Shown here piece after piece: positions 1 to 64,000 of a stretch of DNA of 64,000 nt. The DNA lies in assembly GCA_019116285.1 (NCBI GenBank), contig DXBX01000082.1:62001-126000 (forward strand). The letters run 5' to 3'. A program made the position numbers and the translations under genes. Origin of the DNA: Candidatus Bacteroides merdigallinarum (lineage in GTDB: Bacteria; Bacteroidota; Bacteroidia; Bacteroidales; Bacteroidaceae). The notes under the pieces were generated by a model, which saw nothing but the letters and a program-made list of their open reading frames with translations, did no database searches and was not told where the DNA came from. Numbering within the stretch: the first letter of the stretch is position 1; each line of letters opens with the position of its first letter.

Positions 1-839
1 CGATAGGCAACAGCCTGCTTGGACAGGTCGTCATAAACCACCAAGGCGTGACGGCCGGTGTCGCGGAAGTATTCGCCAATGGCGGCTCCTGCAAACGGTG
101 CATAATACTGCAAGGCAGCAGGGTCGGCAGCCGTAGCAGCCACCACAATGGTATAGTCCATGGCTCCGTGCTGGCGCAGGGTATTCACGATACTGGCCAC
201 CGTGGAACCCTTTTGGCCAATGGCCACATAAATACAATATACGGGGTCTCCTGCTTCGTAATTACTGCGCTGGTTGATGATGGTGTCAATGGCAATGGCC
301 GTCTTACCCGTCTGGCGGTCACCAATGATCAACTCACGCTGGCCGCGGCCAATAGGAATCATGGCATCCACCGCCTTCAGACCGGTCTGCAAAGGCTGGT
401 TCACCGGCTGGCGATAGATAACGCCCGGTGCCTTGCGGTCCAAAGGCATCTCGCACAAGTCGCCGCCGATAAGTCCTTTGCCGTCCAGAGGCACACCCAA
501 CGGGTCGATGACACGTCCCAGCATGCTCTCGCCCACCATGATAGAGGCGATACGCTTGGTGCGCTTCACCGTAAATCCCTCTTTGATCTTGTCCGTCGGA
601 CCCAGCAACACGGCACCTACGTTGTCTTCCTCCAGGTTCATGACAATGCCCATGATGCCGTTCTCAAATTCCACCAATTCACTGGCCTCGGCATTGCGCA
701 AGCCATAGATACGTGCCACGCCATCGCTCACCTGGAGCACGGTGCCGATCTCATCCAAGGAGACCTGCGTATCTATGCCTTCCAATTGTTTGCGGAGGAC
801 ATCCGAGACTTCGCTTACTTTTATATTTTCAGATAGCAT
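1..839 (-). CDS. atpA: ATP synthase F1 subunit alpha (partial, C-terminus off the window)
   Basis: Alpha subunit of the F1 head, the regulatory nucleotide-binding partner of beta. The ATG lies at 839-837 and about 279 codons are present before the window edge cuts the gene; the family is about 525 residues. Visible are the N-terminal crown region ([15 protein letters not shown]) and the Walker A loop GDRQTGKT near residues 172-179, followed by AIAIDTI and a VAIGQKGST segment, all typical of alpha rather than beta. It is the last gene visible in the minus-strand atp operon, 15 nt after atpH; atpG would be expected next, outside the window. Confidence 0.97.
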
Positions 840-854
840 ATTCTTAGTAATTTG

Positions 855-1415
855 TTATACGATTCTTCTGTTCTTGTCAATAAACTGTTGTTTCACTCTT
901 TTCAACTGGGTAGCGATACTGGCATCCAACCTATAGTCATTTATATCAAAAATGAAACCGCCTTCCAACGCAGGATTGACCTCCGTCTGTAGCTCCATCC
1001 GGGCGTGCAACATGGAAGAGGCGCTATTTCGGATACGATCGGCCACCTTTTGACTCACGGGCACGGCCGTTATCAGCCGGGCCACGCCAATACGTTTGCT
1101 CTGACGGTACAGATCCATGAATGAAAGGCACATATATTGCAAGAGTTTCTCGCGCCGGTTCCTAAGCACCAACTTGATAAAGTCGGCAAAGGTCGCATCC
1201 ACCTTCCCGTTGCCCACAGCCGCCGCACACACCAACGAATACTTCTCATCCGTCGGCAACACCGGATTCTCAAGGGCAGCGCGAAAGTCCGGACATTTGC
1301 TGAAGGTCTCCGAAAGTGCCTTGCACTGTCGGTACAAGACGTCTTCCGTCCCCTTGTCTTTCGCAAATCCCATCAAAGCCTTTGCGTATCGCATCGAAAT
1401 AATTCCTATATCCAT
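855..1415 (-). CDS. atpH: ATP synthase F1 subunit delta
   Basis: Delta subunit, the peripheral-stalk link between the b subunits and the F1 head. The protein of 186 residues begins MDIGIISMRYAKALM, the usual delta N-terminus (short helix with RYAKAL), and ends with the C-terminal b-binding region (IDDKNRR-like end after a FIFDINDYRLD segment). A longer reading from a TTG at 1439 adds eight residues; I prefer the ATG at 1415, which has GGAG just upstream and matches the usual N-terminus. It lies between atpF and atpA in the operon. Confidence 0.93.
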   Translation of the reverse strand: MDIGIISMRYAKALMGFAKDKGTEDVLYRQCKALSETFSKCPDFRAALENPVLPTDEKYSLVCAAAVGNGKVDATFADFIKLVLRNRREKLLQYMCLSFMDLYRQSKRIGVARLITAVPVSQKVADRIRNSASSMLHARMELQTEVNPALEGGFIFDINDYRLDASIATQLKRVKQQFIDKNRRIV

Positions 1416-1465
1416 TTTCTCCAAACGATTACGACTCAACGATTGGTCATCAAGCCCTTGGTCCT

Positions 1466-1972
1466 TTAATTCTTCTTACTGGCAGGAAGGATTTCATCCA
1501 ACATCCGGTCGATCATGTCCATCTGCTCGCGTTCTTCGTCCAGATTCTTGCGAATCACTTTTTCGGCGATGTCCACGGACAGCACGGCCACCTGACGACG
1601 GATATCACGGATAGCCTCCTCTTTCTCCTGCTGTATTTGTTTCCGCACTTCGTCCAGTTCTTTCTGGGCAACGGTCTCTGCCTGCTTGCGCGCATCGGCA
1701 ATGATCCGCTCGCGCTCCTGCATGGCTTCCCTCACAATACGCCCTTGTTCCTTGTTGGCCGAGGCAATCAAGGCTTCTGTATCCTCCTTCAGTTTGGAGA
1801 ACTTCTCATTCGCCTCGCGCGCCACTTCCATCGAGTGGTCTATGTAGGCCTTACGCTCTTCCACCATCTTGACGATGACCGGAAATCCGTATTTGGCAAG
1901 TACTACAAACACCACCAAGAATGACAGGAGCATCCAAAAGAGCAAACCACTCTCGGGTAATAACAATGACAT
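1466..1972 (-). CDS. atpF: ATP synthase Fo subunit b
   Basis: Subunit b forms the membrane anchor and peripheral stalk. The 168-residue protein starts [18 protein letters not shown], giving one N-terminal transmembrane helix (about residues 8-28). A long charged helix follows (about 35-150, rich in E, K, R, Q) ending in a delta-binding C-terminus. The open frame extends upstream to 2035, but that part has no b-like sequence and would run almost to the atpE stop, so I chose the ATG at 1972. Operon position atpE-atpF-atpH is canonical. Confidence 0.94.
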
Positions 1973-2055
1973 ACTTACAAACTCGGTTAAAGCAACCTGC
2001 AAGCCGGCAGCAGAGGAGTGCCGCCGGACCTGCAAATCGCAAAATTATAAAACTA

Positions 2056-2319
<264 letters not shown>

Positions 2320-2396
2320 CTAATTTTTAAATGGTTATTTAATAATTTACTAATTGTTTCTCACTTTTTATTTCTCACTTTTGCTTTTTTCCGACC

Positions 2397-3500
2397 TCAT
2401 TCAGCTTTGTGTTCTTGCGCCAAACCGATGAACACCGCCGACAACATTGTGAACACATAGGCCTGGATGAAAGCCACCAACAGTTCCAACGCATTCATGA
2501 AGATGTTGAACAGCACCGAAGCCACCGTCAGCGAACCGTTCAATGCCGGACCCATGCTGGCCGTAATGAACACCAGCGAAGCCAGAATGAGCATAGCCAC
2601 GTGACCGGCCAGCATATTGGCAAACAGACGAATCATCAGTGCGAACGGCTTGGTGAAGATACCGAACAGCTCGATGAACGGCATCATGGGCACCGGCACC
2701 TTCAGCCACCAAGGCACGTCGGGCCAGAAGATATCCTTCCAGTAATGCTTGGTTCCGAAGATATTGATGGCTAAAAATGTACACAGTGCCAAAACAAACG
2801 TTATCGCAATATTGCCCGTCACACTGGCTCCACCGGGGAAGACCGGAATCAGACCCATCAGGTTATTGATGAAGATGAAGAAGAAAGCCGTCAGCAAATA
2901 GGGGGCAAACTTGCGGTAGTTAGGCCCTACACAACTCTTTATCACATCGTCGTTCACCATCATGATGAGCATCTCCATGAGTCCCACGAAGCCGCCCGGA
3001 GCACCGGTTTCCTTCGGATGCTTACGATACCAGCGGGCCACACTCAGCACGATGATGACCAACAACAGGCTGTTGATGAACAAGGCCAACGTCACCTTGG
3101 TAATGGAGATGTCCAAAGGACGCACCTCGTTGCCGGCTGCATCATGCTCCACCAGCTTACCCTCGTAAGGGCTGCCTTCCGGCGCGATGGAGAATCCCTC
3201 ATACGTACCGCCGTTCTCCTCCAGACGGGAAGAAAGGAAAGCGTGCCAGCCCGTCGTGCCACTGTGTACGATGATCGGCAGGGGGATGGTGACATGCGTG
3301 TCTCCGATGTTCGTGATGTGCCATTCATAAGCGTCGCCGACGTGTCCGAACACAATCTCTTTCACATCCACCGGATTCGACTCTTCCGTGGCCTCGGGCG
3401 TCGGAGCTGCATCATTGCCGGCAGCCCATGCAGGCGCGCCACACAGCACCCCTGCCACTGCCAACAAAGTCCCTATCAATATAGTCCGTAATCGTTTCAT
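2397..3500 (-). CDS. atpB: ATP synthase Fo subunit a
   Basis: Subunit a provides the ion half-channels next to the c-ring. The 367-residue protein is longer than the usual 240-270 because it has a cleavable-looking signal sequence (MKRLRTILIGTLLAVAGVL...AWA) and about 100 exported residues before the first core membrane helix, as is common in Bacteroidetes. The essential Arg is seen in MIRLFANMLAGH near the C-terminal third. Its ATG overlaps the stop of the preceding membrane gene in ATGA (3500-3497), a sign of translational coupling. Confidence 0.96.
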   Translation of the reverse strand: MKRLRTILIGTLLAVAGVLCGAPAWAAGNDAAPTPEATEESNPVDVKEIVFGHVGDAYEWHITNIGDTHVTIPLPIIVHSGTTGWHAFLSSRLEENGGTYEGFSIAPEGSPYEGKLVEHDAAGNEVRPLDISITKVTLALFINSLLLVIIVLSVARWYRKHPKETGAPGGFVGLMEMLIMMVNDDVIKSCVGPNYRKFAPYLLTAFFFIFINNLMGLIPVFPGGASVTGNIAITFVLALCTFLAINIFGTKHYWKDIFWPDVPWWLKVPVPMMPFIELFGIFTKPFALMIRLFANMLAGHVAMLILASLVFITASMGPALNGSLTVASVLFNIFMNALELLVAFIQAYVFTMLSAVFIGLAQEHKAE

Positions 3501-3907
3501 ATTTCTTTAATTTCCATTTTCCGACTTTTCCCCAACCGGGAGAAAAACCACGAATCATATATCAAATAGATAAAATAGTTGATGACAAATGCAGCCACGA
3601 CCACCGTCACCTCTGTCCGGACAGCCACACAGAAAATGACAACCGCCATCACGGAAACAAACATCTTCACCATGCGTGCCAACAGATAGATTTGCACCAG
3701 TCGTTTCGCATTGCCGCCCTTGCAACTCCTGGCCACCCCTGCCATCAGCAACGCGCCGATCACATAGAAGTAGACAGGCATCCAGATATAGTCGGACAAG
3801 AACAAGGCGGGGCGGACAGCATGGAATATCCACATTCCGATGCCTCCCGTCAGCAATGTCAGCAAGGCCGTTTCCACCAGATATTTCCGTATCTCTACAC
3901 TATTCAT
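3497..3907 (-). CDS. Small membrane protein of the atp operon (AtpI-like position)
   Basis: A 136-residue protein with four predicted membrane helices (about residues 12-30, 38-58, 72-95, 100-120) and a basic C-terminus. It sits between atpC and atpB, where other bacteria carry atpI or a c-ring assembly factor, and overlaps the atpB start by 4 nt. I see no motif that proves AtpI homology; the role in Fo assembly is inferred from position and topology only. Confidence 0.8.
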   Translation of the reverse strand: MNSVEIRKYLVETALLTLLTGGIGMWIFHAVRPALFLSDYIWMPVYFYVIGALLMAGVARSCKGGNAKRLVQIYLLARMVKMFVSVMAVVIFCVAVRTEVTVVVAAFVINYFIYLIYDSWFFSRLGKSRKMEIKEI

Positions 3908-3923
3908 CTTTGCACGAAACGTA

Positions 3924-4169
3924 TCAACTTACACAGACGGAGACCTTGTTGTCACTCATCTCGACAAAGCCTCCATGGATCTCCTCCGCGTGCTCCCCTT
4001 CCTTCGTCACATACGACAGGGTACCTGCCTGCAAAGAGGATATGATGGGGGCATGCTGCGGCAAAATAGTGAATGACCCCATCGTTCCCGGCAGGGTTAC
4101 ATGCTCTACTTCACCGCTGAAGATCTCCCTTTCAGGCGAAAAGATTTCCAAATGCAACAAACCTTCCAT
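3924..4169 (-). CDS. atpC: ATP synthase F1 subunit epsilon (short form)
   Basis: Epsilon couples rotation of gamma to the c-ring. The protein has only 81 residues (MEGLLHLEIFSPEREIFSG...), which covers the N-terminal beta-sandwich with the conserved LPGTMGSFTILPQHAP segment. The C-terminal helical hairpin of about 50 residues, used in many bacteria for ATP-hydrolysis inhibition, is absent. This truncated form is normal for Bacteroidetes as far as I recall, so I do not treat it as a broken gene. It starts 6 nt after atpD. Confidence 0.93.
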   Translation of the reverse strand: MEGLLHLEIFSPEREIFSGEVEHVTLPGTMGSFTILPQHAPIISSLQAGTLSYVTKEGEHAEEIHGGFVEMSDNKVSVCVS

Positions 4170-4175
4170 ACGCCT

Positions 4176-5714
<1,539 letters not shown>

Positions 5715-5772
5715 CTATTATATATTTCTTTTCTAATAATGTTCACTATTCAGTCTTCTATGAACTTCCTCA

Positions 5773-5780
5773 CAAATGTA
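5773..5780 (-). promoter_or_regulatory. Probable -7 box for the atp operon
   Basis: Read on the minus strand this is TACATTTG, matching the Bacteroidetes TAnnTTTG -7 element, about 68 nt upstream of the atpD start. No clear TTTG -33 element was found at the ideal spacing, so the call rests on the -7 match and position. Confidence 0.5.
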
Positions 5781-5925
5781 GAAATAAATTGCCAATACTT
5801 GTACCACCTAATAGGATTTTTTGACATAAAAGCACTAAAAAGAACGTTTCAAGGTACAATTAGGCTAATTAGCTGATACTTTAATAACACTGGTTAACAT
5901 TAGCAGGTATATAAACAGGTATATA

Positions 5926-5968
5926 AAGATGTCACCCTTGGCAACATCATTGCCAAGGGTGACATCTT
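5926..5968 (-). terminator. Strong hairpin, probable terminator of the S41 protease gene
   Basis: A perfect 19-bp stem (arms 5926-5944 and 5950-5968) with a 5-nt loop; the core arm is gatgtcacccttggcaa. On the minus strand it is followed by a T-rich stretch (ctttatata). It lies downstream of the S41 protease and upstream of the atp operon, so it should insulate the two transcription units. Confidence 0.75.
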
Positions 5969-5990
5969 GAACTCAAAAACTCAAAAAAAC

Positions 5991-6070
5991 GAAAGGGCTA
6001 TCATCGAATGATGAAAGGGCTATCGACAGCTGACGATAGAGCTATCGAAGGCCGACGATAGAGCTATCGC
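5991..6070. repeat. 22-bp tandem repeat, about 3.6 copies
   Basis: Units start at 5991, 6013, 6035 and 6057, an exact 22-nt period. They share GGGCTATCG or the near-palindrome CGATAGAGCTATCG. The array begins immediately after the stop of the S41 protease gene and precedes the terminator hairpin. It does not continue an open frame. Confidence 0.85.
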
Positions 6071-6074
6071 ATTT

Positions 6075-7451
6075 TCACTTATCTATCTGCACGGCCGATG
6101 TCGCCCGACGGGCCACCGAATTAGATTTCACTACCGTCTTCATGCCGGAAGCTGTGGAAGGAGCGGTGGGAATATCACCACTGATCAATCCCAAAGCCGT
6201 GTACAGCATCAGTTCATTCGGATCGCCGAAAGGCAGGAAACGGGCCAAGTCGCTGTTCTCATCCAACGGGAAATCCGGCTGGAGACCTTGTTCGTAATCC
6301 GACTCGCCGCGAGCATTATAAATCTTGCAGACGATAGGAGACATGGACAACATCAGTTCCTGATTGACAAACGTCATGGAGCCCACATTCTTGCCCTCGG
6401 TGACGCCTCCTATCTGCACGACCTCCATATAAGGTTTCAAACAATTGATCAGCATCTCCGAAGCGGAAGCCGTCTCACTACCGGTCAGCACATAAAGCCG
6501 GGAAAGATCCAGATTGACTCCGTCCCCTATCAGGCTTTCCTCCAGATAGAAAGGAGTCTCCCGCTCCACGAAATTCGTATTGAATTCCAAATAGCCAAAC
6601 GGCTGGCCCAATGCGGAAGCAGGCGCCAGCATGGCGCAAAGCAATTCGGCACATGACAACTGTCCTCCGTTGTTATAACGCAAGTCCAACACGAACTCAT
6701 TCACCTGCCGGGAGGCAAAGTAGCGGAAAGCCTCGCGCAATGTTTCGTCGAATTCGCCACTTGTGTCTGACAAGCCGGAAGTGAAGTGATTATAAACCAA
6801 ATACCCCACCCTGCGGCCACCAGAGACATAGACATTGCGGTAATGCACCGGATTGTCGCTGATGGCACGGGCCCCCGGAAGAATTCGCGGCTCGGCGTAT
6901 GGCAGGACGGTGTCCAGGACCGCATCATAATAGCCCACGGTCACCTGCATGCTCCCGCCTCCATACAGGCGCGTGTAGTTATCTTGGGTTATCGGTTCTC
7001 CGTCCATCTCCAAAATCCAGTCGCCCCGCTCCAAACCAATCTCTCCGGCAGGACTGTCCGGCGTCACATAAAGCAAGTGGGCATACAAAGCCGTGTCATT
7101 GTCCTCGGCCCGGTTGGTAGTGAACTGGAAACCATAGCTGTAGTCCGTATACGGAATGCTGCGGGTATGGCTTTCCAGACTATCGATGGTGGAATAGGCC
7201 CGTCCCTCCTTCCCGTCCTTGTCGGAAAGGAGGGAGGCGAAGAACTCGAACGGGGCACTGAAATAGTTCAGGTCATTGGTATGGGGAATATCCTGATTCC
7301 AATAATACCACACCCGCATCGTGTCGTCTATCCAACGGTCCGTCTGCGTCCGTTCGGCATACGCGGCCCAGCGGTCCACGGCGCATGAACTGAAATAAAG
7401 GGGCAGCATGAACAATCCGCCCAAGAGTATCAATAGATTCCTTGCTTTCAT
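6075..7451 (-). CDS. S41-family serine protease lipoprotein with PDZ domain
   Basis: A 458-residue tail-specific-type protease. The N-terminus MKARNLLILLGGLFMLPLYFSSC is a lipoprotein signal with lipobox YFSSC, so the mature protein should be membrane-anchored. A PDZ-like module lies near residues 115-180 (DSPAGEIGLERGDWI). The S41 domain follows, with the FVLDLRYNNGG strand and the catalytic region LTGSETASASE, whose Ser-Ala-Ser-Glu holds the nucleophile; a Lys follows in GKNVGSM. The ATG at 7451 is used because it starts the signal peptide; the frame is open 36 nt further upstream. Substrate is unknown. Confidence 0.9.
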   Translation of the reverse strand: MKARNLLILLGGLFMLPLYFSSCAVDRWAAYAERTQTDRWIDDTMRVWYYWNQDIPHTNDLNYFSAPFEFFASLLSDKDGKEGRAYSTIDSLESHTRSIPYTDYSYGFQFTTNRAEDNDTALYAHLLYVTPDSPAGEIGLERGDWILEMDGEPITQDNYTRLYGGGSMQVTVGYYDAVLDTVLPYAEPRILPGARAISDNPVHYRNVYVSGGRRVGYLVYNHFTSGLSDTSGEFDETLREAFRYFASRQVNEFVLDLRYNNGGQLSCAELLCAMLAPASALGQPFGYLEFNTNFVERETPFYLEESLIGDGVNLDLSRLYVLTGSETASASEMLINCLKPYMEVVQIGGVTEGKNVGSMTFVNQELMLSMSPIVCKIYNARGESDYEQGLQPDFPLDENSDLARFLPFGDPNELMLYTALGLISGDIPTAPSTASGMKTVVKSNSVARRATSAVQIDK

Positions 7452-7456
7452 GGGCG

Positions 7457-7464
7457 CAAAAATA
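7457..7464 (-). promoter_or_regulatory. Possible -7 box before the S41 protease gene
   Basis: Reads TATTTTTG on the minus strand, 5 nt before the ATG at 7451. If used, the leader would be very short; the gene may instead be read through from the DUF4251 gene. Confidence 0.35.
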
Positions 7465-7483
7465 CGAAAAAAGAAGGAACATT

Positions 7484-8005
7484 TCAAAGCGAACGCGCCT
7501 TGAAAATGGTGGATTCCTCCAACGGGACAAGTTCACCGCTCAACGTGAGGTTGCGCGAATTGAAGTTCGGGCTGACATTCACCGTCGCCTGATTGTTGCC
7601 ACGGTTCAGCGTCAGGAACACCTGGGCGGATATGCCCGAACCTTGCACGTTGAAACTATAGGTGACGATTCCCCTTTTGCTTTCCTTGACCTTGATGCCG
7701 GACACCCTGCCGTCCACTGTGATGCCACCTATGCCGTTGGGGCCTGCAAACGGGGTATTGTTGAAAGCAACCTGCACCGTGCCTTTCTCACCGTCCACTT
7801 TTATGAAATTGGTGTTGGAGTTGACATAGGCCACGTCCCCTTGTTTGAAAATCAGCCGGTCGGCTTCCACTACGAATTTGTTCTCCTTCAAAGCCTGTAC
7901 GGCCACGGCGTGCAAGACCGAATCGGAAGGAACTTGTTGGGCATACACGGCTGTTGCAGCCATACTTACCAGGGTCAATGCCACGAATGCGATAAATTTT
8001 CTCAT
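7484..8005 (-). CDS. DUF4251-type secreted protein
   Basis: A 173-residue protein with a signal peptide (MRKFIAFVALTLVSMAATAVYAQ, cleavage near 22). The mature part has the pattern of DUF4251 proteins of Bacteroidales: FVVEADRLIFKQG, YVNSNTNFIKVDG, and a C-terminal SGELVPLEES segment. Function is unknown; such proteins are expected to be exported to the periplasm or surface. It lies 32 nt upstream of the S41 protease on the same strand and may share a transcript with it. Confidence 0.85.
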   Translation of the reverse strand: MRKFIAFVALTLVSMAATAVYAQQVPSDSVLHAVAVQALKENKFVVEADRLIFKQGDVAYVNSNTNFIKVDGEKGTVQVAFNNTPFAGPNGIGGITVDGRVSGIKVKESKRGIVTYSFNVQGSGISAQVFLTLNRGNNQATVNVSPNFNSRNLTLSGELVPLEESTIFKARSL

Positions 8006-8137
8006 AATTCTTTTTGTTTAGGTTTATAAATTCAATTTCTTTCTCTTGGTTATCCTACAATAACAATGCCAAAACGGGATTGTTCATGTCCTATTTGAGA
8101 AATGCCGGGATTTATTCCGAAACGCGGAAGAGGAGGA

Positions 8138-8169
8138 TTTGTTTATACCCGAATCTTTCCGTATCTTTG
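8138..8169 (+). promoter_or_regulatory. Promoter of the steroid-reductase-like operon
   Basis: TTTG at 8138-8141, a 20-nt spacer, then TATCTTTG at 8162-8169. Both elements and the spacing fit the Bacteroidetes primary sigma factor consensus. The first ATG of the operon is at 8190. Confidence 0.8.
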
Positions 8170-8189
8170 CGCCGCTTAAATCAAAGAAT

Positions 8190-8957
8190 ATGAGCCAAGA
8201 AACATTTCAAACCTTTTTATATGTCATGTCCGGCGTGGCTCTCATCGTGTTCATCTCGCTTTACTTCGTCCGCGCAGGTTATGGCATTTTCCGCACCGCC
8301 CACTGGGGTCCCAGCGTCCACAACAAGCTGGGCTGGGTGTTGATGGAGGCCCCGGTATTCATCGTGATGTTCGTCCTTTGGGCACAGAGCGGCACGGGAT
8401 TCACGATGCCACAGTACCTTTTCTTCCTGCTCTTCCAGCTGCACTACTTGCAACGATCGTTCATCTTCCCCTTCCTGATGAAAGGAAAGAGCCGCATGCC
8501 CGTCAGCATCATGATGATGGGCATCGTGTTCAATGTGCTCAACGGGGTGATGCAGGCAGGAGGCATCTTCTGGTTCCCCAGCGTGCCCCTCGGCACGGGC
8601 ATCGGCTACCTGGCAGAACCGCACGCCCTCATCGGGCTCCTCCTCTTCTTTGTCGGGATGGGCATCAACCTGCACTCCGACCACGTCATCCGCCACCTGC
8701 GCAAACCCGGCGACACACGCCACTACCTGCCTGCGCGCGGAGTCTACAAATATGTCACCTCGGCCAACTACTTCGGCGAACTGGTGGAATGGACAGGCTT
8801 TGCCCTGCTGACCGCCTCGCCCGCCGCATGGGTCTTCGTGTGGTGGACGGCCGCCAACCTGGTGCCCCGCGCCAATGCCATATATAATAGGTATATAGAG
8901 GAATTCGGTGCCGAGGCCGTGGGAAAAAGGAAACGAATCATACCTTATATATATTAA
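8190..8957 (+). CDS. Steroid 5-alpha-reductase family membrane protein
   Basis: A 255-residue polytopic membrane protein. Its C-terminal third is strikingly like eukaryotic SRD5A enzymes: LRKPGDT (170-176), then GVYKYVTSANYFGELVEW (about 184-201), matching the animal LRKPGDT...YVTAANYFGE pattern that binds NADPH and steroid. Glu53 in LMEAP aligns with the catalytic Glu of human SRD5A2, although the preceding Gln is Met here; Tyr86 in LHYLQR aligns with the catalytic Tyr. The predicted reaction is NADPH-dependent reduction of a 3-oxo-delta4 steroid or bile acid to the 5-alpha form. The ATG at 8190 is chosen because it follows the promoter. It is the first gene of a three-gene operon with two other redox enzymes. 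Confidence 0.88.
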   Translation: MSQETFQTFLYVMSGVALIVFISLYFVRAGYGIFRTAHWGPSVHNKLGWVLMEAPVFIVMFVLWAQSGTGFTMPQYLFFLLFQLHYLQRSFIFPFLMKGKSRMPVSIMMMGIVFNVLNGVMQAGGIFWFPSVPLGTGIGYLAEPHALIGLLLFFVGMGINLHSDHVIRHLRKPGDTRHYLPARGVYKYVTSANYFGELVEWTGFALLTASPAAWVFVWWTAANLVPRANAIYNRYIEEFGAEAVGKRKRIIPYIY

Positions 8958-8961
8958 TAAA

Positions 8962-9045
8962 AGCGATTAGTGGCGAGTGATTAACGACTAGTTGCCAACC
9001 ACTAACCACTAATCACTCACCACTAACCACTAATCACTAATCGCT
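8962..9045. repeat. Intergenic inverted repeat with a 21-bp direct duplication
   Basis: The left arm 8962-8983 (agcgattagtggcgagtg...) can pair with 9036-9045 and, alternatively, with 9010-9026 (16 of 17 positions). Inside the right half a 21-nt unit is duplicated at 8997-9017 and 9018-9038. It fills the gap between the first two genes of the operon. No T-tract follows, so it looks more like an mRNA-processing or stability element than a terminator. Confidence 0.7.
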
Positions 9046-9050
9046 AAAAA

Positions 9051-10292
9051 ATGAGTACTTCGAAACTATTCACCCCGGTCACCCTCGGCCCGCTGACGCT
9101 GCGCAACCGCACCATCCGCTCGGCCGCCTTCGAGAGCATGTGTCCGGGCAACAAGCCCTCGCAACAACTCTTGGACTACCATAAGTCTGTGGCCGCCGGC
9201 GGCGTGGGCATGACCACGGTGGCATACGCCGCCGTCACCCGTAGCGGCCTTTCCTTTGACCGCCAACTCTGGATGCGCCCCGAGATTGTGCCGGGCCTGC
9301 GCGAACTGACAGATGCCGTACATGCAGAAGGCGCCGCGGCAAGCATCCAATTGGGACACTGCGGCAACATGTCACACAAAAGCATCTGCGGCTGCACCCC
9401 TGTGGGAGCCTCCACCGGATTCAATCTCTACTCCCCCACCTTCGTGCGCGGCCTGCGTGCCGATGAGTTGCCCGAGATGGCCCGCGCCTACGGACGTGCC
9501 GTCAACCTGGCCCGCGAATCGGGCTTTGACGCCGTGGAAATCCATGCCGGACACGGCTACCTCATCAGCCAATTCCTCTCTCTCTCCACCAACCATCGCA
9601 AGGACCAGTTCGGCGGCTCGCTGGAGAACCGCATGCGCTTCATGGACATGGTGATGGACGAGGTGATGAAGGCTGCCGGCAACGACATGGCCGTATTGGT
9701 CAAGATGAACATGCGCGACGGTTTCCGGGGCGGCATGGACATAGACGAGAGCCTGCAAGTGGCCCGGCGTCTGGAGCAGAGCGGCGCACATGCCTTGGTG
9801 CTGAGCGGCGGTTTCGTCAGCAAGGCGCCGATGTATGTGATGCGCGGCGAAATGCCCATCCGCACCATGACGCACTACATGACCTGCTGGTGGTTGAAAT
9901 ACGGCGTGCGGATGGTGGGCAAATATATGATTCCCACGGTTCCTTTCAAGGAGGCCTACTTCCTGGAGGATGCCCTGCGTTTCCGAAAAGAGATTAAGAT
10001 GCCCCTTGTCTACGTAGGCGGCCTGGTAGCCCGCCGGAAGATTGACGAGGTGCTGGATGACGGCTTCGAGGCCGTACAGATGGGGCGTGCCCTGCTGAAC
10101 GAACCCGGCTTCGTCAACCGTATGAAGGCCGAAGAGGAAGCCCGGTGCAACTGCAAGCATAGCAACTATTGCATCGCCCGCATGTACACCATCGACATGG
10201 CCTGCCACCAGCATCTGCAAGAGGAATTGCCTCCTTGCCTGAAGAAAGAGATAGAACAAATCGAAAAACGCCAAGCCACCGATGGAAAATAA
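9051..10292 (+). CDS. Old Yellow Enzyme-family NADH:flavin oxidoreductase (candidate delta4-steroid reductase)
   Basis: A 413-residue FMN TIM-barrel protein. Family signatures are the start LFTPVTLGPLTLRNR, the active-site HAGHGY (165-170) followed by LISQFLS, the FGGSLENR motif, and the late barrel strands YVGGL and VQMGRALL. It has the barrel only and lacks the C-terminal flavin/NADH domain of BaiCD-type enzymes (about 640 residues). Four Cys near the C-terminus (CNCKHSNYC ... C) have spacing unlike the usual iron-sulfur motif of that family. It lies between a 5-alpha-reductase-like gene and a dehydrogenase, so a 3-oxo-delta4-steroid or bile-acid 5-beta-reductase is the leading inference; a general enoate reductase is the alternative. 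Confidence 0.88.
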   Translation: MSTSKLFTPVTLGPLTLRNRTIRSAAFESMCPGNKPSQQLLDYHKSVAAGGVGMTTVAYAAVTRSGLSFDRQLWMRPEIVPGLRELTDAVHAEGAAASIQLGHCGNMSHKSICGCTPVGASTGFNLYSPTFVRGLRADELPEMARAYGRAVNLARESGFDAVEIHAGHGYLISQFLSLSTNHRKDQFGGSLENRMRFMDMVMDEVMKAAGNDMAVLVKMNMRDGFRGGMDIDESLQVARRLEQSGAHALVLSGGFVSKAPMYVMRGEMPIRTMTHYMTCWWLKYGVRMVGKYMIPTVPFKEAYFLEDALRFRKEIKMPLVYVGGLVARRKIDEVLDDGFEAVQMGRALLNEPGFVNRMKAEEEARCNCKHSNYCIARMYTIDMACHQHLQEELPPCLKKEIEQIEKRQATDGK

Positions 10293-11145
10293 CGAATCAA
10301 CCGCCCGCCCACTGGCCGTCATCACCGGTGCGGATGGAGGCATGGGTACCGAAATCACCCGTGCGGTGGCTCAAGCCGGCTATCATGTCATCATGGCTTC
10401 CTGCCGCAAGCAAAAGGCCGAGGCCGTCCGCCGCACCTTACTCCACGACCGGCCCGACCTGAGCATTGAAGTACGCCGGTTGGACCTGGCATCCTTGGCG
10501 TCCGTAGCCGACTTTGCCAACATGCTTTTGAGCGAGGGAACGCCCCTCACCCTCCTGATGAACTGCGCAGGAACGATGGAGACCGGCCGACACATCACCG
10601 AGGACGGTCTGGAGCGCACAGTCAGTGTCAACTATGTGGGTCCCTACCTGCTGACGCGCAAGCTGCTTCCCCTGATGGGACAAGGCAGCCGGGTGGTCAA
10701 TATGGTGTCATGCACGTACGCCATCGGCCACCTGGACTTCCCCGACTTCTTCACCCGCGGACGAAAAGGAGGGTTCTGGCGCATTCCCATCTATAGTAAT
10801 ACCAAACTGGCTCTGACCCTCTTCACCCTCGATCTGGCTGCCCGCGTCCGGGAGCGCGGCATCGTGGTCAACGCCGCCGATCCGGGCATCGTATCCACGG
10901 ACATCATCACCATGCACATGTGGTTCGACCCGCTGACAGACCTCTTCTTCCGCCCCTTCATCCGCACGCCCCGCCAAGGTGCCGATACCGCCATCCGTCT
11001 CTTGCTGGACGAGGATGCCGGACAACGCACCGGCACTTTCAACGTGAGCGGACACGCCAAACCGCTCTCGGAGAAATATACGAAGCACCGGCAGATGCAG
11101 GAACTCTGGAACCGGACAGAAACTATCGTGAAAAAGTGGTTGTAA
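10282..11145 (+). CDS. Short-chain dehydrogenase/reductase (candidate hydroxysteroid dehydrogenase)
   Basis: A 287-residue SDR with the nucleotide loop TGADGGMG (15-22), NCAG (94-97), and catalytic Ser143, Tyr171 and Lys175 (YSNTK). The long Ser-to-Tyr gap resembles retinol-dehydrogenase-like SDRs. The start ATG lies inside the end of the previous gene (11-nt overlap, 10282-10292), which shows that the two are co-translated. From the operon context I infer a 3-hydroxysteroid dehydrogenase acting on the same substrate as the two reductases; stereochemistry cannot be read from sequence. Confidence 0.87.
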   Translation: MENNESTARPLAVITGADGGMGTEITRAVAQAGYHVIMASCRKQKAEAVRRTLLHDRPDLSIEVRRLDLASLASVADFANMLLSEGTPLTLLMNCAGTMETGRHITEDGLERTVSVNYVGPYLLTRKLLPLMGQGSRVVNMVSCTYAIGHLDFPDFFTRGRKGGFWRIPIYSNTKLALTLFTLDLAARVRERGIVVNAADPGIVSTDIITMHMWFDPLTDLFFRPFIRTPRQGADTAIRLLLDEDAGQRTGTFNVSGHAKPLSEKYTKHRQMQELWNRTETIVKKWL

Positions 11146-11181
11146 ATCCGTCAAAAAAGACAAGTGTTCGCCAAAATGTTG

Positions 11182-11189
11182 TAACTTTG
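11182..11189 (+). promoter_or_regulatory. Probable -7 box for proS
   Basis: TAACTTTG, about 66 nt upstream of the proS start. No convincing -33 element. Confidence 0.5.
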
Positions 11190-11254
11190 CACGCCCAATA
11201 ATCTACCGGGTAAAAACAAGAACGAAAACAACAATAATATAACAAGAAACAACA

Positions 11255-12748
11255 ATGGCAGTAGAATTAAAGAATCTTACCAAGCGCAGCGAGAACTATT
11301 CGCAATGGTACAACGAACTGGTGGTGAAATCCGACCTGGCCGAGCAGTCCGCCGTGCGTGGCTGTATGGTCATCAAGCCTTACGGATATGCCATCTGGGA
11401 AAAGATGCAACGTCAGCTGGATGATATGTTCAAGGAGACAGGCCATGTCAATGCCTACTTCCCCCTGCTCATCCCGAAATCCTTCCTCAGCCGTGAGGCA
11501 GAGCATGTGGAGGGATTTGCCAAGGAATGTGCCGTCGTCACCCACTATCGCCTGAAGAATGACCCCAACGGCGGAGGTGTCGTGGTAGATCCCGAAGCCA
11601 AGCTGGAAGAAGAACTGATCATCCGCCCCACTTCGGAAACCATCATCTGGAATACGTACAAGAACTGGATCAACTCCTACCGTGACCTGCCCATCCTGGT
11701 CAACCAGTGGGCCAACGTGTTCCGCTGGGAGATGCGCACCCGCCTCTTCCTGCGTACCGCCGAATTCCTGTGGCAGGAAGGCCACACGGCTCACGCCACG
11801 AAAGAGGAAGCCGAAGCTGAAGCCGTCAAGATGCTGAACGTCTATGCAGACTTTGCCGAGAAATATATGGCTGTGCCCGTCATCAAGGGCGTCAAGTCGG
11901 CCAACGAACGCTTTGCCGGTGCGCTGAACACCTATACCATCGAGGCCATGATGCAGGACGGCAAGGCTCTCCAGAGCGGTACGTCGCACTTCTTGGGTCA
12001 GAACTTTGCCAAGGCATTCAATGTACAGTTTGTCAACAAGGACAACCAACTGGAATATGTATGGGCTACGTCCTGGGGCGTATCTACCCGCCTGATGGGT
12101 GCCCTCATCATGACCCACTCCGACGACAACGGCCTGGTATTGCCGCCACATTTGGCTCCCATCCAGGTGGTCATCGTACCCATCTACAAGAGCCAGGAGC
12201 AGTTGCATCAGATCGACGAGAAGGTGGCCGGCATCGTCAGCCGCCTCAAGGAACTGGGCATCAGCGTGAAGTATGACAATGCCGACAACAAGCGTCCGGG
12301 CTTCAAGTTTGCCGACTACGAGGTGAAGGGTGTACCCGTCCGTCTCGTAATGGGTGGCCGCGACCTGGAGAACAACACCATCGAGGTGATGCGCCGCGAC
12401 ACGCTGGAGAAGGAAACCCGCACCTGCGACGGCATCGAGCAGTATGTCAAGGACCTGCTGGAAGAGATTCAGAAGAACGTCTACCAGAAGGCGCTGAACT
12501 ACCGCAACGCCCGCATCACCAGCGTGGATACTTACGACGAGTTCAAGGAGAAAATCGAGGAAGGCGGCTTCATCCTGGCCCACTGGGACGGCACCACCGA
12601 AACCGAAGAGCGTATCAAGGAAGAGACCAAGGCTACCATCCGCTGCATTCCCTTCGATTCGTACCTGCCGGGTGACAAAGAGCCGGGCAAGTGCATGGTG
12701 ACAGGCAAGCCCTCACCCTGCCGGGTTATCTTCGCACGGTCGTACTAA
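11255..12748 (+). CDS. proS: Prolyl-tRNA synthetase (archaeal/eukaryotic type)
   Basis: Class II synthetase that charges tRNA(Pro), 497 residues. It begins [21 protein letters not shown] and contains the class II motif 2 region ([20 protein letters not shown]) and the motif 3 end [12 protein letters not shown]. The length, the absence of the bacterial insertion domain between motifs 2 and 3, and the conserved end ([13 protein letters not shown], with FARSY terminus) mark the short archaeal/eukaryotic-type ProRS common in Bacteroidetes. Confidence 0.97.
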
Positions 12749-12782
12749 ATTTGAGATTCTGAACACCTAACTTAAGTACCAC

Positions 12783-12942
12783 AAAGAGAAGGTGTGTCAA
12801 AACGGGAAAGGACAATCTTTTAGACGCGGATTTAGCGGATGATGCGGATTATTAATTTATGAAATCCGCTAAATCCGCATGATCCGCGTCTAAAGAATAA
12901 CAAATTGTCAGTCTCTTTTGAGTTTCGGCACGCCCTCTCTTT
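12783..12942. repeat. Long imperfect inverted repeat downstream of proS
   Basis: The centre is a strong hairpin: 12819-12831 (tttagacgcggat) pairs exactly with 12882-12894, with nested gcggat/atccgc pairings inside. Outside this, 12783-12816 (aaagagaaggtgtgtcaaaa...) is imperfectly complementary to 12904-12942. On either strand the stem would span about 160 nt. It may terminate proS transcription, but its size and the GGTGTGTC motif suggest a dispersed repeat element. Confidence 0.75.
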
Positions 12943-13102
12943 TTCGTCAATAACATACATGCATTAGGTCTGCCCATTACGCATGGCGAGGAAGGCGGAA
13001 AGAGCAATTGTCGTTTTTTAGTAAACATTTATTCCCACATATCAGCATATTTCATTAACTTATGCACGTCTTTTATGCATCCCTTTCCGCGCCTTTTCCG
13101 AA

Positions 13103-13157
13103 AGAGACTAAAAAGAGACCAAAAAGAGACCAAAAAGAGAGGAGAAAGAGAGGAGAA
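13103..13157. repeat. 11-bp polypurine tandem repeat, 5 copies
   Basis: Five units of 11 nt start at 13103, 13114, 13125, 13136 and 13147: agagactaaaa, agagaccaaaa twice, agagaggagaa twice. The plus strand is almost pure purine. It lies in the 740-nt AT-rich gap between proS and the fimbrial region; apart from this array and the neighbouring inverted repeats I see no gene in that gap. Confidence 0.85.
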
Positions 13158-13403
13158 GCGAAGAAATAGTAAATGGTCAATAAATACGAATTATACTTTT
13201 TACAAAAAAAATATCCACATCACTGAGAATTACCGTTTTATACAATCCGTTATTTGATATTTGTTGCAAAACATAACCATTAAAGATATGTTTTTTCCCC
13301 CAAACGCCCCTATTTATTACGTTAATTTAACCATTTAACTCAAACAGTATTTGTAAAAAAGTAGAAACATGGAAATATGAACAGCAAAATCAAAGTAGAA
13401 AAC

Positions 13404-13458
13404 GAGGGGGCCTATCGAAACACAGATAAATATTCAGCGTTTCGACACGCCCCCCTTT
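13404..13458. terminator. Hairpin with GGGGGC...CGAAAC arms, probable terminator of the fimbrial operon
   Basis: Arms 13404-13421 (gagggggcctatcgaaac) and 13439-13456 (gtttcgacacgcccccc), with a loop of about 17 nt. It lies beyond the end of the minus-strand fimbrial genes. The right arm read on the minus strand (GGGGGCGTGTCGAAAC) shares the GTGTC(G/A)AAAC core with the arms of the inverted repeat at 12783-12942. Confidence 0.6.
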
Positions 13459-13489
13459 TTGATTTACATTGCCATGCACTTGACAGAAT

Positions 13490-13651
13490 AAAGGCATCGA
13501 ATTCGATGCTTTTAAACAGTGGGTTGTTGATACTTTCCCATAATCCCAAGAAATCAATGGTGCTGCGCAACCGCATCCAGTTCTGAATAATGTAGTTTGT
13601 CCTTTCTTTATCTTTATAATGAGCCATATCGGTCAAGCAGATATAGTCGTT
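13490..13651 (-). pseudogene. KilA-N domain gene remnant
   Basis: About 54 codons in one frame, from NDYICLTDMAHYKDKERTNY through QNWMRLRSTIDFLGLW to FKSIEFDAF. This is the N-terminal half of the KilA-N DNA-binding domain as found in Bacteroidales phage and mobile-element proteins. Upstream (SARRVR) and downstream (ILSSAWQCK...) the similarity stops abruptly, there is no proper start codon, and the rest of the domain is missing. I read it as a fragment left by a past rearrangement next to the fimbrial locus. Confidence 0.75.
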
Positions 13652-13691
13652 AGTGCGTACTCTTCGTGCAGAAGACCGAATTGCGGCAACT

Positions 13692-14447
13692 CTACTCAAT
13701 CCTTATCGCATACTCGTACTCCGAGCCTGCCTCCCATTTGGCGCTCCCTTGCATCCGGTAGGCGTAGGTCTTGCCGCCGGTGGTGGAGATGGTGACGAAC
13801 GCTGTGCCCTGATCCACGCTTTGCGGGACGACGAGGGATTCGTAGGTACCGTTCCCTGCGTGGTGGGCGATTATCTCGCCGGGGTTGCCGTCGGCGGTGG
13901 AGAGGTTCGTCAGGCGCACGGAACTGACATCCGATGTGCTGCCCGACAGCGTGAGGCTGATGCGGGCGGTGCGATGCGTGAAAGCGAGCGTGGGTGTGCC
14001 TCCGTTGTAATGCAACAGTTTCTCCGCCACGCCGATGTGGTCGCTCTTGGCATATCCGTCGCTGCTCTGGTCTGCCTGCACCACCACGGCGGGCATCGCG
14101 GTATCTCCGTCCGTATAGGGCCACCATGCCGATACGCTGACGGCATCCGTTCCCATCCAATAGTACGGGTCGTCGCTGCTGAGGGTGGCGGTAAGGCGGT
14201 CGGCAGAGGGGGTCACGCGGTATGCTTTCACTTCGCTGCCTATTTGGACGGCAACCATGGTCACGCCCTCCCAGTCGCCGTCCACCGTGGCGCGGGTAGC
14301 GGTTACCGGGGTCAGCCCTGTGGCGGTAAAGGTCATGGGTGTGCCCTCCGATGCTTCGGGGAGCAGACCCGCATCGTCCTGCGTGCAGGCGGTGGCCGCA
14401 AGGAGCAGGGCGAGTGCCGAGAATGTATGTATGGTATATCGTTTCAT
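13692..14447 (-). CDS. Fimbrillin-family lipoprotein (third fimbrillin)
   Basis: A 251-residue lipoprotein (MKRYTIHTFSALALLLAATACTQDD, lipobox ATAC). It shares TATRATVDGDW, VSAWWPY and FTHRTARI with the gene just upstream, so the two are paralogues. The pattern is that of Mfa-like fimbrillins, building blocks of Bacteroidales surface fimbriae that are exported as lipoproteins and cleaved before assembly. It starts 12 nt after the stop of the upstream gene. Whether it is a shaft or tip subunit is not clear from the sequence. Confidence 0.8.
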   Translation of the reverse strand: MKRYTIHTFSALALLLAATACTQDDAGLLPEASEGTPMTFTATGLTPVTATRATVDGDWEGVTMVAVQIGSEVKAYRVTPSADRLTATLSSDDPYYWMGTDAVSVSAWWPYTDGDTAMPAVVVQADQSSDGYAKSDHIGVAEKLLHYNGGTPTLAFTHRTARISLTLSGSTSDVSSVRLTNLSTADGNPGEIIAHHAGNGTYESLVVPQSVDQGTAFVTISTTGGKTYAYRMQGSAKWEAGSEYEYAIRIE

Positions 14448-14459
14448 ATCGTTCTGTTT

Positions 14460-15995
14460 TTATTTCCTTTTCAGCTCGGGCAGACCGTCCGCACTGAGTT
14501 CCCATTTATAGTCGTTGTCAGTAAGGGCTTTATTCATGCCATCAACAGCGGTCAGCCACGATTCGCCGTCATTCACCTTCGTGGCATCTACTGTGCCTCC
14601 TTGATTATTGTATACTCCTTTGTCTGTTTTAGCACGCCAATAGCAAGCTGTTATAGAACCAATGCTAAAATTATAATTTACTATACCTCCACTTGCATTC
14701 TCTTTTAATGTTCCGTCGAACCAGCAGGCGGTGATGCTGCCTTGATTTGCGTAGGCTATACCACTGACAGCACTGAAAGCGTCAATCTTCCCCGTTACGG
14801 AGCAGGCAATGACTTGACCATAATTATTAACCACTATACCGGCTGTACCTCCGCCTGATTCGTATAATTCCACATCCACGAGTTGCAGATTCTTTACCGT
14901 TGCACTTTCTCCTGTTCCTCCAAAAAGCGAGGGAGCATTTAATCCCGTGATGCTGTACCCCTGTCCGTCAAAAGTGCCGTTGTATGTTTGAAAGCTATTA
15001 CCTATTGGTGTCCACTCCTTGCCCGCCATATTGATGTCTTCGGCCAAGGTGCAGTTCAGCGAGGGGTCGCTTTGTGCGGCTTCTGCCCATTCCGTCAGGC
15101 CGTCGGGTGTATAGACGGAGTAGGTATGGGTGTTCGCATTGTAGGTAAAGCCCAAATCCTCTGCCGTGCCGCTCTCACCGCCGCCCTCGGTCCAGCCGGT
15201 GATGGTGCAGCCTACCAATTCCAGCCCCTTGGCAGTAACACGGACGGTGTAGGTGTAGCGGCTATTGGCTTCCAGCACCACATCGCTCTGCGGACGGAAG
15301 TAGAAGGTGCCGCCGTTCAAGTCCACTGCTATGAAAGGTGTGTTTGCCTTTACGGTCTGCGGTGCGGCCAGCGCCTCGTAGGTGTCGTTGCCCGATGTGT
15401 AGGTGCTGATGGATGCCGGATTGCCGCCGTCCGTAGAGAGGCCGGTCACATAAACATCGGCTCCCATTACGCTCGTGATGCCGTTTCCCTCTTCAAGATT
15501 AACCGTTATACGCGCCGTGCGGTGGCTGAAGGTCAAAGTCGGGTTGTCGAACTGCACGGTCTGGTTCTCGGCGGAGATGAAGAAGTCGCTGGCTGCAAAG
15601 TCAGCTTGCGTGCGTTGGTCGGATTTCACTACCACATCGGGCATCGTCGTGGCGTAGGGCCACCATGCGCTGACGGTAATCGGGTCGCGGCTCGTCCACC
15701 AGAACGGGTCAGTGTTGCTGCTTAGGGTAGCGGTCTTGTAGCCGTCGGCATCGGATGCCGTCACGTTGTATTCCTTCACCGTGCCGCCCACGCTGAGGGC
15801 TACGGTCGTTACGCCTTGCCAGTCGCCGTCCACGGTGGCACGGGTGGCAGTAGGGGTTGCCACGGCTTGCAGACCAGTGGCGTTGATAATCAACGGGTAT
15901 TCGCCTTCGGGCAAAGTGCCGTTGCTCAGTTCGTCTTGGGTGCAGGCGGTCAAGGCCGACGCCGCGGCACAGAGTAATAATAAGGTATGTTTCAT
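14460..15995 (-). CDS. Fimbrillin-family lipoprotein with C-terminal repeat domain (possible tip adhesin)
   Basis: A 511-residue lipoprotein (MKHTLLLLCAAASALTACTQ). Residues about 25-270 are a fimbrillin module with ATRATVDGDW, VSAWWPY and FSHRTARI, paralogous to the gene downstream. Residues about 280-510 form a different domain with short glycine-rich repeats (YNGTFDGQGYSITGL, GGTAGIVVNNYGQVIAC, SGIAYANQGSITACW, GGIVNYNFSIGSITACYW) of the GLUG type found in adhesins. The combination suggests a tip or ligand-binding subunit; that is inference. ATG at 15995 is chosen over one three codons upstream because it opens the signal peptide. Confidence 0.8.
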   Translation of the reverse strand: MKHTLLLLCAAASALTACTQDELSNGTLPEGEYPLIINATGLQAVATPTATRATVDGDWQGVTTVALSVGGTVKEYNVTASDADGYKTATLSSNTDPFWWTSRDPITVSAWWPYATTMPDVVVKSDQRTQADFAASDFFISAENQTVQFDNPTLTFSHRTARITVNLEEGNGITSVMGADVYVTGLSTDGGNPASISTYTSGNDTYEALAAPQTVKANTPFIAVDLNGGTFYFRPQSDVVLEANSRYTYTVRVTAKGLELVGCTITGWTEGGGESGTAEDLGFTYNANTHTYSVYTPDGLTEWAEAAQSDPSLNCTLAEDINMAGKEWTPIGNSFQTYNGTFDGQGYSITGLNAPSLFGGTGESATVKNLQLVDVELYESGGGTAGIVVNNYGQVIACSVTGKIDAFSAVSGIAYANQGSITACWFDGTLKENASGGIVNYNFSIGSITACYWRAKTDKGVYNNQGGTVDATKVNDGESWLTAVDGMNKALTDNDYKWELSADGLPELKRK

Positions 15996-16064
15996 GTCGC
16001 TCATAAATAGGGTTATTGGTTTATGAGCGGGCTTTGAGAGATTTGGGGGAGGAAGAAGGATAGA

Positions 16065-16580
16065 TTATAGTTCCATCATATCGAAAAACATGAGGCGGGT
16101 ATGAGAATCACTATCATTGGCAACTAACATTTTGAAACCGTTTTTTTCGTAAAAGGGAACGGCGGAGAGATAAGCGTCAACGGTAAGGAAGCGAAAAGTG
16201 GAACTGGAAGTTTCCGCATTCAGTATGTGCTTCACCGACCATATCAATTCGCTGCCCACTCCCGTATGGTGGTAATCCTTGGCCACGGCGAAGCGTCCTA
16301 TCTTAACAGCCGGGTAGCTGCAAAAATGTTTGCCGTGCGGAAACAGCTTCTTTACTTTACGCCACGCACTGTTTGAGGCTTCAAGACGCGAAATCTTGTC
16401 GTTGAACAAACAAAAATAGGCAGCAATGACATCACCGTCCATCAAGAGAAAGGTTTTGCCTATCCGCTTTTCAGCAAAGAATTTGGCATTATCCATCAAA
16501 AAGCCATTCAAATCGGCATCGCCGCAATCGAATGGCTTTAAATCGTGGTCAGTTGTCAGTTCTACCAGTATCATAGGCAT
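16065..16580 (-). CDS. GNAT acetyltransferase toxin (TacT-like)
   Basis: A 171-residue GCN5-related acetyltransferase. The N-terminal FDCGDADLNGFL (17-28) is the hallmark of toxin-type GNATs that acetylate charged tRNA, and DYHHTGVGSELI is the acetyl-CoA pyrophosphate loop; FYEKNGFKML is the usual C-terminal strand. Its ATG overlaps the stop of the preceding small gene in TGATG (16582-16578). The pair fits a type II toxin-antitoxin module. The substrate tRNA is not predictable here. Confidence 0.82.
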   Translation of the reverse strand: MPMILVELTTDHDLKPFDCGDADLNGFLMDNAKFFAEKRIGKTFLLMDGDVIAAYFCLFNDKISRLEASNSAWRKVKKLFPHGKHFCSYPAVKIGRFAVAKDYHHTGVGSELIWSVKHILNAETSSSTFRFLTVDAYLSAVPFYEKNGFKMLVANDSDSHTRLMFFDMMEL

Positions 16581-16753
16581 CAAGCTTTTGCGTATTGAAT
16601 TTCGGTCACCAATTTCTCGTAAGCCTTACGCGCCTTTTCCCGGTTTGCCTGACGTTCTTCGACGGTCATGTTTTCCACGCGCTTCATTTCTTTCTGGAAG
16701 CGTTCCGCGTCTTTCCCATAAAGCACGGGGGTTTCTCTGATTGCTCTTGCCAT
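16580..16753 (-). CDS. Putative antitoxin of the GNAT toxin (57 residues)
   Basis: Small highly charged protein beginning MARAIRETPVLYGKDAERF and ending LVTEIQYAKA. It has a strong AAAGGAG ribosome site 7 nt before the ATG at 16753. The RETPVLYGKDAERF start is typical of Bacteroidales antitoxin-like proteins paired with acetyltransferases. Residues 13-50 are predicted helical. It shares one base with the toxin start, so translation of the two is coupled. Confidence 0.75.
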   Translation of the reverse strand: MARAIRETPVLYGKDAERFQKEMKRVENMTVEERQANREKARKAYEKLVTEIQYAKA

Positions 16754-16785
16754 AATCTTTCTCCTTTCTCTGTTGGTTTACGGCA

Positions 16786-16793
16786 CAAAGGTA
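16786..16793 (-). promoter_or_regulatory. Probable -7 box for the toxin-antitoxin pair
   Basis: Reads TACCTTTG on the minus strand, 33 nt upstream of the antitoxin ATG. It gives the module its own promoter inside the fimbrial gene group. Confidence 0.55.
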
Positions 16794-16878
16794 ATGCTTT
16801 TTCTTGAGAATCCGCCTCCTCCTCACACAAATCTTTCAAAGAACGCTCTTGTTTTACAATCTGTTAGGGTCGCCTCGC

Positions 16879-17775
16879 TCAGAGGTCTGCGTACACATCG
16901 CCCCCGTTTACCGGATTCCAGGCGGTAATATCGGCAGAGCCGATGCTCAGGTCCTTGTTGCGGACGGTAACGGTGTAGGTGTAGTTGTTGCCCGCCTTCA
17001 GTGCACCGTCGGGAACGGTGAGTGTGGCGTTGTATTCGTTGTCGTTGTACACCACGGTCAGGTCAATGCTTGCCCGGGTCTGCGGGAAGAGGATGACCGA
17101 CGAGGTGAGCGGACTGCCTATCGGCATAATAAGGTCGGCTGCCTGTGCGCCGTCATCCGCCTTGGCTGTGCCGGTAGTGGTGTCGAAGCTGCCCGTCAGC
17201 ACCAGCCCGGAGAGCGTGTAGGCGGTGGGCCGGATGGTGGAGAAGTCCACGCCTTCGCCTGCCTCGAAGGTGAGGGTAAGCTGGCTCATGCAGTGGTGGA
17301 AGGAGTGGTCCAGCGCCGGGTCGTTCCCGCCTGCGGCATTCTCGTTCCGGAAGTTCACTTCGGGAGAGTCCGTGCCGGCGATGGCTCCGGTGGCATAGAG
17401 GAAGTCGATGGCGGGCTGGTTCTGCTGCGCCGTGGCATCGGTGGTGACAGTCAGCGTCCCGCCGTTGCTGTTGTAGGGATAGTAGGCGGAAAAGGTGGTC
17501 GGGGCGTCATCGTGGAAGTAGATGGTGCTCCCCGCCGGTTCAAACTTCCCGTTTGCCCTCCGATAAAGGACGTTGGTATAGCCGAAACGGTTTTCGGAGA
17601 CACCTATCTCGTCCGCATCTCCCCATGTGGTGCCGCTGGCACGGGTGGCCACGGCATCGGATATTTCGGCATTAATCACTGCGGCCACGGGGCCATTGTT
17701 CATCACTTCGTTGTCGTTGGTGCAGGCAGTGAGCACGATGCCCAAGGCTGCCAAAGCGAATAATCTTGTCTTCAT
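16879..17775 (-). CDS. Fimbrillin-family lipoprotein (first, major-type)
   Basis: A 298-residue lipoprotein (MKTRLFALAALGIVLTACTND, lipobox LTAC). It has the typical Mfa-like fimbrillin pattern: VATRASGTTWGDADEIGVS near residues 43-61, a YYPYNSNGG strand, a FHHCMSQLTLTFEAGEG segment, and a C-terminal NYTYTVTVRNKDLSIGSADITAW strand. The Arg in ATRAS lies where fimbrillins are cut to free the assembly groove, as shown for Porphyromonas fimbriae; processing here is inferred. It is intact and lies between the broken DUF5119 gene and the toxin-antitoxin pair. Confidence 0.85.
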   Translation of the reverse strand: MKTRLFALAALGIVLTACTNDNEVMNNGPVAAVINAEISDAVATRASGTTWGDADEIGVSENRFGYTNVLYRRANGKFEPAGSTIYFHDDAPTTFSAYYPYNSNGGTLTVTTDATAQQNQPAIDFLYATGAIAGTDSPEVNFRNENAAGGNDPALDHSFHHCMSQLTLTFEAGEGVDFSTIRPTAYTLSGLVLTGSFDTTTGTAKADDGAQAADLIMPIGSPLTSSVILFPQTRASIDLTVVYNDNEYNATLTVPDGALKAGNNYTYTVTVRNKDLSIGSADITAWNPVNGGDVYADL

Positions 17776-17783
17776 ATCTTTAA

Positions 17784-17825
17784 ATTCTTAATTCTCAATT
17801 CTCCATTCTTAATTCTCAATTCTCC
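17784..17825. repeat. 21-bp tandem duplication
   Basis: Two identical 21-nt units (attcttaattctcaattctcc is the unit) at 17784-17804 and 17805-17825. They fill the short gap between the DUF5119-like gene and the first fimbrillin gene. Confidence 0.85.
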
Positions 17826-17827
17826 AC

Positions 17828-18673
17828 CTACATTTCTACGTTCACATCGTCTCCGTCCACCGTTTCCCATCCGGTGATTTCAGCGGTGGCTTCCTCCATG
17901 CCGACAGGCGTTTCCAGTGTGCCGGTCACGCGGTAGGCGGTGGTCATGTCGCCGTTAAACTCTGCAAGGGCTTCCGTCAGGTCTACTTCTGTCCGTTGGG
18001 TACGCCCGTCGTCCACGAAGGCGATGCCCAGCACCAAAGTCTGCGCGGTTCCCATTGTCCCCAGCAGCCGGGTATCGGCAGTGAGTTTGTCGCCGTCGCG
18101 GGTGAAGGCCACTACGGTAGAGGCAGGTTCGCCCGTGGTCTGCCCCGCTTCCAGGTCGAAGGCGCCGGCTATACCGCTGAGTGTGGCGGTCACGGTCTGT
18201 ATCAGTTCGGGGCGTCCCTGTGTCACGGTGAACTCGATGTGCAGGTCGCGCACCCGTTGCTGCGGCATAGGGGTAATGCGCAGGGTGTCGTCAGCTGTGA
18301 CGGTTATCTCCTGACTGACGGTCTTCAAATAGCCCGGCAAGGGGATAATCGGCGCACCGTCCGCACGAGTTTGGTTGTCCTATGTGTGGACCTGCGCCAT
18401 CCGTCCGCTGATGGTGAAACCCTCGGCACGGTTATAGATTACCATACTGTGCGCCCCCGGCAAGAGCAGGTCAGGACAGGCAAACGGCGAACCGGCGATG
18501 TCGGTAATCTTTCCGTCGATGTCGAGCACATAATTATCGTCTGCCGACAGTCCCGTCAGGCTGACGGTGACAGCCCCCTTGTCGGGATGCGGCGTATTGT
18601 AAAGTTCATCCTTCACGCAGGAAGACAGCAACAGGACTGCCATACCTACTATTATAGTTCGTTTTGCTTTCAT
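17828..18673 (-). pseudogene. DUF5119/FimB-like fimbrial lipoprotein interrupted by an in-frame TAG
   Basis: A lipoprotein gene starting at 18673 (MKAKRTIIVGMAVLLLSSC, with AGGAGG upstream). It carries DUF5119-like features: HPDKGAVTVSL, LPGAHSMVIYN, then after the break PQQRVRDLHIEF and TATLSGIAGAFDLEAGQ. At 18382-18380 the frame is stopped by TAG; reading straight on in the same frame continues the domain (DNQTRADGAPIIPLPGYL), so there is no frameshift. TGG to TAG is the simplest origin. The truncated product would be 97 residues. By position it is the minor or anchoring subunit of the fimbriae. Confidence 0.8.
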
Positions 18674-18689
18674 ACATTGACCTCCTTTC

Positions 18690-19784
18690 TTAGAATAGCG
18701 TCCAGACAAGGGTGACACCCGCGTTTACCGGACCCCACCAGTTTTTTGTATCATTTCCACGGCGCACACGCACACCGTCAATAACCTCATATTTCTCATA
18801 GTCTGCATGCAGAGAGCCGAGCGCCAGCGAGAAGTCGAGCGACAGAGCATCGTTCAGCCTAAGCCGGTAGCCGCCTGTAATGCCTCCGCCCATCAGGTCG
18901 CCTTGCTTGCCTGTGCCGGAGAGCTTGTAGTGGAACTCGCCCGCCTTGAACATTGCGCCGAGGTAGCCGCGCTTCTCCTTACCCATATAGTAGCGCACTT
19001 CGGGCGATACTTCCCACAGGGCGTACCGCCTGCCCTTGTCGTTCCACGACCATGATGTCCACGAGCCGTTCACGAGGATTCCCCATGACGGACGGATGCG
19101 CCACTCCAATCCCAAGTCGGGTGTAAGTGTCGCCCAGCGCAGCAGGTTGGCACGCAGGGAGAGATGATAATCTATTGGGGGGTTGGTTTCCGACGGCGTG
19201 TCGGCAAGTGTATTTTGTTGAGCCTCTTTCCCGACTTCTACCTTTTCAGCGGCAAGTCGGGCTTCTTCCGCTTTTCGCTGCTCTTCGGCAAGCCGTTCCT
19301 GTTCGGTACGTTCGGTGGCAAGGCGTTCTTCTTCGGCTTTATGCCGGTCCTCCGTTTCTTCAACAGCAGCTGTTTCCGGGACAGGTACCGTCAAACGGAC
19401 GGTGACGAAATCACCGTCGGCAGCATGGTTCTTGGTGATGAAGCATTCTTCTTTGATTCCGCCGCGCACGATCAGTTCCGACTTCACGCGGTTGGAACGG
19501 ATGGCGGCGACGCGCAGGTTGTCTCTTTCGTTGTCAAGGGAGTTGCAGTAGCCGTCTACATAGAACGGCAGGTTGCCGGCGAGGATGTCTGTTTTGTGGC
19601 TTTCTATGCACTCCAACAAACTTGCAAGTTCCGTGTCATTGCCATTCCACGGCACATAGAACATATCCTTCTGCGGCACGAAGCGGAAGGTATAGGTGGT
19701 GTCCGCTTTCTGTCCGGCAAAGACGGGCGGAACCGCCACTGTCAGCCACAAAAACAGGATGTGAAAATAGGTTCTTTTGCTCAT
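18690..19784 (-). CDS. DUF3575 outer-membrane protein of the fimbrial locus
   Basis: A 364-residue exported protein (signal peptide MSKRTYFHILFLWLTVAVPPVFA). Residues about 30-130 form an OmpA-like or DUF3868-like N-terminal part. Residues about 140-185 are a charged coiled-coil rich in E, A, R and K (HKAEEERLATERTEQERL). The C-terminal half is a DUF3575 beta-barrel-like domain (LRANLLRWATLTPDLGLEW, VSPEVRYYMG, aromatic end TLVWTLF). Such genes regularly open Bacteroidales fimbrial operons. It is the first gene after the regulator and ends 17 nt before the DUF5119 gene starts. Confidence 0.85.
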   Translation of the reverse strand: MSKRTYFHILFLWLTVAVPPVFAGQKADTTYTFRFVPQKDMFYVPWNGNDTELASLLECIESHKTDILAGNLPFYVDGYCNSLDNERDNLRVAAIRSNRVKSELIVRGGIKEECFITKNHAADGDFVTVRLTVPVPETAAVEETEDRHKAEEERLATERTEQERLAEEQRKAEEARLAAEKVEVGKEAQQNTLADTPSETNPPIDYHLSLRANLLRWATLTPDLGLEWRIRPSWGILVNGSWTSWSWNDKGRRYALWEVSPEVRYYMGKEKRGYLGAMFKAGEFHYKLSGTGKQGDLMGGGITGGYRLRLNDALSLDFSLALGSLHADYEKYEVIDGVRVRRGNDTKNWWGPVNAGVTLVWTLF

Positions 19785-19902
19785 ATTTATAGGCTGTTTT
19801 TGGTTTCAGACACAAATTCAAGTCTATAAATTAAGCAATAATATCTCACTTATTTCCGTTTTCTAATTCTAAAAATTGTCTTAATTGTCAGAATCACACA
19901 TC

Positions 19903-19965
19903 TTTGTCGTTTGGGCTATTTTGATTTTGTCGCTCAGGCTATTTTTTGTTGTTTAGGCTATTTCC
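19903..19965. promoter_or_regulatory. Three direct repeats, probable AraC-type activator sites
   Basis: Three 21-nt copies start at 19903, 19926 and 19945, all fitting TTTGTYGYTYRGGCTATTTY; spacing is 23 and 19 nt. They lie between the end of the AraC regulator gene and the start of the DUF3575 gene, upstream of the fimbrial operon. Direct repeats near two helical turns apart are typical operators of AraC proteins. Confidence 0.65.
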
Positions 19966-19984
19966 CCTCGTTGGCAAAATCCTC

Positions 19985-21115
19985 TTATTCCGTTTCTGTT
20001 TTCCTCCATTTGACAGGGGTACAGCCTGCGTTTTCCTTGAACAGACGGATAAAATGGCTTGGGGACTGGAAGCCGGATTTTTCCGCAACGTCGGCAACCG
20101 TCCATGCCTGATATTGCACAAGCAAACGTTTGGCATATTCGATGCGCAGCCCGATAATCCAATCGCGGAATGACATGTTATAAGTGGTCCGGATGTATTC
20201 TGACAGGTAGGTACGGTTGGTATGAAGTATATCCGAAAGTTCCTTGATGGTAAGGCCGGGACGGACATACCCGTCCTTGCCTACCCATTCCTTGATTTTC
20301 TCCGCTATCTCTGCATGGTAGGAAGGTGACTCCCGTTCCTGTTCCTGCGTCTCTTCCGGCTTTGTTTCACACAGGATTTCTTCCTCGGAGGTTATTTCGC
20401 TTTGCATGACACTTTCCACCTGTTCGTAAAACAGCAGGTAGTTCTGATAGCAATAATAAAGATAAATGTAAAAGGGCACGGACGAGAGAATCCAGACGAA
20501 TACCCACTCATCGGGCAGGAAGGTAAGCAGTCCGCAACTTATGCCGAATATGACAGCCCACCAGGTAAAGACGGACATCCATCGGATATACGACCCGATG
20601 TCATCCGAATGCGTGTCATTGAAAATGCGTACCGCCTTGTAATAGGCCAGCAACAACCTGCGGACAAGGAAAAGCCCGTAGCCAATCAGTTATGCCGCCA
20701 TGACAACCAATCCGATTTTCTGCATGGTTCCATCCGGCAACAGGAGCAATATCACCCCGGAGAGGATGGAGAACAGCACCCACAGGCCGAGGTGGGTCCG
20801 CAACCGCCACCGCGTGATGTAGAAGCGGTCGAGCAGCGTGGTGAGTGCCGAACTGAACAACCAATAACACAGGAAATAAGTGGACAGGTTCATCAGTATG
20901 GCGGCATTGACATCCTCAAACCGGATGCCGAAAAAGAAATGTACCGAATAATTGGCGGCAAGCAGCAGCAACGCTATTCCCATAATCCGCCGGAAGCGCA
21001 GGTAATTCTCGAAGATGGTTTTCTCCGGCGTCTTGGCAAAGAGAAAATAAAAGCCGAAGAACAACATCAACGGCAAGGCGATACAAAGGGAATAACTGTA
21101 TATGGAGAGTTGCAC
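19985..21115 (-). pseudogene. Membrane AraC-family regulator interrupted by an in-frame TAA
   Basis: Reading through, the gene encodes about 376 residues: six or so membrane helices (residues about 5-215) followed by a cytoplasmic linker and a C-terminal AraC helix-turn-helix pair (about 265-375; LTIKELSDILHTNRTYLSEY and WTVADVAEKSGFQSPSHFIRLF). A TAA at 20692-20690 follows VVMAA and the same frame continues LIGYGLFLVRRLLLAYYK, so a single nonsense change is the break. The N-terminal piece is 141 residues. An internal restart could still make the DNA-binding part. It is the natural regulator of the fimbrial genes downstream. Confidence 0.8.
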
Positions 21116-21145
21116 TTTTCTTCAATTTTAATTCAAAATCAAGTG

Positions 21146-21153
21146 CAAAATTA
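21146..21153 (-). promoter_or_regulatory. Probable -7 box for the AraC regulator gene
   Basis: Reads TAATTTTG on the minus strand, about 30 nt before the start codon at 21115. Confidence 0.45.
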
Positions 21154-21209
21154 CAATGTTTTGCCGTATTCTACGTAAGTTCAGGCGTGTTTTTCCGTAA
21201 ATAAATTGC

Positions 21210-21569
21210 TTACCTTTCCAAAGCCAGTTCCACGCCGGCACTGTCTATATCCGCTCCCATCGGTGGATTGCGTTTCATCAGCTTTAACTCTATCCCATCC
21301 AATGCGGGGAAGTCATAGAAAAGCCGTCGGGCAATACGCCCGGCCACGTGTTCTAACAATCGGGAAGGATGCGACATCTCGTCCTTCACGGCTTCGAACA
21401 CATCGGCATAGCTGAGGGTATCATTCACTTCATCCGTCTCTATAGCCTTTGTCAGGTCGGTACGCAGGCGGAGATCCACAGTGAACTCATTGCCAACAAG
21501 GGTTTCCTGTGCCCCCACGCCGTGACGGGCGTAGAAGCACAGGCCTTTCAGTACAATATAGCCATGCAT
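21210..21569 (-). CDS. folB: Dihydroneopterin aldolase
   Basis: Folate-pathway enzyme converting 7,8-dihydroneopterin to 6-hydroxymethyl-dihydropterin, 119 residues. Family features are GLCFYARHGVGAQE near the N-terminus, SYADVFEAVKDEM, and the C-terminal KRNPPMGADIDSAGVEL, with HVAGRIARRLF in between. The ATG at 21569 shares its A with the nrdJ stop (TAATG), so it is translationally coupled to nrdJ; an ATG three codons upstream is possible. Confidence 0.92.
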   Translation of the reverse strand: MHGYIVLKGLCFYARHGVGAQETLVGNEFTVDLRLRTDLTKAIETDEVNDTLSYADVFEAVKDEMSHPSRLLEHVAGRIARRLFYDFPALDGIELKLMKRNPPMGADIDSAGVELALER

Positions 21570-24121
21570 TATCCGCATCGCGATGCACCACAAGTCTTAC
21601 AGATGAGACAACCTTCCTGGTAGACCAAGGTCTCGTTGCCACAGTTGGGACACTTCTGACCTTTCAGTTCGGTACCGTCGGTAACGTATTTCTTCAAAGC
21701 ACGCTCCACACCGTTCTTCCAGGTATTGATACTCTCATTGTCCAACTGGAGTGAGCTGACCAGCTTGATGACCTGCTCGATGGGCATACGATAACGCAAC
21801 ACGCCGGAGATAAGCTTGGCGTAGTTCCAATACTCCTTGTTGAACTTCTCGGACAGGCCCTCGATAGTGACCTTGTAGCCGCGTTTGTTCTCGAACTGGA
21901 AGTCGTAGTGCTTGCGTCCGTCTTCATCGTAGTTCTTGATGATGTGACCCGAAGTGACACTCTTGGGCAGAACAATTCCTTCCTCGTCATCCAGCACACC
22001 GGTAAAGATTTCGTAAGGATGTCCGTTCAGCAAGCCGACAAAAGCCACCCATTTTTCCTTGTTGTTCTGGAAACGGACCACGTCGGCTTCCAAGACCTTC
22101 GGACGGGTTTCCACAATCGTAGGCGGCTTACACGGAGGCATTTCATCTTTCTTGTCGTTCTTGGTAGAAAGCAATACGCCCGAACGGGAGCCGTCGCGAT
22201 AGACGGTACAGCCCTTACACCCCGAACGCCAGGCCTCCACATAGAGACGGTTCACCAAATCCTCGTCCACATCGTGCGGCAGGTTGATGGTAACGCTGAT
22301 GGAGTGGTCCACCCATTGCTGGATGCGTCCCTGCATCTTCACCTTCATCAGCCAATCCACATCATTGGAAGTGGCTTTATAATAAGGAGACTGCTTGACC
22401 AAGTCATCAATCTCTTCCTGGGTATATTTCTTGGCGGGATTCAGTCCCTGCGCCTCCATCCAAGTAACAAACTTGGGATGGAAAACAATGTATTCCTCGA
22501 AGGCATCCCCCGTCTCGTCCACGAAATCTATATGCACGTTCGTGTCGTTGGGATTCACCTTGCGGCGACGCTTGTAGACGGGCAGGAAAACAGGTTCGAT
22601 ACCCGAAGTGGTCTGCGTCATCAGACTGGTAGTGCCGGTAGGTGCGATGGTGAGACAGGCAATGTTGCGCCGGCCATACTTCTTCATATCCTCGTAAAGG
22701 TCGGGGTCAGCCTCGCGCAAGCGGTTGATGAAGGGATTGTTCTTCTCACGCTCTGTATCATAGACTTCAAAAGCTCCACGCTCCTTGGCCATTTGCACCG
22801 ACGAACGATAGGCCTCCAGTGCAATGGTACGGTGTACCTGTTCGGAGAACGCTGTAGCCTCTTCCGTACCATACCGCAGTCCCATGGCTGCCAGCATGTC
22901 GCCTTCGGCGGTGATGCCTACACCCGTACGACGGCCTTGTCCGCTCTTCTTATAAATCTTCTCCCACAGCGTACGCTCCGTATGCTTCACGTCTTCGCTC
23001 TCAGGGTCCGCATCAATCTTCTCCTGAATCCGTTCTATTTTCTCCAGCTCCAAGTCGATGATATCATCCATGATGCGCTGGGCCAAAGCCACGTGTTTCT
23101 TGAACAGCTCAAAGTCAAAATAAGCATCCGGCTTGAACGGATTCACCACATACGAGTAGAGGTTGATGGCCAGCAGACGACAGGAATCATACGGACAGAG
23201 AGGAATCTCACCACAAGGATTGGTGGAAACCGTACGATAGCCCAGGTCGGCATAGCAATCGGGAACAGACTCGCGCAAGATGGTGTCCCAAAAGAGCACG
23301 CCCGGCTCGGCAGACTTCCATGCATTGTGGATAATCTTCTTCCACAAGGCCGAGGCGCTGATTTCCTTCTTTACCACGGGATTCTCCGCATCAATAGGAT
23401 ATTGCTGCACATAGGGCTTGTCCTCCGTAGCAGCCTGCATAAAGGCATCATCCAATTTGACAGACACATTGGCCCCCGTCACCTTGCCCTCCGTCATCTT
23501 GGCATCAATGAAGGCCTCGGCATCAGGATGCTTGATGGATACACTCAGCATCAACGCACCCCGTCGTCCGTCTTGCGCCACCTCACGGGTGGAATTCGAA
23601 TAACGTTCCATGAAAGGAACCAGTCCCGTAGAGGTCAGGGCGGAATTCTTCACGGGCGAACCTTTCGGACGGATATGAGACAAGTCATGCCCCACACCTC
23701 CGCGGCGCTTCATCAACTGGACCTGTTCCTCGTCAATCTTGAAGATAGCACCGTAGGAATCGGCCTGTCCATCGATGCCAATCACAAAACAATTGGAGAG
23801 GGAAGCCACCTGATGGTTGTTGCCGATACCGGTCATCGGACTACCTTGGGGCACGATGTACCGGAAATGATCCAGCAGACCGAAAAGTTCCTCCGCCGAC
23901 AGAGGATTGGGATACTTGGCCTCAATGCGCGCCACCTCGTTGGCTATGCGCCAGTGCATATCCTCCGGGGACTTCTCGTAAATGTTCCCGAAAGAGTCCT
24001 TGACCGCATATTTGTTGACCCAAACTCTTGCGGCAAGCTCATCACCTTGGAAGTATCGTAAAGATTCTTCAAAGGCTTCATCATAGGAATACGTTTTCTT
24101 TTCCACGTCGTTTTGTTCCAT
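21569..24121 (-). CDS. nrdJ: Adenosylcobalamin-dependent (class II) ribonucleotide reductase
   Basis: Reduces ribonucleotides to deoxyribonucleotides using a B12-generated radical; 850 residues. Visible are the SLSNCFVIG segment with the first redox Cys, NPCGEIPLCPYDSC with the radical Cys region, TIAPTGTTSLM, and a C-terminal zinc-ribbon-like tail CPNCGNETLVYQEGCLICKTC ending GASRCG. The length and tail fit class II enzymes of Bacteroidetes. A cobalamin riboswitch was looked for upstream but not recognised. Confidence 0.95.
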   Translation of the reverse strand: MEQNDVEKKTYSYDEAFEESLRYFQGDELAARVWVNKYAVKDSFGNIYEKSPEDMHWRIANEVARIEAKYPNPLSAEELFGLLDHFRYIVPQGSPMTGIGNNHQVASLSNCFVIGIDGQADSYGAIFKIDEEQVQLMKRRGGVGHDLSHIRPKGSPVKNSALTSTGLVPFMERYSNSTREVAQDGRRGALMLSVSIKHPDAEAFIDAKMTEGKVTGANVSVKLDDAFMQAATEDKPYVQQYPIDAENPVVKKEISASALWKKIIHNAWKSAEPGVLFWDTILRESVPDCYADLGYRTVSTNPCGEIPLCPYDSCRLLAINLYSYVVNPFKPDAYFDFELFKKHVALAQRIMDDIIDLELEKIERIQEKIDADPESEDVKHTERTLWEKIYKKSGQGRRTGVGITAEGDMLAAMGLRYGTEEATAFSEQVHRTIALEAYRSSVQMAKERGAFEVYDTEREKNNPFINRLREADPDLYEDMKKYGRRNIACLTIAPTGTTSLMTQTTSGIEPVFLPVYKRRRKVNPNDTNVHIDFVDETGDAFEEYIVFHPKFVTWMEAQGLNPAKKYTQEEIDDLVKQSPYYKATSNDVDWLMKVKMQGRIQQWVDHSISVTINLPHDVDEDLVNRLYVEAWRSGCKGCTVYRDGSRSGVLLSTKNDKKDEMPPCKPPTIVETRPKVLEADVVRFQNNKEKWVAFVGLLNGHPYEIFTGVLDDEEGIVLPKSVTSGHIIKNYDEDGRKHYDFQFENKRGYKVTIEGLSEKFNKEYWNYAKLISGVLRYRMPIEQVIKLVSSLQLDNESINTWKNGVERALKKYVTDGTELKGQKCPNCGNETLVYQEGCLICKTCGASRCG

Positions 24122-24426
24122 TGTGTATTAACAAATAAAGTTTTTTCTGTAGAAGTTGCGTTTGTAGCTTATGAACACGTTTGCAAAGCTATGAATGTTT
24201 TCCAATATGGCAAAGAAAAAACGAATGTTTTTCCTCCGGTTTTAGAAAGTTTTCCATCCCAGGAAATCACATCATTAATTATCAGATACTTATAATATCA
24301 CACATATAGAAAAGTTTTCCAAAACAGAAAATAATTCCCTCTATATATAATACAAAGAAATATAAAAAGCAGGACGTGACTGAAAACTTTTGGGGATAGA
24401 AAGAGCAACGTATCGTTTTCTTTTCC

Positions 24427-24434
24427 TATATTTG
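24427..24434 (+). promoter_or_regulatory. Probable -7 box for the nitroreductase gene
   Basis: TATATTTG, 16 nt upstream of the ATG at 24451. The rest of the 329-nt gap between nrdJ and this gene is AT-rich and shows nothing else I can name. Confidence 0.5.
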
Positions 24435-24450
24435 CGGAAAAAAGAAACAG

Positions 24451-25185
24451 ATGGAAAGTTTAAAGCAAAGACGGACAATCCGGAAATACCAAACCAAGGA
24501 CATCCCGGAAGATTTGTTAAATGATTTATTTGAATCTGCATTCCGAGCCTCCACCGTAGGGAATATGCAGGCATATAGTGTGGTGGTAACCCGAGATGCG
24601 GCTCGCAAAGCACGGTTGGCTCCCGCGCATTTCCACCAGCCAATGGTAGAAGCTGCTCCTGTGGTGCTCACATTCTGCATTGACCTGCACCGGTTCACCC
24701 GTTGGTGTGAACAGCGCCAGGCACATCCCGGTTACGGGAATCTGGAATGGTTCGTGACCGGTGCCATTGACGCCCTCCTCGTGGCACAAACCTTCTGCGT
24801 GGCTGCCGAAGAAAAAGGATTGGGCATCTGCTACCTGGGAACCACAACGTACAATCCCGACCAGATCATCGAGGCTTTGGAATTGCCCGAACTGGTATTC
24901 CCCATTGCCACCATAACCGTTGGCTGGCCCGATGAACATCCTGCCCAAGTGGACAGACTCCCCCTGGAAGCCATCGTGCACCAAGAAACTTACCATGACT
25001 ATACCCAAGAAGACATAGACCGCTTGTATGCAGAGAAGGAATCGTTGCCCGAAAACAAGCAATTCATTCTGGAGAATCATAAAGAAACGCTGGCTCAGGT
25101 ATTCACCGATGTACGCTATACGAAGGAAGATGCAGAAGCCATGTCCAAACTTTTGCTGGAAACCATGCGTAAGCAGGGATTCTAA
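24451..25185 (+). CDS. Nitroreductase-family FMN oxidoreductase
   Basis: A 244-residue protein of the NfsA/FRP-type nitroreductase family. It starts MESLKQRRTIRKYQTKDIP with the phosphate-binding Arg pair, has SAFRASTVGNMQAYSVVVT (FMN contact), and GLGICYLGTTTYNP in the distal FMN/active-site region. NAD(P)H-dependent reduction of nitro or quinone compounds is the family activity; the physiological substrate is unknown. It is transcribed alone and convergent with dnaA. Confidence 0.9.
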   Translation: MESLKQRRTIRKYQTKDIPEDLLNDLFESAFRASTVGNMQAYSVVVTRDAARKARLAPAHFHQPMVEAAPVVLTFCIDLHRFTRWCEQRQAHPGYGNLEWFVTGAIDALLVAQTFCVAAEEKGLGICYLGTTTYNPDQIIEALELPELVFPIATITVGWPDEHPAQVDRLPLEAIVHQETYHDYTQEDIDRLYAEKESLPENKQFILENHKETLAQVFTDVRYTKEDAEAMSKLLLETMRKQGF

Positions 25186-25198
25186 AACCGGCAATAAG

Positions 25199-25240
25199 AG
25201 TGATGAGTGGTTAGCATGGACATACCAACCACTCATCACT
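25199..25240. terminator. Bidirectional terminator between the nitroreductase gene and dnaA
   Basis: Perfect 14-bp stem (agtgatgagtggtt at 25199-25212 and its complement at 25227-25240) with a 14-nt loop. The right arm includes part of the dnaA stop codon. It lies exactly between two convergent genes. Confidence 0.65.
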
Positions 25241-26633
25241 AACCGTTATTCTTGAGTCCTGCCTGAATCTCATCCAACTCAACTTGAAAAGCCTTGTCCA
25301 CTTCCCGCAAGGCCTTGATGGTCTTACATGCGTGAAGCACCGTGGCATGATCCCGGTTGCCAATCAAGTTTCCTATCCTGGCCGTAGAGAAATCGGTATG
25401 GGTCTTGGCCAAATACATTGCCACTTGACGCGCCTGCACCACGTCACGTTTGCGCGACTTGGTATGAATAATGGACGGATCCAAGTTGTAGTGGGTACAT
25501 ACCGCCTGAATGATACCATCCACGGTGACAGGTTTATTCTCGTTGTGCGTCACCTTCTTGACAATGCGTTGCGCCAACTCCAAATCGATGTCACGGTTGT
25601 AGATGGTGGCATGAGCCATGATGGAAATGATGATACCCTCCAAATCGCGGACACTATCACTTACATTCTCAGCAATGTAGTCCACCACTTCAGAAGGGAA
25701 TTGAAGCCCATCCCGGCGTATTTTATTAAGCAGGATATTACGACGAAGTTCAACGGTCGGCTTTTCCAGTTCGGCCACCATACCCCATTTGAAGCGGGTG
25801 ATAAGACGTTCCTCCACGCCTTGAAGCAACACGGGCGAGCGATCCGAGGTCAGAATCAACTGCTTGCCGTTCTGGTGCAGATGGTTGAAGATATGGAAGA
25901 ACGTATTCTGCGTCTTGGTCACTCCCGCGAACTCCTGTATATCGTCTATAATAAGTACATCAATGGTTTGGTAGAAGTTGATGAAATCATTGACCGTATT
26001 GTTGCGCACAGAGTCCGTGTATTGCACCTGAAACAAATGAGCCGAAACATACAGCACCCGTTTGTTGGGATACAACTCCTTAATCTTAGTACCGATGGCA
26101 TTGACCAAGTGTGTCTTACCCACACCCGATGCGCCATAGATGAACAACGGATTGAAGATGGTCTTGGCCGGATTGAGCGCTACTGCCTCAGCCACACTAC
26201 GCGAGAGTTTGTTGCTTTCTCCTTCAATGAAAGTCTCAAAGTTGTAGTCTCCCTTCAGATGAGAATCCAGCTCGTTCACCAATGGCTGACGAGGCACATC
26301 CTTCACCTCTGGCTTTGCGGGAGTAGTTGCAGCATGACCCGTATGAGGAGGCAGCGGCACCGTCGTGGGCGGATTGTTGACCACCATCACGTTGTACATC
26401 AGCTTGCTCCCTTCCCCGAACACCTTATATATGGACTGGCGGAGCAGGTCAATGAACTGCTCTTCCAAGAACTCATAGAAGAACTGGCTCGGCACCTGCA
26501 AAACCAGCGTCTTGTCCTCATATTTCAAAGGTTTAATGGGGAGGAACCACGTCTTGTATGCCTGCGAAGGAACATTGTCCCGGATAATCTGGAGACAACG
26601 GTTCCAAAGCGTCACATAATCTATACCACTCAT
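25239..26633 (-). CDS. dnaA: Chromosomal replication initiator DnaA
   Basis: AAA+ initiator that opens the replication origin, 464 residues. Domain I is at the N-terminus ([22 protein letters not shown]). Domain III has [17 protein letters not shown] with Walker A and [10 protein letters not shown] with Walker B. Domain IV has the DNA-binding signature [16 protein letters not shown] and [16 protein letters not shown] found no cluster of DnaA boxes beside the gene, so the origin need not be here. Confidence 0.97.
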
Positions 26634-26780
26634 AACAACTACAACTACTTTTTATAGATAAGGTCTAACTTCTACACTCTGCAAAAGTCGGAATCTTATT
26701 CGAGAAAAACAAATCCGTTTTTTCTTGCTTTTTTTAAAAGTGCAATAAGGCATTTACTTTCAGATACTTATGACTCTCCA

Positions 26781-26807
26781 TAAAAATAGCCCCTCGAAAG
26801 GGGCTAT
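26781..26807 (-). terminator. Rho-independent terminator after the MCE protein gene
   Basis: Stem arms 26786-26794 and 26799-26807 (ATAGCCCCT/AGGGGCTAT) with a TTCG loop on the minus strand, followed by TTTTTA. It ends the amidase-MCE operon. The remaining sequence from 26634 to 26987 is AT-rich with no gene seen. Confidence 0.85.
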
Positions 26808-26987
26808 TGCAGTTTTACAACTTCCTATAAAACAAATATTTAAATTCCATTTTTACGATTCCTGCCTTTCTTCTTCACAAGGGCAGAAAGTGGCAAAGAT
26901 AACTGTATATCGTCTTATTGTGCGCACTTTGGTTCGTTCATCGCTCCGCGTTGCTTATTTAGATAAAATCTATATAAGCCCTTTTTA

Positions 26988-27881
26988 TTACTTATCTTTC
27001 TTCCCGAAAAGCGAGAAGTGAACGTAGCGTTTCGGATGCAATCTCAGATCTTCCAGCAAGCTGGCGGCATTGGCCGTGGTGGCATTCAAGTTATTATACA
27101 AACTGGGGTCATTGAGCAGGAGGCCTATGGTATTATCCTTGCGGCCCAGTTTATCTGTAATCATTTTTACGTTAGCCAATGTAGAATCCACCTTCTGCAT
27201 GGCAGCGGCATAATCAATCTCTTTCAAGTTGCCGGAGATGGTGACAAAGTTATCGCCAATGGTATTCAGCTTGCCGGTCAGCTGAGGAATGTCGTTGGTC
27301 ATCAACGTATGAAGCTGGCCGCTGGTGGCGGAAAGATTGGCTGTCAGATGCTCGATATTGTGCAAGGTGGCAGGAATTGCCGGATCTGCCAAGAGCGTAT
27401 TCAAGGAAGCCATGATGGAATCCAGCTTGGGCAACATCTGCTTCAGCTGGGGCACCAACTGCCCTACCTCTCCCATCATGCCGCTATTCAGCCCGCCGGG
27501 AATAGTGTCACCCGTCTGATAACGCTCACGGGGATTATTGGCCAAGAGAAGATTCATGCGCACGCCTCCCAACATCTCGGCGGCCAGTTCGGCCGAACTA
27601 CCTTTGGGAATGCGCAAGTCCGGCTCCACGTCAATCTCGGCCACGACATTGCCGGGGCGGTCATAATCATAATACAACTCGCGGACAATGCCCACCCGGA
27701 AGCCGTCGGCATAGACAGGACTCGACTTGGTCAGTCCGTTGATATTCTGAAACTTGACATAGAAATAGCTGGTAGGTTTGAACAGGTGGATACCTTTCAG
27801 GTAATTGATGCCGTATATCAACACGCAAAGAGCTATGATAGCTGCAATACCTATTCTGACTTCTTTTGTAAAATACTTCAT
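26988..27881 (-). CDS. MlaD/MCE-domain lipid-transport protein
   Basis: A 297-residue protein with one N-terminal membrane helix (about 9-28, VRIGIAAIIALCVLIYGINYL) and an MCE domain at about 38-115 (YFYVKFQNINGLTKSSPVY, FRVGIV). The C-terminal half is a long helical region with repeated DSIMASLNTLLADP-like and NLSATSGQL segments, as in hexameric MlaD rings that carry phospholipid between membranes. Partner permease and ATPase genes are not in the window. It starts 32 nt after the amidase gene. Confidence 0.9.
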   Translation of the reverse strand: MKYFTKEVRIGIAAIIALCVLIYGINYLKGIHLFKPTSYFYVKFQNINGLTKSSPVYADGFRVGIVRELYYDYDRPGNVVAEIDVEPDLRIPKGSSAELAAEMLGGVRMNLLLANNPRERYQTGDTIPGGLNSGMMGEVGQLVPQLKQMLPKLDSIMASLNTLLADPAIPATLHNIEHLTANLSATSGQLHTLMTNDIPQLTGKLNTIGDNFVTISGNLKEIDYAAAMQKVDSTLANVKMITDKLGRKDNTIGLLLNDPSLYNNLNATTANAASLLEDLRLHPKRYVHFSLFGKKDK

Positions 27882-27913
27882 GACGTATTCTTTTGGTTGA
27901 TTCTTTAATAGAT

Positions 27914-29065
27914 TTATCTGTTCTCTTTAAACTCCCGGATGGCCTGGTTGATATCCATCTTCTTCCCATCCTTGAAAGCAATGATGAAAGCCTCCTTGAA
28001 CTTACCAGCCACGGAGCGCCGCATACGCAACATCCGATTGTAATCGGCCGAAGCACCGTATGTGTATTTGTAAAGGCCATTCTCGCGGAAATGCTCCACT
28101 CCTTTCAAACCCTTCAGGCGCCTGTCATTGCTCTTCAAAAGCTCGGACGAGGCGAAGATCTGTATCTTGAACACGGGCTTCCCCGATGCCGATGCAGAGT
28201 CGGGGGCAGGCTTTTCCTTAACCTCCGGTGCGGGAGACGGCTTCTGCTCTGCCAGACGAAGTTCCTTCGAATGCACCGGCCGATGCTCCTGCTCCTGCTT
28301 ATAGGCCAGGAAAGCGCGGTAGATGCCATTGGAAAGGTTGCTGACCCCCTCCGCGGTATTCAAGTAGCGCTCTTCGGCAGGCGTGGAGATGAATCCCAAC
28401 TCTATCAGCACGCTGGGCATGGCACTGGCTTTCAACACCAGGAAACCGGCCTGGTGCACCCCGCGATCCACCCGCCGGCAGGTATGACGGAACTGCTCCT
28501 GCACCAGCGAAGCCAGATGCACACTCTGCTCCATATATTTATCCTGCATCAGCTCGAATATGATATAGGATTCGGCAGAATTGGGATTAAATCCCGCATA
28601 ACGCGTCTGATAATCATCCTCATAGAGGATAACGGCATTCTCGCGCTGCGCCACCTTCAGGTTGGCTTCGGATTTGGCCAAACCCAATGTCCACGTGGAA
28701 GCGCCACGAGCCGTACGGTTGTTGGCCAGGGAATTGGTATGGATGGAGATGAACAAGTCCGCCTTGGCCTCATTGGCTATGTCCGAACGACGGTTCAAGG
28801 GGACAAAGACATCGCGCTTGCGCGTGTAGATCACTTTCACATCTTTGCAATTCTGCTCTATCAGCTTGCCCACGGCCAAGGCCACTTTCAGATTGATATT
28901 CTTCTCCTTCGAGATGCGGCCGACAGCACCGGGGTCATGTCCGCCATGGCCGGCGTCAATAACCACCACAAAGTCCCGCGCCTCTACCATCCCATAGCAG
29001 GAAGGCGAAACCAGCAAGCCGCACAGAAGACTTATATATAATATGTGTAATCTAATCCGTCTCAT
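27914..29065 (-). CDS. N-acetylmuramoyl-L-alanine amidase with SPOR domain
   Basis: Zinc amidase (amidase_3 family) that cuts the peptide from glycan in peptidoglycan, 383 residues. A signal sequence (to about residue 28) precedes VVVIDAGHGGHDPGAVG, in which the His is a zinc ligand; further catalytic segments are DLFISIHTNSL and PSVLIELGFIS with the Glu. A proline/lysine-rich linker (about 265-300) leads to a C-terminal SPOR-like domain (about 305-380, FKIQIFASSELLKSND), which binds denuded septal glycan. A role in cell separation is likely. Confidence 0.92.
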   Translation of the reverse strand: MRRIRLHILYISLLCGLLVSPSCYGMVEARDFVVVIDAGHGGHDPGAVGRISKEKNINLKVALAVGKLIEQNCKDVKVIYTRKRDVFVPLNRRSDIANEAKADLFISIHTNSLANNRTARGASTWTLGLAKSEANLKVAQRENAVILYEDDYQTRYAGFNPNSAESYIIFELMQDKYMEQSVHLASLVQEQFRHTCRRVDRGVHQAGFLVLKASAMPSVLIELGFISTPAEERYLNTAEGVSNLSNGIYRAFLAYKQEQEHRPVHSKELRLAEQKPSPAPEVKEKPAPDSASASGKPVFKIQIFASSELLKSNDRRLKGLKGVEHFRENGLYKYTYGASADYNRMLRMRRSVAGKFKEAFIIAFKDGKKMDINQAIREFKENR

Positions 29066-29226
29066 ACCGAAAGTCGGTGCAAATTTAATGGAAATTTATA
29101 GAAAACTCATGCCCAAGGTTCAAGTTTTGCGCTTTTTCGCGTATTTGAGACAGATTTTTGGCCACTAAGGAAAAGATTTTCAGAAGAAGGCAGTATTTTT
29201 GCGCGCTGTTTCCGGGCATATCTCCC

Positions 29227-29336
29227 GAGCGCGAGCCGGGATACCGCGGAGCACGAGCCGGGATACCGCCGAGCGCGAGCCAAGGTATCGCGGAGCGCAA
29301 GCCAAAGTACTGCGGAGCGCAAGCCAAAGTACTGCG
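29227..29336. repeat. 22-bp tandem repeat, 5 copies, GC-rich
   Basis: Five full units start at 29227, 29249, 29271, 29293 and 29315. The first reads gagcgcgagccgggatacc plus gcg; the last two are identical to each other. Copies diverge gradually from left to right. The array fills the gap between two divergent genes (amidase and BASS transporter). The period is not a multiple of three, so it is not coding. Confidence 0.92.
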
Positions 29337-29384
29337 GAGTAAAACGGAGAATGCCGGAGCGTCAAACTGAATCATGCAGAAGTT

Positions 29385-30350
29385 ATGTCTTTGTTTATTC
29401 GTTTCCTAAAAAACTGGACTTTGCCCGTGGCGATGCTGACGGGCACGCTGGTTTATTTTCTCTTCGCCAAGATCTCTTTTCTGGCACCGGCCAAGCCGGT
29501 CATCAATAGCGTAGTAGCCGTACTGACGCCTTTGCTCATCTTCGCCCAACTCCTGCTCACCTTCTGCAAGGTGGAGGTGCGCGACCTCAAGCCCAAGGCA
29601 TGGCATGGATGGCTCATCCTCATCCAGTTGCTCTCGTGCCTCCTCATGGCCGTCCTGCTGGTTTATTGCCCGATGAACGCGGTCTACCATGAAGTATTCG
29701 AGGCCGCCATGGTATGCCTCATCTGCCCCACGGCCACGGCGGCTGCGGTCATCACGGGCAAGCTGGGTGGAAGCGCTTCGAGCCTGACCACCTATACCCT
29801 CTTGTCCAACCTCCTGGCCGCTGTGGCCGTGCCCCTGGTCTTTCCCTGGGTGGAGCCTCATGCAGAGATTTCCTTTTGGAGTGCTTTCCTCAAAATTCTG
29901 AGCAAAGTGTTTCCCCTGCTGATCTGCCCCTTCCTGCTGGCTTGGCTCCTGCGCACGTTCGCACCGAAGATTCATGCCTGGCTGCTGGGGCTGCACGATG
30001 CAGCCTTCTACTTGTGGGGCGTGGCCCTGGCCATTGTCTCCGGACAAACCGTGCGCTCCCTGGTCAATAGCGATGCTCCGGCCTCCGTGGAGTGGCTGAT
30101 AGCCGTGGCCGGATTGGTGGCCTGTTGCCTCCAGTTCTTCCTGGGCAAACAGATAGGCGGACACTACAGAGAGCGCATCAGCGGCGGACAGGCCCTGGGG
30201 CAGAAAAATACGGTGCTGGCCATCTGGATGGCCTACACCTACCTGAATCCGCTGGCCTCCGTCGGCCCCGGCTCGTACGTGCTGTGGCAGAATATCATTA
30301 ACTCCTGGCAATTGTGGAAGAAGCGCAAACAAGAGGAAGGAAAGCGTTAA
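29385..30350 (+). CDS. BASS-family (bile acid:sodium symporter-like) transporter
   Basis: A 321-residue membrane protein with nine or ten helices. Family traits are the central PTATAAAVITGKLGGSASSLT, matching the crossing region of BASS/ASBT-fold carriers, and a second SGGQALGQKNTVLAIWMAY near the C-terminus. Substrates in this family range from bile acids to pantothenate and other organic anions, so transport of bile acid is not implied. It is divergent from the amidase gene across the 22-bp array. Confidence 0.82.
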   Translation: MSLFIRFLKNWTLPVAMLTGTLVYFLFAKISFLAPAKPVINSVVAVLTPLLIFAQLLLTFCKVEVRDLKPKAWHGWLILIQLLSCLLMAVLLVYCPMNAVYHEVFEAAMVCLICPTATAAAVITGKLGGSASSLTTYTLLSNLLAAVAVPLVFPWVEPHAEISFWSAFLKILSKVFPLLICPFLLAWLLRTFAPKIHAWLLGLHDAAFYLWGVALAIVSGQTVRSLVNSDAPASVEWLIAVAGLVACCLQFFLGKQIGGHYRERISGGQALGQKNTVLAIWMAYTYLNPLASVGPGSYVLWQNIINSWQLWKKRKQEEGKR

Positions 30351-30388
30351 TATTAAAGCCGGGTGCGGGTTTGTTGGAGAATAATTCG

Positions 30389-30396
30389 TATTTTTG
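30389..30396 (+). promoter_or_regulatory. Probable -7 box for the HD-domain gene
   Basis: TATTTTTG, 24 nt before the ATG at 30421. A TTTG lies at 30370-30373 but at a shorter spacing than usual. Confidence 0.5.
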
Positions 30397-30420
30397 CACC
30401 CCGTAAAAGAAGTGAAAGGA

Positions 30421-30957
30421 ATGAATCCATTAGATATCATCAACAAATATTATCCGGGAGAGAGCGAGTTGAAACATATCCTGCTGACGCATAGCCGCTC
30501 CGTAGCCGACAAGGCACTGGAGATTGCCGACCGCCACCCCGAGCTGAACTTAGACCGTGAGTTCCTCTACGAAGGAGCGATGCTGCATGACATCGGCATC
30601 TTCCTGACGGATGCGGAGTCTATCTTCTGCTTCGGCGACAAGCCCTACATCTGCCATGGCTACCTAGGCTCTGAACTAATGCAGAGCGAAGGCTATCCGC
30701 GCCATGCCTTAGTGTGCGAACGCCATACCGGTGCCGGCCTCTCGCTGGATCAGATCATCGCCCAAGATCTGCCAGTCCCCCATCGCGACATGGTGCCCGT
30801 CAGCCCGGAAGAACAGGTCATCTGCTTTGCAGACAAGTTCTTCTCGAAAACGCACCTAGAGCGGGAAAAGAGCGTGGAGAAGGCCCGCAAGAGCCTGGAA
30901 AAGTATGGCGAGGCCGGGGTTGAACGCTTCGACCGGTGGTGCAAGTCTTTCTTGTAG
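30421..30957 (+). CDS. HD-domain phosphohydrolase-like protein
   Basis: A 178-residue protein with the HD-type metal site: His24 (LLTHSRSVADKAL), His56-Asp57 (GAMLHDIGIF), and a later VCERHTGAGL plus CFADKFFSK segment for the remaining ligands. Members act on nucleotides or phosphate esters; no specific substrate is visible. The ATG at 30421 follows AAAGGA and is preferred over an upstream in-frame codon at 30394. Confidence 0.85.
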   Translation: MNPLDIINKYYPGESELKHILLTHSRSVADKALEIADRHPELNLDREFLYEGAMLHDIGIFLTDAESIFCFGDKPYICHGYLGSELMQSEGYPRHALVCERHTGAGLSLDQIIAQDLPVPHRDMVPVSPEEQVICFADKFFSKTHLEREKSVEKARKSLEKYGEAGVERFDRWCKSFL

Positions 30958-31003
30958 CATCTAAATTTCTGTAAAAAGCAGAAGATACCATAGATTTTTT
31001 CCG

Positions 31004-31011
31004 TACATTTG
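31004..31011 (+). promoter_or_regulatory. Probable -7 box for lptD
   Basis: TACATTTG, 27 nt before the proposed TTG start. Confidence 0.5.
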
Positions 31012-31037
31012 CCGCGCTTAGTGCAAACTAAATCCGA

Positions 31038-33791
31038 TTGACGTCATTGAAAGCGAACATATTCATATCAATTCTATTGCTATTCGTATTGCTCCTGATT
31101 TCTTCCGAAGCTGATTCACAACGGCGTGGAAGAGAGCGGCGCTTGCGGGGCAATCGCACCCACCCCACTCTGCAGGTCAGCGATTCGTTGCAGACGGATT
31201 CGTTGGCGAATGACTCTCTGCAACTGGATACCGTACCCAAGAAGAAAGACGGCCTGGATGCCCCGGTCTCCTACGAAGCCAATGACTCCATTGTCTTCAC
31301 GCAGGACGGCTATGCCCACCTCTATGGCGAAGGCAAGGTGAACTATCCGCACCAAAACATAGAACTGACCGCCGAGGTCATCACCATGAACATGGACAGC
31401 AGTACGGTCTATGCCCATGGCGTGGAAGACTCCCTGGGCGTAATGCAGGGCCTGCCCGTGTTCAAAGACGGAGAAACGCCCTACGAGACCAATACCATCC
31501 GCTATAACTTCAAGAGCAAGAAAGGTCTCATCAGCAATGTCGTGAGCCAACAAGGCGAAGGCTACGTCACCGGCAATAATGCCAAGAAGGGAGCAGGCGA
31601 TGAGCTCTACATGAAGAAGGGTCGTTATACCACGTGCGACAACCACGAACATCCGCACTTCTACATGCAGATGACCTACGCCAAGGTACGCCCCAAGAAA
31701 AATGTGGTGACCGGTCCTGCCTACTTGGTGGTGGAAGACGTGCCGTTGCCACTGGCCGTGCCGTTCTTCTTCTTCCCCTTCTCCAGCAGCTACCAATCCG
31801 GCTTCCTGATGCCTACCTATATGGATGACTCCAGCCGCGGCTTCGGTTTGGTGGACGGAGGTTATTACTTCGCCATCAGCGACCAGATGGACTTGAAGCT
31901 CCGTGGAGACATCTTTACGAAGGGTTCGTGGGCCTTGCGTGCGGAGACCAACTACGTGAAACGCTACAAGTTCTCAGGCTTGTTTCAGATGGACTACCAG
32001 GTGACCAAGACAGGCGACAAGGGACTGAGCGACTACTCCGTGGCGAAGGACTTCAAGATTGTATGGAGCCACCGCCAGGACCCGAAGGCCAATCCTAACT
32101 CGACTTTCTCGGCCAGTGTGAACTTCTCTACCAGCAGCTACGAACGTACCAACATCAACAACCTGTACAATTCGCAACTGATGTCGCAGAACACGAAGAC
32201 GTCCAGCGTCAGCTATTCACGCAACTTCTTCGACAACCTGCTCAGCATCTCGGCCACGGCCAACATCGCACAGACCATGCGAGATTCTTCTATCTCGGTG
32301 ACTTTGCCGGACCTGAACATTTCGCTCAGCACCGTCTACCCTTTCCGCCGCAAGAAGCGCGTGGGCGATGAAAAATGGTACGAGAAGATTAACCTGCGCT
32401 ACACAGGTCGTCTGACCAACAGCATCCAGACCAAAGACAACCTGCTGTTCAAGTCCAGCCTGACACGCGACTGGGAAAACGCCATGCAGCATAATATCCC
32501 TATCAGCGCAACATTCACGGTGTTCAACTACTTCAACATCACGCCCTCGTTCAACTACACCGAACGCTGGTACACCCGCAAAGTGCGTAGGGACTGGGAC
32601 ATGGACCGTCAGCAAGTGGTCAATACTGACACCATTTACGGCTTCCACCGGGTCTATGACTATAGCGCCAGTATCGGCATAAACACCAAGATTTACGGCA
32701 TGTACAAACCCATCTTCTTCCCGAAGAAGGAGATACAGATTCGTCATGTCATCACACCGTCTGTCAGCATCAGCGGCTCGCCGGACTTCGGTGCGTCACG
32801 CTTTGGATATTACGACTCATACATCCGCCGCGAACGGGATGGAAGCATCCGTGATACCGTACGCTATTCCTACTATGCCAACCAGCCTTTCAGCCCTCCC
32901 GGCGAAGGCAAATCAGGTACTGTTACCTTCGACCTCTCCAACAACCTGGAGATGAAATATAAGGACAAGAACGACTCTATCCGCAAGATTAGCTTAATCG
33001 ATGAATTGGGCTTGGGTATCTCCTATAACTTCGCTGCCAAAGAGAAACCTTGGGGAGACCTGGACTTCCGCCTGCGCATGAAGCTGACCAAGAACTATAC
33101 GCTGAGTATGTCCTCACGCTTCGCCACCTATGCATATGAATTTGACGAAAACGGACGTGTCTACGAGGGCAACCGTACGGAGTGGTCCTACGGACGTTTC
33201 GGCCGTTGGTCCGGCTGGGGAACGTCTTTCAGTTGGACGTTGAATAACGATACCTGGAAGAAAATCAAGAAGCTCTTCACTGGCGAAGACGATGAAGAAG
33301 AGAAAAATAAGCAGGACGATGAACAGTCTGAAGAACAGACCGACACGGAAAATCCCAACGGCACCCGAAAGAAACGAGTCGAAAAGGCTGCCGTGGATGA
33401 AGATGGTTACCAAGTGTTCAAGATGCCTTGGTCCATCAACTTCAGCACCGGCTTCAACATCTCCGAGGACCGCACCAAGCCTATCAACCGCGAGCGAATG
33501 CGTTATCCATATAAATTCAGTCTGAACGCGCTGAACATCAACGGAAATATCAAGATTTCCAACAAGTGGTCTATCAATTTCAATTCGGGTTACGACTTCA
33601 ATGCCAAAGAAATCACACAGACTACCTTCAATATCACCCGCGACCTGCACTGTTTCAGCATGTCGGCCAGCGTAGCACCTTTCGGACGGTGGAGATACTA
33701 CAATTTCACCATCCGCGCCAACGCCAGCATCCTGCAAGACCTGAAATATGAACAGCGCAGCCAGACGCAGAGCAATATCCAATGGTATTGA
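31038..33791 (+). CDS. lptD: LPS-assembly outer-membrane protein LptD-like
   Basis: A 917-residue outer-membrane protein with a signal anchor (about residues 5-25), an N-terminal OstA-like periplasmic domain (about 80-250: repeated INITAEVI-like strands such as NYPHQNIELTAEVITMNMDS), and a large C-terminal beta-barrel (LPLAVPFFFFPFSSSYQSGF onward). An acidic insertion (about residues 755-785, rich in E, D, Q) is unusual. No ATG exists near the N-terminus; a TTG at 31038 is the best start. It inserts lipopolysaccharide in the outer leaflet; lptC is encoded in the window at 39.4-40.1 kb. Confidence 0.9.
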   Translation: MTSLKANIFISILLLFVLLLISSEADSQRRGRERRLRGNRTHPTLQVSDSLQTDSLANDSLQLDTVPKKKDGLDAPVSYEANDSIVFTQDGYAHLYGEGKVNYPHQNIELTAEVITMNMDSSTVYAHGVEDSLGVMQGLPVFKDGETPYETNTIRYNFKSKKGLISNVVSQQGEGYVTGNNAKKGAGDELYMKKGRYTTCDNHEHPHFYMQMTYAKVRPKKNVVTGPAYLVVEDVPLPLAVPFFFFPFSSSYQSGFLMPTYMDDSSRGFGLVDGGYYFAISDQMDLKLRGDIFTKGSWALRAETNYVKRYKFSGLFQMDYQVTKTGDKGLSDYSVAKDFKIVWSHRQDPKANPNSTFSASVNFSTSSYERTNINNLYNSQLMSQNTKTSSVSYSRNFFDNLLSISATANIAQTMRDSSISVTLPDLNISLSTVYPFRRKKRVGDEKWYEKINLRYTGRLTNSIQTKDNLLFKSSLTRDWENAMQHNIPISATFTVFNYFNITPSFNYTERWYTRKVRRDWDMDRQQVVNTDTIYGFHRVYDYSASIGINTKIYGMYKPIFFPKKEIQIRHVITPSVSISGSPDFGASRFGYYDSYIRRERDGSIRDTVRYSYYANQPFSPPGEGKSGTVTFDLSNNLEMKYKDKNDSIRKISLIDELGLGISYNFAAKEKPWGDLDFRLRMKLTKNYTLSMSSRFATYAYEFDENGRVYEGNRTEWSYGRFGRWSGWGTSFSWTLNNDTWKKIKKLFTGEDDEEEKNKQDDEQSEEQTDTENPNGTRKKRVEKAAVDEDGYQVFKMPWSINFSTGFNISEDRTKPINRERMRYPYKFSLNALNINGNIKISNKWSINFNSGYDFNAKEITQTTFNITRDLHCFSMSASVAPFGRWRYYNFTIRANASILQDLKYEQRSQTQSNIQWY

Positions 33792-33803
33792 TACCATCCT
33801 AAA

Positions 33804-33847
33804 CGACGGAGGCACAGGGATTCGAATTTTTCCCTGTGCCTCCGTCG
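33804..33847. terminator. Bidirectional terminator between lptD and the Imm17 gene
   Basis: 17-bp perfect stem (arms 33804-33820 and 33831-33847; core ggaggcacaggga) with a 10-nt loop ending in TTTT. It lies between two convergent genes. Confidence 0.8.
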
Positions 33848-33863
33848 GTCAAATAAAACAATC

Positions 33864-34076
33864 TCAGGCCGTATGCGTGAAAAAGAACGCCGCCATTCCG
33901 ATCAGTATTCCTCCCAGCACTCCGTAAAACCAGCGTGCCTGCTTCCTCCCTACATTGCGCACTATAAACTGGGCATTGCGAGCTGTGAAGAACCAGTTCC
34001 AATCCAACAGAGCGGCCAGCAACGAAACAATGCCGGCCAACGCAAAAATGCCTTGTATGATGTATTGGCTGACCAT
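33864..34076 (-). CDS. Immunity 17 (Imm17)-like small membrane protein
   Basis: A 70-residue protein with two membrane helices (about 4-25 and 48-68) separated by WNWFFTARNAQFIVRNVGRKQARWFYG, the pattern of the Imm17 family. Imm17 was named from polymorphic-toxin loci, but no toxin gene is near; the gene simply follows tsaE by 4 nt in an operon. A housekeeping membrane role is as likely as immunity. Confidence 0.75.
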   Translation of the reverse strand: MVSQYIIQGIFALAGIVSLLAALLDWNWFFTARNAQFIVRNVGRKQARWFYGVLGGILIGMAAFFFTHTA

Positions 34077-34080
34077 AGGC

Positions 34081-34509
34081 TTACTCCGGATCCGTCAAAA
34101 CCAGGCGACGCTCTCCGCTTTCCACTTCTTCGATAGTCACCTTCACGGTATCGCCAGGCAACAGTTCTTCTATCAGTTCAGGCCACTCGATAAAGCAAAG
34201 AGCACCGCAATAGAAATAATCCTCGTAGCCCATATCATAGACTTCCTCCAACTTCTTGATGCGATAAAAATCAAAGTGGTAAATCAACTCCCCCGTCGTG
34301 TCCGAACGGTATTCATTGACAATGGCAAATGTCGGCGAAGTAACCATGTCCGTCACGCCCAACTCCTCACAGACGGCCTTGATGAAAGTGGTCTTTCCGG
34401 CACCCATCTTACCATAAAACGCGAAAACCGTATGGTCATCCATCGCTTCTATAAACTGACGGGCAGCTTCCCGGATCTGTTCCAAAGATTGAATTTTAAT
34501 TTCAGTCAT
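34081..34509 (-). CDS. tsaE: tRNA threonylcarbamoyladenosine biosynthesis ATPase
   Basis: P-loop ATPase that supports the TsaD complex making t6A37 in ANN-decoding tRNAs, 142 residues. Walker A is [22 protein letters not shown] and HFDFYRI are the conserved switch regions, and [13 protein letters not shown] the C-terminal part. The ATG at 34509 is used; the open frame upstream to 34608 overlaps the previous gene and has no family sequence. Confidence 0.95.
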
Positions 34510-34549
34510 ATTTCTATAAAATGCTTTTGTTAAGTTCATGAAGAATGAT

Positions 34550-35377
34550 TTATAACCGCTTCTGCTGACGGCGTATCCACAGGCTCTTCCCCACTTTGCA
34601 CACAGCATAGATCAGAATGGAAAAAAAGATAATGGACGCTCCGGAAGGAATATTCTCACGGAATGAAACATAAAGACCTCCCAAACAACAAACATAGCCA
34701 ATGCCGATGGAAAGCCAGACTATCCGGTGGAAACGATGAGAGAATAGGTTGGCCGTCATTTGCGGAATGGTCAGCAACGAAATGACCAACACAATACCCA
34801 CCATGCGCAGGCAAGCCACAATAGTCAACGCTATAAACATCATCAACACATATTCCAAAACCTGCACCGGCAGGCCTTGTGAACGGGCAAACTCACGGTC
34901 GAACGCCACCTGCACAATAGGATGACGGAAAAGGACAAAAAACACAACCAACGCTCCGGCCACCCCTGCCAACAACATTAAATCACCCCGAGTGATTGTC
35001 AGTATATTACCAAAGAGATAGGCAGAGAGATCCGGAGCGAATCCGGGGGACAGGAAGGTGAATATGACACCCACAGCCATCCCCAACGCCCAAAACACAG
35101 CGATAGCCGAATCTTCGCGCATGTCCCGTCGCTTACCCAGCCATTCCACTCCGAAAGCTGAAAGTACGGCAAACACAGCAGCCGAAAGAATGGGGGAAAC
35201 ACCGGTATAAAGCCCCAATCCGATACCACCAAACGAGGCATGTGTCAATCCTCCACTGATGAATACCAGACGCCGGGTAACAATGTACGTCCCAACCATC
35301 CCACAAGCAATGCTGGCCAGCAGACTGCCGATAAGGGCATGTTGAAAGAAGGTATATTGCAACAACTCCATAATCAT
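34550..35377 (-). CDS. Metal ABC transporter permease (ZnuB/ABC-3 family)
   Basis: A 275-residue permease with eight or nine helices; [17 protein letters not shown] near residue 40 is the ABC-3 family signature, followed by an [15 protein letters not shown] segment and the [14 protein letters not shown] region. Zinc or manganese uptake is the family role. Neither the ATPase nor the binding protein is encoded next to it. Its ATG overlaps the previous stop in ATGA (35377-35374). Confidence 0.9.
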
Positions 35378-35799
35378 TTCTTTTCAGTTCTCCGTTCACC
35401 GATAATAAGGAATACCTCGTCTTTAAGATTGTCCGGCAAAGCGATGCCCCGTAATTGCAAACTACGTACCCATCCGGCCACATCCTCCTCTTGCATGGTA
35501 TAAAATACATCGCGAAACTCATCTTCCTGCTCCGGTGTATAGCCATCAGGAGAAGTACCGATATAGCGATCCAATTCCTCATCATCATAATATTCTATCT
35601 GCTTGCTCACGGCAGCCAGCAGGCTCTCTTTCTCGCATACCTCATGTTGCCCGCAACATTCCGTATCCACGACTTTCACTTCAGGCATGACTTCCAATTC
35701 TCCGCGCTCCACCTGTCTCTGCAGTTTCCTGTCGCGCAGGATGCCGGCTACAGCAGCCACCAAAGCCAATGCCACTAAGGCTACAATGAGTATCCACAT
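35374..35799 (-). CDS. Membrane-anchored Cys-rich protein, function unknown
   Basis: A 141-residue protein with one N-terminal helix (MWILIVALVALALVAAVAGIL) and a soluble part with DTECCGQHEVCEKESLL (near residues 46-62), a Cys/His cluster that could bind a metal. The C-terminal part is acidic and helical (DDEELDRYIG, YTPEQEDEFRDVFYT). It is translationally coupled to the metal ABC permease, so a role in metal handling is plausible but unproven. The ATG at 35799 starts the membrane helix; the frame is open 84 nt further up. Confidence 0.8.
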   Translation of the reverse strand: MWILIVALVALALVAAVAGILRDRKLQRQVERGELEVMPEVKVVDTECCGQHEVCEKESLLAAVSKQIEYYDDEELDRYIGTSPDGYTPEQEDEFRDVFYTMQEEDVAGWVRSLQLRGIALPDNLKDEVFLIIGERRTEKK

Positions 35800-35939
35800 A
35801 ACGTTCCTGTTCTTGCTGATTTGGGGTAATCCGCATATTCTTTGCGGAAACACCGGACAAAGATACAAAAAAAGTACCGTCACGGCTATACACCGGACGG
35901 CACTTTTATACTCACTAACGCCTAATTATCCGAATCTTC

Positions 35940-38066
35940 TTAGAAGAACAGGTAGCGCATATCTTTCACGTCTGCTTTCAGATACAAATCGTTCAGCAAT
36001 TGAGTGGACAAACGGGCATGCATCGATGACAAGCTCTGCATCTCCGTCTCTTCATTGTATTCCTCCTTCAGTTTGTCCTCGGCATAAGGCTGCAATACAA
36101 ATACGCCACCATTACCCTTAATGGGTTTACTCAGCTGGTTCAACTCGCTGACAGAAGCATAGGCACCGGCCAAAGGCTCGCTGCTGCGCAAGGAAGGTAC
36201 ATAAGCGGGAGCCGCAAAAGTAACCATCTTCAGAGAATCTGTCACTGCATTGGGCATACCCTTATATTGGTCAAACGAAGATGCTCCTGCAGCTTGCATA
36301 TCGGCCATAATCTTCTCTGCCTTCTTGTCACGTATCAGTTCGAAACGCAACTGATTCTGTACCAGAGCCAATGGGCGATATCCTTCGGGAATCACAGCAG
36401 ATACGCCTACCATCAACATATGGTCGTTGTCACCACACTCAAACAAGCCCGATACTTCACCCGGCTTAGCATTGAAAGCCCAACGCAAAGCCTCCTTGGT
36501 ATCGCGGATACCACCGATACCATGCTCAGCACTACGCAGGTCATTACGCTCCAGCAGTCTGTAACCGGCATCCTCAGCATTGGCCACCATCTTTTCCAAC
36601 GTGTTGTTGGTAGCGATGAACTGGCTGAAGTTGTTATATGCCTTGTTATAAGTCTCCTTGCTGAATTCTACCACACGTTTTACGACAGCCACCTTGTATT
36701 TGTCCGTCACTGCTTTTTTGTCCGTCACCTGCAAGATGATATGGCCCTGACCCAAAGCCAGATTCTTCAATTCATTCACCTTACCGCCCGTAATAGCTTG
36801 GATATACTTCAGGTTGTCATTGTCAATGGCAGCTCCCTCATACAAAACGGAAGAAATCCAAATCGGCTCGCCGGTCTGACCATATTTCTTAGCCAACTCT
36901 GCGAAGTCTGCGCCACCCTTCAAAGCATTATAGATACTGTCTGCCAAAGACTCTGTACGTGCCTGGCTTTCGGCAATCACCTGTATCTGGCGATACTGCA
37001 CGGAGTCTGCCACCGAAGCCTCGGCCAACTTCTTGAAGGAGTTCAGCGTATTGTCGGTTGCATTATAATAGGGACCGAACACATCGCCCGTAGCCACAGA
37101 ATCCAAGCGAGCCACTACATCAGCAGGCAAACCACGCTTTGTATAATACAAGTCTACATAAGACACATCAGAACCCGTGGAACGTACAAACGTAGCGTAA
37201 TCCTTCACATCGCCGGCCAACTGCGTGGTGTACTCCTGCATTTCTTCCTGCAAAGCGGCACGGTCTTCATCGCTGGCGGTTACCTGCACGTCGATGTAAC
37301 GGATATTGCGGGTCTCCACATATTGTCTATACTGCTCCTTCTTCTGCTCATAAGCCGCTTTCACATCGGCATCCGAGACGGTCACCGTCGAATCGGCAAT
37401 AGTAGAATAAGGAATAGCAGCCAGCAGCAAATCCGACTGGTTGGCACGTGCCTCATAAGAGCCCTGTGCTTCCACCGGGTTGGAAATCAATGCATTGCCT
37501 ACCAATGCCATATATTTCTCAAGCAAACGGCTTTGCAGCAGTTGCTTCTCTACATACGACCAATAGTTATACAGTCTCTGATAATCTTCAGGAATCTGGG
37601 TCTCATTCATCTTGGAGTAATTCACCAAGAACATGTTCAGCATATCCTTGTCGAAAACGCCCGTCTGCGGATTGCGGAACGGCAAGCGCTGCAACAACGG
37701 ATGCACACCAGCATTGACAATCGTCTGCAGTTCCTCGTTGGACACTGTCAGTCCCAATTTCTTAGCTTCTTTTTCAATCAGCTTGTTGTTCACATACTCT
37801 TGCCAAGCACGATCTTGAATCCGGCTGATTTCCTCGTCAGGCAGCGAATTGACATTGTATTCAATCTTCGCTGCTTCCGTGTATTCTTCCACGAGAGCTT
37901 GGTAATCTTGGGCTGAGACATCCTCGCCGTCCACTTCTCCTACATCTTGCGACTGGTGCGGCTGTATCACTTGCCAGGCATCGCCTGCAATGAAAGCGAA
38001 CAAGGCCAAACCCACCGCAATCACCAACAATGGTCCTTTGGACCGAATCTTTTGTAATGTTGCCAT
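35940..38066 (-). CDS. PpiD/SurA-like periplasmic folding factor
   Basis: A 708-residue protein with one N-terminal membrane helix (about 12-30, GPLLVIAVGLALFAFIAGDAW), a SurA/PpiD-type N-terminal domain (SLPDEEISRIQDRAWQEYVNNKLIEKEAKKLGL), and a parvulin-like middle (QYRQIQVIAESQARTESLADSIYNALKGGADFAEL). It should assist folding of exported proteins at the inner membrane. It ends the operon of beta-barrel protein, lptC and CorC-like protein, all envelope functions. Confidence 0.9.
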   Translation of the reverse strand: MATLQKIRSKGPLLVIAVGLALFAFIAGDAWQVIQPHQSQDVGEVDGEDVSAQDYQALVEEYTEAAKIEYNVNSLPDEEISRIQDRAWQEYVNNKLIEKEAKKLGLTVSNEELQTIVNAGVHPLLQRLPFRNPQTGVFDKDMLNMFLVNYSKMNETQIPEDYQRLYNYWSYVEKQLLQSRLLEKYMALVGNALISNPVEAQGSYEARANQSDLLLAAIPYSTIADSTVTVSDADVKAAYEQKKEQYRQYVETRNIRYIDVQVTASDEDRAALQEEMQEYTTQLAGDVKDYATFVRSTGSDVSYVDLYYTKRGLPADVVARLDSVATGDVFGPYYNATDNTLNSFKKLAEASVADSVQYRQIQVIAESQARTESLADSIYNALKGGADFAELAKKYGQTGEPIWISSVLYEGAAIDNDNLKYIQAITGGKVNELKNLALGQGHIILQVTDKKAVTDKYKVAVVKRVVEFSKETYNKAYNNFSQFIATNNTLEKMVANAEDAGYRLLERNDLRSAEHGIGGIRDTKEALRWAFNAKPGEVSGLFECGDNDHMLMVGVSAVIPEGYRPLALVQNQLRFELIRDKKAEKIMADMQAAGASSFDQYKGMPNAVTDSLKMVTFAAPAYVPSLRSSEPLAGAYASVSELNQLSKPIKGNGGVFVLQPYAEDKLKEEYNEETEMQSLSSMHARLSTQLLNDLYLKADVKDMRYLFF

Positions 38067-38188
38067 TTTTAGTTAAAAACGATTTTATTATTTGTTACTT
38101 ATTTCTCCACTTTTCATTTTAGCGCACGAAGATACAAAAAATGCGATTATGCTTCTACTTATCCGCAAAAAAAATGCACTTATAAGGC

Positions 38189-39445
38189 TCATTCTACGAC
38201 TTTCAGGCGCACAAGCTCGATTTTTGTGGCCGTCACCCGCAGGATTTTAAACTGATAACGGTCAATCGTCACCACCTCGTGCAGCTTCGGAAAATTCTGA
38301 TAACGGCTCAGTATCAGCCCGCCGACAGTCATGTAATCATCCGATTCCGGCAAAGATAAGCCCAAATCTTCGTTCACCTTCTCTATCTCCAGACGAGCCG
38401 AAAGCACATACTCCCGATCGCCCACCTGCTTGCAAATGTAAGAGACATTATCATGTTCATCTTCGATATCGCCGAAAATCTCTTCCACCAAGTCCTCCAA
38501 GGTTACAATGCCCGTCATACCGCCAAACTCGTCCACCACGACGGCAATCGTCTTCTTCTGCTGCATGAAAAGCTTCATCAGCTTATGAGCCGGCATAGTT
38601 TCGGGGACAATAGGAATCGGCTTCACGCAATTCTGCCAGTCGGCGGGATTACGAAACATCTCCGAGGAATGGATGTACCCTATCACATTATCGATAGTGT
38701 CTTCATACACAATGATTTTGGAAAGCCCCGACTCTACGAACAAGTTTCTCAATTCCTCCAATGTATCCGTCACTTCCACAGCCACCACTTCCGTACGGGG
38801 CACGATGCAGTCCCGAATCTTCACATTGGAGAAATCCAACGCATTCTGAAAAATCCGTACCTCTGCATCCAACTTATCTTCATCCTCCACATTCTCCAGG
38901 ATTTTCTGCACGAAATTATCCAAGTCAACCTTGCTGAAGGCCTTGTCACGCTCCGCCTTGTTGATACGGACGCCGAAAGTCCGCAAAAGTAAACGCGAAA
39001 GAAGAGAAAGCAACCACGCCACCGGCCACAGAAGCCAATGAAAAAGCAGCAAAGGCAAAGACAACACCCGCAACCAGGCATTGGGATTAATCTTGGACAG
39101 ACTACGAGGTAAAAATTCACCGACCAACAGTATCAATGCCGCGGCTACCAGTATCTGCGTCAGCCATAAAAAGAGAGGATTGGCCAAGACACCCGGCGGT
39201 AAGAAGGAGGCCACATACACTGCGGAAAGGATGCCATACCACACCAACACAACTACTCCCCCTACCAGCATGGTGGAGATGAAACTACCGGGATGGCGCA
39301 GGAAATAAGACAGAATCCGGTCGCTCAACCGCGACTTCTTCCCCACCCCGAAACGCACCTTGTCCATCGAAGTGAAAGCTACTTCCGTACCCGAGAAGAA
39401 GGCGAAAAGCAACAGTGATATTCCTAAACCAAGCAGCGTATCCAT
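38189..39445 (-). CDS. CNNM/CorC-type transmembrane CBS protein (GldE-like)
   Basis: A 418-residue protein: N-terminal DUF21 membrane domain (about 1-150, SGTEVAFTSMDKVR), a CBS pair (about 200-330, VPRTEVVAVEV, KTIAVVVDEFGGMTGIVTLEDLVEEIFGDI) and a C-terminal CorC-HlyC domain (DDYMTVGGLIL). Family members affect Mg/Co transport; Bacteroidetes versions are often named GldE even in non-gliding species. Its ATG directly follows the lptC stop. Confidence 0.88.
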   Translation of the reverse strand: MDTLLGLGISLLLFAFFSGTEVAFTSMDKVRFGVGKKSRLSDRILSYFLRHPGSFISTMLVGGVVVLVWYGILSAVYVASFLPPGVLANPLFLWLTQILVAAALILLVGEFLPRSLSKINPNAWLRVLSLPLLLFHWLLWPVAWLLSLLSRLLLRTFGVRINKAERDKAFSKVDLDNFVQKILENVEDEDKLDAEVRIFQNALDFSNVKIRDCIVPRTEVVAVEVTDTLEELRNLFVESGLSKIIVYEDTIDNVIGYIHSSEMFRNPADWQNCVKPIPIVPETMPAHKLMKLFMQQKKTIAVVVDEFGGMTGIVTLEDLVEEIFGDIEDEHDNVSYICKQVGDREYVLSARLEIEKVNEDLGLSLPESDDYMTVGGLILSRYQNFPKLHEVVTIDRYQFKILRVTATKIELVRLKVVE

Positions 39446-40102
39446 CTATTTCTGTTTTGGAGCGGTCCTTACGGACAGCGTATCGGTGGGGACTGAGAGG
39501 GTGTCCGCCTGCACAGAGTCGGGAGCGGCTGTGGATGCTTCATCCACATAGAAGATGCCTTCCGGTTTATGAATGGTATAGACCGTCATTTCCTGATTCG
39601 ATTCGAAACCACGGCCCGTGATAATGCGATCCGGCTGCTCGATGCGGATAAATCGGTCAGAATAGACCCGCTTTTTCCGCTGATCCCAATACAACAGGTC
39701 TGTATCGAATTTCTCGCCTTTCAGATTTTGGATATGTACATTGCGCACCAGTTTCCACAATTCTTCTTTATTATAGAAGTAAGCAGTATCTGCTTCAATG
39801 CTCGCCTCTACGCGAAACAAAGTATCGAACTTTTCCAAATAAACCCCTTTCTCGAAAGACCAATAGGGAGGATTCTTGCGGTCGAACACCTTCCATTCCT
39901 CCGTATTGATTCGATAGCGTATCATGCCGGAGTCCGAAATCAGCGTCGTCACACCACGGGTATCCATCACCGGCACCGAGTCGCGCTCCGTGATAGCTTC
40001 GCCCATGGCTTTCTGCTTACCCGAACAGGATAGCAACAATACCATCAGCGATAGGGCTGCCGCCCATCCCCACTTACGCTCTATTTTCTGCGAAACGTTC
40101 AT
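39446..40102 (-). CDS. lptC: LPS export periplasmic protein LptC-like
   Basis: A 218-residue lipoprotein-like protein (MNVSQKIERKWGWAAALSLMVLLLSC). The core has the LptC pattern: SDSGMIRYRINTEEWKVFD, YLEKFDTLFRVEASIEADTAYF, LVRNVHIQNLKGEKFDTDLLYWD. It would carry LPS across the periplasm toward LptD. The ATG at 40102 opens the signal; four upstream codons are also open. It lies between a barrel protein and the CorC-like gene with almost no gaps. Confidence 0.88.
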   Translation of the reverse strand: MNVSQKIERKWGWAAALSLMVLLLSCSGKQKAMGEAITERDSVPVMDTRGVTTLISDSGMIRYRINTEEWKVFDRKNPPYWSFEKGVYLEKFDTLFRVEASIEADTAYFYNKEELWKLVRNVHIQNLKGEKFDTDLLYWDQRKKRVYSDRFIRIEQPDRIITGRGFESNQEMTVYTIHKPEGIFYVDEASTAAPDSVQADTLSVPTDTLSVRTAPKQK

Positions 40103-40122
40103 ACCCACAGGCACCTACTGCA

Positions 40123-41382
40123 TCAATCCACTTTACGCTTGAAGAACCAGCGTTCATTGAACGTGATGCCGATGCAAAGGCGCAACGTGTTTTCATCGAG
40201 GAAGTTCGCACGGCTGCCCTGGGTACGGACATATTGTCCGGACACACTGACCATCGAACGGGTACGAGGCACTGGCAGACCGAAACCGAAGCTCACACCA
40301 TACTCCTTGGCTGCACGCAGGCCATCAATCTTATAATAAGGTTTGGAATAATAGCCGCCCACCCGATATTGGATACGAGCCAAGTAGTTACGTCCGATGG
40401 GATTAGGAATGAACTCTGCACCCAAAGACAGTTTCGCACGCTTGCTGAACATATCTTTATGACCTTCATAAGATACATCGTCCCAATTCTGCAACATACC
40501 ATCTATAGCTACCGTCAGCCGTTTGTCGTAGACATAGGCCAAGCCCAGGCCCCACGTGGTAGGGATGCCAAAGTTTCCTTCGATAGGTGTCTGGCTGACC
40601 GTAGCGTTCGCGTCAGTTCCTGTCTGGCGATACTCGGTGGCATCGGCACTCAGGTTATGTCCCGGCGAGAATACGGCACCCAGCGTCAAAGCGTGTTTCT
40701 TTCCGAAATCCTGCGTATATTGCGCGCCGATATCCAACTTATAACTCTTGACACTCAAATCTGTAGAGATGATGGTGGAGAACATCTGCGCGCTGTAAGG
40801 GAAGGTCAATGTCCGGGCATGTGTCACCCCGCCCCACAGATAAGAGATATTCGCACCTACCGAAAGATTCTTGAGAATCTTGAAGCCGGCACCTATATAT
40901 AACTGGTGCAGACCGCCTTCGCCGTTATAGGTAACGGTGCTGGAAGCCGTCGACGACTCAGGATTCTCCCGAAACTCGCTCAGGTTATAACCCACATTGG
41001 CGTAGGGAAGCAAGCCCAGGCTGATGCCGGCCCACTTCGCAGCGCGAAACTGCATGGTGATATAGTCGAAGCTGGAATTCCTTGCATTCATCTTCACCGT
41101 ACCATTGCTGAAGTTGGTGTTTTGCAGCGAGATGCCGCCATCGAAAATAAAAGTGAGCGAATCTACCGCGGAGTAAGAAGCCGGATTGGCAAAATTCACC
41201 AAGTGCTTATCCCGCAAGGCGTAAGCCACACCTCCCATACCCTTACTGTTGGCTGACCCTTGATCGGCCAACTGTCCGTAACCATACCGTGTGTACGGCG
41301 AATTGGTATTGTTCTGGGCCATTGCCACACCGGATAACATCGTGAGCACGAACGCCCAAAGCGTATGTCTGAACTTAATCAT
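40123..41382 (-). CDS. Outer-membrane beta-barrel protein, function unknown
   Basis: A 419-residue protein with a signal peptide (MIKFRHTLWAFVLTMLSGVAMAQ). The mature start NNTNSPYTRYGYGQLADQG, with SKGMGGVAYAL and NFANPASYSAVDSLTF, resembles the N-terminal hatch of FadL/OmpP1-type barrels; alternating strands follow to the aromatic end NERWFFKRKVD. It is first in the lptC operon. Transport of a hydrophobic compound is possible but not shown. Confidence 0.85.
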   Translation of the reverse strand: MIKFRHTLWAFVLTMLSGVAMAQNNTNSPYTRYGYGQLADQGSANSKGMGGVAYALRDKHLVNFANPASYSAVDSLTFIFDGGISLQNTNFSNGTVKMNARNSSFDYITMQFRAAKWAGISLGLLPYANVGYNLSEFRENPESSTASSTVTYNGEGGLHQLYIGAGFKILKNLSVGANISYLWGGVTHARTLTFPYSAQMFSTIISTDLSVKSYKLDIGAQYTQDFGKKHALTLGAVFSPGHNLSADATEYRQTGTDANATVSQTPIEGNFGIPTTWGLGLAYVYDKRLTVAIDGMLQNWDDVSYEGHKDMFSKRAKLSLGAEFIPNPIGRNYLARIQYRVGGYYSKPYYKIDGLRAAKEYGVSFGFGLPVPRTRSMVSVSGQYVRTQGSRANFLDENTLRLCIGITFNERWFFKRKVD

Positions 41383-41556
41383 CTTCTGTTCAACTATCTG
41401 TTTAATCTTTCCACATTAGAAAACTGCCTGCAAAGATGCCACTTTTTGCGCTTGTATCAAAAATAAAAGTCCACGTTGGGCGTTAAAAAAACAAAACCTA
41501 GCCACTCTCATCCCTTTGAATACTCTTCAAACATTACAAAAAACATCCACAACGAT

Positions 41557-41640
41557 AAAATCCCTCTTGAGAAAGCTAAAGTCCCTCTTTAGAAACGTCA
41601 AATCCCTCTTTAGAAACACCATATCCCTGTTGAGGATAAA
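41557..41640. repeat. 21-bp tandem repeat, about 4 copies
   Basis: Units start at 41557, 41578, 41599 and 41620; the common core is (A/G)TCCCTCTTTAGAAA, and the fourth copy is degenerate. It occupies the 330-nt gap between the caspase gene and the barrel-protein gene; the only other structure there is the hairpin at 41642-41687. Confidence 0.85.
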
Positions 41641-41641
41641 A

Positions 41642-41687
41642 AGAAACGGATCTCCTGTCCTCCCTTGGGAACAGGAAATCCGTTTCT
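41642..41687 (-). terminator. Terminator after the caspase gene
   Basis: Stem 41642-41651 with 41678-41687 (agaaacggat/atccgtttct), continued after one mismatch by tcctgt/acagga, and on the minus strand followed by a T-rich run (TTTTTATCC). It lies just past the caspase stop codon. Confidence 0.75.
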
Positions 41688-41712
41688 ACATTGTATTATA
41701 CGAATAAATTTA

Positions 41713-44511
41713 TCAGTTACCAGCAGCCGGTTGTACGCCAGCAGCCTCCTCTGGCAATGGTGTACGCAGCTGCACATTCTCCCAATCAGTCCACATGGGA
41801 GCCACCATATACTGCGGATCTTGCGGTCTGCCCATCTGCGTAGTGGCAGTTTTCACATTCTTTGTGGTTTGGTCAAACAATTGCTTCAGCGTCAAATTGC
41901 CTTTCGCGTCCTGGATGGCCTTAATCAAGAAATAGGTATAATAACCCTGCTTTTTCTCGTGATAGACACTGGAGAACTGATCGCCACTGCTCGACGCGAA
42001 ACTCAACGTGTGACCCTGCGGAAGGCCCATCTTGGGAACTACGCGTACGCCTTTCAGGCCTTCCGGCGTTTTCCCGCTCTTGGAAGCACCACTGAAGCAG
42101 GCATCCAAGAAGACATAGGCGCCCTTGACGGGATAAGTAGCCAATTGCTTGTATAGATTTGCCAGCGAGATGCCCAAACGGATGTTCTTGCCCGAGATGT
42201 CCACCGGCAAGAGGTAAGGCTCCTTGGTGACCTCGTAGTTGTTGCCATGACCGGAATAGTAGAATATCAATTCGGCCTCGGGATCCACACTGGCCATGCT
42301 TACCAACCAGCCCAGCATCTCATGCATGATACCGGCCGTCGCATTGGAAATGACCTTGATTTGCTTGTCCGGCACACCGAAAGTCCGCTTACAGTATTCG
42401 CCGAAAACATAAGCGTCGTTTGCCGCATAGGGCACGTTAATCTCGGCATTGTTTCCCGCGAGGCTGTAGTTCTCGTTGCCGATGACCAGCGCATAACGGT
42501 GAGGATTGGCGGCTCCTACCGGTACGTTCTTCAATAACTCACTCTCGAAACCGAAATGGAAGTCCTTGGCAGCCACCGTAGGTCTCTCCACATCACCATC
42601 AATCGTGATAGGACCGTCGCTAGCCAGATATTCATCCAGCTTCACCTTGTAAGCCTCATTCAGGTTGGACGAATGGGTGTCCTCCGTCACACTTACCATC
42701 ACGGCCACGGAGTCTCCATCGAAACGGTTGTTCACCAGGAAGCCGTAGTCCACAACCTCCACCTCACCGGGAGCAATGCTGTCCAGAATCATCTCCGACT
42801 GCTCCGTGGGGAAGATGTTGCGCGGCAACTTGAAGTTCACCTTCACATTGCGGGCTGTCTTGGCGCCCAAGTTCTGCAAGGCCAGCTTCAGCTGACCGCC
42901 ATTGTTGCGCGTGATGGTGGAACCTTCATTGGCCACAAACATATAGTCGGCCACCTGCAGGCGAGGCATGGCATATTCCAGCGTGTTGACCACCAGCTCG
43001 GCGGGATTGGCATCGAAGCCGTTGGCTTCGAATGCGTAGATATTAATCTTGGCCAAGGTGGTAGGCATATCCTTCTTCACCAGATAGCGGAAGGTGTACT
43101 GCTTGGAAGCACCGGCCAGGATATTACCGCCATCCAATTCGCGCGGACCATCGAAAAATTCATCATAACCCTGCTGTTCGGAGAAGCGGAGACGGAGATT
43201 ATAGGCATCGCCCTTACCCCGGTTCTCAATGGTAAACTGTATAGCAAAGCTTTCGCCGGCATCAATCACCTTATTATTATTACCATCTATGAAGCTGTCG
43301 ACGCGAATCACCAACATGGCAGGTTCCAAAGGCACCGGCACCGGAGCCGCCTTGGGCTGGGTGGCAGCCTCCGGCTTCTGCATCTCTGCCATATAAGTTT
43401 TCAAGCGTTCGGGGAAGGTGTCGAAGGAAGCCCCGTCTGCCAGAATCTGAGACAGCACCTCGTATTCCGGCTTCATCTGCATGAAATCATACACACCGGC
43501 CAGTCCCTGCATGTACATCTTAGCCGTGGGATCTTTCTCCAAGATTTTCAAGAACAAATCCTTGGCATCCAGCAGATAGCCCGAGGCACGCTGACGGATG
43601 AGGGCGTACTCAGTGTCGTTGGCAATCTTCAGACCACTGTTGGCAATCTCCGTGGCCACATTAAAGTTCGCACGCGCCAAGCCGGTCATATACTCGAAAT
43701 TGTCGGGTTCCAGCGCATAGAGGCGCTTGAAGATTTCCAAAGCTTCCTCGTTCTTCTTCTGAATCAACAGGATACGCGCCTTGATAGGCAACACCTGCAT
43801 ATTGTTCGGATCAATCTCCAGGATACGGTCAATGGCGGACAACAGCTTCGGCATATTGTTGGTGGCAATATGCACATTCACCAGATTGTAGAGGAAGTCC
43901 AGCGAAACGGGATACTTGGTGATGGCCTCCTCCAGGATCTTCTCCTGCTCCACATAGTTCTTTTGGGCCATGTATATCATGTTCAGATAGACGTAGCAGT
44001 CCTTCTCCTGCGTCTTGTCGCCGATACGGAGGTATTCCTTGAAGAAGTCGGTAGCCTGCGTGTACTTCTGCTGATTGTAGGCAGACTGGGCAGCAAAGTA
44101 GACCACCACCGCATAGTTGGAAGCACGCGGCAACAGTTCATCCTGGAAGATCTTCAACTTGGGCAGCTCAATGTAAGCGGCCGCAAAGTCAAGCCCCTTC
44201 ACCGGATCCTGCTGGCCGGAATAGTAGACAGCTGCGTCGAGTAAGCTGGGATACATGTTGCGCAAGCGGTTCTTGGCACCATTCAAGTATGACTGATTAT
44301 TGGGAGCCGACAGGACTTTCACATATTCCCGATAACTCTCCAGCAAGTAGGCATACATGGCGTCGGGGGTTCCCCCTTTGTCCCGCTCGCTTTCAAAAAG
44401 CACAAATTGCTGGTTGGCACGCTGAGAAACCGAAGCGGCATCTTGAGCCGCCACCTTCGCGCATACCACCAACAACAGCAAAAAAATCGTTAGTGTGAAT
44501 TTACTTTTCAT
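41713..44511 (-). CDS. Exported TPR protein with C-terminal caspase domain
   Basis: A 932-residue protein with a signal peptide (MKSKFTLTIFLLLLVVCAKVAAQ). Residues about 90-390 are tetratricopeptide-like helices (AAQSAYNQQKYTQATDFF, ALEIFKRLYALEPDN). After a proline-rich linker, residues about 400-640 are two beta-rich CARDB-like modules (AGESFAIQFTIENRGKGDAYNL, GGQLKLALQNLGAKTARNV). The C-terminal caspase/peptidase C14 domain (about 680-900) starts RYALVIGNENY and has the dyad His755 in FYYSGHGN and Cys805 in FLDACFSG, both intact. The order of domains and export signal imply a periplasmic or surface cysteine protease regulated by protein contacts. It follows the WD40 gene on the same strand. 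Confidence 0.9.
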   Translation of the reverse strand: MKSKFTLTIFLLLLVVCAKVAAQDAASVSQRANQQFVLFESERDKGGTPDAMYAYLLESYREYVKVLSAPNNQSYLNGAKNRLRNMYPSLLDAAVYYSGQQDPVKGLDFAAAYIELPKLKIFQDELLPRASNYAVVVYFAAQSAYNQQKYTQATDFFKEYLRIGDKTQEKDCYVYLNMIYMAQKNYVEQEKILEEAITKYPVSLDFLYNLVNVHIATNNMPKLLSAIDRILEIDPNNMQVLPIKARILLIQKKNEEALEIFKRLYALEPDNFEYMTGLARANFNVATEIANSGLKIANDTEYALIRQRASGYLLDAKDLFLKILEKDPTAKMYMQGLAGVYDFMQMKPEYEVLSQILADGASFDTFPERLKTYMAEMQKPEAATQPKAAPVPVPLEPAMLVIRVDSFIDGNNNKVIDAGESFAIQFTIENRGKGDAYNLRLRFSEQQGYDEFFDGPRELDGGNILAGASKQYTFRYLVKKDMPTTLAKINIYAFEANGFDANPAELVVNTLEYAMPRLQVADYMFVANEGSTITRNNGGQLKLALQNLGAKTARNVKVNFKLPRNIFPTEQSEMILDSIAPGEVEVVDYGFLVNNRFDGDSVAVMVSVTEDTHSSNLNEAYKVKLDEYLASDGPITIDGDVERPTVAAKDFHFGFESELLKNVPVGAANPHRYALVIGNENYSLAGNNAEINVPYAANDAYVFGEYCKRTFGVPDKQIKVISNATAGIMHEMLGWLVSMASVDPEAELIFYYSGHGNNYEVTKEPYLLPVDISGKNIRLGISLANLYKQLATYPVKGAYVFLDACFSGASKSGKTPEGLKGVRVVPKMGLPQGHTLSFASSSGDQFSSVYHEKKQGYYTYFLIKAIQDAKGNLTLKQLFDQTTKNVKTATTQMGRPQDPQYMVAPMWTDWENVQLRTPLPEEAAGVQPAAGN

Positions 44512-44564
44512 CTCTGTATTTTAAGTTTCGCATATTAATTCTTGGCAGGATAGTTTACGCAGTC

Positions 44565-44611
44565 AAGGAGTTAAGACATCAGAATGTAAATTCTGACTCT
44601 CTTAACTCCTT
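44565..44611 (-). promoter_or_regulatory. Two-stem hairpin between the WD40 and caspase genes
   Basis: Outer stem 44565-44575 with 44601-44611 (aaggagttaag/cttaactcctt), inner stem 44579-44584 with 44591-44596 (tcagaa/ttctga). No T-tract follows on the minus strand, so read-through into the caspase gene is expected; it may tune or process the message. Confidence 0.6.
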
Positions 44612-44633
44612 CCACCGCTATAACTTAATCCAG

Positions 44634-46811
44634 TTATTGTGCCTGGAAAGCATCCACAATGACGAAACCTACATTGATTCTACGGAACTCGCCGCCACGC
44701 TCCTTGGCTACTTCTACATGGAATTCGTATTGGTTATCCGTATTCTGCAACGTAGTCACGTTCTTTTCAATATAATCCTTCACGCCGGCGGCACGCAGCA
44801 AAGCCAACTGCTCATTGCTCGTGATGCCTGTAGCCTTCGTAACCGTGATGTTGTCCAGGTTACCATCCTTATAATAAGGTTCGTCTACAAATTCGCCGTA
44901 TTGGTTGTTGTAGGCGATGCGTCCGCGGATAGGACTGGCATCGGCAGAACCGGTGATGATGACCTTCACCTGCTTGCCCTCGGACAAATACTTGGAGAAG
45001 TCACCCTCGAAAGCATCCTTGATAATCTTCATCAGCGACATGGCGGCATTGGAACGCTCGATGTTGTAACCGCCGGAGGGGAAGTCTTCCTTAGCAGAGA
45101 ACTCCTTATTGATTACCTCATACTGATAGCTGACTTTGTAATTGTAAATCTTGTTACCATTGGCATCCACGTCGGGCAATACCTCCGTATTCACGTCAAT
45201 CTGGGTATTCTCGGTAATCAGCTGCTCCTGCTTCTTCTCTTCCACCACGGCCTGCTTGATTTCCTGCAACTGCACTTCCTCGCGGCTGGCCTGCTGCATG
45301 ATTTCCAAGGGCACGAAGTTTTCGTCCTCTTCCAGTGCTGTCAGCTTGGTGCGGCCGATATTGTCGTAGATATAGACCTTGTTGGTCGTCTCGTTCAACA
45401 CTTCCACGTAGGCCAACTCGAATTCGTCGTTCTCATTGAGGACATACACAGCATTGCTGAACTTCATCTTTCCGTCCTTGAAGTCACCCAACTCATTCTC
45501 GGGCACCTCGATGGCAATGGAGGGCAACGAATTAAAGCCGATGTTCAGCTTGCTGCCCGCTGCATCATACTCACCCACGAACGGGTTTTCCATTGCCAAG
45601 CGGTCGCCTGCCAATTCCGTAGCCACTTCCTGTGCAAAGAGTTGCTGTTGCTTCAAGCGTGTCTCGTCGTTCACACGGATGGCATACTCCTCCATGGACT
45701 CACCGTCCATCATCTTCACCCACTCGTTCATGCGGGCATCCACTTCCTTACCCAGCAACTTGCCGTAGAAGGGGTTCAATCCGTTGGCATCCCAGAAGAC
45801 GAGGCTGTTCGGGCGGTTGGAAATCAAGAACACCTCACTATTCTGACGGTTGATGAAGAAGCGGGCATCCTTCACGCCGCCCATCTTCTCTTCCAGAGTC
45901 TGCTCGACGGTTCCGTTGCGCAGGTTGAGCACCACGATGGCATTGCCATCCTTGACCACACTGACATACTTGCCTTCCGGATGGAAGGAGGGAGCAGCCA
46001 GCTTGCCACCCAACTGGTCGAAGTTCTTCACCTTCTCCCATGTCTTGGTATCCCAAATGCTCAGGCAATTGTCATCTGTCACCACGGCCAACTGAGAAGC
46101 ATCGGCCGAGAAGTCCAAGCCGAGCACATTGGCTTCCATAGGGATGGATTTACGCAATTCTTGAGTCTGTACATTCCAGATGTCTATGTTCTTGCCCGTG
46201 CCGGCTGCAATGAAATAGTTGTTCGAGCTCATTGCCAATGCCGTGGCCAACGCCTTGCCTTGGATATAGGCCTGCGGCTGATAGCCTCTGGTCTCATAGA
46301 TGATGATTTCACCCAACGAGTTGGAAGCAACAAACCGACGCGCATCCGGAGCGTAGCACATGGCTACCGGCATGATCTTTCCTTTCTGCAAGTCCTTTAC
46401 TTGGTCTTCGGTCAGGTTTGCCGACGAGGTCAACGGAAGGACAGTTCTGTCTTTCAATCCCTTACGCTTATCCTTCAGTTCGAACATTTTCCGATTGCGA
46501 TCGCGGAAAGAATAAATCGTGATATTCTTGTCATCACGAATCAAGGCCAGCGAACTACCCGTAGGGTTGAACGCAATCTTGTCTATATCAGCAATATCCA
46601 CAATAGCAATATCACGCAAGGTGTACAGCCCGCCGTCCTCGGTCAAGAAGGCCGTACAGAAGGTTGTATTCGCAAATGCAGTGATGTCTTTGTCGGAGGC
46701 GAAATCACGTTTCACCTTTACTTGTGCCATAGCCTGCTCTCCTACCAGAGCTGCAGCAAAAAAGAACGTACCACCCATGGCAAGGCGGTACCAGCGATTT
46801 TTCTTTTTCAT
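44634..46811 (-). CDS. Exported WD40 beta-propeller protein with OmpA-like C-terminus
   Basis: A 725-residue protein with a signal peptide (MKKKNRWYRLAMGGTFFF...EQAMAQ). Residues about 60-380 are WD40-like blades (KIAFNPTGSSLALIRDDKNITIYSF, VLGLDFSADASQLAVVTDDNCLSIWD, APSFHPEGKYVSVVKDGNAIVVLNL). A beta-rich middle follows, then an OmpA-like end (about 600-725) with VIITGSADASPI and NEQLALLRAAGVKDYI, which could touch peptidoglycan. It is the first gene of a pair with the caspase protein. The ATG at 46811 opens the signal peptide. I do not recognise a named family for the whole protein. Confidence 0.85.
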   Translation of the reverse strand: MKKKNRWYRLAMGGTFFFAAALVGEQAMAQVKVKRDFASDKDITAFANTTFCTAFLTEDGGLYTLRDIAIVDIADIDKIAFNPTGSSLALIRDDKNITIYSFRDRNRKMFELKDKRKGLKDRTVLPLTSSANLTEDQVKDLQKGKIMPVAMCYAPDARRFVASNSLGEIIIYETRGYQPQAYIQGKALATALAMSSNNYFIAAGTGKNIDIWNVQTQELRKSIPMEANVLGLDFSADASQLAVVTDDNCLSIWDTKTWEKVKNFDQLGGKLAAPSFHPEGKYVSVVKDGNAIVVLNLRNGTVEQTLEEKMGGVKDARFFINRQNSEVFLISNRPNSLVFWDANGLNPFYGKLLGKEVDARMNEWVKMMDGESMEEYAIRVNDETRLKQQQLFAQEVATELAGDRLAMENPFVGEYDAAGSKLNIGFNSLPSIAIEVPENELGDFKDGKMKFSNAVYVLNENDEFELAYVEVLNETTNKVYIYDNIGRTKLTALEEDENFVPLEIMQQASREEVQLQEIKQAVVEEKKQEQLITENTQIDVNTEVLPDVDANGNKIYNYKVSYQYEVINKEFSAKEDFPSGGYNIERSNAAMSLMKIIKDAFEGDFSKYLSEGKQVKVIITGSADASPIRGRIAYNNQYGEFVDEPYYKDGNLDNITVTKATGITSNEQLALLRAAGVKDYIEKNVTTLQNTDNQYEFHVEVAKERGGEFRRINVGFVIVDAFQAQ

Positions 46812-46958
46812 AAACGTGTGTATAAAATCATTATTTGCTTGCAAATATAAAAATTATTTCTCTACATCACATACAAAAATTTGGTCTTTTTCCACTATTT
46901 GGTCCATTTTGCTCCTTACCTCTAAAAAATTGAGGACTAACAGGTAAAAAAACGGTTC

Positions 46959-48404
46959 CTATTCTACCCGTTTCAATCCCATTTTTTCCGCCCGTTGTAA
47001 CATAAATGCATATGCTGCCTCGTGCTCGTTGGGAATGACACCGTCCAGGATAGCATCCTTGATGGCACTTTTCAGCGAGCCTACTTCCCGACAAGGCGAC
47101 AAGCCAAACGTACGCATGATTTCCTCTCCGCTGACGGGAGGTTGGAAATTGCGGATGCGGTCGCGCTCCTCCAAGTCTTTCAGCTTGCGGCGCACCAACT
47201 GGAAATTGTTCAGGAAGCGTTCTTTACGCTCCCGGTTCTTGGAGGTAATGTCCGCCTCGCACAACGTCATCAGATCATCAATATCATCTCCCGCCTCGAA
47301 TAACAGACGCCGCACGGCTGAATCCGTCACCTCTTCATCGGCAATCACAATGGGGCGCATGTGCAAGCCTACCAGTTTCTGCACATATTTCATTTTCTCG
47401 TTCATAGGCAACTTCATCTTCCGGAAGATGTCCGGCACCATTTTGGCCCCAACAAAGTTGTGGTTATGGAAGGTCCAGCCAATCTTCGGCTCCCAACGTT
47501 TGGTCACGGGCTTGGCAATGTCATGCAACAAGGCCGCCCAGCGCAGCCAAAGGTTATCCGTCTTCCGGCTGATGTTGTCCAATACTTCCAACGTATGATA
47601 GAAATTATCCTTATGCCCCCTGCCGTTGCGCGTCTCCACACCCTGCAGAGCCACCAGCTCCGGAAAAATCAGAGCCAACAGGCCGCACCGATCCAAATCA
47701 ATGAAGCCCTTGGAAGGCACCGGCGAGAGGATAATCTTGTTCAGTTCGTCCGCAATACGCTCCTTGGAGATGATGCTGATCCGCTCCCGGTTACGCTCCA
47801 ACGCCTCGAACGTCTCATCATCGATATAGAAATTGAGTTGAGTGGCAAAACGAACACACCGCATCATGCGCAAAGGGTCATCGCTGAAGGTAATATCCGG
47901 ATCCAATGGCGTGCGTATGGTGCGCTCCTTCAGGTCGCTGATGCCGTCAAACGGATCCACCAACTCACCAAAGCGATTGGCATTGAGGCAAACCGCCAGT
48001 GCATTGATGGTGAAGTCGCGCCGGTTTTGGTCATCCTCCAACGTGCCATCCTCCACCACCGGCTTGCGCGAATCGTGGGAATAAGACTCCTTGCGCGCTC
48101 CGACAAACTCCACCTCTCTATCATGGAATTTCACCTGCGCCGTCCCGAAATTCTTGAATACAGACACATGCGTTCCCCGGCCCAACCGTCTGCCCAACGC
48201 TTGCGCCATGGCAATGCCACTGCCCACCACTACTACGTCAATATCCTGGGAAGGGCGTTGCAGGAAGATATCGCGGACATAGCCGCCCACCACATAACAC
48301 TCCAGCCCCAATTCGTCAGCCGTAGCGGAAATCTGCTTGAAAATGTTGTCCTTAAAGTACTGTTTCAGTTCGTCTGTTGTAAGTTCCAGCATATCCTTTC
48401 GCAT
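46959..48404 (-). CDS. cca: CCA tRNA nucleotidyltransferase with HD domain
   Basis: Adds or repairs the CCA end of tRNAs, 481 residues. The class II nucleotidyltransferase head shows VVGGYVRD, SQDIDVVVVG, the RRDFTINALAV motif and DDPLRMMRCVRFA. A C-terminal HD domain has WAALLHDIAKP and NHNFVGAKM with further His ligands, giving possible phosphohydrolase activity. Poly(A) polymerase is the main alternative for this fold. The ATG at 48404 or one four codons later may be used. Confidence 0.9.
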   Translation of the reverse strand: MRKDMLELTTDELKQYFKDNIFKQISATADELGLECYVVGGYVRDIFLQRPSQDIDVVVVGSGIAMAQALGRRLGRGTHVSVFKNFGTAQVKFHDREVEFVGARKESYSHDSRKPVVEDGTLEDDQNRRDFTINALAVCLNANRFGELVDPFDGISDLKERTIRTPLDPDITFSDDPLRMMRCVRFATQLNFYIDDETFEALERNRERISIISKERIADELNKIILSPVPSKGFIDLDRCGLLALIFPELVALQGVETRNGRGHKDNFYHTLEVLDNISRKTDNLWLRWAALLHDIAKPVTKRWEPKIGWTFHNHNFVGAKMVPDIFRKMKLPMNEKMKYVQKLVGLHMRPIVIADEEVTDSAVRRLLFEAGDDIDDLMTLCEADITSKNRERKERFLNNFQLVRRKLKDLEERDRIRNFQPPVSGEEIMRTFGLSPCREVGSLKSAIKDAILDGVIPNEHEAAYAFMLQRAEKMGLKRVE

Positions 48405-48423
48405 TTTCTCTACTAAATGGCTG

Positions 48424-48452
48424 CAAAGATACGGATATTATTTCTATTTTTG
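48424..48452. promoter_or_regulatory. Divergent promoter pair for cca and the lipoprotein gene
   Basis: TATCTTTG on the minus strand (48431-48424) faces cca, and TATTTTTG on the plus strand (48445-48452) faces the lipoprotein gene at 48479. The two promoters must share upstream DNA, so they may compete. Confidence 0.6.
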
Positions 48453-48478
48453 TCCCCATCAATCAAAGAACAACCCTT

Positions 48479-49312
48479 ATGAAGAAACCAATCCTTTTTC
48501 TGACAGCCCTCTGCTGCCTCCTGACCGCCTGCGAAGATGTGGAGAAAAAAGCCAACGAAAAGCTGCAACTGGCCCGACAGGCCTACGAAGCTGGGCAATA
48601 CAACGAAGCCAAGGAACAGATAGACAGCATCAAAATACTCTACCCGAAAGCTTTCGACGCCCGGCGGGCAGGCATCTACCTGATGCAGGACATCGAATTG
48701 GCCGAACAGCAGAAAACAGTGGCCTACCTGGACAGCCTGCTACAAGTGCAACAAGCTGACTTGGAAAAACAAAGAGCCCGCTTTGTCCTGGAGAAAGACA
48801 CGGCTTATCAGCAGATTGGCCACTACCTGGCTCCCGCGCAGGTCATCGAGAAGAACCTGCACCGCTCATACCTCCGCTTCCAGACGGACGAAACGGGTGT
48901 CATGAGCCTCACCTCCATCTATTGCGGCAAAAGTCCTATCCACCACACGGCCGTAAAAGTCACTGCTCCCGACGGCACTTTCGCACAGACACCTGCCTCC
49001 AAGGATAGTTATGAGACCTCCGACTTGGGCGAAAAGATAGAGAAAGCAGACTATAAACTGGGAGAAGACGGCGGGGTCATCCTGTTCGTCGGTCAACATA
49101 AAGACCAAAACCTCCGCGTCACTTTTACCGGCGACCGCACCTACTCCACCACCCTGTCTCGTGCCGACCGGCAGGCCGCCGCGGATGTTTACCAACTCTC
49201 ACAACTGCTATCCTCCATCACCCAACTGAAAAAAGATAAGGAAGAAGCACTGATGAAAATCAGATTCGTACAGGAGAATATAAAGAAGCGGAAAACAGAA
49301 ACGGAGGAATGA
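48479..49312 (+). CDS. Lipoprotein with coiled-coil segments, function unknown
   Basis: A 277-residue lipoprotein (MKKPILFLTALCCLLTACEDVEKK, lipobox LTAC). Residues 20-110 are helical with a TPR-like start (ARQAYEAGQYNEAKEQIDSIKILYP) and a coiled coil (LLQVQQADLEKQRARFVLEKD). A beta-rich middle follows and a charged helical C-terminus (SITQLKKDKEEALMKIRFVQ). I do not recognise the family beyond similar hypothetical Bacteroidales lipoproteins. Confidence 0.85.
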   Translation: MKKPILFLTALCCLLTACEDVEKKANEKLQLARQAYEAGQYNEAKEQIDSIKILYPKAFDARRAGIYLMQDIELAEQQKTVAYLDSLLQVQQADLEKQRARFVLEKDTAYQQIGHYLAPAQVIEKNLHRSYLRFQTDETGVMSLTSIYCGKSPIHHTAVKVTAPDGTFAQTPASKDSYETSDLGEKIEKADYKLGEDGGVILFVGQHKDQNLRVTFTGDRTYSTTLSRADRQAAADVYQLSQLLSSITQLKKDKEEALMKIRFVQENIKKRKTETEE

Positions 49313-49413
49313 ATATATTAACTTCTGCTTAGCCATGCAAACAACTAAAGCCTAGTTCATCTCAGCACAGAACAAGGCACGCTCAACGCCCTGTTAAATT
49401 GCTTCCTAACCAT

Positions 49414-49500
49414 CAACTGATCACTGCTTGTCAGTTCAACTGAGCACTATGGGTAGCCGTCAGTTGACGAGACGGACAGTCTTCAGTTGATCACTTCCGA
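49414..49500. repeat. Cluster of CAGTTGA/TCAACTG words with about 23-nt spacing
   Basis: caactgatcact at 49414 and caactgagcact at 49437 are 23 nt apart; cagttga at 49461 and cagttgatcac at 49484 are also 23 nt apart in the opposite sense, so the four words form an imperfect inverted structure. It lies in the 270-nt gap between the lipoprotein and the methyltransferase gene. Confidence 0.6.
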
Positions 49501-49529
49501 AGCTTAAAACAGGAAAGCAGCGTTCTTGT

Positions 49530-49561
49530 TTTGATCATATGAGAATAATGTCCTATCTTTG
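49530..49561 (+). promoter_or_regulatory. Promoter of the RNA methyltransferase gene
   Basis: TTTG at 49530-49533, 20-nt spacer, TATCTTTG at 49554-49561; the ATG is at 49582. Same geometry as the promoter at 8138. Confidence 0.8.
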
Positions 49562-49581
49562 CAAACTAACCCAACCCAATT

Positions 49582-50346
49582 ATGACACTGAGCAAAAACC
49601 GAATCAAATATATTCACTCTCTTGAACTGAAAAAGAACCGCGATGCGGAAGGTGTTTTCCTGGCAGAAGGTCCAAAGCTGGTAGGAGAATTGCTGAATAG
49701 TTTTCCTTGCATATTCTTGGCCGCTACCCCCGACTGGAAGAAACGAAACCAGCAAGCCCAAGCGGAAGAAATCGTGGAAGTGACAGAAGAAGAATTGGCC
49801 CGTGCCAGTCTGCAAAGAACTCCACAACAAGTACTGGCTCTCTTCCGCAAGAGAGATGAGACGGCCGGAAAAGACGAAATCACCCGCTCACTTTGTCTGG
49901 CACTGGACGGTGTACAGGATCCGGGCAACCTAGGCACCATCATCCGTCTGGCCGACTGGTTTGGCATCCGGCATATCTTCTGTTCTCCTGATACGGCTGA
50001 TGCTTATAGTCCCAAAGCTGTGCAAGCCACAATGGGCAGTTTGGCACGGGTACACCTGCACACCATAGACCTGCCCACCCTGATACGCAACCTGCCCCAG
50101 GGAACGCCGGTGTATGGCACCTTCTTGGACGGAGAGAACCTCTATCGGAAAGAACTGACGGAAAACGGCCTGCTCATTATGGGAAATGAAGGACGCGGCA
50201 TACGCGAGGAAGTGAGACAACTGGTGAACCAACGTCTTTATATCCCGGCATACCCCCAAGAAAGAGGCGGCACGGAATCACTCAACGTGGGTGTGGCTAC
50301 GGCAATTGTCTGCGCTGAGTTCCGGCGACAGGCTGCAAAGAGCTAA
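49582..50346 (+). CDS. TrmH/SpoU-family RNA 2'-O-methyltransferase
   Basis: A 254-residue SPOUT methyltransferase. The N-terminal substrate-binding part (RIKYIHSLELKKNRDAEGVFLAEG) is typical. The knot domain has ALDGVQDPGNLGTIIR, LLIMGNEGRGIREEV and the end ERGGTESLNVGVATAIV, which bind S-adenosylmethionine. Target rRNA or tRNA nucleotide is not predictable. Its 3' end overlaps the convergent small gene by 50 nt. Confidence 0.93.
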   Translation: MTLSKNRIKYIHSLELKKNRDAEGVFLAEGPKLVGELLNSFPCIFLAATPDWKKRNQQAQAEEIVEVTEEELARASLQRTPQQVLALFRKRDETAGKDEITRSLCLALDGVQDPGNLGTIIRLADWFGIRHIFCSPDTADAYSPKAVQATMGSLARVHLHTIDLPTLIRNLPQGTPVYGTFLDGENLYRKELTENGLLIMGNEGRGIREEVRQLVNQRLYIPAYPQERGGTESLNVGVATAIVCAEFRRQAAKS

Positions 50347-50539
50347 AATCGAAAGGGAAATAATGGAAGACTTGCCCATCTTCTTCTACCCGGAGAACGC
50401 CGGGCAGCCATTCGGTAGCTGCCATCTCGCCCTCCAACGGAATCAAGCGAACCATACGCCCGGCCTCTACCTCGACAGCATGGTTCTTCAGATAGCCCCG
50501 ACCGGGTACATAGATATAATGGGAAGCATAACGTCGCAT
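50297..50539 (-). CDS. Small conserved-looking protein, function unknown
   Basis: An 80-residue protein (MRRYASHYIYVPGRGYLKNHAVEVEAGR...), with a beta-rich start and EWLPGVLRVEE in the middle; no membrane segment or signal. The ATG shares its A with the stop of the DUF4296 gene (TGATG, 50541-50537), and the sequence resembles small proteins I recall at the same place in other Bacteroides. Its end overlaps the methyltransferase gene by 50 nt on the opposite strand. Confidence 0.7.
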   Translation of the reverse strand: MRRYASHYIYVPGRGYLKNHAVEVEAGRMVRLIPLEGEMAATEWLPGVLRVEEDGQVFHYFPFDFSSLQPVAGTQRRQLP

Positions 50540-51405
50540 CAGGAAGCAGACTTTACGCGGGACAAGGGACGGGTCTGCACCGGACGAGGTTTAACAGGCT
50601 TTACAGGGGTAGTACCGGAAACAACAGCTACACTATCCTCCGGAGCATGGTAACGCATCAGAGACACACTGTCTGCCAACAATACGCGACCGGACTGCTG
50701 ACGGGGATAATACACAAAGCCGCTCACTTTCTTGATATCGCCCAACGAATCGGAACTTAGACAGAGCGTCTCCAGCCCCGGCCTGTCAATCCTATGCAAA
50801 TCGTAAATCAGACTGTCATTCGAATAAAGTATCTGCAACGCCATCACGGGAGCAAAAATGGTATCTACCTGCTGTTCGCCTATGAAATGAAAACGAACAT
50901 TCCAACGCAGCGTATCTCCCGCCTTGAAATTCGGATCGGAAGGCAAATCAAACGTTAACAAGTTGTTCAACGGCTGACCCGTCAAGTGATAGACACGCTC
51001 CCATGCCCATACATCAATGCTATCGCCCGGCAGAGACTCTTTCGGTTTGTTGTCGCGCAAGGCAATGAGGTTCTCCACCTGTTTCTTCTCGGCCTTCAGC
51101 CGCTCATTCACCCGTTCGTAGACATCACGCAACGCCTCCGGGTTGCGTGCCAACCAAACCATGGAAGTATCAAACTGTGCTTCCGTGATGCCATGTTTAT
51201 GGAAAACGGATTCGATATAAAGCACACGCTTATAACTTTCGTTGTAAGGGAGTTGCTCACCCATGGCCTTGGCCAGGTGATAATCGTAGAGTACGGCCTC
51301 CAGCTTTTCATCGGACAAGACAGTATCCGGACGCTTGACCCGACAAGAGGTCAAGCCAAGCAGCAGGACCACCCCACACCATAATATAACTCTCCTTACA
51401 CTCAT
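50539..51405 (-). CDS. DUF4296-type lipoprotein
   Basis: A 288-residue lipoprotein (MSVRRVILWCGVVLLLGLTSC, lipobox LTSC). The N-terminal DUF4296 part has LSDEKLEAVLYDYHLAKAMG and an IESVFHKHGITEAQFDTSMVWLARNPE segment. A proline-rich tail (TPVKPVKPRPVQTRP) ends it. Its start overlaps the lspA stop by 4 nt (51405-51402), so the enzyme that cuts its signal and this lipoprotein are made together. Function unknown. Confidence 0.88.
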   Translation of the reverse strand: MSVRRVILWCGVVLLLGLTSCRVKRPDTVLSDEKLEAVLYDYHLAKAMGEQLPYNESYKRVLYIESVFHKHGITEAQFDTSMVWLARNPEALRDVYERVNERLKAEKKQVENLIALRDNKPKESLPGDSIDVWAWERVYHLTGQPLNNLLTFDLPSDPNFKAGDTLRWNVRFHFIGEQQVDTIFAPVMALQILYSNDSLIYDLHRIDRPGLETLCLSSDSLGDIKKVSGFVYYPRQQSGRVLLADSVSLMRYHAPEDSVAVVSGTTPVKPVKPRPVQTRPLSRVKSAS

Positions 51406-52034
51406 TTCTTCTTTACAATCTGATGGAAAGCTTCATTAAACGACTTACTGTAGAACAGGAACAACGCAATGACCCCGCAACTGATGGCTGCATCGGCAAA
51501 ATTGAAGATGGGACTGAAGAATATGAAATGATCTCCTCCCACAAAGGGCATCCACTGGGGCCAATAAGTATCAATGATAGGAAAATAGAACATATCGACC
51601 ACCTTGCCATAAAACAAAGGCGCATAACCTCCCGACTCAGGCAGGAAAGTAGCCAACTGTACCGGTGTACTTTGGCTGAACAGCACGCCGTAAAAAACGC
51701 TGTCCACAATGTTGCCCAAAGCACCTGTCAAAATCAAAGATATGCAAACGATAAAGCCTGTATTTAACTTCAGCTTCACGCACTTGTAGAGAAACCAACC
51801 GATGAATGTCACCGCCACCAGGCGGAAAATGGTCAGAAACAATTTACCGAAAATCTCCATACCAAAGGCCATCCCCACATTCTCCGTGAAGAAAATATAG
51901 CACCAGTCGGTCACCCGTATGCTCTCATGCCAATACATGTGGGTCTTCACCCATACCTTGATAATCTGGTCAATGACCAATACGGTCAAGATGATGAGCC
52001 AGGCGATCCGGCCCTTTGTAAAGAATCTGTTCAT
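51402..52034 (-). CDS. lspA: Lipoprotein signal peptidase
   Basis: Inner-membrane aspartyl protease that removes lipoprotein signal peptides, 210 residues with four helices. Conserved elements are VIDQIIKVWVK, TENVGMAFG, the first catalytic Asp in TGALGNIVDSVF, and the second in FNFADAAISCG. The loop between them is longer than in E. coli (the family is usually 160-170 residues), as usual for Bacteroidetes. It is co-transcribed with ileS and the DksA-like gene. Confidence 0.95.
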   Translation of the reverse strand: MNRFFTKGRIAWLIILTVLVIDQIIKVWVKTHMYWHESIRVTDWCYIFFTENVGMAFGMEIFGKLFLTIFRLVAVTFIGWFLYKCVKLKLNTGFIVCISLILTGALGNIVDSVFYGVLFSQSTPVQLATFLPESGGYAPLFYGKVVDMFYFPIIDTYWPQWMPFVGGDHFIFFSPIFNFADAAISCGVIALFLFYSKSFNEAFHQIVKKK

Positions 52035-52056
52035 TCAGATAAGATAAGTTAGAACT

Positions 52057-52130
52057 CAGAATTCAGTAGTCAGAATTCTGAAGACATTGGATTCTCTTCT
52101 GACTACTGACTACTAAATTCCGAATTCTGA
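52057..52130. repeat. Intergenic inverted repeat between the DksA-like gene and lspA
   Basis: tcagaattc at 52057-52065 and its surroundings (agtagtcagaattctgaaga) are imperfectly complementary to the right part (tcttctgactactgactact ... gaattctga, to 52130). It is a spacer within an operon with no T-tract, similar in style to those at 8962 and 44565. Confidence 0.6.
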
Positions 52131-52134
52131 AAAA

Positions 52135-52515
52135 TTACTTTTTCCCACTGTTCTTCGCCTCAATACTGAGTGTAGCGTGGGGAACGGCACGCAAGCGCTC
52201 GGCAGGAATCAGTTTGCCCGTCTCGCGGCAAATACCGTAAGTTTTGTTCTCGATGCGCACCAAGGCAGCCTGCAACCCCTGAATGAACTTCAGCTGACGC
52301 TGAGCCAAACGGGTGGTCTCTTCCTTGGACAAGGTATTGGCTCCCTCCTCCAACACTTTGTAAGTGGGGGAAGTATCGTCTGTATCGTTGCCATCCTCGC
52401 CAGTCAGACTTGCTTTGAGCATATCATAATCACGCTGGGCCAACTCCAACTTATGGAGGATAATGGCGCGGAATTCTTCCAACTCGGCATCCGAGTATCT
52501 TGTCTTTTCAGCCAT
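52135..52515 (-). CDS. DksA/TraR-family regulator lacking zinc cysteines
   Basis: A 126-residue protein: N-terminal coiled coil (about 8-85, ELEEFRAIILHKLELAQRDYDML with the acidic tip region GEDGNDTDDTSP) and the C-terminal segment YGICRETGKLIPAERLRAVP. The usual four-Cys zinc finger is reduced to a single Cys, as in zinc-independent DksA2-type proteins. It would bind RNA polymerase in the secondary channel. It lies 35 nt after ileS in the same operon. Confidence 0.88.
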   Translation of the reverse strand: MAEKTRYSDAELEEFRAIILHKLELAQRDYDMLKASLTGEDGNDTDDTSPTYKVLEEGANTLSKEETTRLAQRQLKFIQGLQAALVRIENKTYGICRETGKLIPAERLRAVPHATLSIEAKNSGKK

Positions 52516-52550
52516 AACTGTACTGTGTTTAAAAGGTGGTATTAAAAAGT

Positions 52551-55500
52551 TTATTTTCTCACAACGCTGACGAAGAGGGAGAAATCATCAAAGTTGAGTT
52601 CTGTCCCGTCTTTCACCTCATCAGCCAACGTCAATTCGATTCCTAGAACTTGGTTGCAAATATAGTCTTTATATTCGGTTACCGCATCATCCGTCTGCGG
52701 ATTTTTAGAGATTGTGATGCTTATTTTATCCGTGATCTCAAATCCACTGGACTTGCGGAGGTTCTGGATACGGTTGACCAACTCGCGGGCAATGCCTTCA
52801 CGACGCAAATCCTCGGTGAGAGTCACCTCGAGGGCTACGGTCAAACGACCTTCATTGGCCACCAGCCAGCCGGGGATATCCTCACTGAAGATGTCCACAT
52901 CAGATGTCTCAATGACGGCATCGGTGCCGTCCGGCAAGCGAAGCGTGTAGGCACCTTTCCTTTCCAATTCAGCGATGGCTTCCTGCGACAGGTTGCTGAC
53001 CTCAGCGGCCACAGCCTTCATCTGCTTACCGAACTTCGGTCCCAGCTTCTTGAAGTCGCACTTCACCTTCTTGACCAGCACACCGGCAGCGCCGTCCACG
53101 AACTTAATTTCCTTGACATTCACCTCGTTGAGGATGAGTGCCTGCACGGCTTCGATGTGGGCACGCTGCACGTCATCCACCACGGGAATCATGATACACT
53201 GCAGGGGCTGACGCACCTTGATATTGACCTTGCGGCGCAGGGCCAGCACCATCGATGTGATGTCTTGAGCTACTTGCATCCGCTCTTCAAGGTCAAGATT
53301 GATCAGATTCTCGTCATACGTGGGGAACTTGGCCAGGTGTACGGACACTACGTTGTCGCGTCCCGTAGCCTTCACCAGATCCATGTAGAGCATGTCGGCA
53401 TAGAAAGGAGCAATGGGCGCCATCAACTTGGCTACAGTTTCCAGACACGTATAGAGAGTCTGATAGGCTGAAAGCTTGTCCTGCGTCATGCCGCCTCCCC
53501 AGAAACGCTTGCGGTTGAGGCGGACGTACCAGTTGGAGAGATTATCGTTGACAAAATCTGAAATCAGACGGCCGGCACGAGTAGGCTCGTAGTCGTTGTA
53601 GCAGGCATCCACATTCTTTACCAGCGAGTTGAGCAGGGAAAGAATCCAGCGGTCAATCTCGGGACGCTCTGCCATGGGCACGTCGGCTTCCCGGTATTCG
53701 AAACCGTCCACGTTGGCATAGAGGGCGAAGAAAGAATACGTATTATATAAGGTGCCAAAGAACTTGCGGCGCACTTCCTCCACGCCATCCACGTCGAACT
53801 TTAGGTTGTCCCAAGGCGAGGAATTGGTGATCATATACCAACGCAGGGGGTCGGAGCCGTACTTCTCAATGGTGGAGAAGGGATCTACTGCGTTACCCAG
53901 ACGCTTGGACATCTTGTTGCCGTTCTTGTCCAGCACGAGGCCATTGGAGATGACAGCCTTGTAGGCTACGGAGTCGAACACCATCGTAGCGATAGCGTGC
54001 AGGGTGAAGAACCATCCGCGCGTCTGATCCACGCCCTCGGCAATGAAGTCCGCGGGATAGACTTGGCGGCTGTCCAAAGCTTCCTTGTGCTCGAACGGAT
54101 AGTGTATCTGGGCGTAGGGCATGGAGCCGGAGTCAAACCATACGTCTATCAGGTCCGTCTCACGCTTCATGGGCTTGCCGTCCTTGGAGACGAGGATGAT
54201 ATCGTCCACATAGGGGCGGTGCAAGTCTATCTTTTCGTAATTGTCCTTCGTATAAAGACCGGGGGTGAAACCCAGCTTCTTGTAGGGATTCTCCGTCATC
54301 AGGCCGGCAGCCACGGATTTCTCGATTTCCTCATACAATTCCTCCACGGAGCCGATACATTTCTCCTCATCACCGTCTTCCGTACGCCAAATGGGCAGCG
54401 GAGTACCCCAATAGCGCGAACGGCTCAGGTTCCAGTCATTCAGATTCTCCAACCACTTGCCGAAGCGTCCCGTACCGGTGGATTCCGGCTTCCAGTTGAT
54501 GGTCTTGTTCAACTCCATCATGCGCTCCTTGCAGGCGGTGCTGCGGATGAACCAGCTGTCCAACGGATAGTAGAGGACAGGCTTGTCCGTGCGCCAGCAA
54601 TGCGGATAATTGTGCACGTGCTTCTCTATCTTGAAGGCCAGGCCCTGCCCTTTCAGCATCATGCAGAGGTAGAGGTCGAGGGATTCGGCAGCCTGAGCAG
54701 CCTTCTCATCGTACTTGCCATCGACGGTGAATTGCGGGTCATACGCATTCTTCACCCAACGGCCCTGGTATTCCTTATATAAGTCTACGTTGACACAAGT
54801 CTCCACAAAGAGTGGATCCAACTCGTCCAGCAGGTAGAACTTACCGGTGAGGTCCACCATGGGGCGCGTCTCACCTTTCTTATTAATCATGAAGAGCGAG
54901 GGGATGCCTGCCTGACGGGCCACGAAGGCGTCGTCCGCACCGAAGGTCGGAGCGATGTGTACGATACCCGTACCGTCCTCAGTGGTCACATAATCACCGG
55001 AGATGACGCGAAACGCCTTGGCCGAAGCATCGTGCCACTGACCCTGATCGTCCATCTCCACGGGCTTCACCCACGGGATGAGTTGTTCGTATTCCATGCC
55101 CACGAGGTCGGGTCCCTTGTATTCGCCCACCACTTTGTAGGGGATGAGCTTGTCGCCCGGCTTGTAAGCATCAAGCGGCAGGCTTTCCGCTTTCTTGTTG
55201 AAGTGTGCGCCAAACAAAGCCTTCGCCAATACAACGGTCATCTTCTCGCCCGTGTATCCGTTGTAGGTCTGCACGGCCACGTAGTCAATCTTGGGGCCTA
55301 CGCAGAGAGCGGTGTTCGAGGGAAGTGTCCAAGGCGTGGTAGTCCATGCCAGGAAGTAAGGGGTACCCCACTCCGCCATCTCAGGCTTGGGATTCTTGAT
55401 CTTGAACTGAGCCACCATCGTCAGGTCCTTCACATCGCGGTAGCAACCGGGCTGATTCAACTCGTGCGAGCTGAGTCCTGTACCTGCGGCAGGCGAATAA

Positions 55501-56045
55501 GGCTGAATGGTGTATCCTTTATATAAGAGGCCCTTCTGGTAGAGTTGCTTGAGGAGCCACCAGAGGGTTTCGATGTAGCGATTGTCATAGGTGATGTAGG
55601 GATCCTTCATGTCCACCCAGTAACCCATCTTGTGAGTGAGATCTTCCCACTCCTTGGTGAACTTCATCACGTCCTTGCGGCACGCGGCGTTGTAGTCGGC
55701 CACGGAGATGGTCTTACCGATGTCTTCCTTGGTGATACCGAGGGCTTTCTCCACGCCCAGCTCCACGGGCAGTCCGTGCGTGTCCCACCCGGCCTTGCGC
55801 TTCACCTGGAAGCCTTTCATCGTCTTGTAGCGGCAGAAGGTATCCTTGATGGTGCGCGCCATGACGTGATGGATACCCGGCATGCCATTGGCCGAAGGCG
55901 GACCTTCGAAAAACACAAAGGAGGGACAACCCTCACGCTCTGTCATACTCTTGGCGAAGACCTGGTCCTCGTCCCATCTTTTCAACACTTCCTTGTTGAT
56001 TTCCGAGAGATCAAACTTCCCGTGTTCGGCAAACTTTTTACCCAT
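52551..56045 (-). CDS. ileS: Isoleucyl-tRNA synthetase (IleRS2-like, GIHH signature)
   Basis: Class I synthetase charging tRNA(Ile), 1164 residues, longer than bacterial IleRS1 (about 930) and in line with the IleRS2/eukaryote-like type. The signature normally HIGH is GIHH at residues 57-60 (PPSANGMPGIHH); the codons at 55877-55866 are GGT ATC CAC-type and unambiguous. The second signature is KMSKR (NGNKMSKRLGNAVDP). The editing domain (TTPWTLPSNTALCVG) and the anticodon-binding end are present. It starts an operon ileS-dksA-like-lspA-DUF4296. Confidence 0.97.
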   Translation of the reverse strand: MGKKFAEHGKFDLSEINKEVLKRWDEDQVFAKSMTEREGCPSFVFFEGPPSANGMPGIHHVMARTIKDTFCRYKTMKGFQVKRKAGWDTHGLPVELGVEKALGITKEDIGKTISVADYNAACRKDVMKFTKEWEDLTHKMGYWVDMKDPYITYDNRYIETLWWLLKQLYQKGLLYKGYTIQPYSPAAGTGLSSHELNQPGCYRDVKDLTMVAQFKIKNPKPEMAEWGTPYFLAWTTTPWTLPSNTALCVGPKIDYVAVQTYNGYTGEKMTVVLAKALFGAHFNKKAESLPLDAYKPGDKLIPYKVVGEYKGPDLVGMEYEQLIPWVKPVEMDDQGQWHDASAKAFRVISGDYVTTEDGTGIVHIAPTFGADDAFVARQAGIPSLFMINKKGETRPMVDLTGKFYLLDELDPLFVETCVNVDLYKEYQGRWVKNAYDPQFTVDGKYDEKAAQAAESLDLYLCMMLKGQGLAFKIEKHVHNYPHCWRTDKPVLYYPLDSWFIRSTACKERMMELNKTINWKPESTGTGRFGKWLENLNDWNLSRSRYWGTPLPIWRTEDGDEEKCIGSVEELYEEIEKSVAAGLMTENPYKKLGFTPGLYTKDNYEKIDLHRPYVDDIILVSKDGKPMKRETDLIDVWFDSGSMPYAQIHYPFEHKEALDSRQVYPADFIAEGVDQTRGWFFTLHAIATMVFDSVAYKAVISNGLVLDKNGNKMSKRLGNAVDPFSTIEKYGSDPLRWYMITNSSPWDNLKFDVDGVEEVRRKFFGTLYNTYSFFALYANVDGFEYREADVPMAERPEIDRWILSLLNSLVKNVDACYNDYEPTRAGRLISDFVNDNLSNWYVRLNRKRFWGGGMTQDKLSAYQTLYTCLETVAKLMAPIAPFYADMLYMDLVKATGRDNVVSVHLAKFPTYDENLINLDLEERMQVAQDITSMVLALRRKVNIKVRQPLQCIMIPVVDDVQRAHIEAVQALILNEVNVKEIKFVDGAAGVLVKKVKCDFKKLGPKFGKQMKAVAAEVSNLSQEAIAELERKGAYTLRLPDGTDAVIETSDVDIFSEDIPGWLVANEGRLTVALEVTLTEDLRREGIARELVNRIQNLRKSSGFEITDKISITISKNPQTDDAVTEYKDYICNQVLGIELTLADEVKDGTELNFDDFSLFVSVVRK

Positions 56046-56136
56046 ATATCTTTGTTTATTTTCTTAATCTGTTCAATGCGATTTGCTTACAAGGGCGCAA
56101 AAATACAAAATAGTCGGAAATGACGCAAATCTTTCC

Positions 56137-57294
56137 TCAAATCTTCTCTACGCCGATGCCGGGTCTGTCGGGTAAGGTAATCTTCCCTTTCACTACCTCC
56201 ATGCCCCGGAAGCGGTCGTTGGCAATGAGCAGGCTACCGTCCAAATCGGCAAAATCCACCCCCGGCGATAACTGTGCGGCAGCAGAGATGGCGCAGGAAG
56301 TCTCCGTCATGCAACCCACCATCACCTGCATGTCCAGGGCTCGTGCCAGGGTGAGCATCTTCCACGCCTCGCGCATCCCGGTGCACTTCATCAGCTTGAT
56401 ATTGATGCCCGTGAAGGCACCCTTCAGGGCGGGGATGTCCTTCAACCGCTGGACAGATTCGTCGGCAAAGATGGGCAGAGGACTGTGTTGGGTAATCCAG
56501 GCAATATCGTCCAAGCGCTCCTTAGGCATGGGTTGCTCCACCATCACGATGCCTTGCTCTTGTAACCAGAAAATCTCGTCCAACGCCTTCCGGCGGTCTG
56601 TCCAACCCTGATTGGCATCCACGGCAATGGGCAGGGAGGTGACGGAGCGGATAGTCTCAATCAACTGTTTGTCGTTCTTGCCGCCCAACTTCACCTTGAG
56701 GATGTTGAATTGTCCGGCACACTCTTCCGTCTTCCGGCGCACCACATCGGGAGTATCCATGCCGATGGTATAAGTGGTAGAAGGGGCCTTCTCCTTATCC
56801 AACCCCCAGATCTTATACCAGGGAGCTTGCAGGAGCTTACCCACCAAATCGTGCAGCGCAATATCCACCGCCGCCTTGGCCGCGGCATTGCCTTCGGACA
56901 GGCTGTCCACCCAGGCCAGGATGTCTTCCAAGCGGAAGGGGTCGGTGAACTGGCCGATCTTTGCCTGCACCTGCTTCAAAAAAGCCATCACACCGGACAG
57001 GCTCCCCAACTCCTTTTGCAAATAGGGAGGCATGGAAGCTTCGCCATAGCCCGTGATGCCGTCATAATCGATCTCAACCTGCACGTCGGGCGTGGTGGAG
57101 CGCGAATAAGTAGCCACGGTAAAGACATGGCGCAACTTCAGTTCATAGGGGAAGAAGCGCAAGCGCAGGCAAGGCGCCATTTCCTTCCTTCGATTTATAT
57201 GAAACAAGGGCAAGGCGGCTTCCGCCTGACCTACGCCCATCCCCAGGCCAAGGGTGGCGAGGGTGGCGGTCTTGAGGAAATCTCTTCGTTGCAT
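56137..57294 (-). CDS. Dipeptide epimerase (L-Ala-D/L-Glu type), exported
   Basis: Enolase-superfamily enzyme, 385 residues. A twin-arginine-type leader MQRRDFLKTATLATLGLGMG suggests folded export. Catalytic elements are ILKVKLGG with the paired Lys, VDANQGW and VEQPMP and FADES for the metal carboxylates, and INIKLMKCTGM with the opposite Lys. The family epimerises L-Ala-D-Glu from murein recycling; the exact dipeptide is inferred. The ATG at 57294 opens the leader. Confidence 0.9.
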   Translation of the reverse strand: MQRRDFLKTATLATLGLGMGVGQAEAALPLFHINRRKEMAPCLRLRFFPYELKLRHVFTVATYSRSTTPDVQVEIDYDGITGYGEASMPPYLQKELGSLSGVMAFLKQVQAKIGQFTDPFRLEDILAWVDSLSEGNAAAKAAVDIALHDLVGKLLQAPWYKIWGLDKEKAPSTTYTIGMDTPDVVRRKTEECAGQFNILKVKLGGKNDKQLIETIRSVTSLPIAVDANQGWTDRRKALDEIFWLQEQGIVMVEQPMPKERLDDIAWITQHSPLPIFADESVQRLKDIPALKGAFTGINIKLMKCTGMREAWKMLTLARALDMQVMVGCMTETSCAISAAAQLSPGVDFADLDGSLLIANDRFRGMEVVKGKITLPDRPGIGVEKI

Positions 57295-57321
57295 AAATTG
57301 CCGTTTCTCAAATTTGTCCTG

Positions 57322-57329
57322 CAAAGGTA
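57322..57329 (-). promoter_or_regulatory. Probable -7 box for the epimerase gene
   Basis: Reads TACCTTTG on the minus strand, 27 nt before the ATG at 57294. Confidence 0.55.
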
Positions 57330-57403
57330 GTCTTTTCAACCAGGCAAAGCCTACTCAAAGCAAAGTTTTTTCCTTTTATGCTGGAAATTCCTCCGAAACA
57401 TAG

Positions 57404-57411
57404 TACCTTTG
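57404..57411 (+). promoter_or_regulatory. Probable -7 box for the His-rich protein and TonB receptor
   Basis: TACCTTTG, 47 nt before the ATG at 57459, back to back with the promoter of the epimerase gene. Confidence 0.55.
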
Positions 57412-57458
57412 CCGCCCGAAATAACATCGTTCATTTTTTGGAGAGACTGCGCCCCTTT

Positions 57459-57776
57459 ATGAAATTGTTCCTCCCCTTGTTGTTCATCCTATATTGGGGA
57501 GGAATTACCCTGTTCGCCCATACACACGTGGTGAACGGTGTCATGATTGTGCACTCTCATCCTTTCAAAGCCAACCACCAGCACTCGCAGGCAGAGGCAG
57601 AGACTATCCTGATTCTCGACCACTACACCACATCGGCCATTCCTTCGTTGGAACCGGTCGTGCAGTGCTTCTGCGTTCTCCTGAGCGTATTGGCCATTCC
57701 CCGTGCCATACGCCTGTGCCTGCTGCAGACTGAAGATGGCATCCGGCTGCGCGCACCACCTTGCCGCGTCTTCTGA
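57459..57776 (+). CDS. Small His-rich exported protein upstream of a TonB receptor
   Basis: A 105-residue protein starting MKLFLPLLFILYWGGITLFAH, with a signal or anchor helix, then a His cluster (HTHVVNGVMIVHSHPFKANHQHSQ, His at about 21, 23, 32, 34, 40, 42) that could bind zinc or copper. A second hydrophobic stretch lies at about 68-88. It precedes a TonB-dependent receptor by 58 nt, so a metal-uptake role for both is inferred. The ATG at 57459 follows the -7 box; an upstream ATG at 57378 lies before it. Confidence 0.72.
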   Translation: MKLFLPLLFILYWGGITLFAHTHVVNGVMIVHSHPFKANHQHSQAEAETILILDHYTTSAIPSLEPVVQCFCVLLSVLAIPRAIRLCLLQTEDGIRLRAPPCRVF

Positions 57777-57834
57777 ACTCTATCCGCAATCATAGGAATT
57801 TAGCGTATAATTATCATTTAACTCAAGAACTCAC

Positions 57835-60135
57835 ATGAAACTTTACATATTTCTTGTGGTGGCGGCATTGTGCGCCTGCCTGCCCACCACCGCATTTGCC
57901 GAAGACCTGAAGGATTCGGACGCCAACATCGTGGGACACGTGTTGGAGAAACATACACAAGAACATTTATCCTATATCACCGTGGCCTTGAAGGGTACGA
58001 CCATCGGCACACTGACCGACCCCACGGGACACTATTTCCTGAAGAACCTGCCCGAAGGAGAATTCGAGATGCAGGTCAGCGCCATAGGCTACAAGACCGT
58101 GACGCGCCACGTCGTACTGAAGAAGGGCGTCACACTGGAAGAGAACTTCGAGCTGGAAGAAGACCTCGTGGCCCTGGATGGCGTGGTGGTGACGGCCAAC
58201 CGCAACGAGACCACCCGACGCATGGCGCCCACGCTGGTCAACGTGATGGACTTCAAGCTGTTTGAACAGACCAACTCCACCACCCTGGCACAAGGTCTGA
58301 ACTTCCAGCCGGGTGTCCGCGTGGAGAACAATTGCCAGAACTGCGGCTTCCAGCAGGTGCGCATCAACGGTCTGGACGGCCCCTACACGCAGGTGCTGAT
58401 AGACTCGCGTCCGGTGTTCAGTGCCTTGGCAGGCGTATACGGACTGGAGCAGATTCCCGCCAACATGATTGAACGCGTGGAGGTGATGCGCGGAGGCGGT
58501 TCGGCCTTGTTCGGCGCATCGGCCATTGCAGGCACCATCAACATCATCACCAAGGAACCCCTGCGCAACTCCGCCCAGCTGGGACATACCCTCATGGGTG
58601 TGGGCGGGCTCTCCACCTGGGACAACAACACCACGCTGAATGCCTCGCTGGTGACGGACAACCACAAGGCCGGCATCTACGTATTCGGACAGAACCGCGC
58701 CCGCAGCGCCTTCGACTATGACGGGGACGGCTTCACGGAGCTGCCCAAGCTGCACAACCAGACAGTGGGCTTCCGCTCGTTCCTCAAGACCAGCACCTAC
58801 TCCAAGCTGACCTTCGAGTACCACCACCTGCAGGAATTCCGTCGGGGTGGCAACCTGCTCCATCTCCCGCCCCACGAGACGGACATCACCGAGCAGACCG
58901 AGCACAGCATCAACAACGGAAGCCTCAAGTTCGACTACTTCTCGCCCAACGAGAAGCACCGCCTGAGCGTCTATGCCTCCATGCAGCACATCCACCGCAA
59001 CAGCTATTACGGGGGCGACCACTCGCTGGATGCGTACGGCTCGACCAAGGACCTGACCTGGGTGATAGGCTCCCAATATGTCTACCACTTCGACCGCTGC
59101 CTCTTCCTGCCGGCCGACCTGACCGGCGGCGTGGAGTATAACGAGGACGCCATGCACGACAACATGTGGGGCTATCACCGCACCATCGACCAGACGGTGC
59201 GCATCATGGGAGCTTTCCTGCAAAACGAATGGAAGAACGAGCAATGGAGCTTCCTTGTGGGCGGACGCCTGGACAAGCACAACCTGCTGGACCACGTCAT
59301 CTTCAGCCCGCGTGTCAACCTGCGCTATAACCCGACCAAAGACATCAACCTGCGCGCCAGCTATTCGGTGGGCTTCCGCGCCCCGCAAGCCTTCGACGAA
59401 GACCTGCACATCGAGAACGTGGGCGGCAACGTGTCCATGATTCAACTGGCCGAAGACCTGAGCGAGGAGAAGTCCCGCAGCTTCAGCCTGTCCGCCGACA
59501 TGTACCGCCGCTGGGGAGGCTTGCAGGCCAACCTGTTGCTCGAAGGCTTCTTCACCGATTTGTCCGACGTGTTTGCCCTGCGCGAACTGGGCACGGAGAA
59601 CGGCATCCTGAAGAACGAGCGCTACAACGAGAAGGGCGCCCGCGTCTATGGCGTGACCCTGGAAGGCCGCCTGGCCTGGCTCAACATGCTCCAGCTGCAG
59701 GCGGGAGTCACCCTGCAAAAGGCCGAATACAAGGAAGCCCGCCAATGGAGCGACGACGAGACGGTGCCCCTGGAGAAGCGCATCTTCCGCACCCCGGGCA
59801 CCTATGGCTACATGACCCTGACCTACACCCCGCTGAAGCCCCTGAGCATCGCCCTGTCCGGCACCTACACGGGCAGCATGCTGGTGGAGCACCGCGCCGG
59901 GTATATCGAGAGGGACCGCGCCGACCGGACGCCCGACTTCTGGGAGATGAACCTCAAGGCATCCTACGACTTCCAGGTCTACAAGGACATCACGCTCCAG
60001 GCCAGCATCGGCGTGCAGAACCTGTTCAACGCCTACCAGAAGGACTTCGACCAAGGCAAGCTGCGCGACTCGGGCTACATCTACGGCCCCGGACTGCCGC
60101 GCTCCTACTTCGCAGGGGTGAAGCTGAGCTACTGA
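57835..60135 (+). CDS. TonB-dependent outer-membrane receptor
   Basis: A 766-residue receptor: signal peptide (to about residue 22), a carboxypeptidase-D-like domain (about 30-110, IVGHVLEKHTQEHLSYITVAL), the plug (about 115-230, DGVVVTANRNETTRRMAPT, VRINGLDGPYTQVLIDSRP, RVEVMRGGGSALFGASAIAG) and a C-terminal barrel ending AGVKLSY. The plug has NCQNCGF, a Cys pair seen in a Bacteroidetes group of receptors. No SusD partner is present, so polysaccharide import is unlikely; a metal or metal-chelate ligand fits the His-rich neighbour. Confidence 0.92.
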   Translation: MKLYIFLVVAALCACLPTTAFAEDLKDSDANIVGHVLEKHTQEHLSYITVALKGTTIGTLTDPTGHYFLKNLPEGEFEMQVSAIGYKTVTRHVVLKKGVTLEENFELEEDLVALDGVVVTANRNETTRRMAPTLVNVMDFKLFEQTNSTTLAQGLNFQPGVRVENNCQNCGFQQVRINGLDGPYTQVLIDSRPVFSALAGVYGLEQIPANMIERVEVMRGGGSALFGASAIAGTINIITKEPLRNSAQLGHTLMGVGGLSTWDNNTTLNASLVTDNHKAGIYVFGQNRARSAFDYDGDGFTELPKLHNQTVGFRSFLKTSTYSKLTFEYHHLQEFRRGGNLLHLPPHETDITEQTEHSINNGSLKFDYFSPNEKHRLSVYASMQHIHRNSYYGGDHSLDAYGSTKDLTWVIGSQYVYHFDRCLFLPADLTGGVEYNEDAMHDNMWGYHRTIDQTVRIMGAFLQNEWKNEQWSFLVGGRLDKHNLLDHVIFSPRVNLRYNPTKDINLRASYSVGFRAPQAFDEDLHIENVGGNVSMIQLAEDLSEEKSRSFSLSADMYRRWGGLQANLLLEGFFTDLSDVFALRELGTENGILKNERYNEKGARVYGVTLEGRLAWLNMLQLQAGVTLQKAEYKEARQWSDDETVPLEKRIFRTPGTYGYMTLTYTPLKPLSIALSGTYTGSMLVEHRAGYIERDRADRTPDFWEMNLKASYDFQVYKDITLQASIGVQNLFNAYQKDFDQGKLRDSGYIYGPGLPRSYFAGVKLSY

Positions 60136-61100
60136 TAGAACCCGTTCGTCTCCGTCGTCTCCAGCAGCGGCTCCCGGTTGATGTAAGGCAGGATGCGCGT
60201 GGCAAAGAGCAGGCGGCGGAGGTTGAACTCGTCGAACAAGGGGTCGGCGGGGTCGAAGCTGCTGACGTGCACGTCGCCCTGCGAATGGATGAAGCGACGG
60301 TCGCCCAGGTACAAGGCCACGTGCGTCACCCGCTCCTTGCGGTCCGCCGTGGCACGGTGGCCGAAGAAGACCAGGTCGCCCGGCTGCAGGTTGCCGAAGT
60401 CGGGGGCGATGTCGATGCGGCGGCCCACCCGTGCCTGCTGCGAGGCGTCGCGCGGGATGATGATGTCGTGCATGAAGAGGACGGTGCGCACGAAGCCGCT
60501 GCAGTCCACCCCCTTCGACGAAGTGCCGGCCCACAGATAGGGGACGCCCGTCAGCGTACGGGCCGTGTGGAGGATGCTCTCCGCGTCCTGCTTCAAGCCC
60601 TGCCGCCACTCGTGCTCGGGCCTGCCCAGGGAGCGGTGGAGGTAGCCCGTCCGGCCGTCGGGATAGGAGACACGGTAGTAATGGCCCTTCCGCCCCTCCC
60701 AGCGGAGGCGGTCGCCCGCCACCACGTCGGACACGGGCAGCGCGTCTTCATGCGGCTCAGAGCGGACAAAGCCGTAGTGGGCGGTCACCACCACCTTCTC
60801 CGCACGGTTCCAGGCGGCGAGGCTGTCGCGGCTCATGCGGCGGACGGCCACGGGATGCACCCAGCCCTCGTAGCGGTCCGGGGTGCGGATGCGCAGCCAG
60901 GTCTGTTCGCCCAGCACCTGCACCGGCATCCCCAGCAGGCCCTGGGTAATCATCTCGGACGAGAAGTCCGGCTCGGACCGCATATTGGCCACGGAGAGGT
61001 TCAACACGCCATACGCCCGCACCGTGTCGGGGCTCTGCGCCACCGCCGGACCGGCCAGGGCGAGCGCGGCGGACAGGAGACAAGAGATCAGTCTTTTCAT
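60129..61100 (-). CDS. NlpC/P60 cell-wall hydrolase with SH3 domains
   Basis: A 323-residue C40 peptidase with a signal peptide (MKRLISCLLSAALALAGPAVAQ). Two bacterial SH3 domains (about 30-175; NMRSEPDF and FVRSEPHED) precede the catalytic domain with GVDCSGFV (nucleophile Cys), VTHVALYLG (His) and FIHSQGDV. It cuts peptide bonds of murein stem peptides. Its stop overlaps the TonB receptor gene end by 7 nt on the opposite strand. The ATG at 61100 opens the signal peptide. Confidence 0.93.
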   Translation of the reverse strand: MKRLISCLLSAALALAGPAVAQSPDTVRAYGVLNLSVANMRSEPDFSSEMITQGLLGMPVQVLGEQTWLRIRTPDRYEGWVHPVAVRRMSRDSLAAWNRAEKVVVTAHYGFVRSEPHEDALPVSDVVAGDRLRWEGRKGHYYRVSYPDGRTGYLHRSLGRPEHEWRQGLKQDAESILHTARTLTGVPYLWAGTSSKGVDCSGFVRTVLFMHDIIIPRDASQQARVGRRIDIAPDFGNLQPGDLVFFGHRATADRKERVTHVALYLGDRRFIHSQGDVHVSSFDPADPLFDEFNLRRLLFATRILPYINREPLLETTETNGFYQ

Positions 61101-61124
61101 CTTACGCGATATTAGTTGGACGCG

Positions 61125-61132
61125 CAAAGGTA
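61125..61132 (-). promoter_or_regulatory. Probable -7 box for the NlpC/P60 gene
   Basis: Reads TACCTTTG on the minus strand, 24 nt before the ATG at 61100. Confidence 0.5.
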
Positions 61133-61194
61133 CGAAAAGAATCCGAAACCCAAAGTTTCCGCCGCACAGGCTTAGCGGAAGGCGATATTTTTCT

Positions 61195-61202
61195 TACTTT
61201 TG
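61195..61202 (+). promoter_or_regulatory. Probable -7 box for the DEAD-box helicase gene
   Basis: TACTTTTG, 35 nt before the ATG at 61238. Confidence 0.5.
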
Positions 61203-61237
61203 CACGCGAATTGCGAGACATACATTATTACACCTAT

Positions 61238-62512
<1,275 letters not shown>

Positions 62513-62596
62513 GCATACGAATCCATAGGAAAATGGGGCAGACGGGCCGGGACAGATACGGCTATCAGCCTCATTTTCATTACCCGGTCGTGAAGA

Positions 62597-62700
62597 TTAT
62601 CTTTGAAAGATAAAAAAATTATCTTCGGAAGATATAAAATTTATCTTCGGAAGATAAAAAAATTATCTTTATAAAGATATAAAATATATCTTCGGAAGAT
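62597..62700. repeat. 22-bp tandem array of small palindromes, 5 copies
   Basis: Palindromes start at 62597, 62619, 62641, 62663 and 62685, an exact 22-nt period. The core is TTATCTTCGGAAGATAA; two copies have the centre changed (ctttgaaag, ctttataaag) with both arms changed together, so pairing is kept. It ends 30 nt before the promoter of the HU-like gene. The rest of the 300-nt gap shows no gene. Confidence 0.9.
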
Positions 62701-62730
62701 GAAAAACTTATTTTCTAAAAATATTATGCC

Positions 62731-62738
62731 TATCTTTG
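62731..62738 (+). promoter_or_regulatory. Probable -7 box for the HU-like gene
   Basis: TATCTTTG, 77 nt before the ATG at 62815 and just after the palindrome array. Confidence 0.55.
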
Positions 62739-62814
62739 CAATATAATTAGCACAAACAGTAGTATAATCACAGCCCGAAACGAGGCTTTCGCAAGGGCTT
62801 AAACGAACGAGAGT

Positions 62815-63570
62815 ATGAGCAGGAAAAGAAGACCGGAGTGGAAAGTGCGGATGCGCAAATCCAATTACGAAGTAACCCTCGGGCAGGCCGTGCCCGTGGT
62901 GCATCACCCCCGCAGCTACACGCTGGAGGACATCGTGGCGCTGATGGATGCGCACCTGTCGCTGCCCGTGGCGCGGGAGACGCTGGAGATGTGCGTGAAG
63001 ATGTTCATGGAGCAGGTGGAAAACATGCTGCTGGAGGGGAGCATCGTCAACCTGCCCATCGGGCGGCTGACCCCGGCCGTGACGGGCACGTGGGAATACC
63101 AGAACCGCTTCGACGAGAAGGTGCGGGCGCAGAACAAGGCCGTCGTCAACTATGCCATGGGGCCGCACCTGACGCGGCTGCTGGCCAACCCGCTGCTGCA
63201 CGACATGGAGGCGAACATCGGGAGCCGCCTCCATATAATGAGCGTGAAGGACCACGCCAGCGGCACGGAGAACGGGCGGCTCACCCCCGGCGGCATCATC
63301 ACCGTGCGCGGACAGATGCTGCTGATGAACGGCGACGACCCGCGGCGCGGCCTCCGCCTGCTGCGGGCGGACACGGGGGAGGAGGCGGCGCACCTGAGGC
63401 CGGAGGACTTCGCCCTGTGTACCCGCACGCGCATCGTGGCGCAGCTGCCCGCCACGCTCCCCGCCGGGACGTACCGCCTACAAATAATAAGCCAGTGCAC
63501 CACCAACCCCAAACCGCTGAAGGCGGCGGCAGAGTACCTTTTCGGCAGTGAGCTGACGGTCGGCGAGTGA
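62815..63570 (+). CDS. HU/IHF-like DNA-binding protein with C-terminal DUF4469-type domain
   Basis: A 251-residue protein. Residues about 15-120 match the HU-like DNA-binding module of Bacteroides (YEVTLGQAVPVVHHPRSYTLEDIVALM, NMLLEGSIVNLPIGRLTPAV). Residues about 155-245 form a DUF4469-type beta domain (GRLTPGGIITVRGQMLLMNG, ARIVAQLPATLPAGTYRLQI-like strand). Proteins of this build are common in Bacteroidales and their role is unclear. The base composition is high in G+C like its neighbours. Confidence 0.85.
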   Translation: MSRKRRPEWKVRMRKSNYEVTLGQAVPVVHHPRSYTLEDIVALMDAHLSLPVARETLEMCVKMFMEQVENMLLEGSIVNLPIGRLTPAVTGTWEYQNRFDEKVRAQNKAVVNYAMGPHLTRLLANPLLHDMEANIGSRLHIMSVKDHASGTENGRLTPGGIITVRGQMLLMNGDDPRRGLRLLRADTGEEAAHLRPEDFALCTRTRIVAQLPATLPAGTYRLQIISQCTTNPKPLKAAAEYLFGSELTVGE

Positions 63571-63621
63571 CAGCACTTGCAAATCCCGGCAAAGGCTGTG
63601 TGTCATTTCGGGAAAAAACCG

Positions 63622-63629
63622 TACCTTTG
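63622..63629 (+). promoter_or_regulatory. Probable -7 box for the ThrE-like gene
   Basis: TACCTTTG, 32 nt before the ATG at 63661. Confidence 0.5.
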
Positions 63630-63660
63630 CGCCCGTTTTCAGGATAAACCCATCAAGACA

Positions 63661-64000
63661 ATGCACACAAAAAACGAACTAAAGGACATCGCCCACTTCC
63701 TGCTGGAGTATGCCGGCCGGCTGATGGGCTCGGGGGTACACACCTCGCGGGTGGTGCGCAACACGTGCCGCCTCGGTCAGTCGCAGGACGTGGAAGTATC
63801 CGTGTCCGTCATCCAGAAGAATCTTATCGTCAACGTCCGCGACCCGGAGAGCCGCGAGGCGTACACGGAGATGGCCGACACGCCGGCCTTCCCCATCAGT
63901 TTCGAACTCAACGCCGAGTTGAGCGCCCTGAGCTGGGACGCGCACGACCAACGGCTGCCGCTGTCCGCCGTGCGCGAGCGCTATGCGGAGATTGTGGCGC
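63661..64000 (+). CDS. Threonine/serine exporter family protein (partial, N-terminus only)
   Basis: The first 113 codons of a gene that runs off the window. The start MHTKNELKDIAHFLLEYAGRLMGSGVHTSRVVRN is the cytosolic N-terminal domain of ThrE/DUF1212 exporters, which precedes several membrane helices not seen here. Family members export threonine and serine or organic acids. A second ORF for a paired small subunit (ThrE_2 type) may follow outside. Confidence 0.85.
   Translation, partial: MHTKNELKDIAHFLLEYAGRLMGSGVHTSRVVRNTCRLGQSQDVEVSVSVIQKNLIVNVRDPESREAYTEMADTPAFPISFELNAELSALSWDAHDQRLPLSAVRERYAEIVA

Follow-up and report, generated by a model that had tools for sequence, protein, structure and literature searches.

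What do two adjacent genes for exported proteins, one a WD40 protein with an OmpA-like end (here called W) and the other a TPR protein ending in a caspase domain (here called C), accomplish together in Candidatus Bacteroides merdigallinarum? The pair lies in a 64,000-nucleotide stretch of contig DXBX01000082.1, the whole of which we refer to as the window. Most discussion of prokaryotic caspase homologues treats them as death or defence effectors acting in the cytoplasm. Our preferred answer, to which we assign a probability of roughly 0.57, is that W and C make up one envelope device, i.e., a caspase-type protease of the periplasm that is tethered to peptidoglycan and has its own anchor or sensor subunit. 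If this holds true, envelope proteolysis by a conserved exported caspase and its wall-anchoring partner would become directly accessible to genetics.

The gene pair and its transcription

The W gene (44634..46811, minus strand) encodes a 725-residue protein with a predicted signal peptide, a WD40 propeller, a middle domain (residues about 360-555), and an OmpA-like C-terminal domain (residues 556-722; codons 44646..45146, minus strand). The Pfam scan recognized the propeller as WD40-type, and it spans about residues 27-344 of the model. The C gene (41713..44511, minus strand) encodes a 932-residue protein comprising a predicted signal peptide, a TPR region (residues about 26-379), a CARDB/Ig-like region (residues about 395-625), and a C14 caspase domain (residues about 668-917; codons 41758..42516, minus strand, cover residues 666-918) with His755 and Cys805. 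The ORFs and their domains confirm the initial annotation, which had described adjacent same-strand genes for two exported proteins.

The genes are arranged head to tail with W first and are separated by 122 nt. A TAnnTTTG box (46842..46849, minus strand), which we take to be the Bacteroides -7 consensus, begins 38 nt ahead of the W start codon; the full -33/-7 pattern was not found, and the W-C gap holds no TAnnTTTG box. Across related loci, such a box precedes W in 36 of 75 cases (13.6 expected) and C in 6 of 72 (8.0 expected). A strong intrinsic terminator of 19 pairs with a T tail (41642..41687, minus strand; fold z -6.06) directly follows C and precedes a bamG-like gene. Given the box before W, the lack of one in the gap, and the terminator after C, W and C most simply form one transcription unit and the bamG-like gene another. 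Much of the W-C gap, which is longer in the window than in most of 72 pairs, is filled by a stable RNA hairpin without a T run (44548..44631, minus strand; -39.1 kcal/mol, z -5.86) that could set the W:C ratio. Rfam returned no match at gathering scores.

The bamG-like neighbour (40123-41382, minus strand), itself followed by LptC-type and CNNM/GldE-type genes, reaches 380 bits with the BamG model NF053685, and the bamG region also lies past C in 3 of 10 close loci (L111, via an opposite-strand ORF, L112, and L117). The pair could accordingly be imagined in BAM-linked quality control, a role that we regard as very improbable. The terminator stands between C and the bamG-like gene, four of the other seven close loci (L114, L122, L124, and L185) run about 3 kb past C without bamG while three end within about 1 kb, and a text search of two papers on the Bacteroidota BAM turned up neither caspase nor WD40 (PMC12578637, PMC12611786). 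With the terminator in between and bamG in only 3 of 10 close loci, we rejected this link.

The caspase domain and known caspase assemblies

The C14 domain of C scores 79.6 bits in Pfam against a curated cut-off of 21.4 (3.8e-22). His755 and Cys805, described as intact in the initial annotation, are both present in the alignment and are invariant in 21 of 21 and 65 of 65 aligned C sequences, the larger set also keeping the neighbouring residues. The C model contains a caspase fold, which a fold search places close to metacaspase-4 and MALT1; its pTM is 0.43, and the arrangement of domains inside C is not reliable in it. A proteolytically silent caspase domain serving as a scaffold would be compatible with the lack of a known activity in the family, but is hard to reconcile with the invariance of His, Cys, and their neighbours in 65 of 65 sequences, and we consider it highly unlikely. 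Active-site residues conserved to this extent make proteolysis the likely output of the W-C pair.

D803, two residues before Cys805, is likewise invariant in the 65-sequence alignment and is presumably the counterpart of the acidic S1 residue in metacaspases with basic specificity. According to an excerpt of the source, cleavage after a positively charged residue is a property of orthocaspases as a class (PMC6426788). By analogy, C is probably a caspase-type cysteine protease that cleaves after Arg or Lys. Shortly upstream of the caspase domain, many C homologues carry a conserved S-D-V-D-x-x-I-P-like motif, perhaps a latch or processing site.

With its C14 domain, His-Cys dyad, and caspase fold, C resembles the prokaryotic caspase homologues (Peptidase C14; orthocaspases or bacterial metacaspases). 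It differs from them by its apparent export and by its coupling, in trans or in cis, to a domain that probably binds peptidoglycan. The initial annotation had compared the pair with Apaf-1, and WD40/TPR-regulated caspase assemblies do share repeat domains beside a caspase. Beyond the repeat types this comparison was not supported. No NB-ARC/NACHT or CARD domain occurs among all 21 Pfam matches of C (E<=1) or among the best 25 of 29 Pfam matches of W (down to E 0.022), and, in contrast to Apaf-1, the pair is probably extracytoplasmic. An Apaf-1-like assembly was therefore rejected, no ATPase or CARD domain having been found among these matches of either protein.

The initial annotation had also stated that no system of this make-up was described. 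That held for the full-text literature matches listed, none of which described a W-C system as judged by title or start of abstract in a search covering few subscription papers; no paper was found mentioning the B. fragilis locus tags that were tried. The statement nonetheless needs amending, since excerpts of a 2012 survey by Asplund-Samuelsson already count 14 of 217 predicted metacaspase operons with OmpA domains, an observation that was not followed up (PMC3501461). The same excerpts rank WD40 and TPR with the domains that most often accompany bacterial metacaspases (PMC3501461).

Conservation and genomic setting of the pair

Using patterns in the W C-terminal domain, we kept 79 loci from 88 relatives. 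The caspase gene is present in 73 of them, directly after W and on its strand in 72 (intergenic distance -116 to 300 nt) and fused to W in one. The six loci without a visible caspase comprise four truncated by contig ends (L128, L167, L171, and L182) and two with tandem W genes (L154 and L162), in which no caspase occurs in 3.1 and 2.4 kb downstream, respectively. The tandem WD40-OmpA-like genes number two in Candidatus Symbiothrix dinenymphae and three in Bacteroidia bacterium MS499-82, and a TPR-containing gene without a caspase match comes next in L154.

Genome samples gave a similar picture. In the relatives set, 6 of 41 genomes encode a W-type protein and five more have only weak WD40 matches; all six W genomes carry a TPR-caspase gene, the pair of one (G019) being split by contig ends. 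Three others (G008, G034, and G040) lack W but encode related caspase domains (E 1e-38 to 1e-47). In the family sample, the W C-terminal domain was detected in 19 of 301 genomes (E<=1e-30), 16 with a caspase gene and 3 with both domains in one protein, and 27 of the 43 caspase-positive genomes have a related caspase domain without W (E<=1e-30). Twenty regions were fetched, of which 19 hold complete pairs in the same order and strand and the twentieth is the split case. Non-conservation of the pairing, named beforehand as an outcome that would speak against the initial proposal, thus did not occur, either in the 73 of 79 loci or in the relatives and family samples.

Farther out, the OmpA-like profile of W was found in 1 of 395 genomes of the phylum sample (the window's own) and in 10 of 257 of the order sample, suggesting that this domain is rare outside Bacteroidales. 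Seven order-sample genomes have a strong W-domain match: four with the pair, two with a fusion, and one (G885, L251) with a lone 267-residue OmpA-like protein and no caspase in the 12 kb fetched. The pair is present in culturable gut species, including Bacteroides fragilis, B. cellulosilyticus, B. salyersiae, and Phocaeicola plebeius. One contig (JAMPEL010000005.1, L176) carrying it is filed under a Roseburia metagenome-assembled genome; since all 78 others carry Bacteroidota labels, this is probably a binning error.

A patchy distribution (19 of 301 family genomes) is what might be expected if the pair were an envelope suicide or defence system, in which W would sense damage or phage entry and unleash C, and the cell would die. 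Caspases do act as effectors in defence systems, and the PADLOC 'caspase' model matches C over part of the model (2.4e-8). However, the pair adjoins the same cca gene in 18 Bacteroides and Mediterranea loci, which looks like stable inheritance, and C appears to be exported whereas the defence caspases known to us are cytosolic. When viral contigs were scanned with W as the only query, a search that extends no further than close relatives, 0 of 11 stretches were confirmed, and a phage origin was rejected on this result. We consider the suicide or defence role unlikely.

The surroundings of the pair also raise the possibility that C serves to process particular secreted or surface proteins. Two gene families near the pair, downstream of C (L141-L175), are candidates for such clients: F6, a protein combining a CarboxypepD_reg domain with a probable small barrel, and F9, consisting of varied surface proteins. 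Of the 79 loci, 19 have F6-type and 13 have F9-type genes, yet neither type was found in the 18 cca-type loci, and F9 is a mixed cluster. Dedicated processing of these proteins is, in our judgment, rather doubtful.

The OmpA-like domain, its fusions and the accessory genes

An anchor role for W depends on its C-terminal domain. OmpA-like domains follow the element order beta-alpha-beta-alpha-beta-beta, and the W C-terminal model, read by eye, runs strand-helix-strand-(hairpin)-helix-strand-strand. Homology to OmpA did not emerge from sequence: Pfam gave W no PF00691 match down to E 0.022, a weak one (0.032) turned up in L105 among five W-type proteins scanned, and neither the PDB profile search nor hhalign against the OmpA-type proteins of this genome produced a match. 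Fold searches used the whole W model, and the matches listed were all propellers. D624, N666, and R673 are nevertheless invariant in 20 of 20 sequences, in 60 of 60 propeller-type sequences, and in 31 of 31 that include barrel-type proteins and one fusion. By motif, not by structural alignment, this trio matches Asp576, Asn584, and Arg591 of PorE; the Asn-to-Arg spacing is 7 in both proteins, and the stretch from Asp to Asn is 34 residues longer in W. The PorE side chains hydrogen-bond a peptidoglycan fragment, according to excerpts of the structural report (PMC7192894). We consider peptidoglycan binding by the W C-terminal domain to be likely.

In the same excerpts, PorE (PG1058) has a WD40 propeller and, at its C-terminus, an OmpA-like domain carrying the Asp/Asn/Arg trio (PMC7192894), so that W might be read as a PorE-like wall anchor of type IX secretion. 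SprA is indeed present in two of the six pair genomes of the relatives set, but was not found (TIGR04189) in the other four, of which three are 63-84% complete and one (G014) 99%. Unlike PorE, W shows no N-terminal TPR among its listed Pfam matches and no lipobox by eye, pairs with a caspase, and occurs without SprA. A part in type IX secretion is extremely improbable, and the link was rejected on the four genomes in which SprA was not found.

The envelope device that we favor gains from natural rearrangements, since fusions and an N-terminal swap already show which parts belong together. OmpA-like and caspase domains are found in one protein in six cases, i.e., L187 (985 residues) among the 79 loci, L056 (763), L057 (787), and L058 (748; also L267) in the family sample, and L250 (456) and L252 (733) in the order sample. 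Four of them (L187, L056, L057, and L058) visibly carry the His and Cys motifs of the caspase. In L187, whose taxon label is Bacteroidetes bacterium only, SBBP propeller repeats (6.4e-33) precede the two domains. The middle domain of W is also homologous to the pre-caspase region of 37 shorter C proteins (hhalign 98.3%, E 2e-14), all of a non-CARDB type distinct from the CARDB-type C of the window.

In 8 of the 72 loci used for trees, and in L101-L107, an outer-membrane beta-barrel replaces the propeller at the start of W (PF13505, above cut-off in two of four scanned), while the rest of W (middle and C-terminal domains) and the adjacent caspase gene are kept. Such a swap argues for an envelope location and, along with the N-termini, supports the initial placement of both proteins in the periplasm or at the surface. 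The barrel loci form one clade in the W-domain tree (support 0.995) and in the C tree, where the grouping is unsupported (0.025). Both trees also gather the C proteins of at least 900 residues (34 loci, L153 excluded) into a single clade, with supports of 0.908 and 0.807. The correlation between W and C distances, 0.80, is what linked genes would give.

The pair and its domains stood up, but the initial picture was incomplete, as it included neither the fusions nor a wider set of accessory genes. At least one of three such genes, encoding a DUF4384 protein, a transglutaminase-like protein, and a small exported protein, was detected by profiles near the pair in 40 of 79 loci, a count that covers fetched stretches with flanks of at most 6 kb. 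The three had emerged from clustering the flanks of the 79 loci. None occurs in the fetched stretches of the 18 cca-adjacent loci. In the window's genome, all three lie together at a second locus on another contig (L189, 6381-9450). PF14326 was above cut-off in both DUF4384 proteins scanned. The transglutaminase-like protein has Pfam matches below cut-off (0.017 and 0.048) in two of three scanned, and its Asp-Cys-Glu-Asp and His residues are invariant in 15 of 15 sequences. The small exported proteins are of two kinds without a Pfam name. PDB profile searches gave nothing useful and NCBIfam no above-cut-off match for any of the three.

Co-occurrence extends beyond the pair itself. The transglutaminase-like gene is present in 6 of 6 W genomes versus 8 of 35 others in the relatives set, and in the family sample in 19 of 19 W-domain genomes versus 76 of 282 others (Fisher p 8e-11, ignoring kinship) and in 39 of 43 caspase-bearing genomes versus 56 of 258 (p 2e-18, ignoring kinship). 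The link is weaker in the order sample, where the gene occurs in 5 of 7 strong-match genomes, 0 of 3 weak-match genomes, and 60 of all 257. Twenty-nine of 57 caspase places lie within 10 kb of it, 13 of them in W-less genomes. DUF4384-type genes accompany fusions too, directly after the fusion in L252 and clustered with small exported and transglutaminase-like genes in the L058 genome (L267). Other Bacteroidales caspases have signal-peptide-like starts or BspA-type LRR_5 N-termini (L061, L067, and L084); by eye, L077 and L079 are LRR_5-type caspases as well. The transglutaminase linkage and these other caspases suggest a general exported-caspase module with exchangeable sensors. Tentatively, Bacteroidales might thus run a class of extracytoplasmic caspase machines that signal outside the cytoplasm and take proteolytic decisions at the cell wall. 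Their sensors (WD40 propeller, outer-membrane barrel, SBBP propeller, or BspA-type leucine-rich repeats) would be exchangeable and coupled in trans or in cis, and the caspase would work with the DUF4384 protein and the transglutaminase-like enzyme.

LbcA is a TPR protein, and LbcA-CtpA is, to our knowledge, the closest functional parallel to the W-C pair; LbcA is also among the Foldseek matches of C, at rank 25. In Pseudomonas aeruginosa, according to excerpts of the source, this partner recruits a periplasmic protease to the outer membrane and keeps cell-wall hydrolases under control (PMC6050968). As in our proposal, a partner protein would position an envelope protease, a likeness in way of working only, given that CtpA is a C-terminal processing protease and C a C14 protein, and that partner and protease are separate in LbcA-CtpA.

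In the envelope device as we picture it, C would be exported to the periplasm and act as a cysteine protease through His755 and Cys805. W would be its dedicated partner, gripping peptidoglycan through diaminopimelate with its C-terminal domain, while the propeller, or the outer-membrane barrel in one lineage, would sense or recruit something at the envelope. The TPR and Ig-like parts of C may bind W, clients, or both, and envelope proteins would thereby undergo regulated proteolysis or processing at the cell wall. The DUF4384, transglutaminase-like, and small exported proteins, encoded beside the pair or at a second locus, would assist. The W-type genes lacking a caspase (L154, L162, and L251), the many W-less caspase domains, the missing sequence homology to OmpA, the weaker accessory-gene link in the order sample, and the cca-adjacent loci devoid of accessory genes speak against this picture.

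Elsewhere in the window, G+C climbs from about 0.50 to 0.60-0.65 across positions 58001-64000, where the ORFs look ordinary by eye and presumably encode a TonB-type receptor, an NlpC/P60-like protein, and a DEAD-box helicase.
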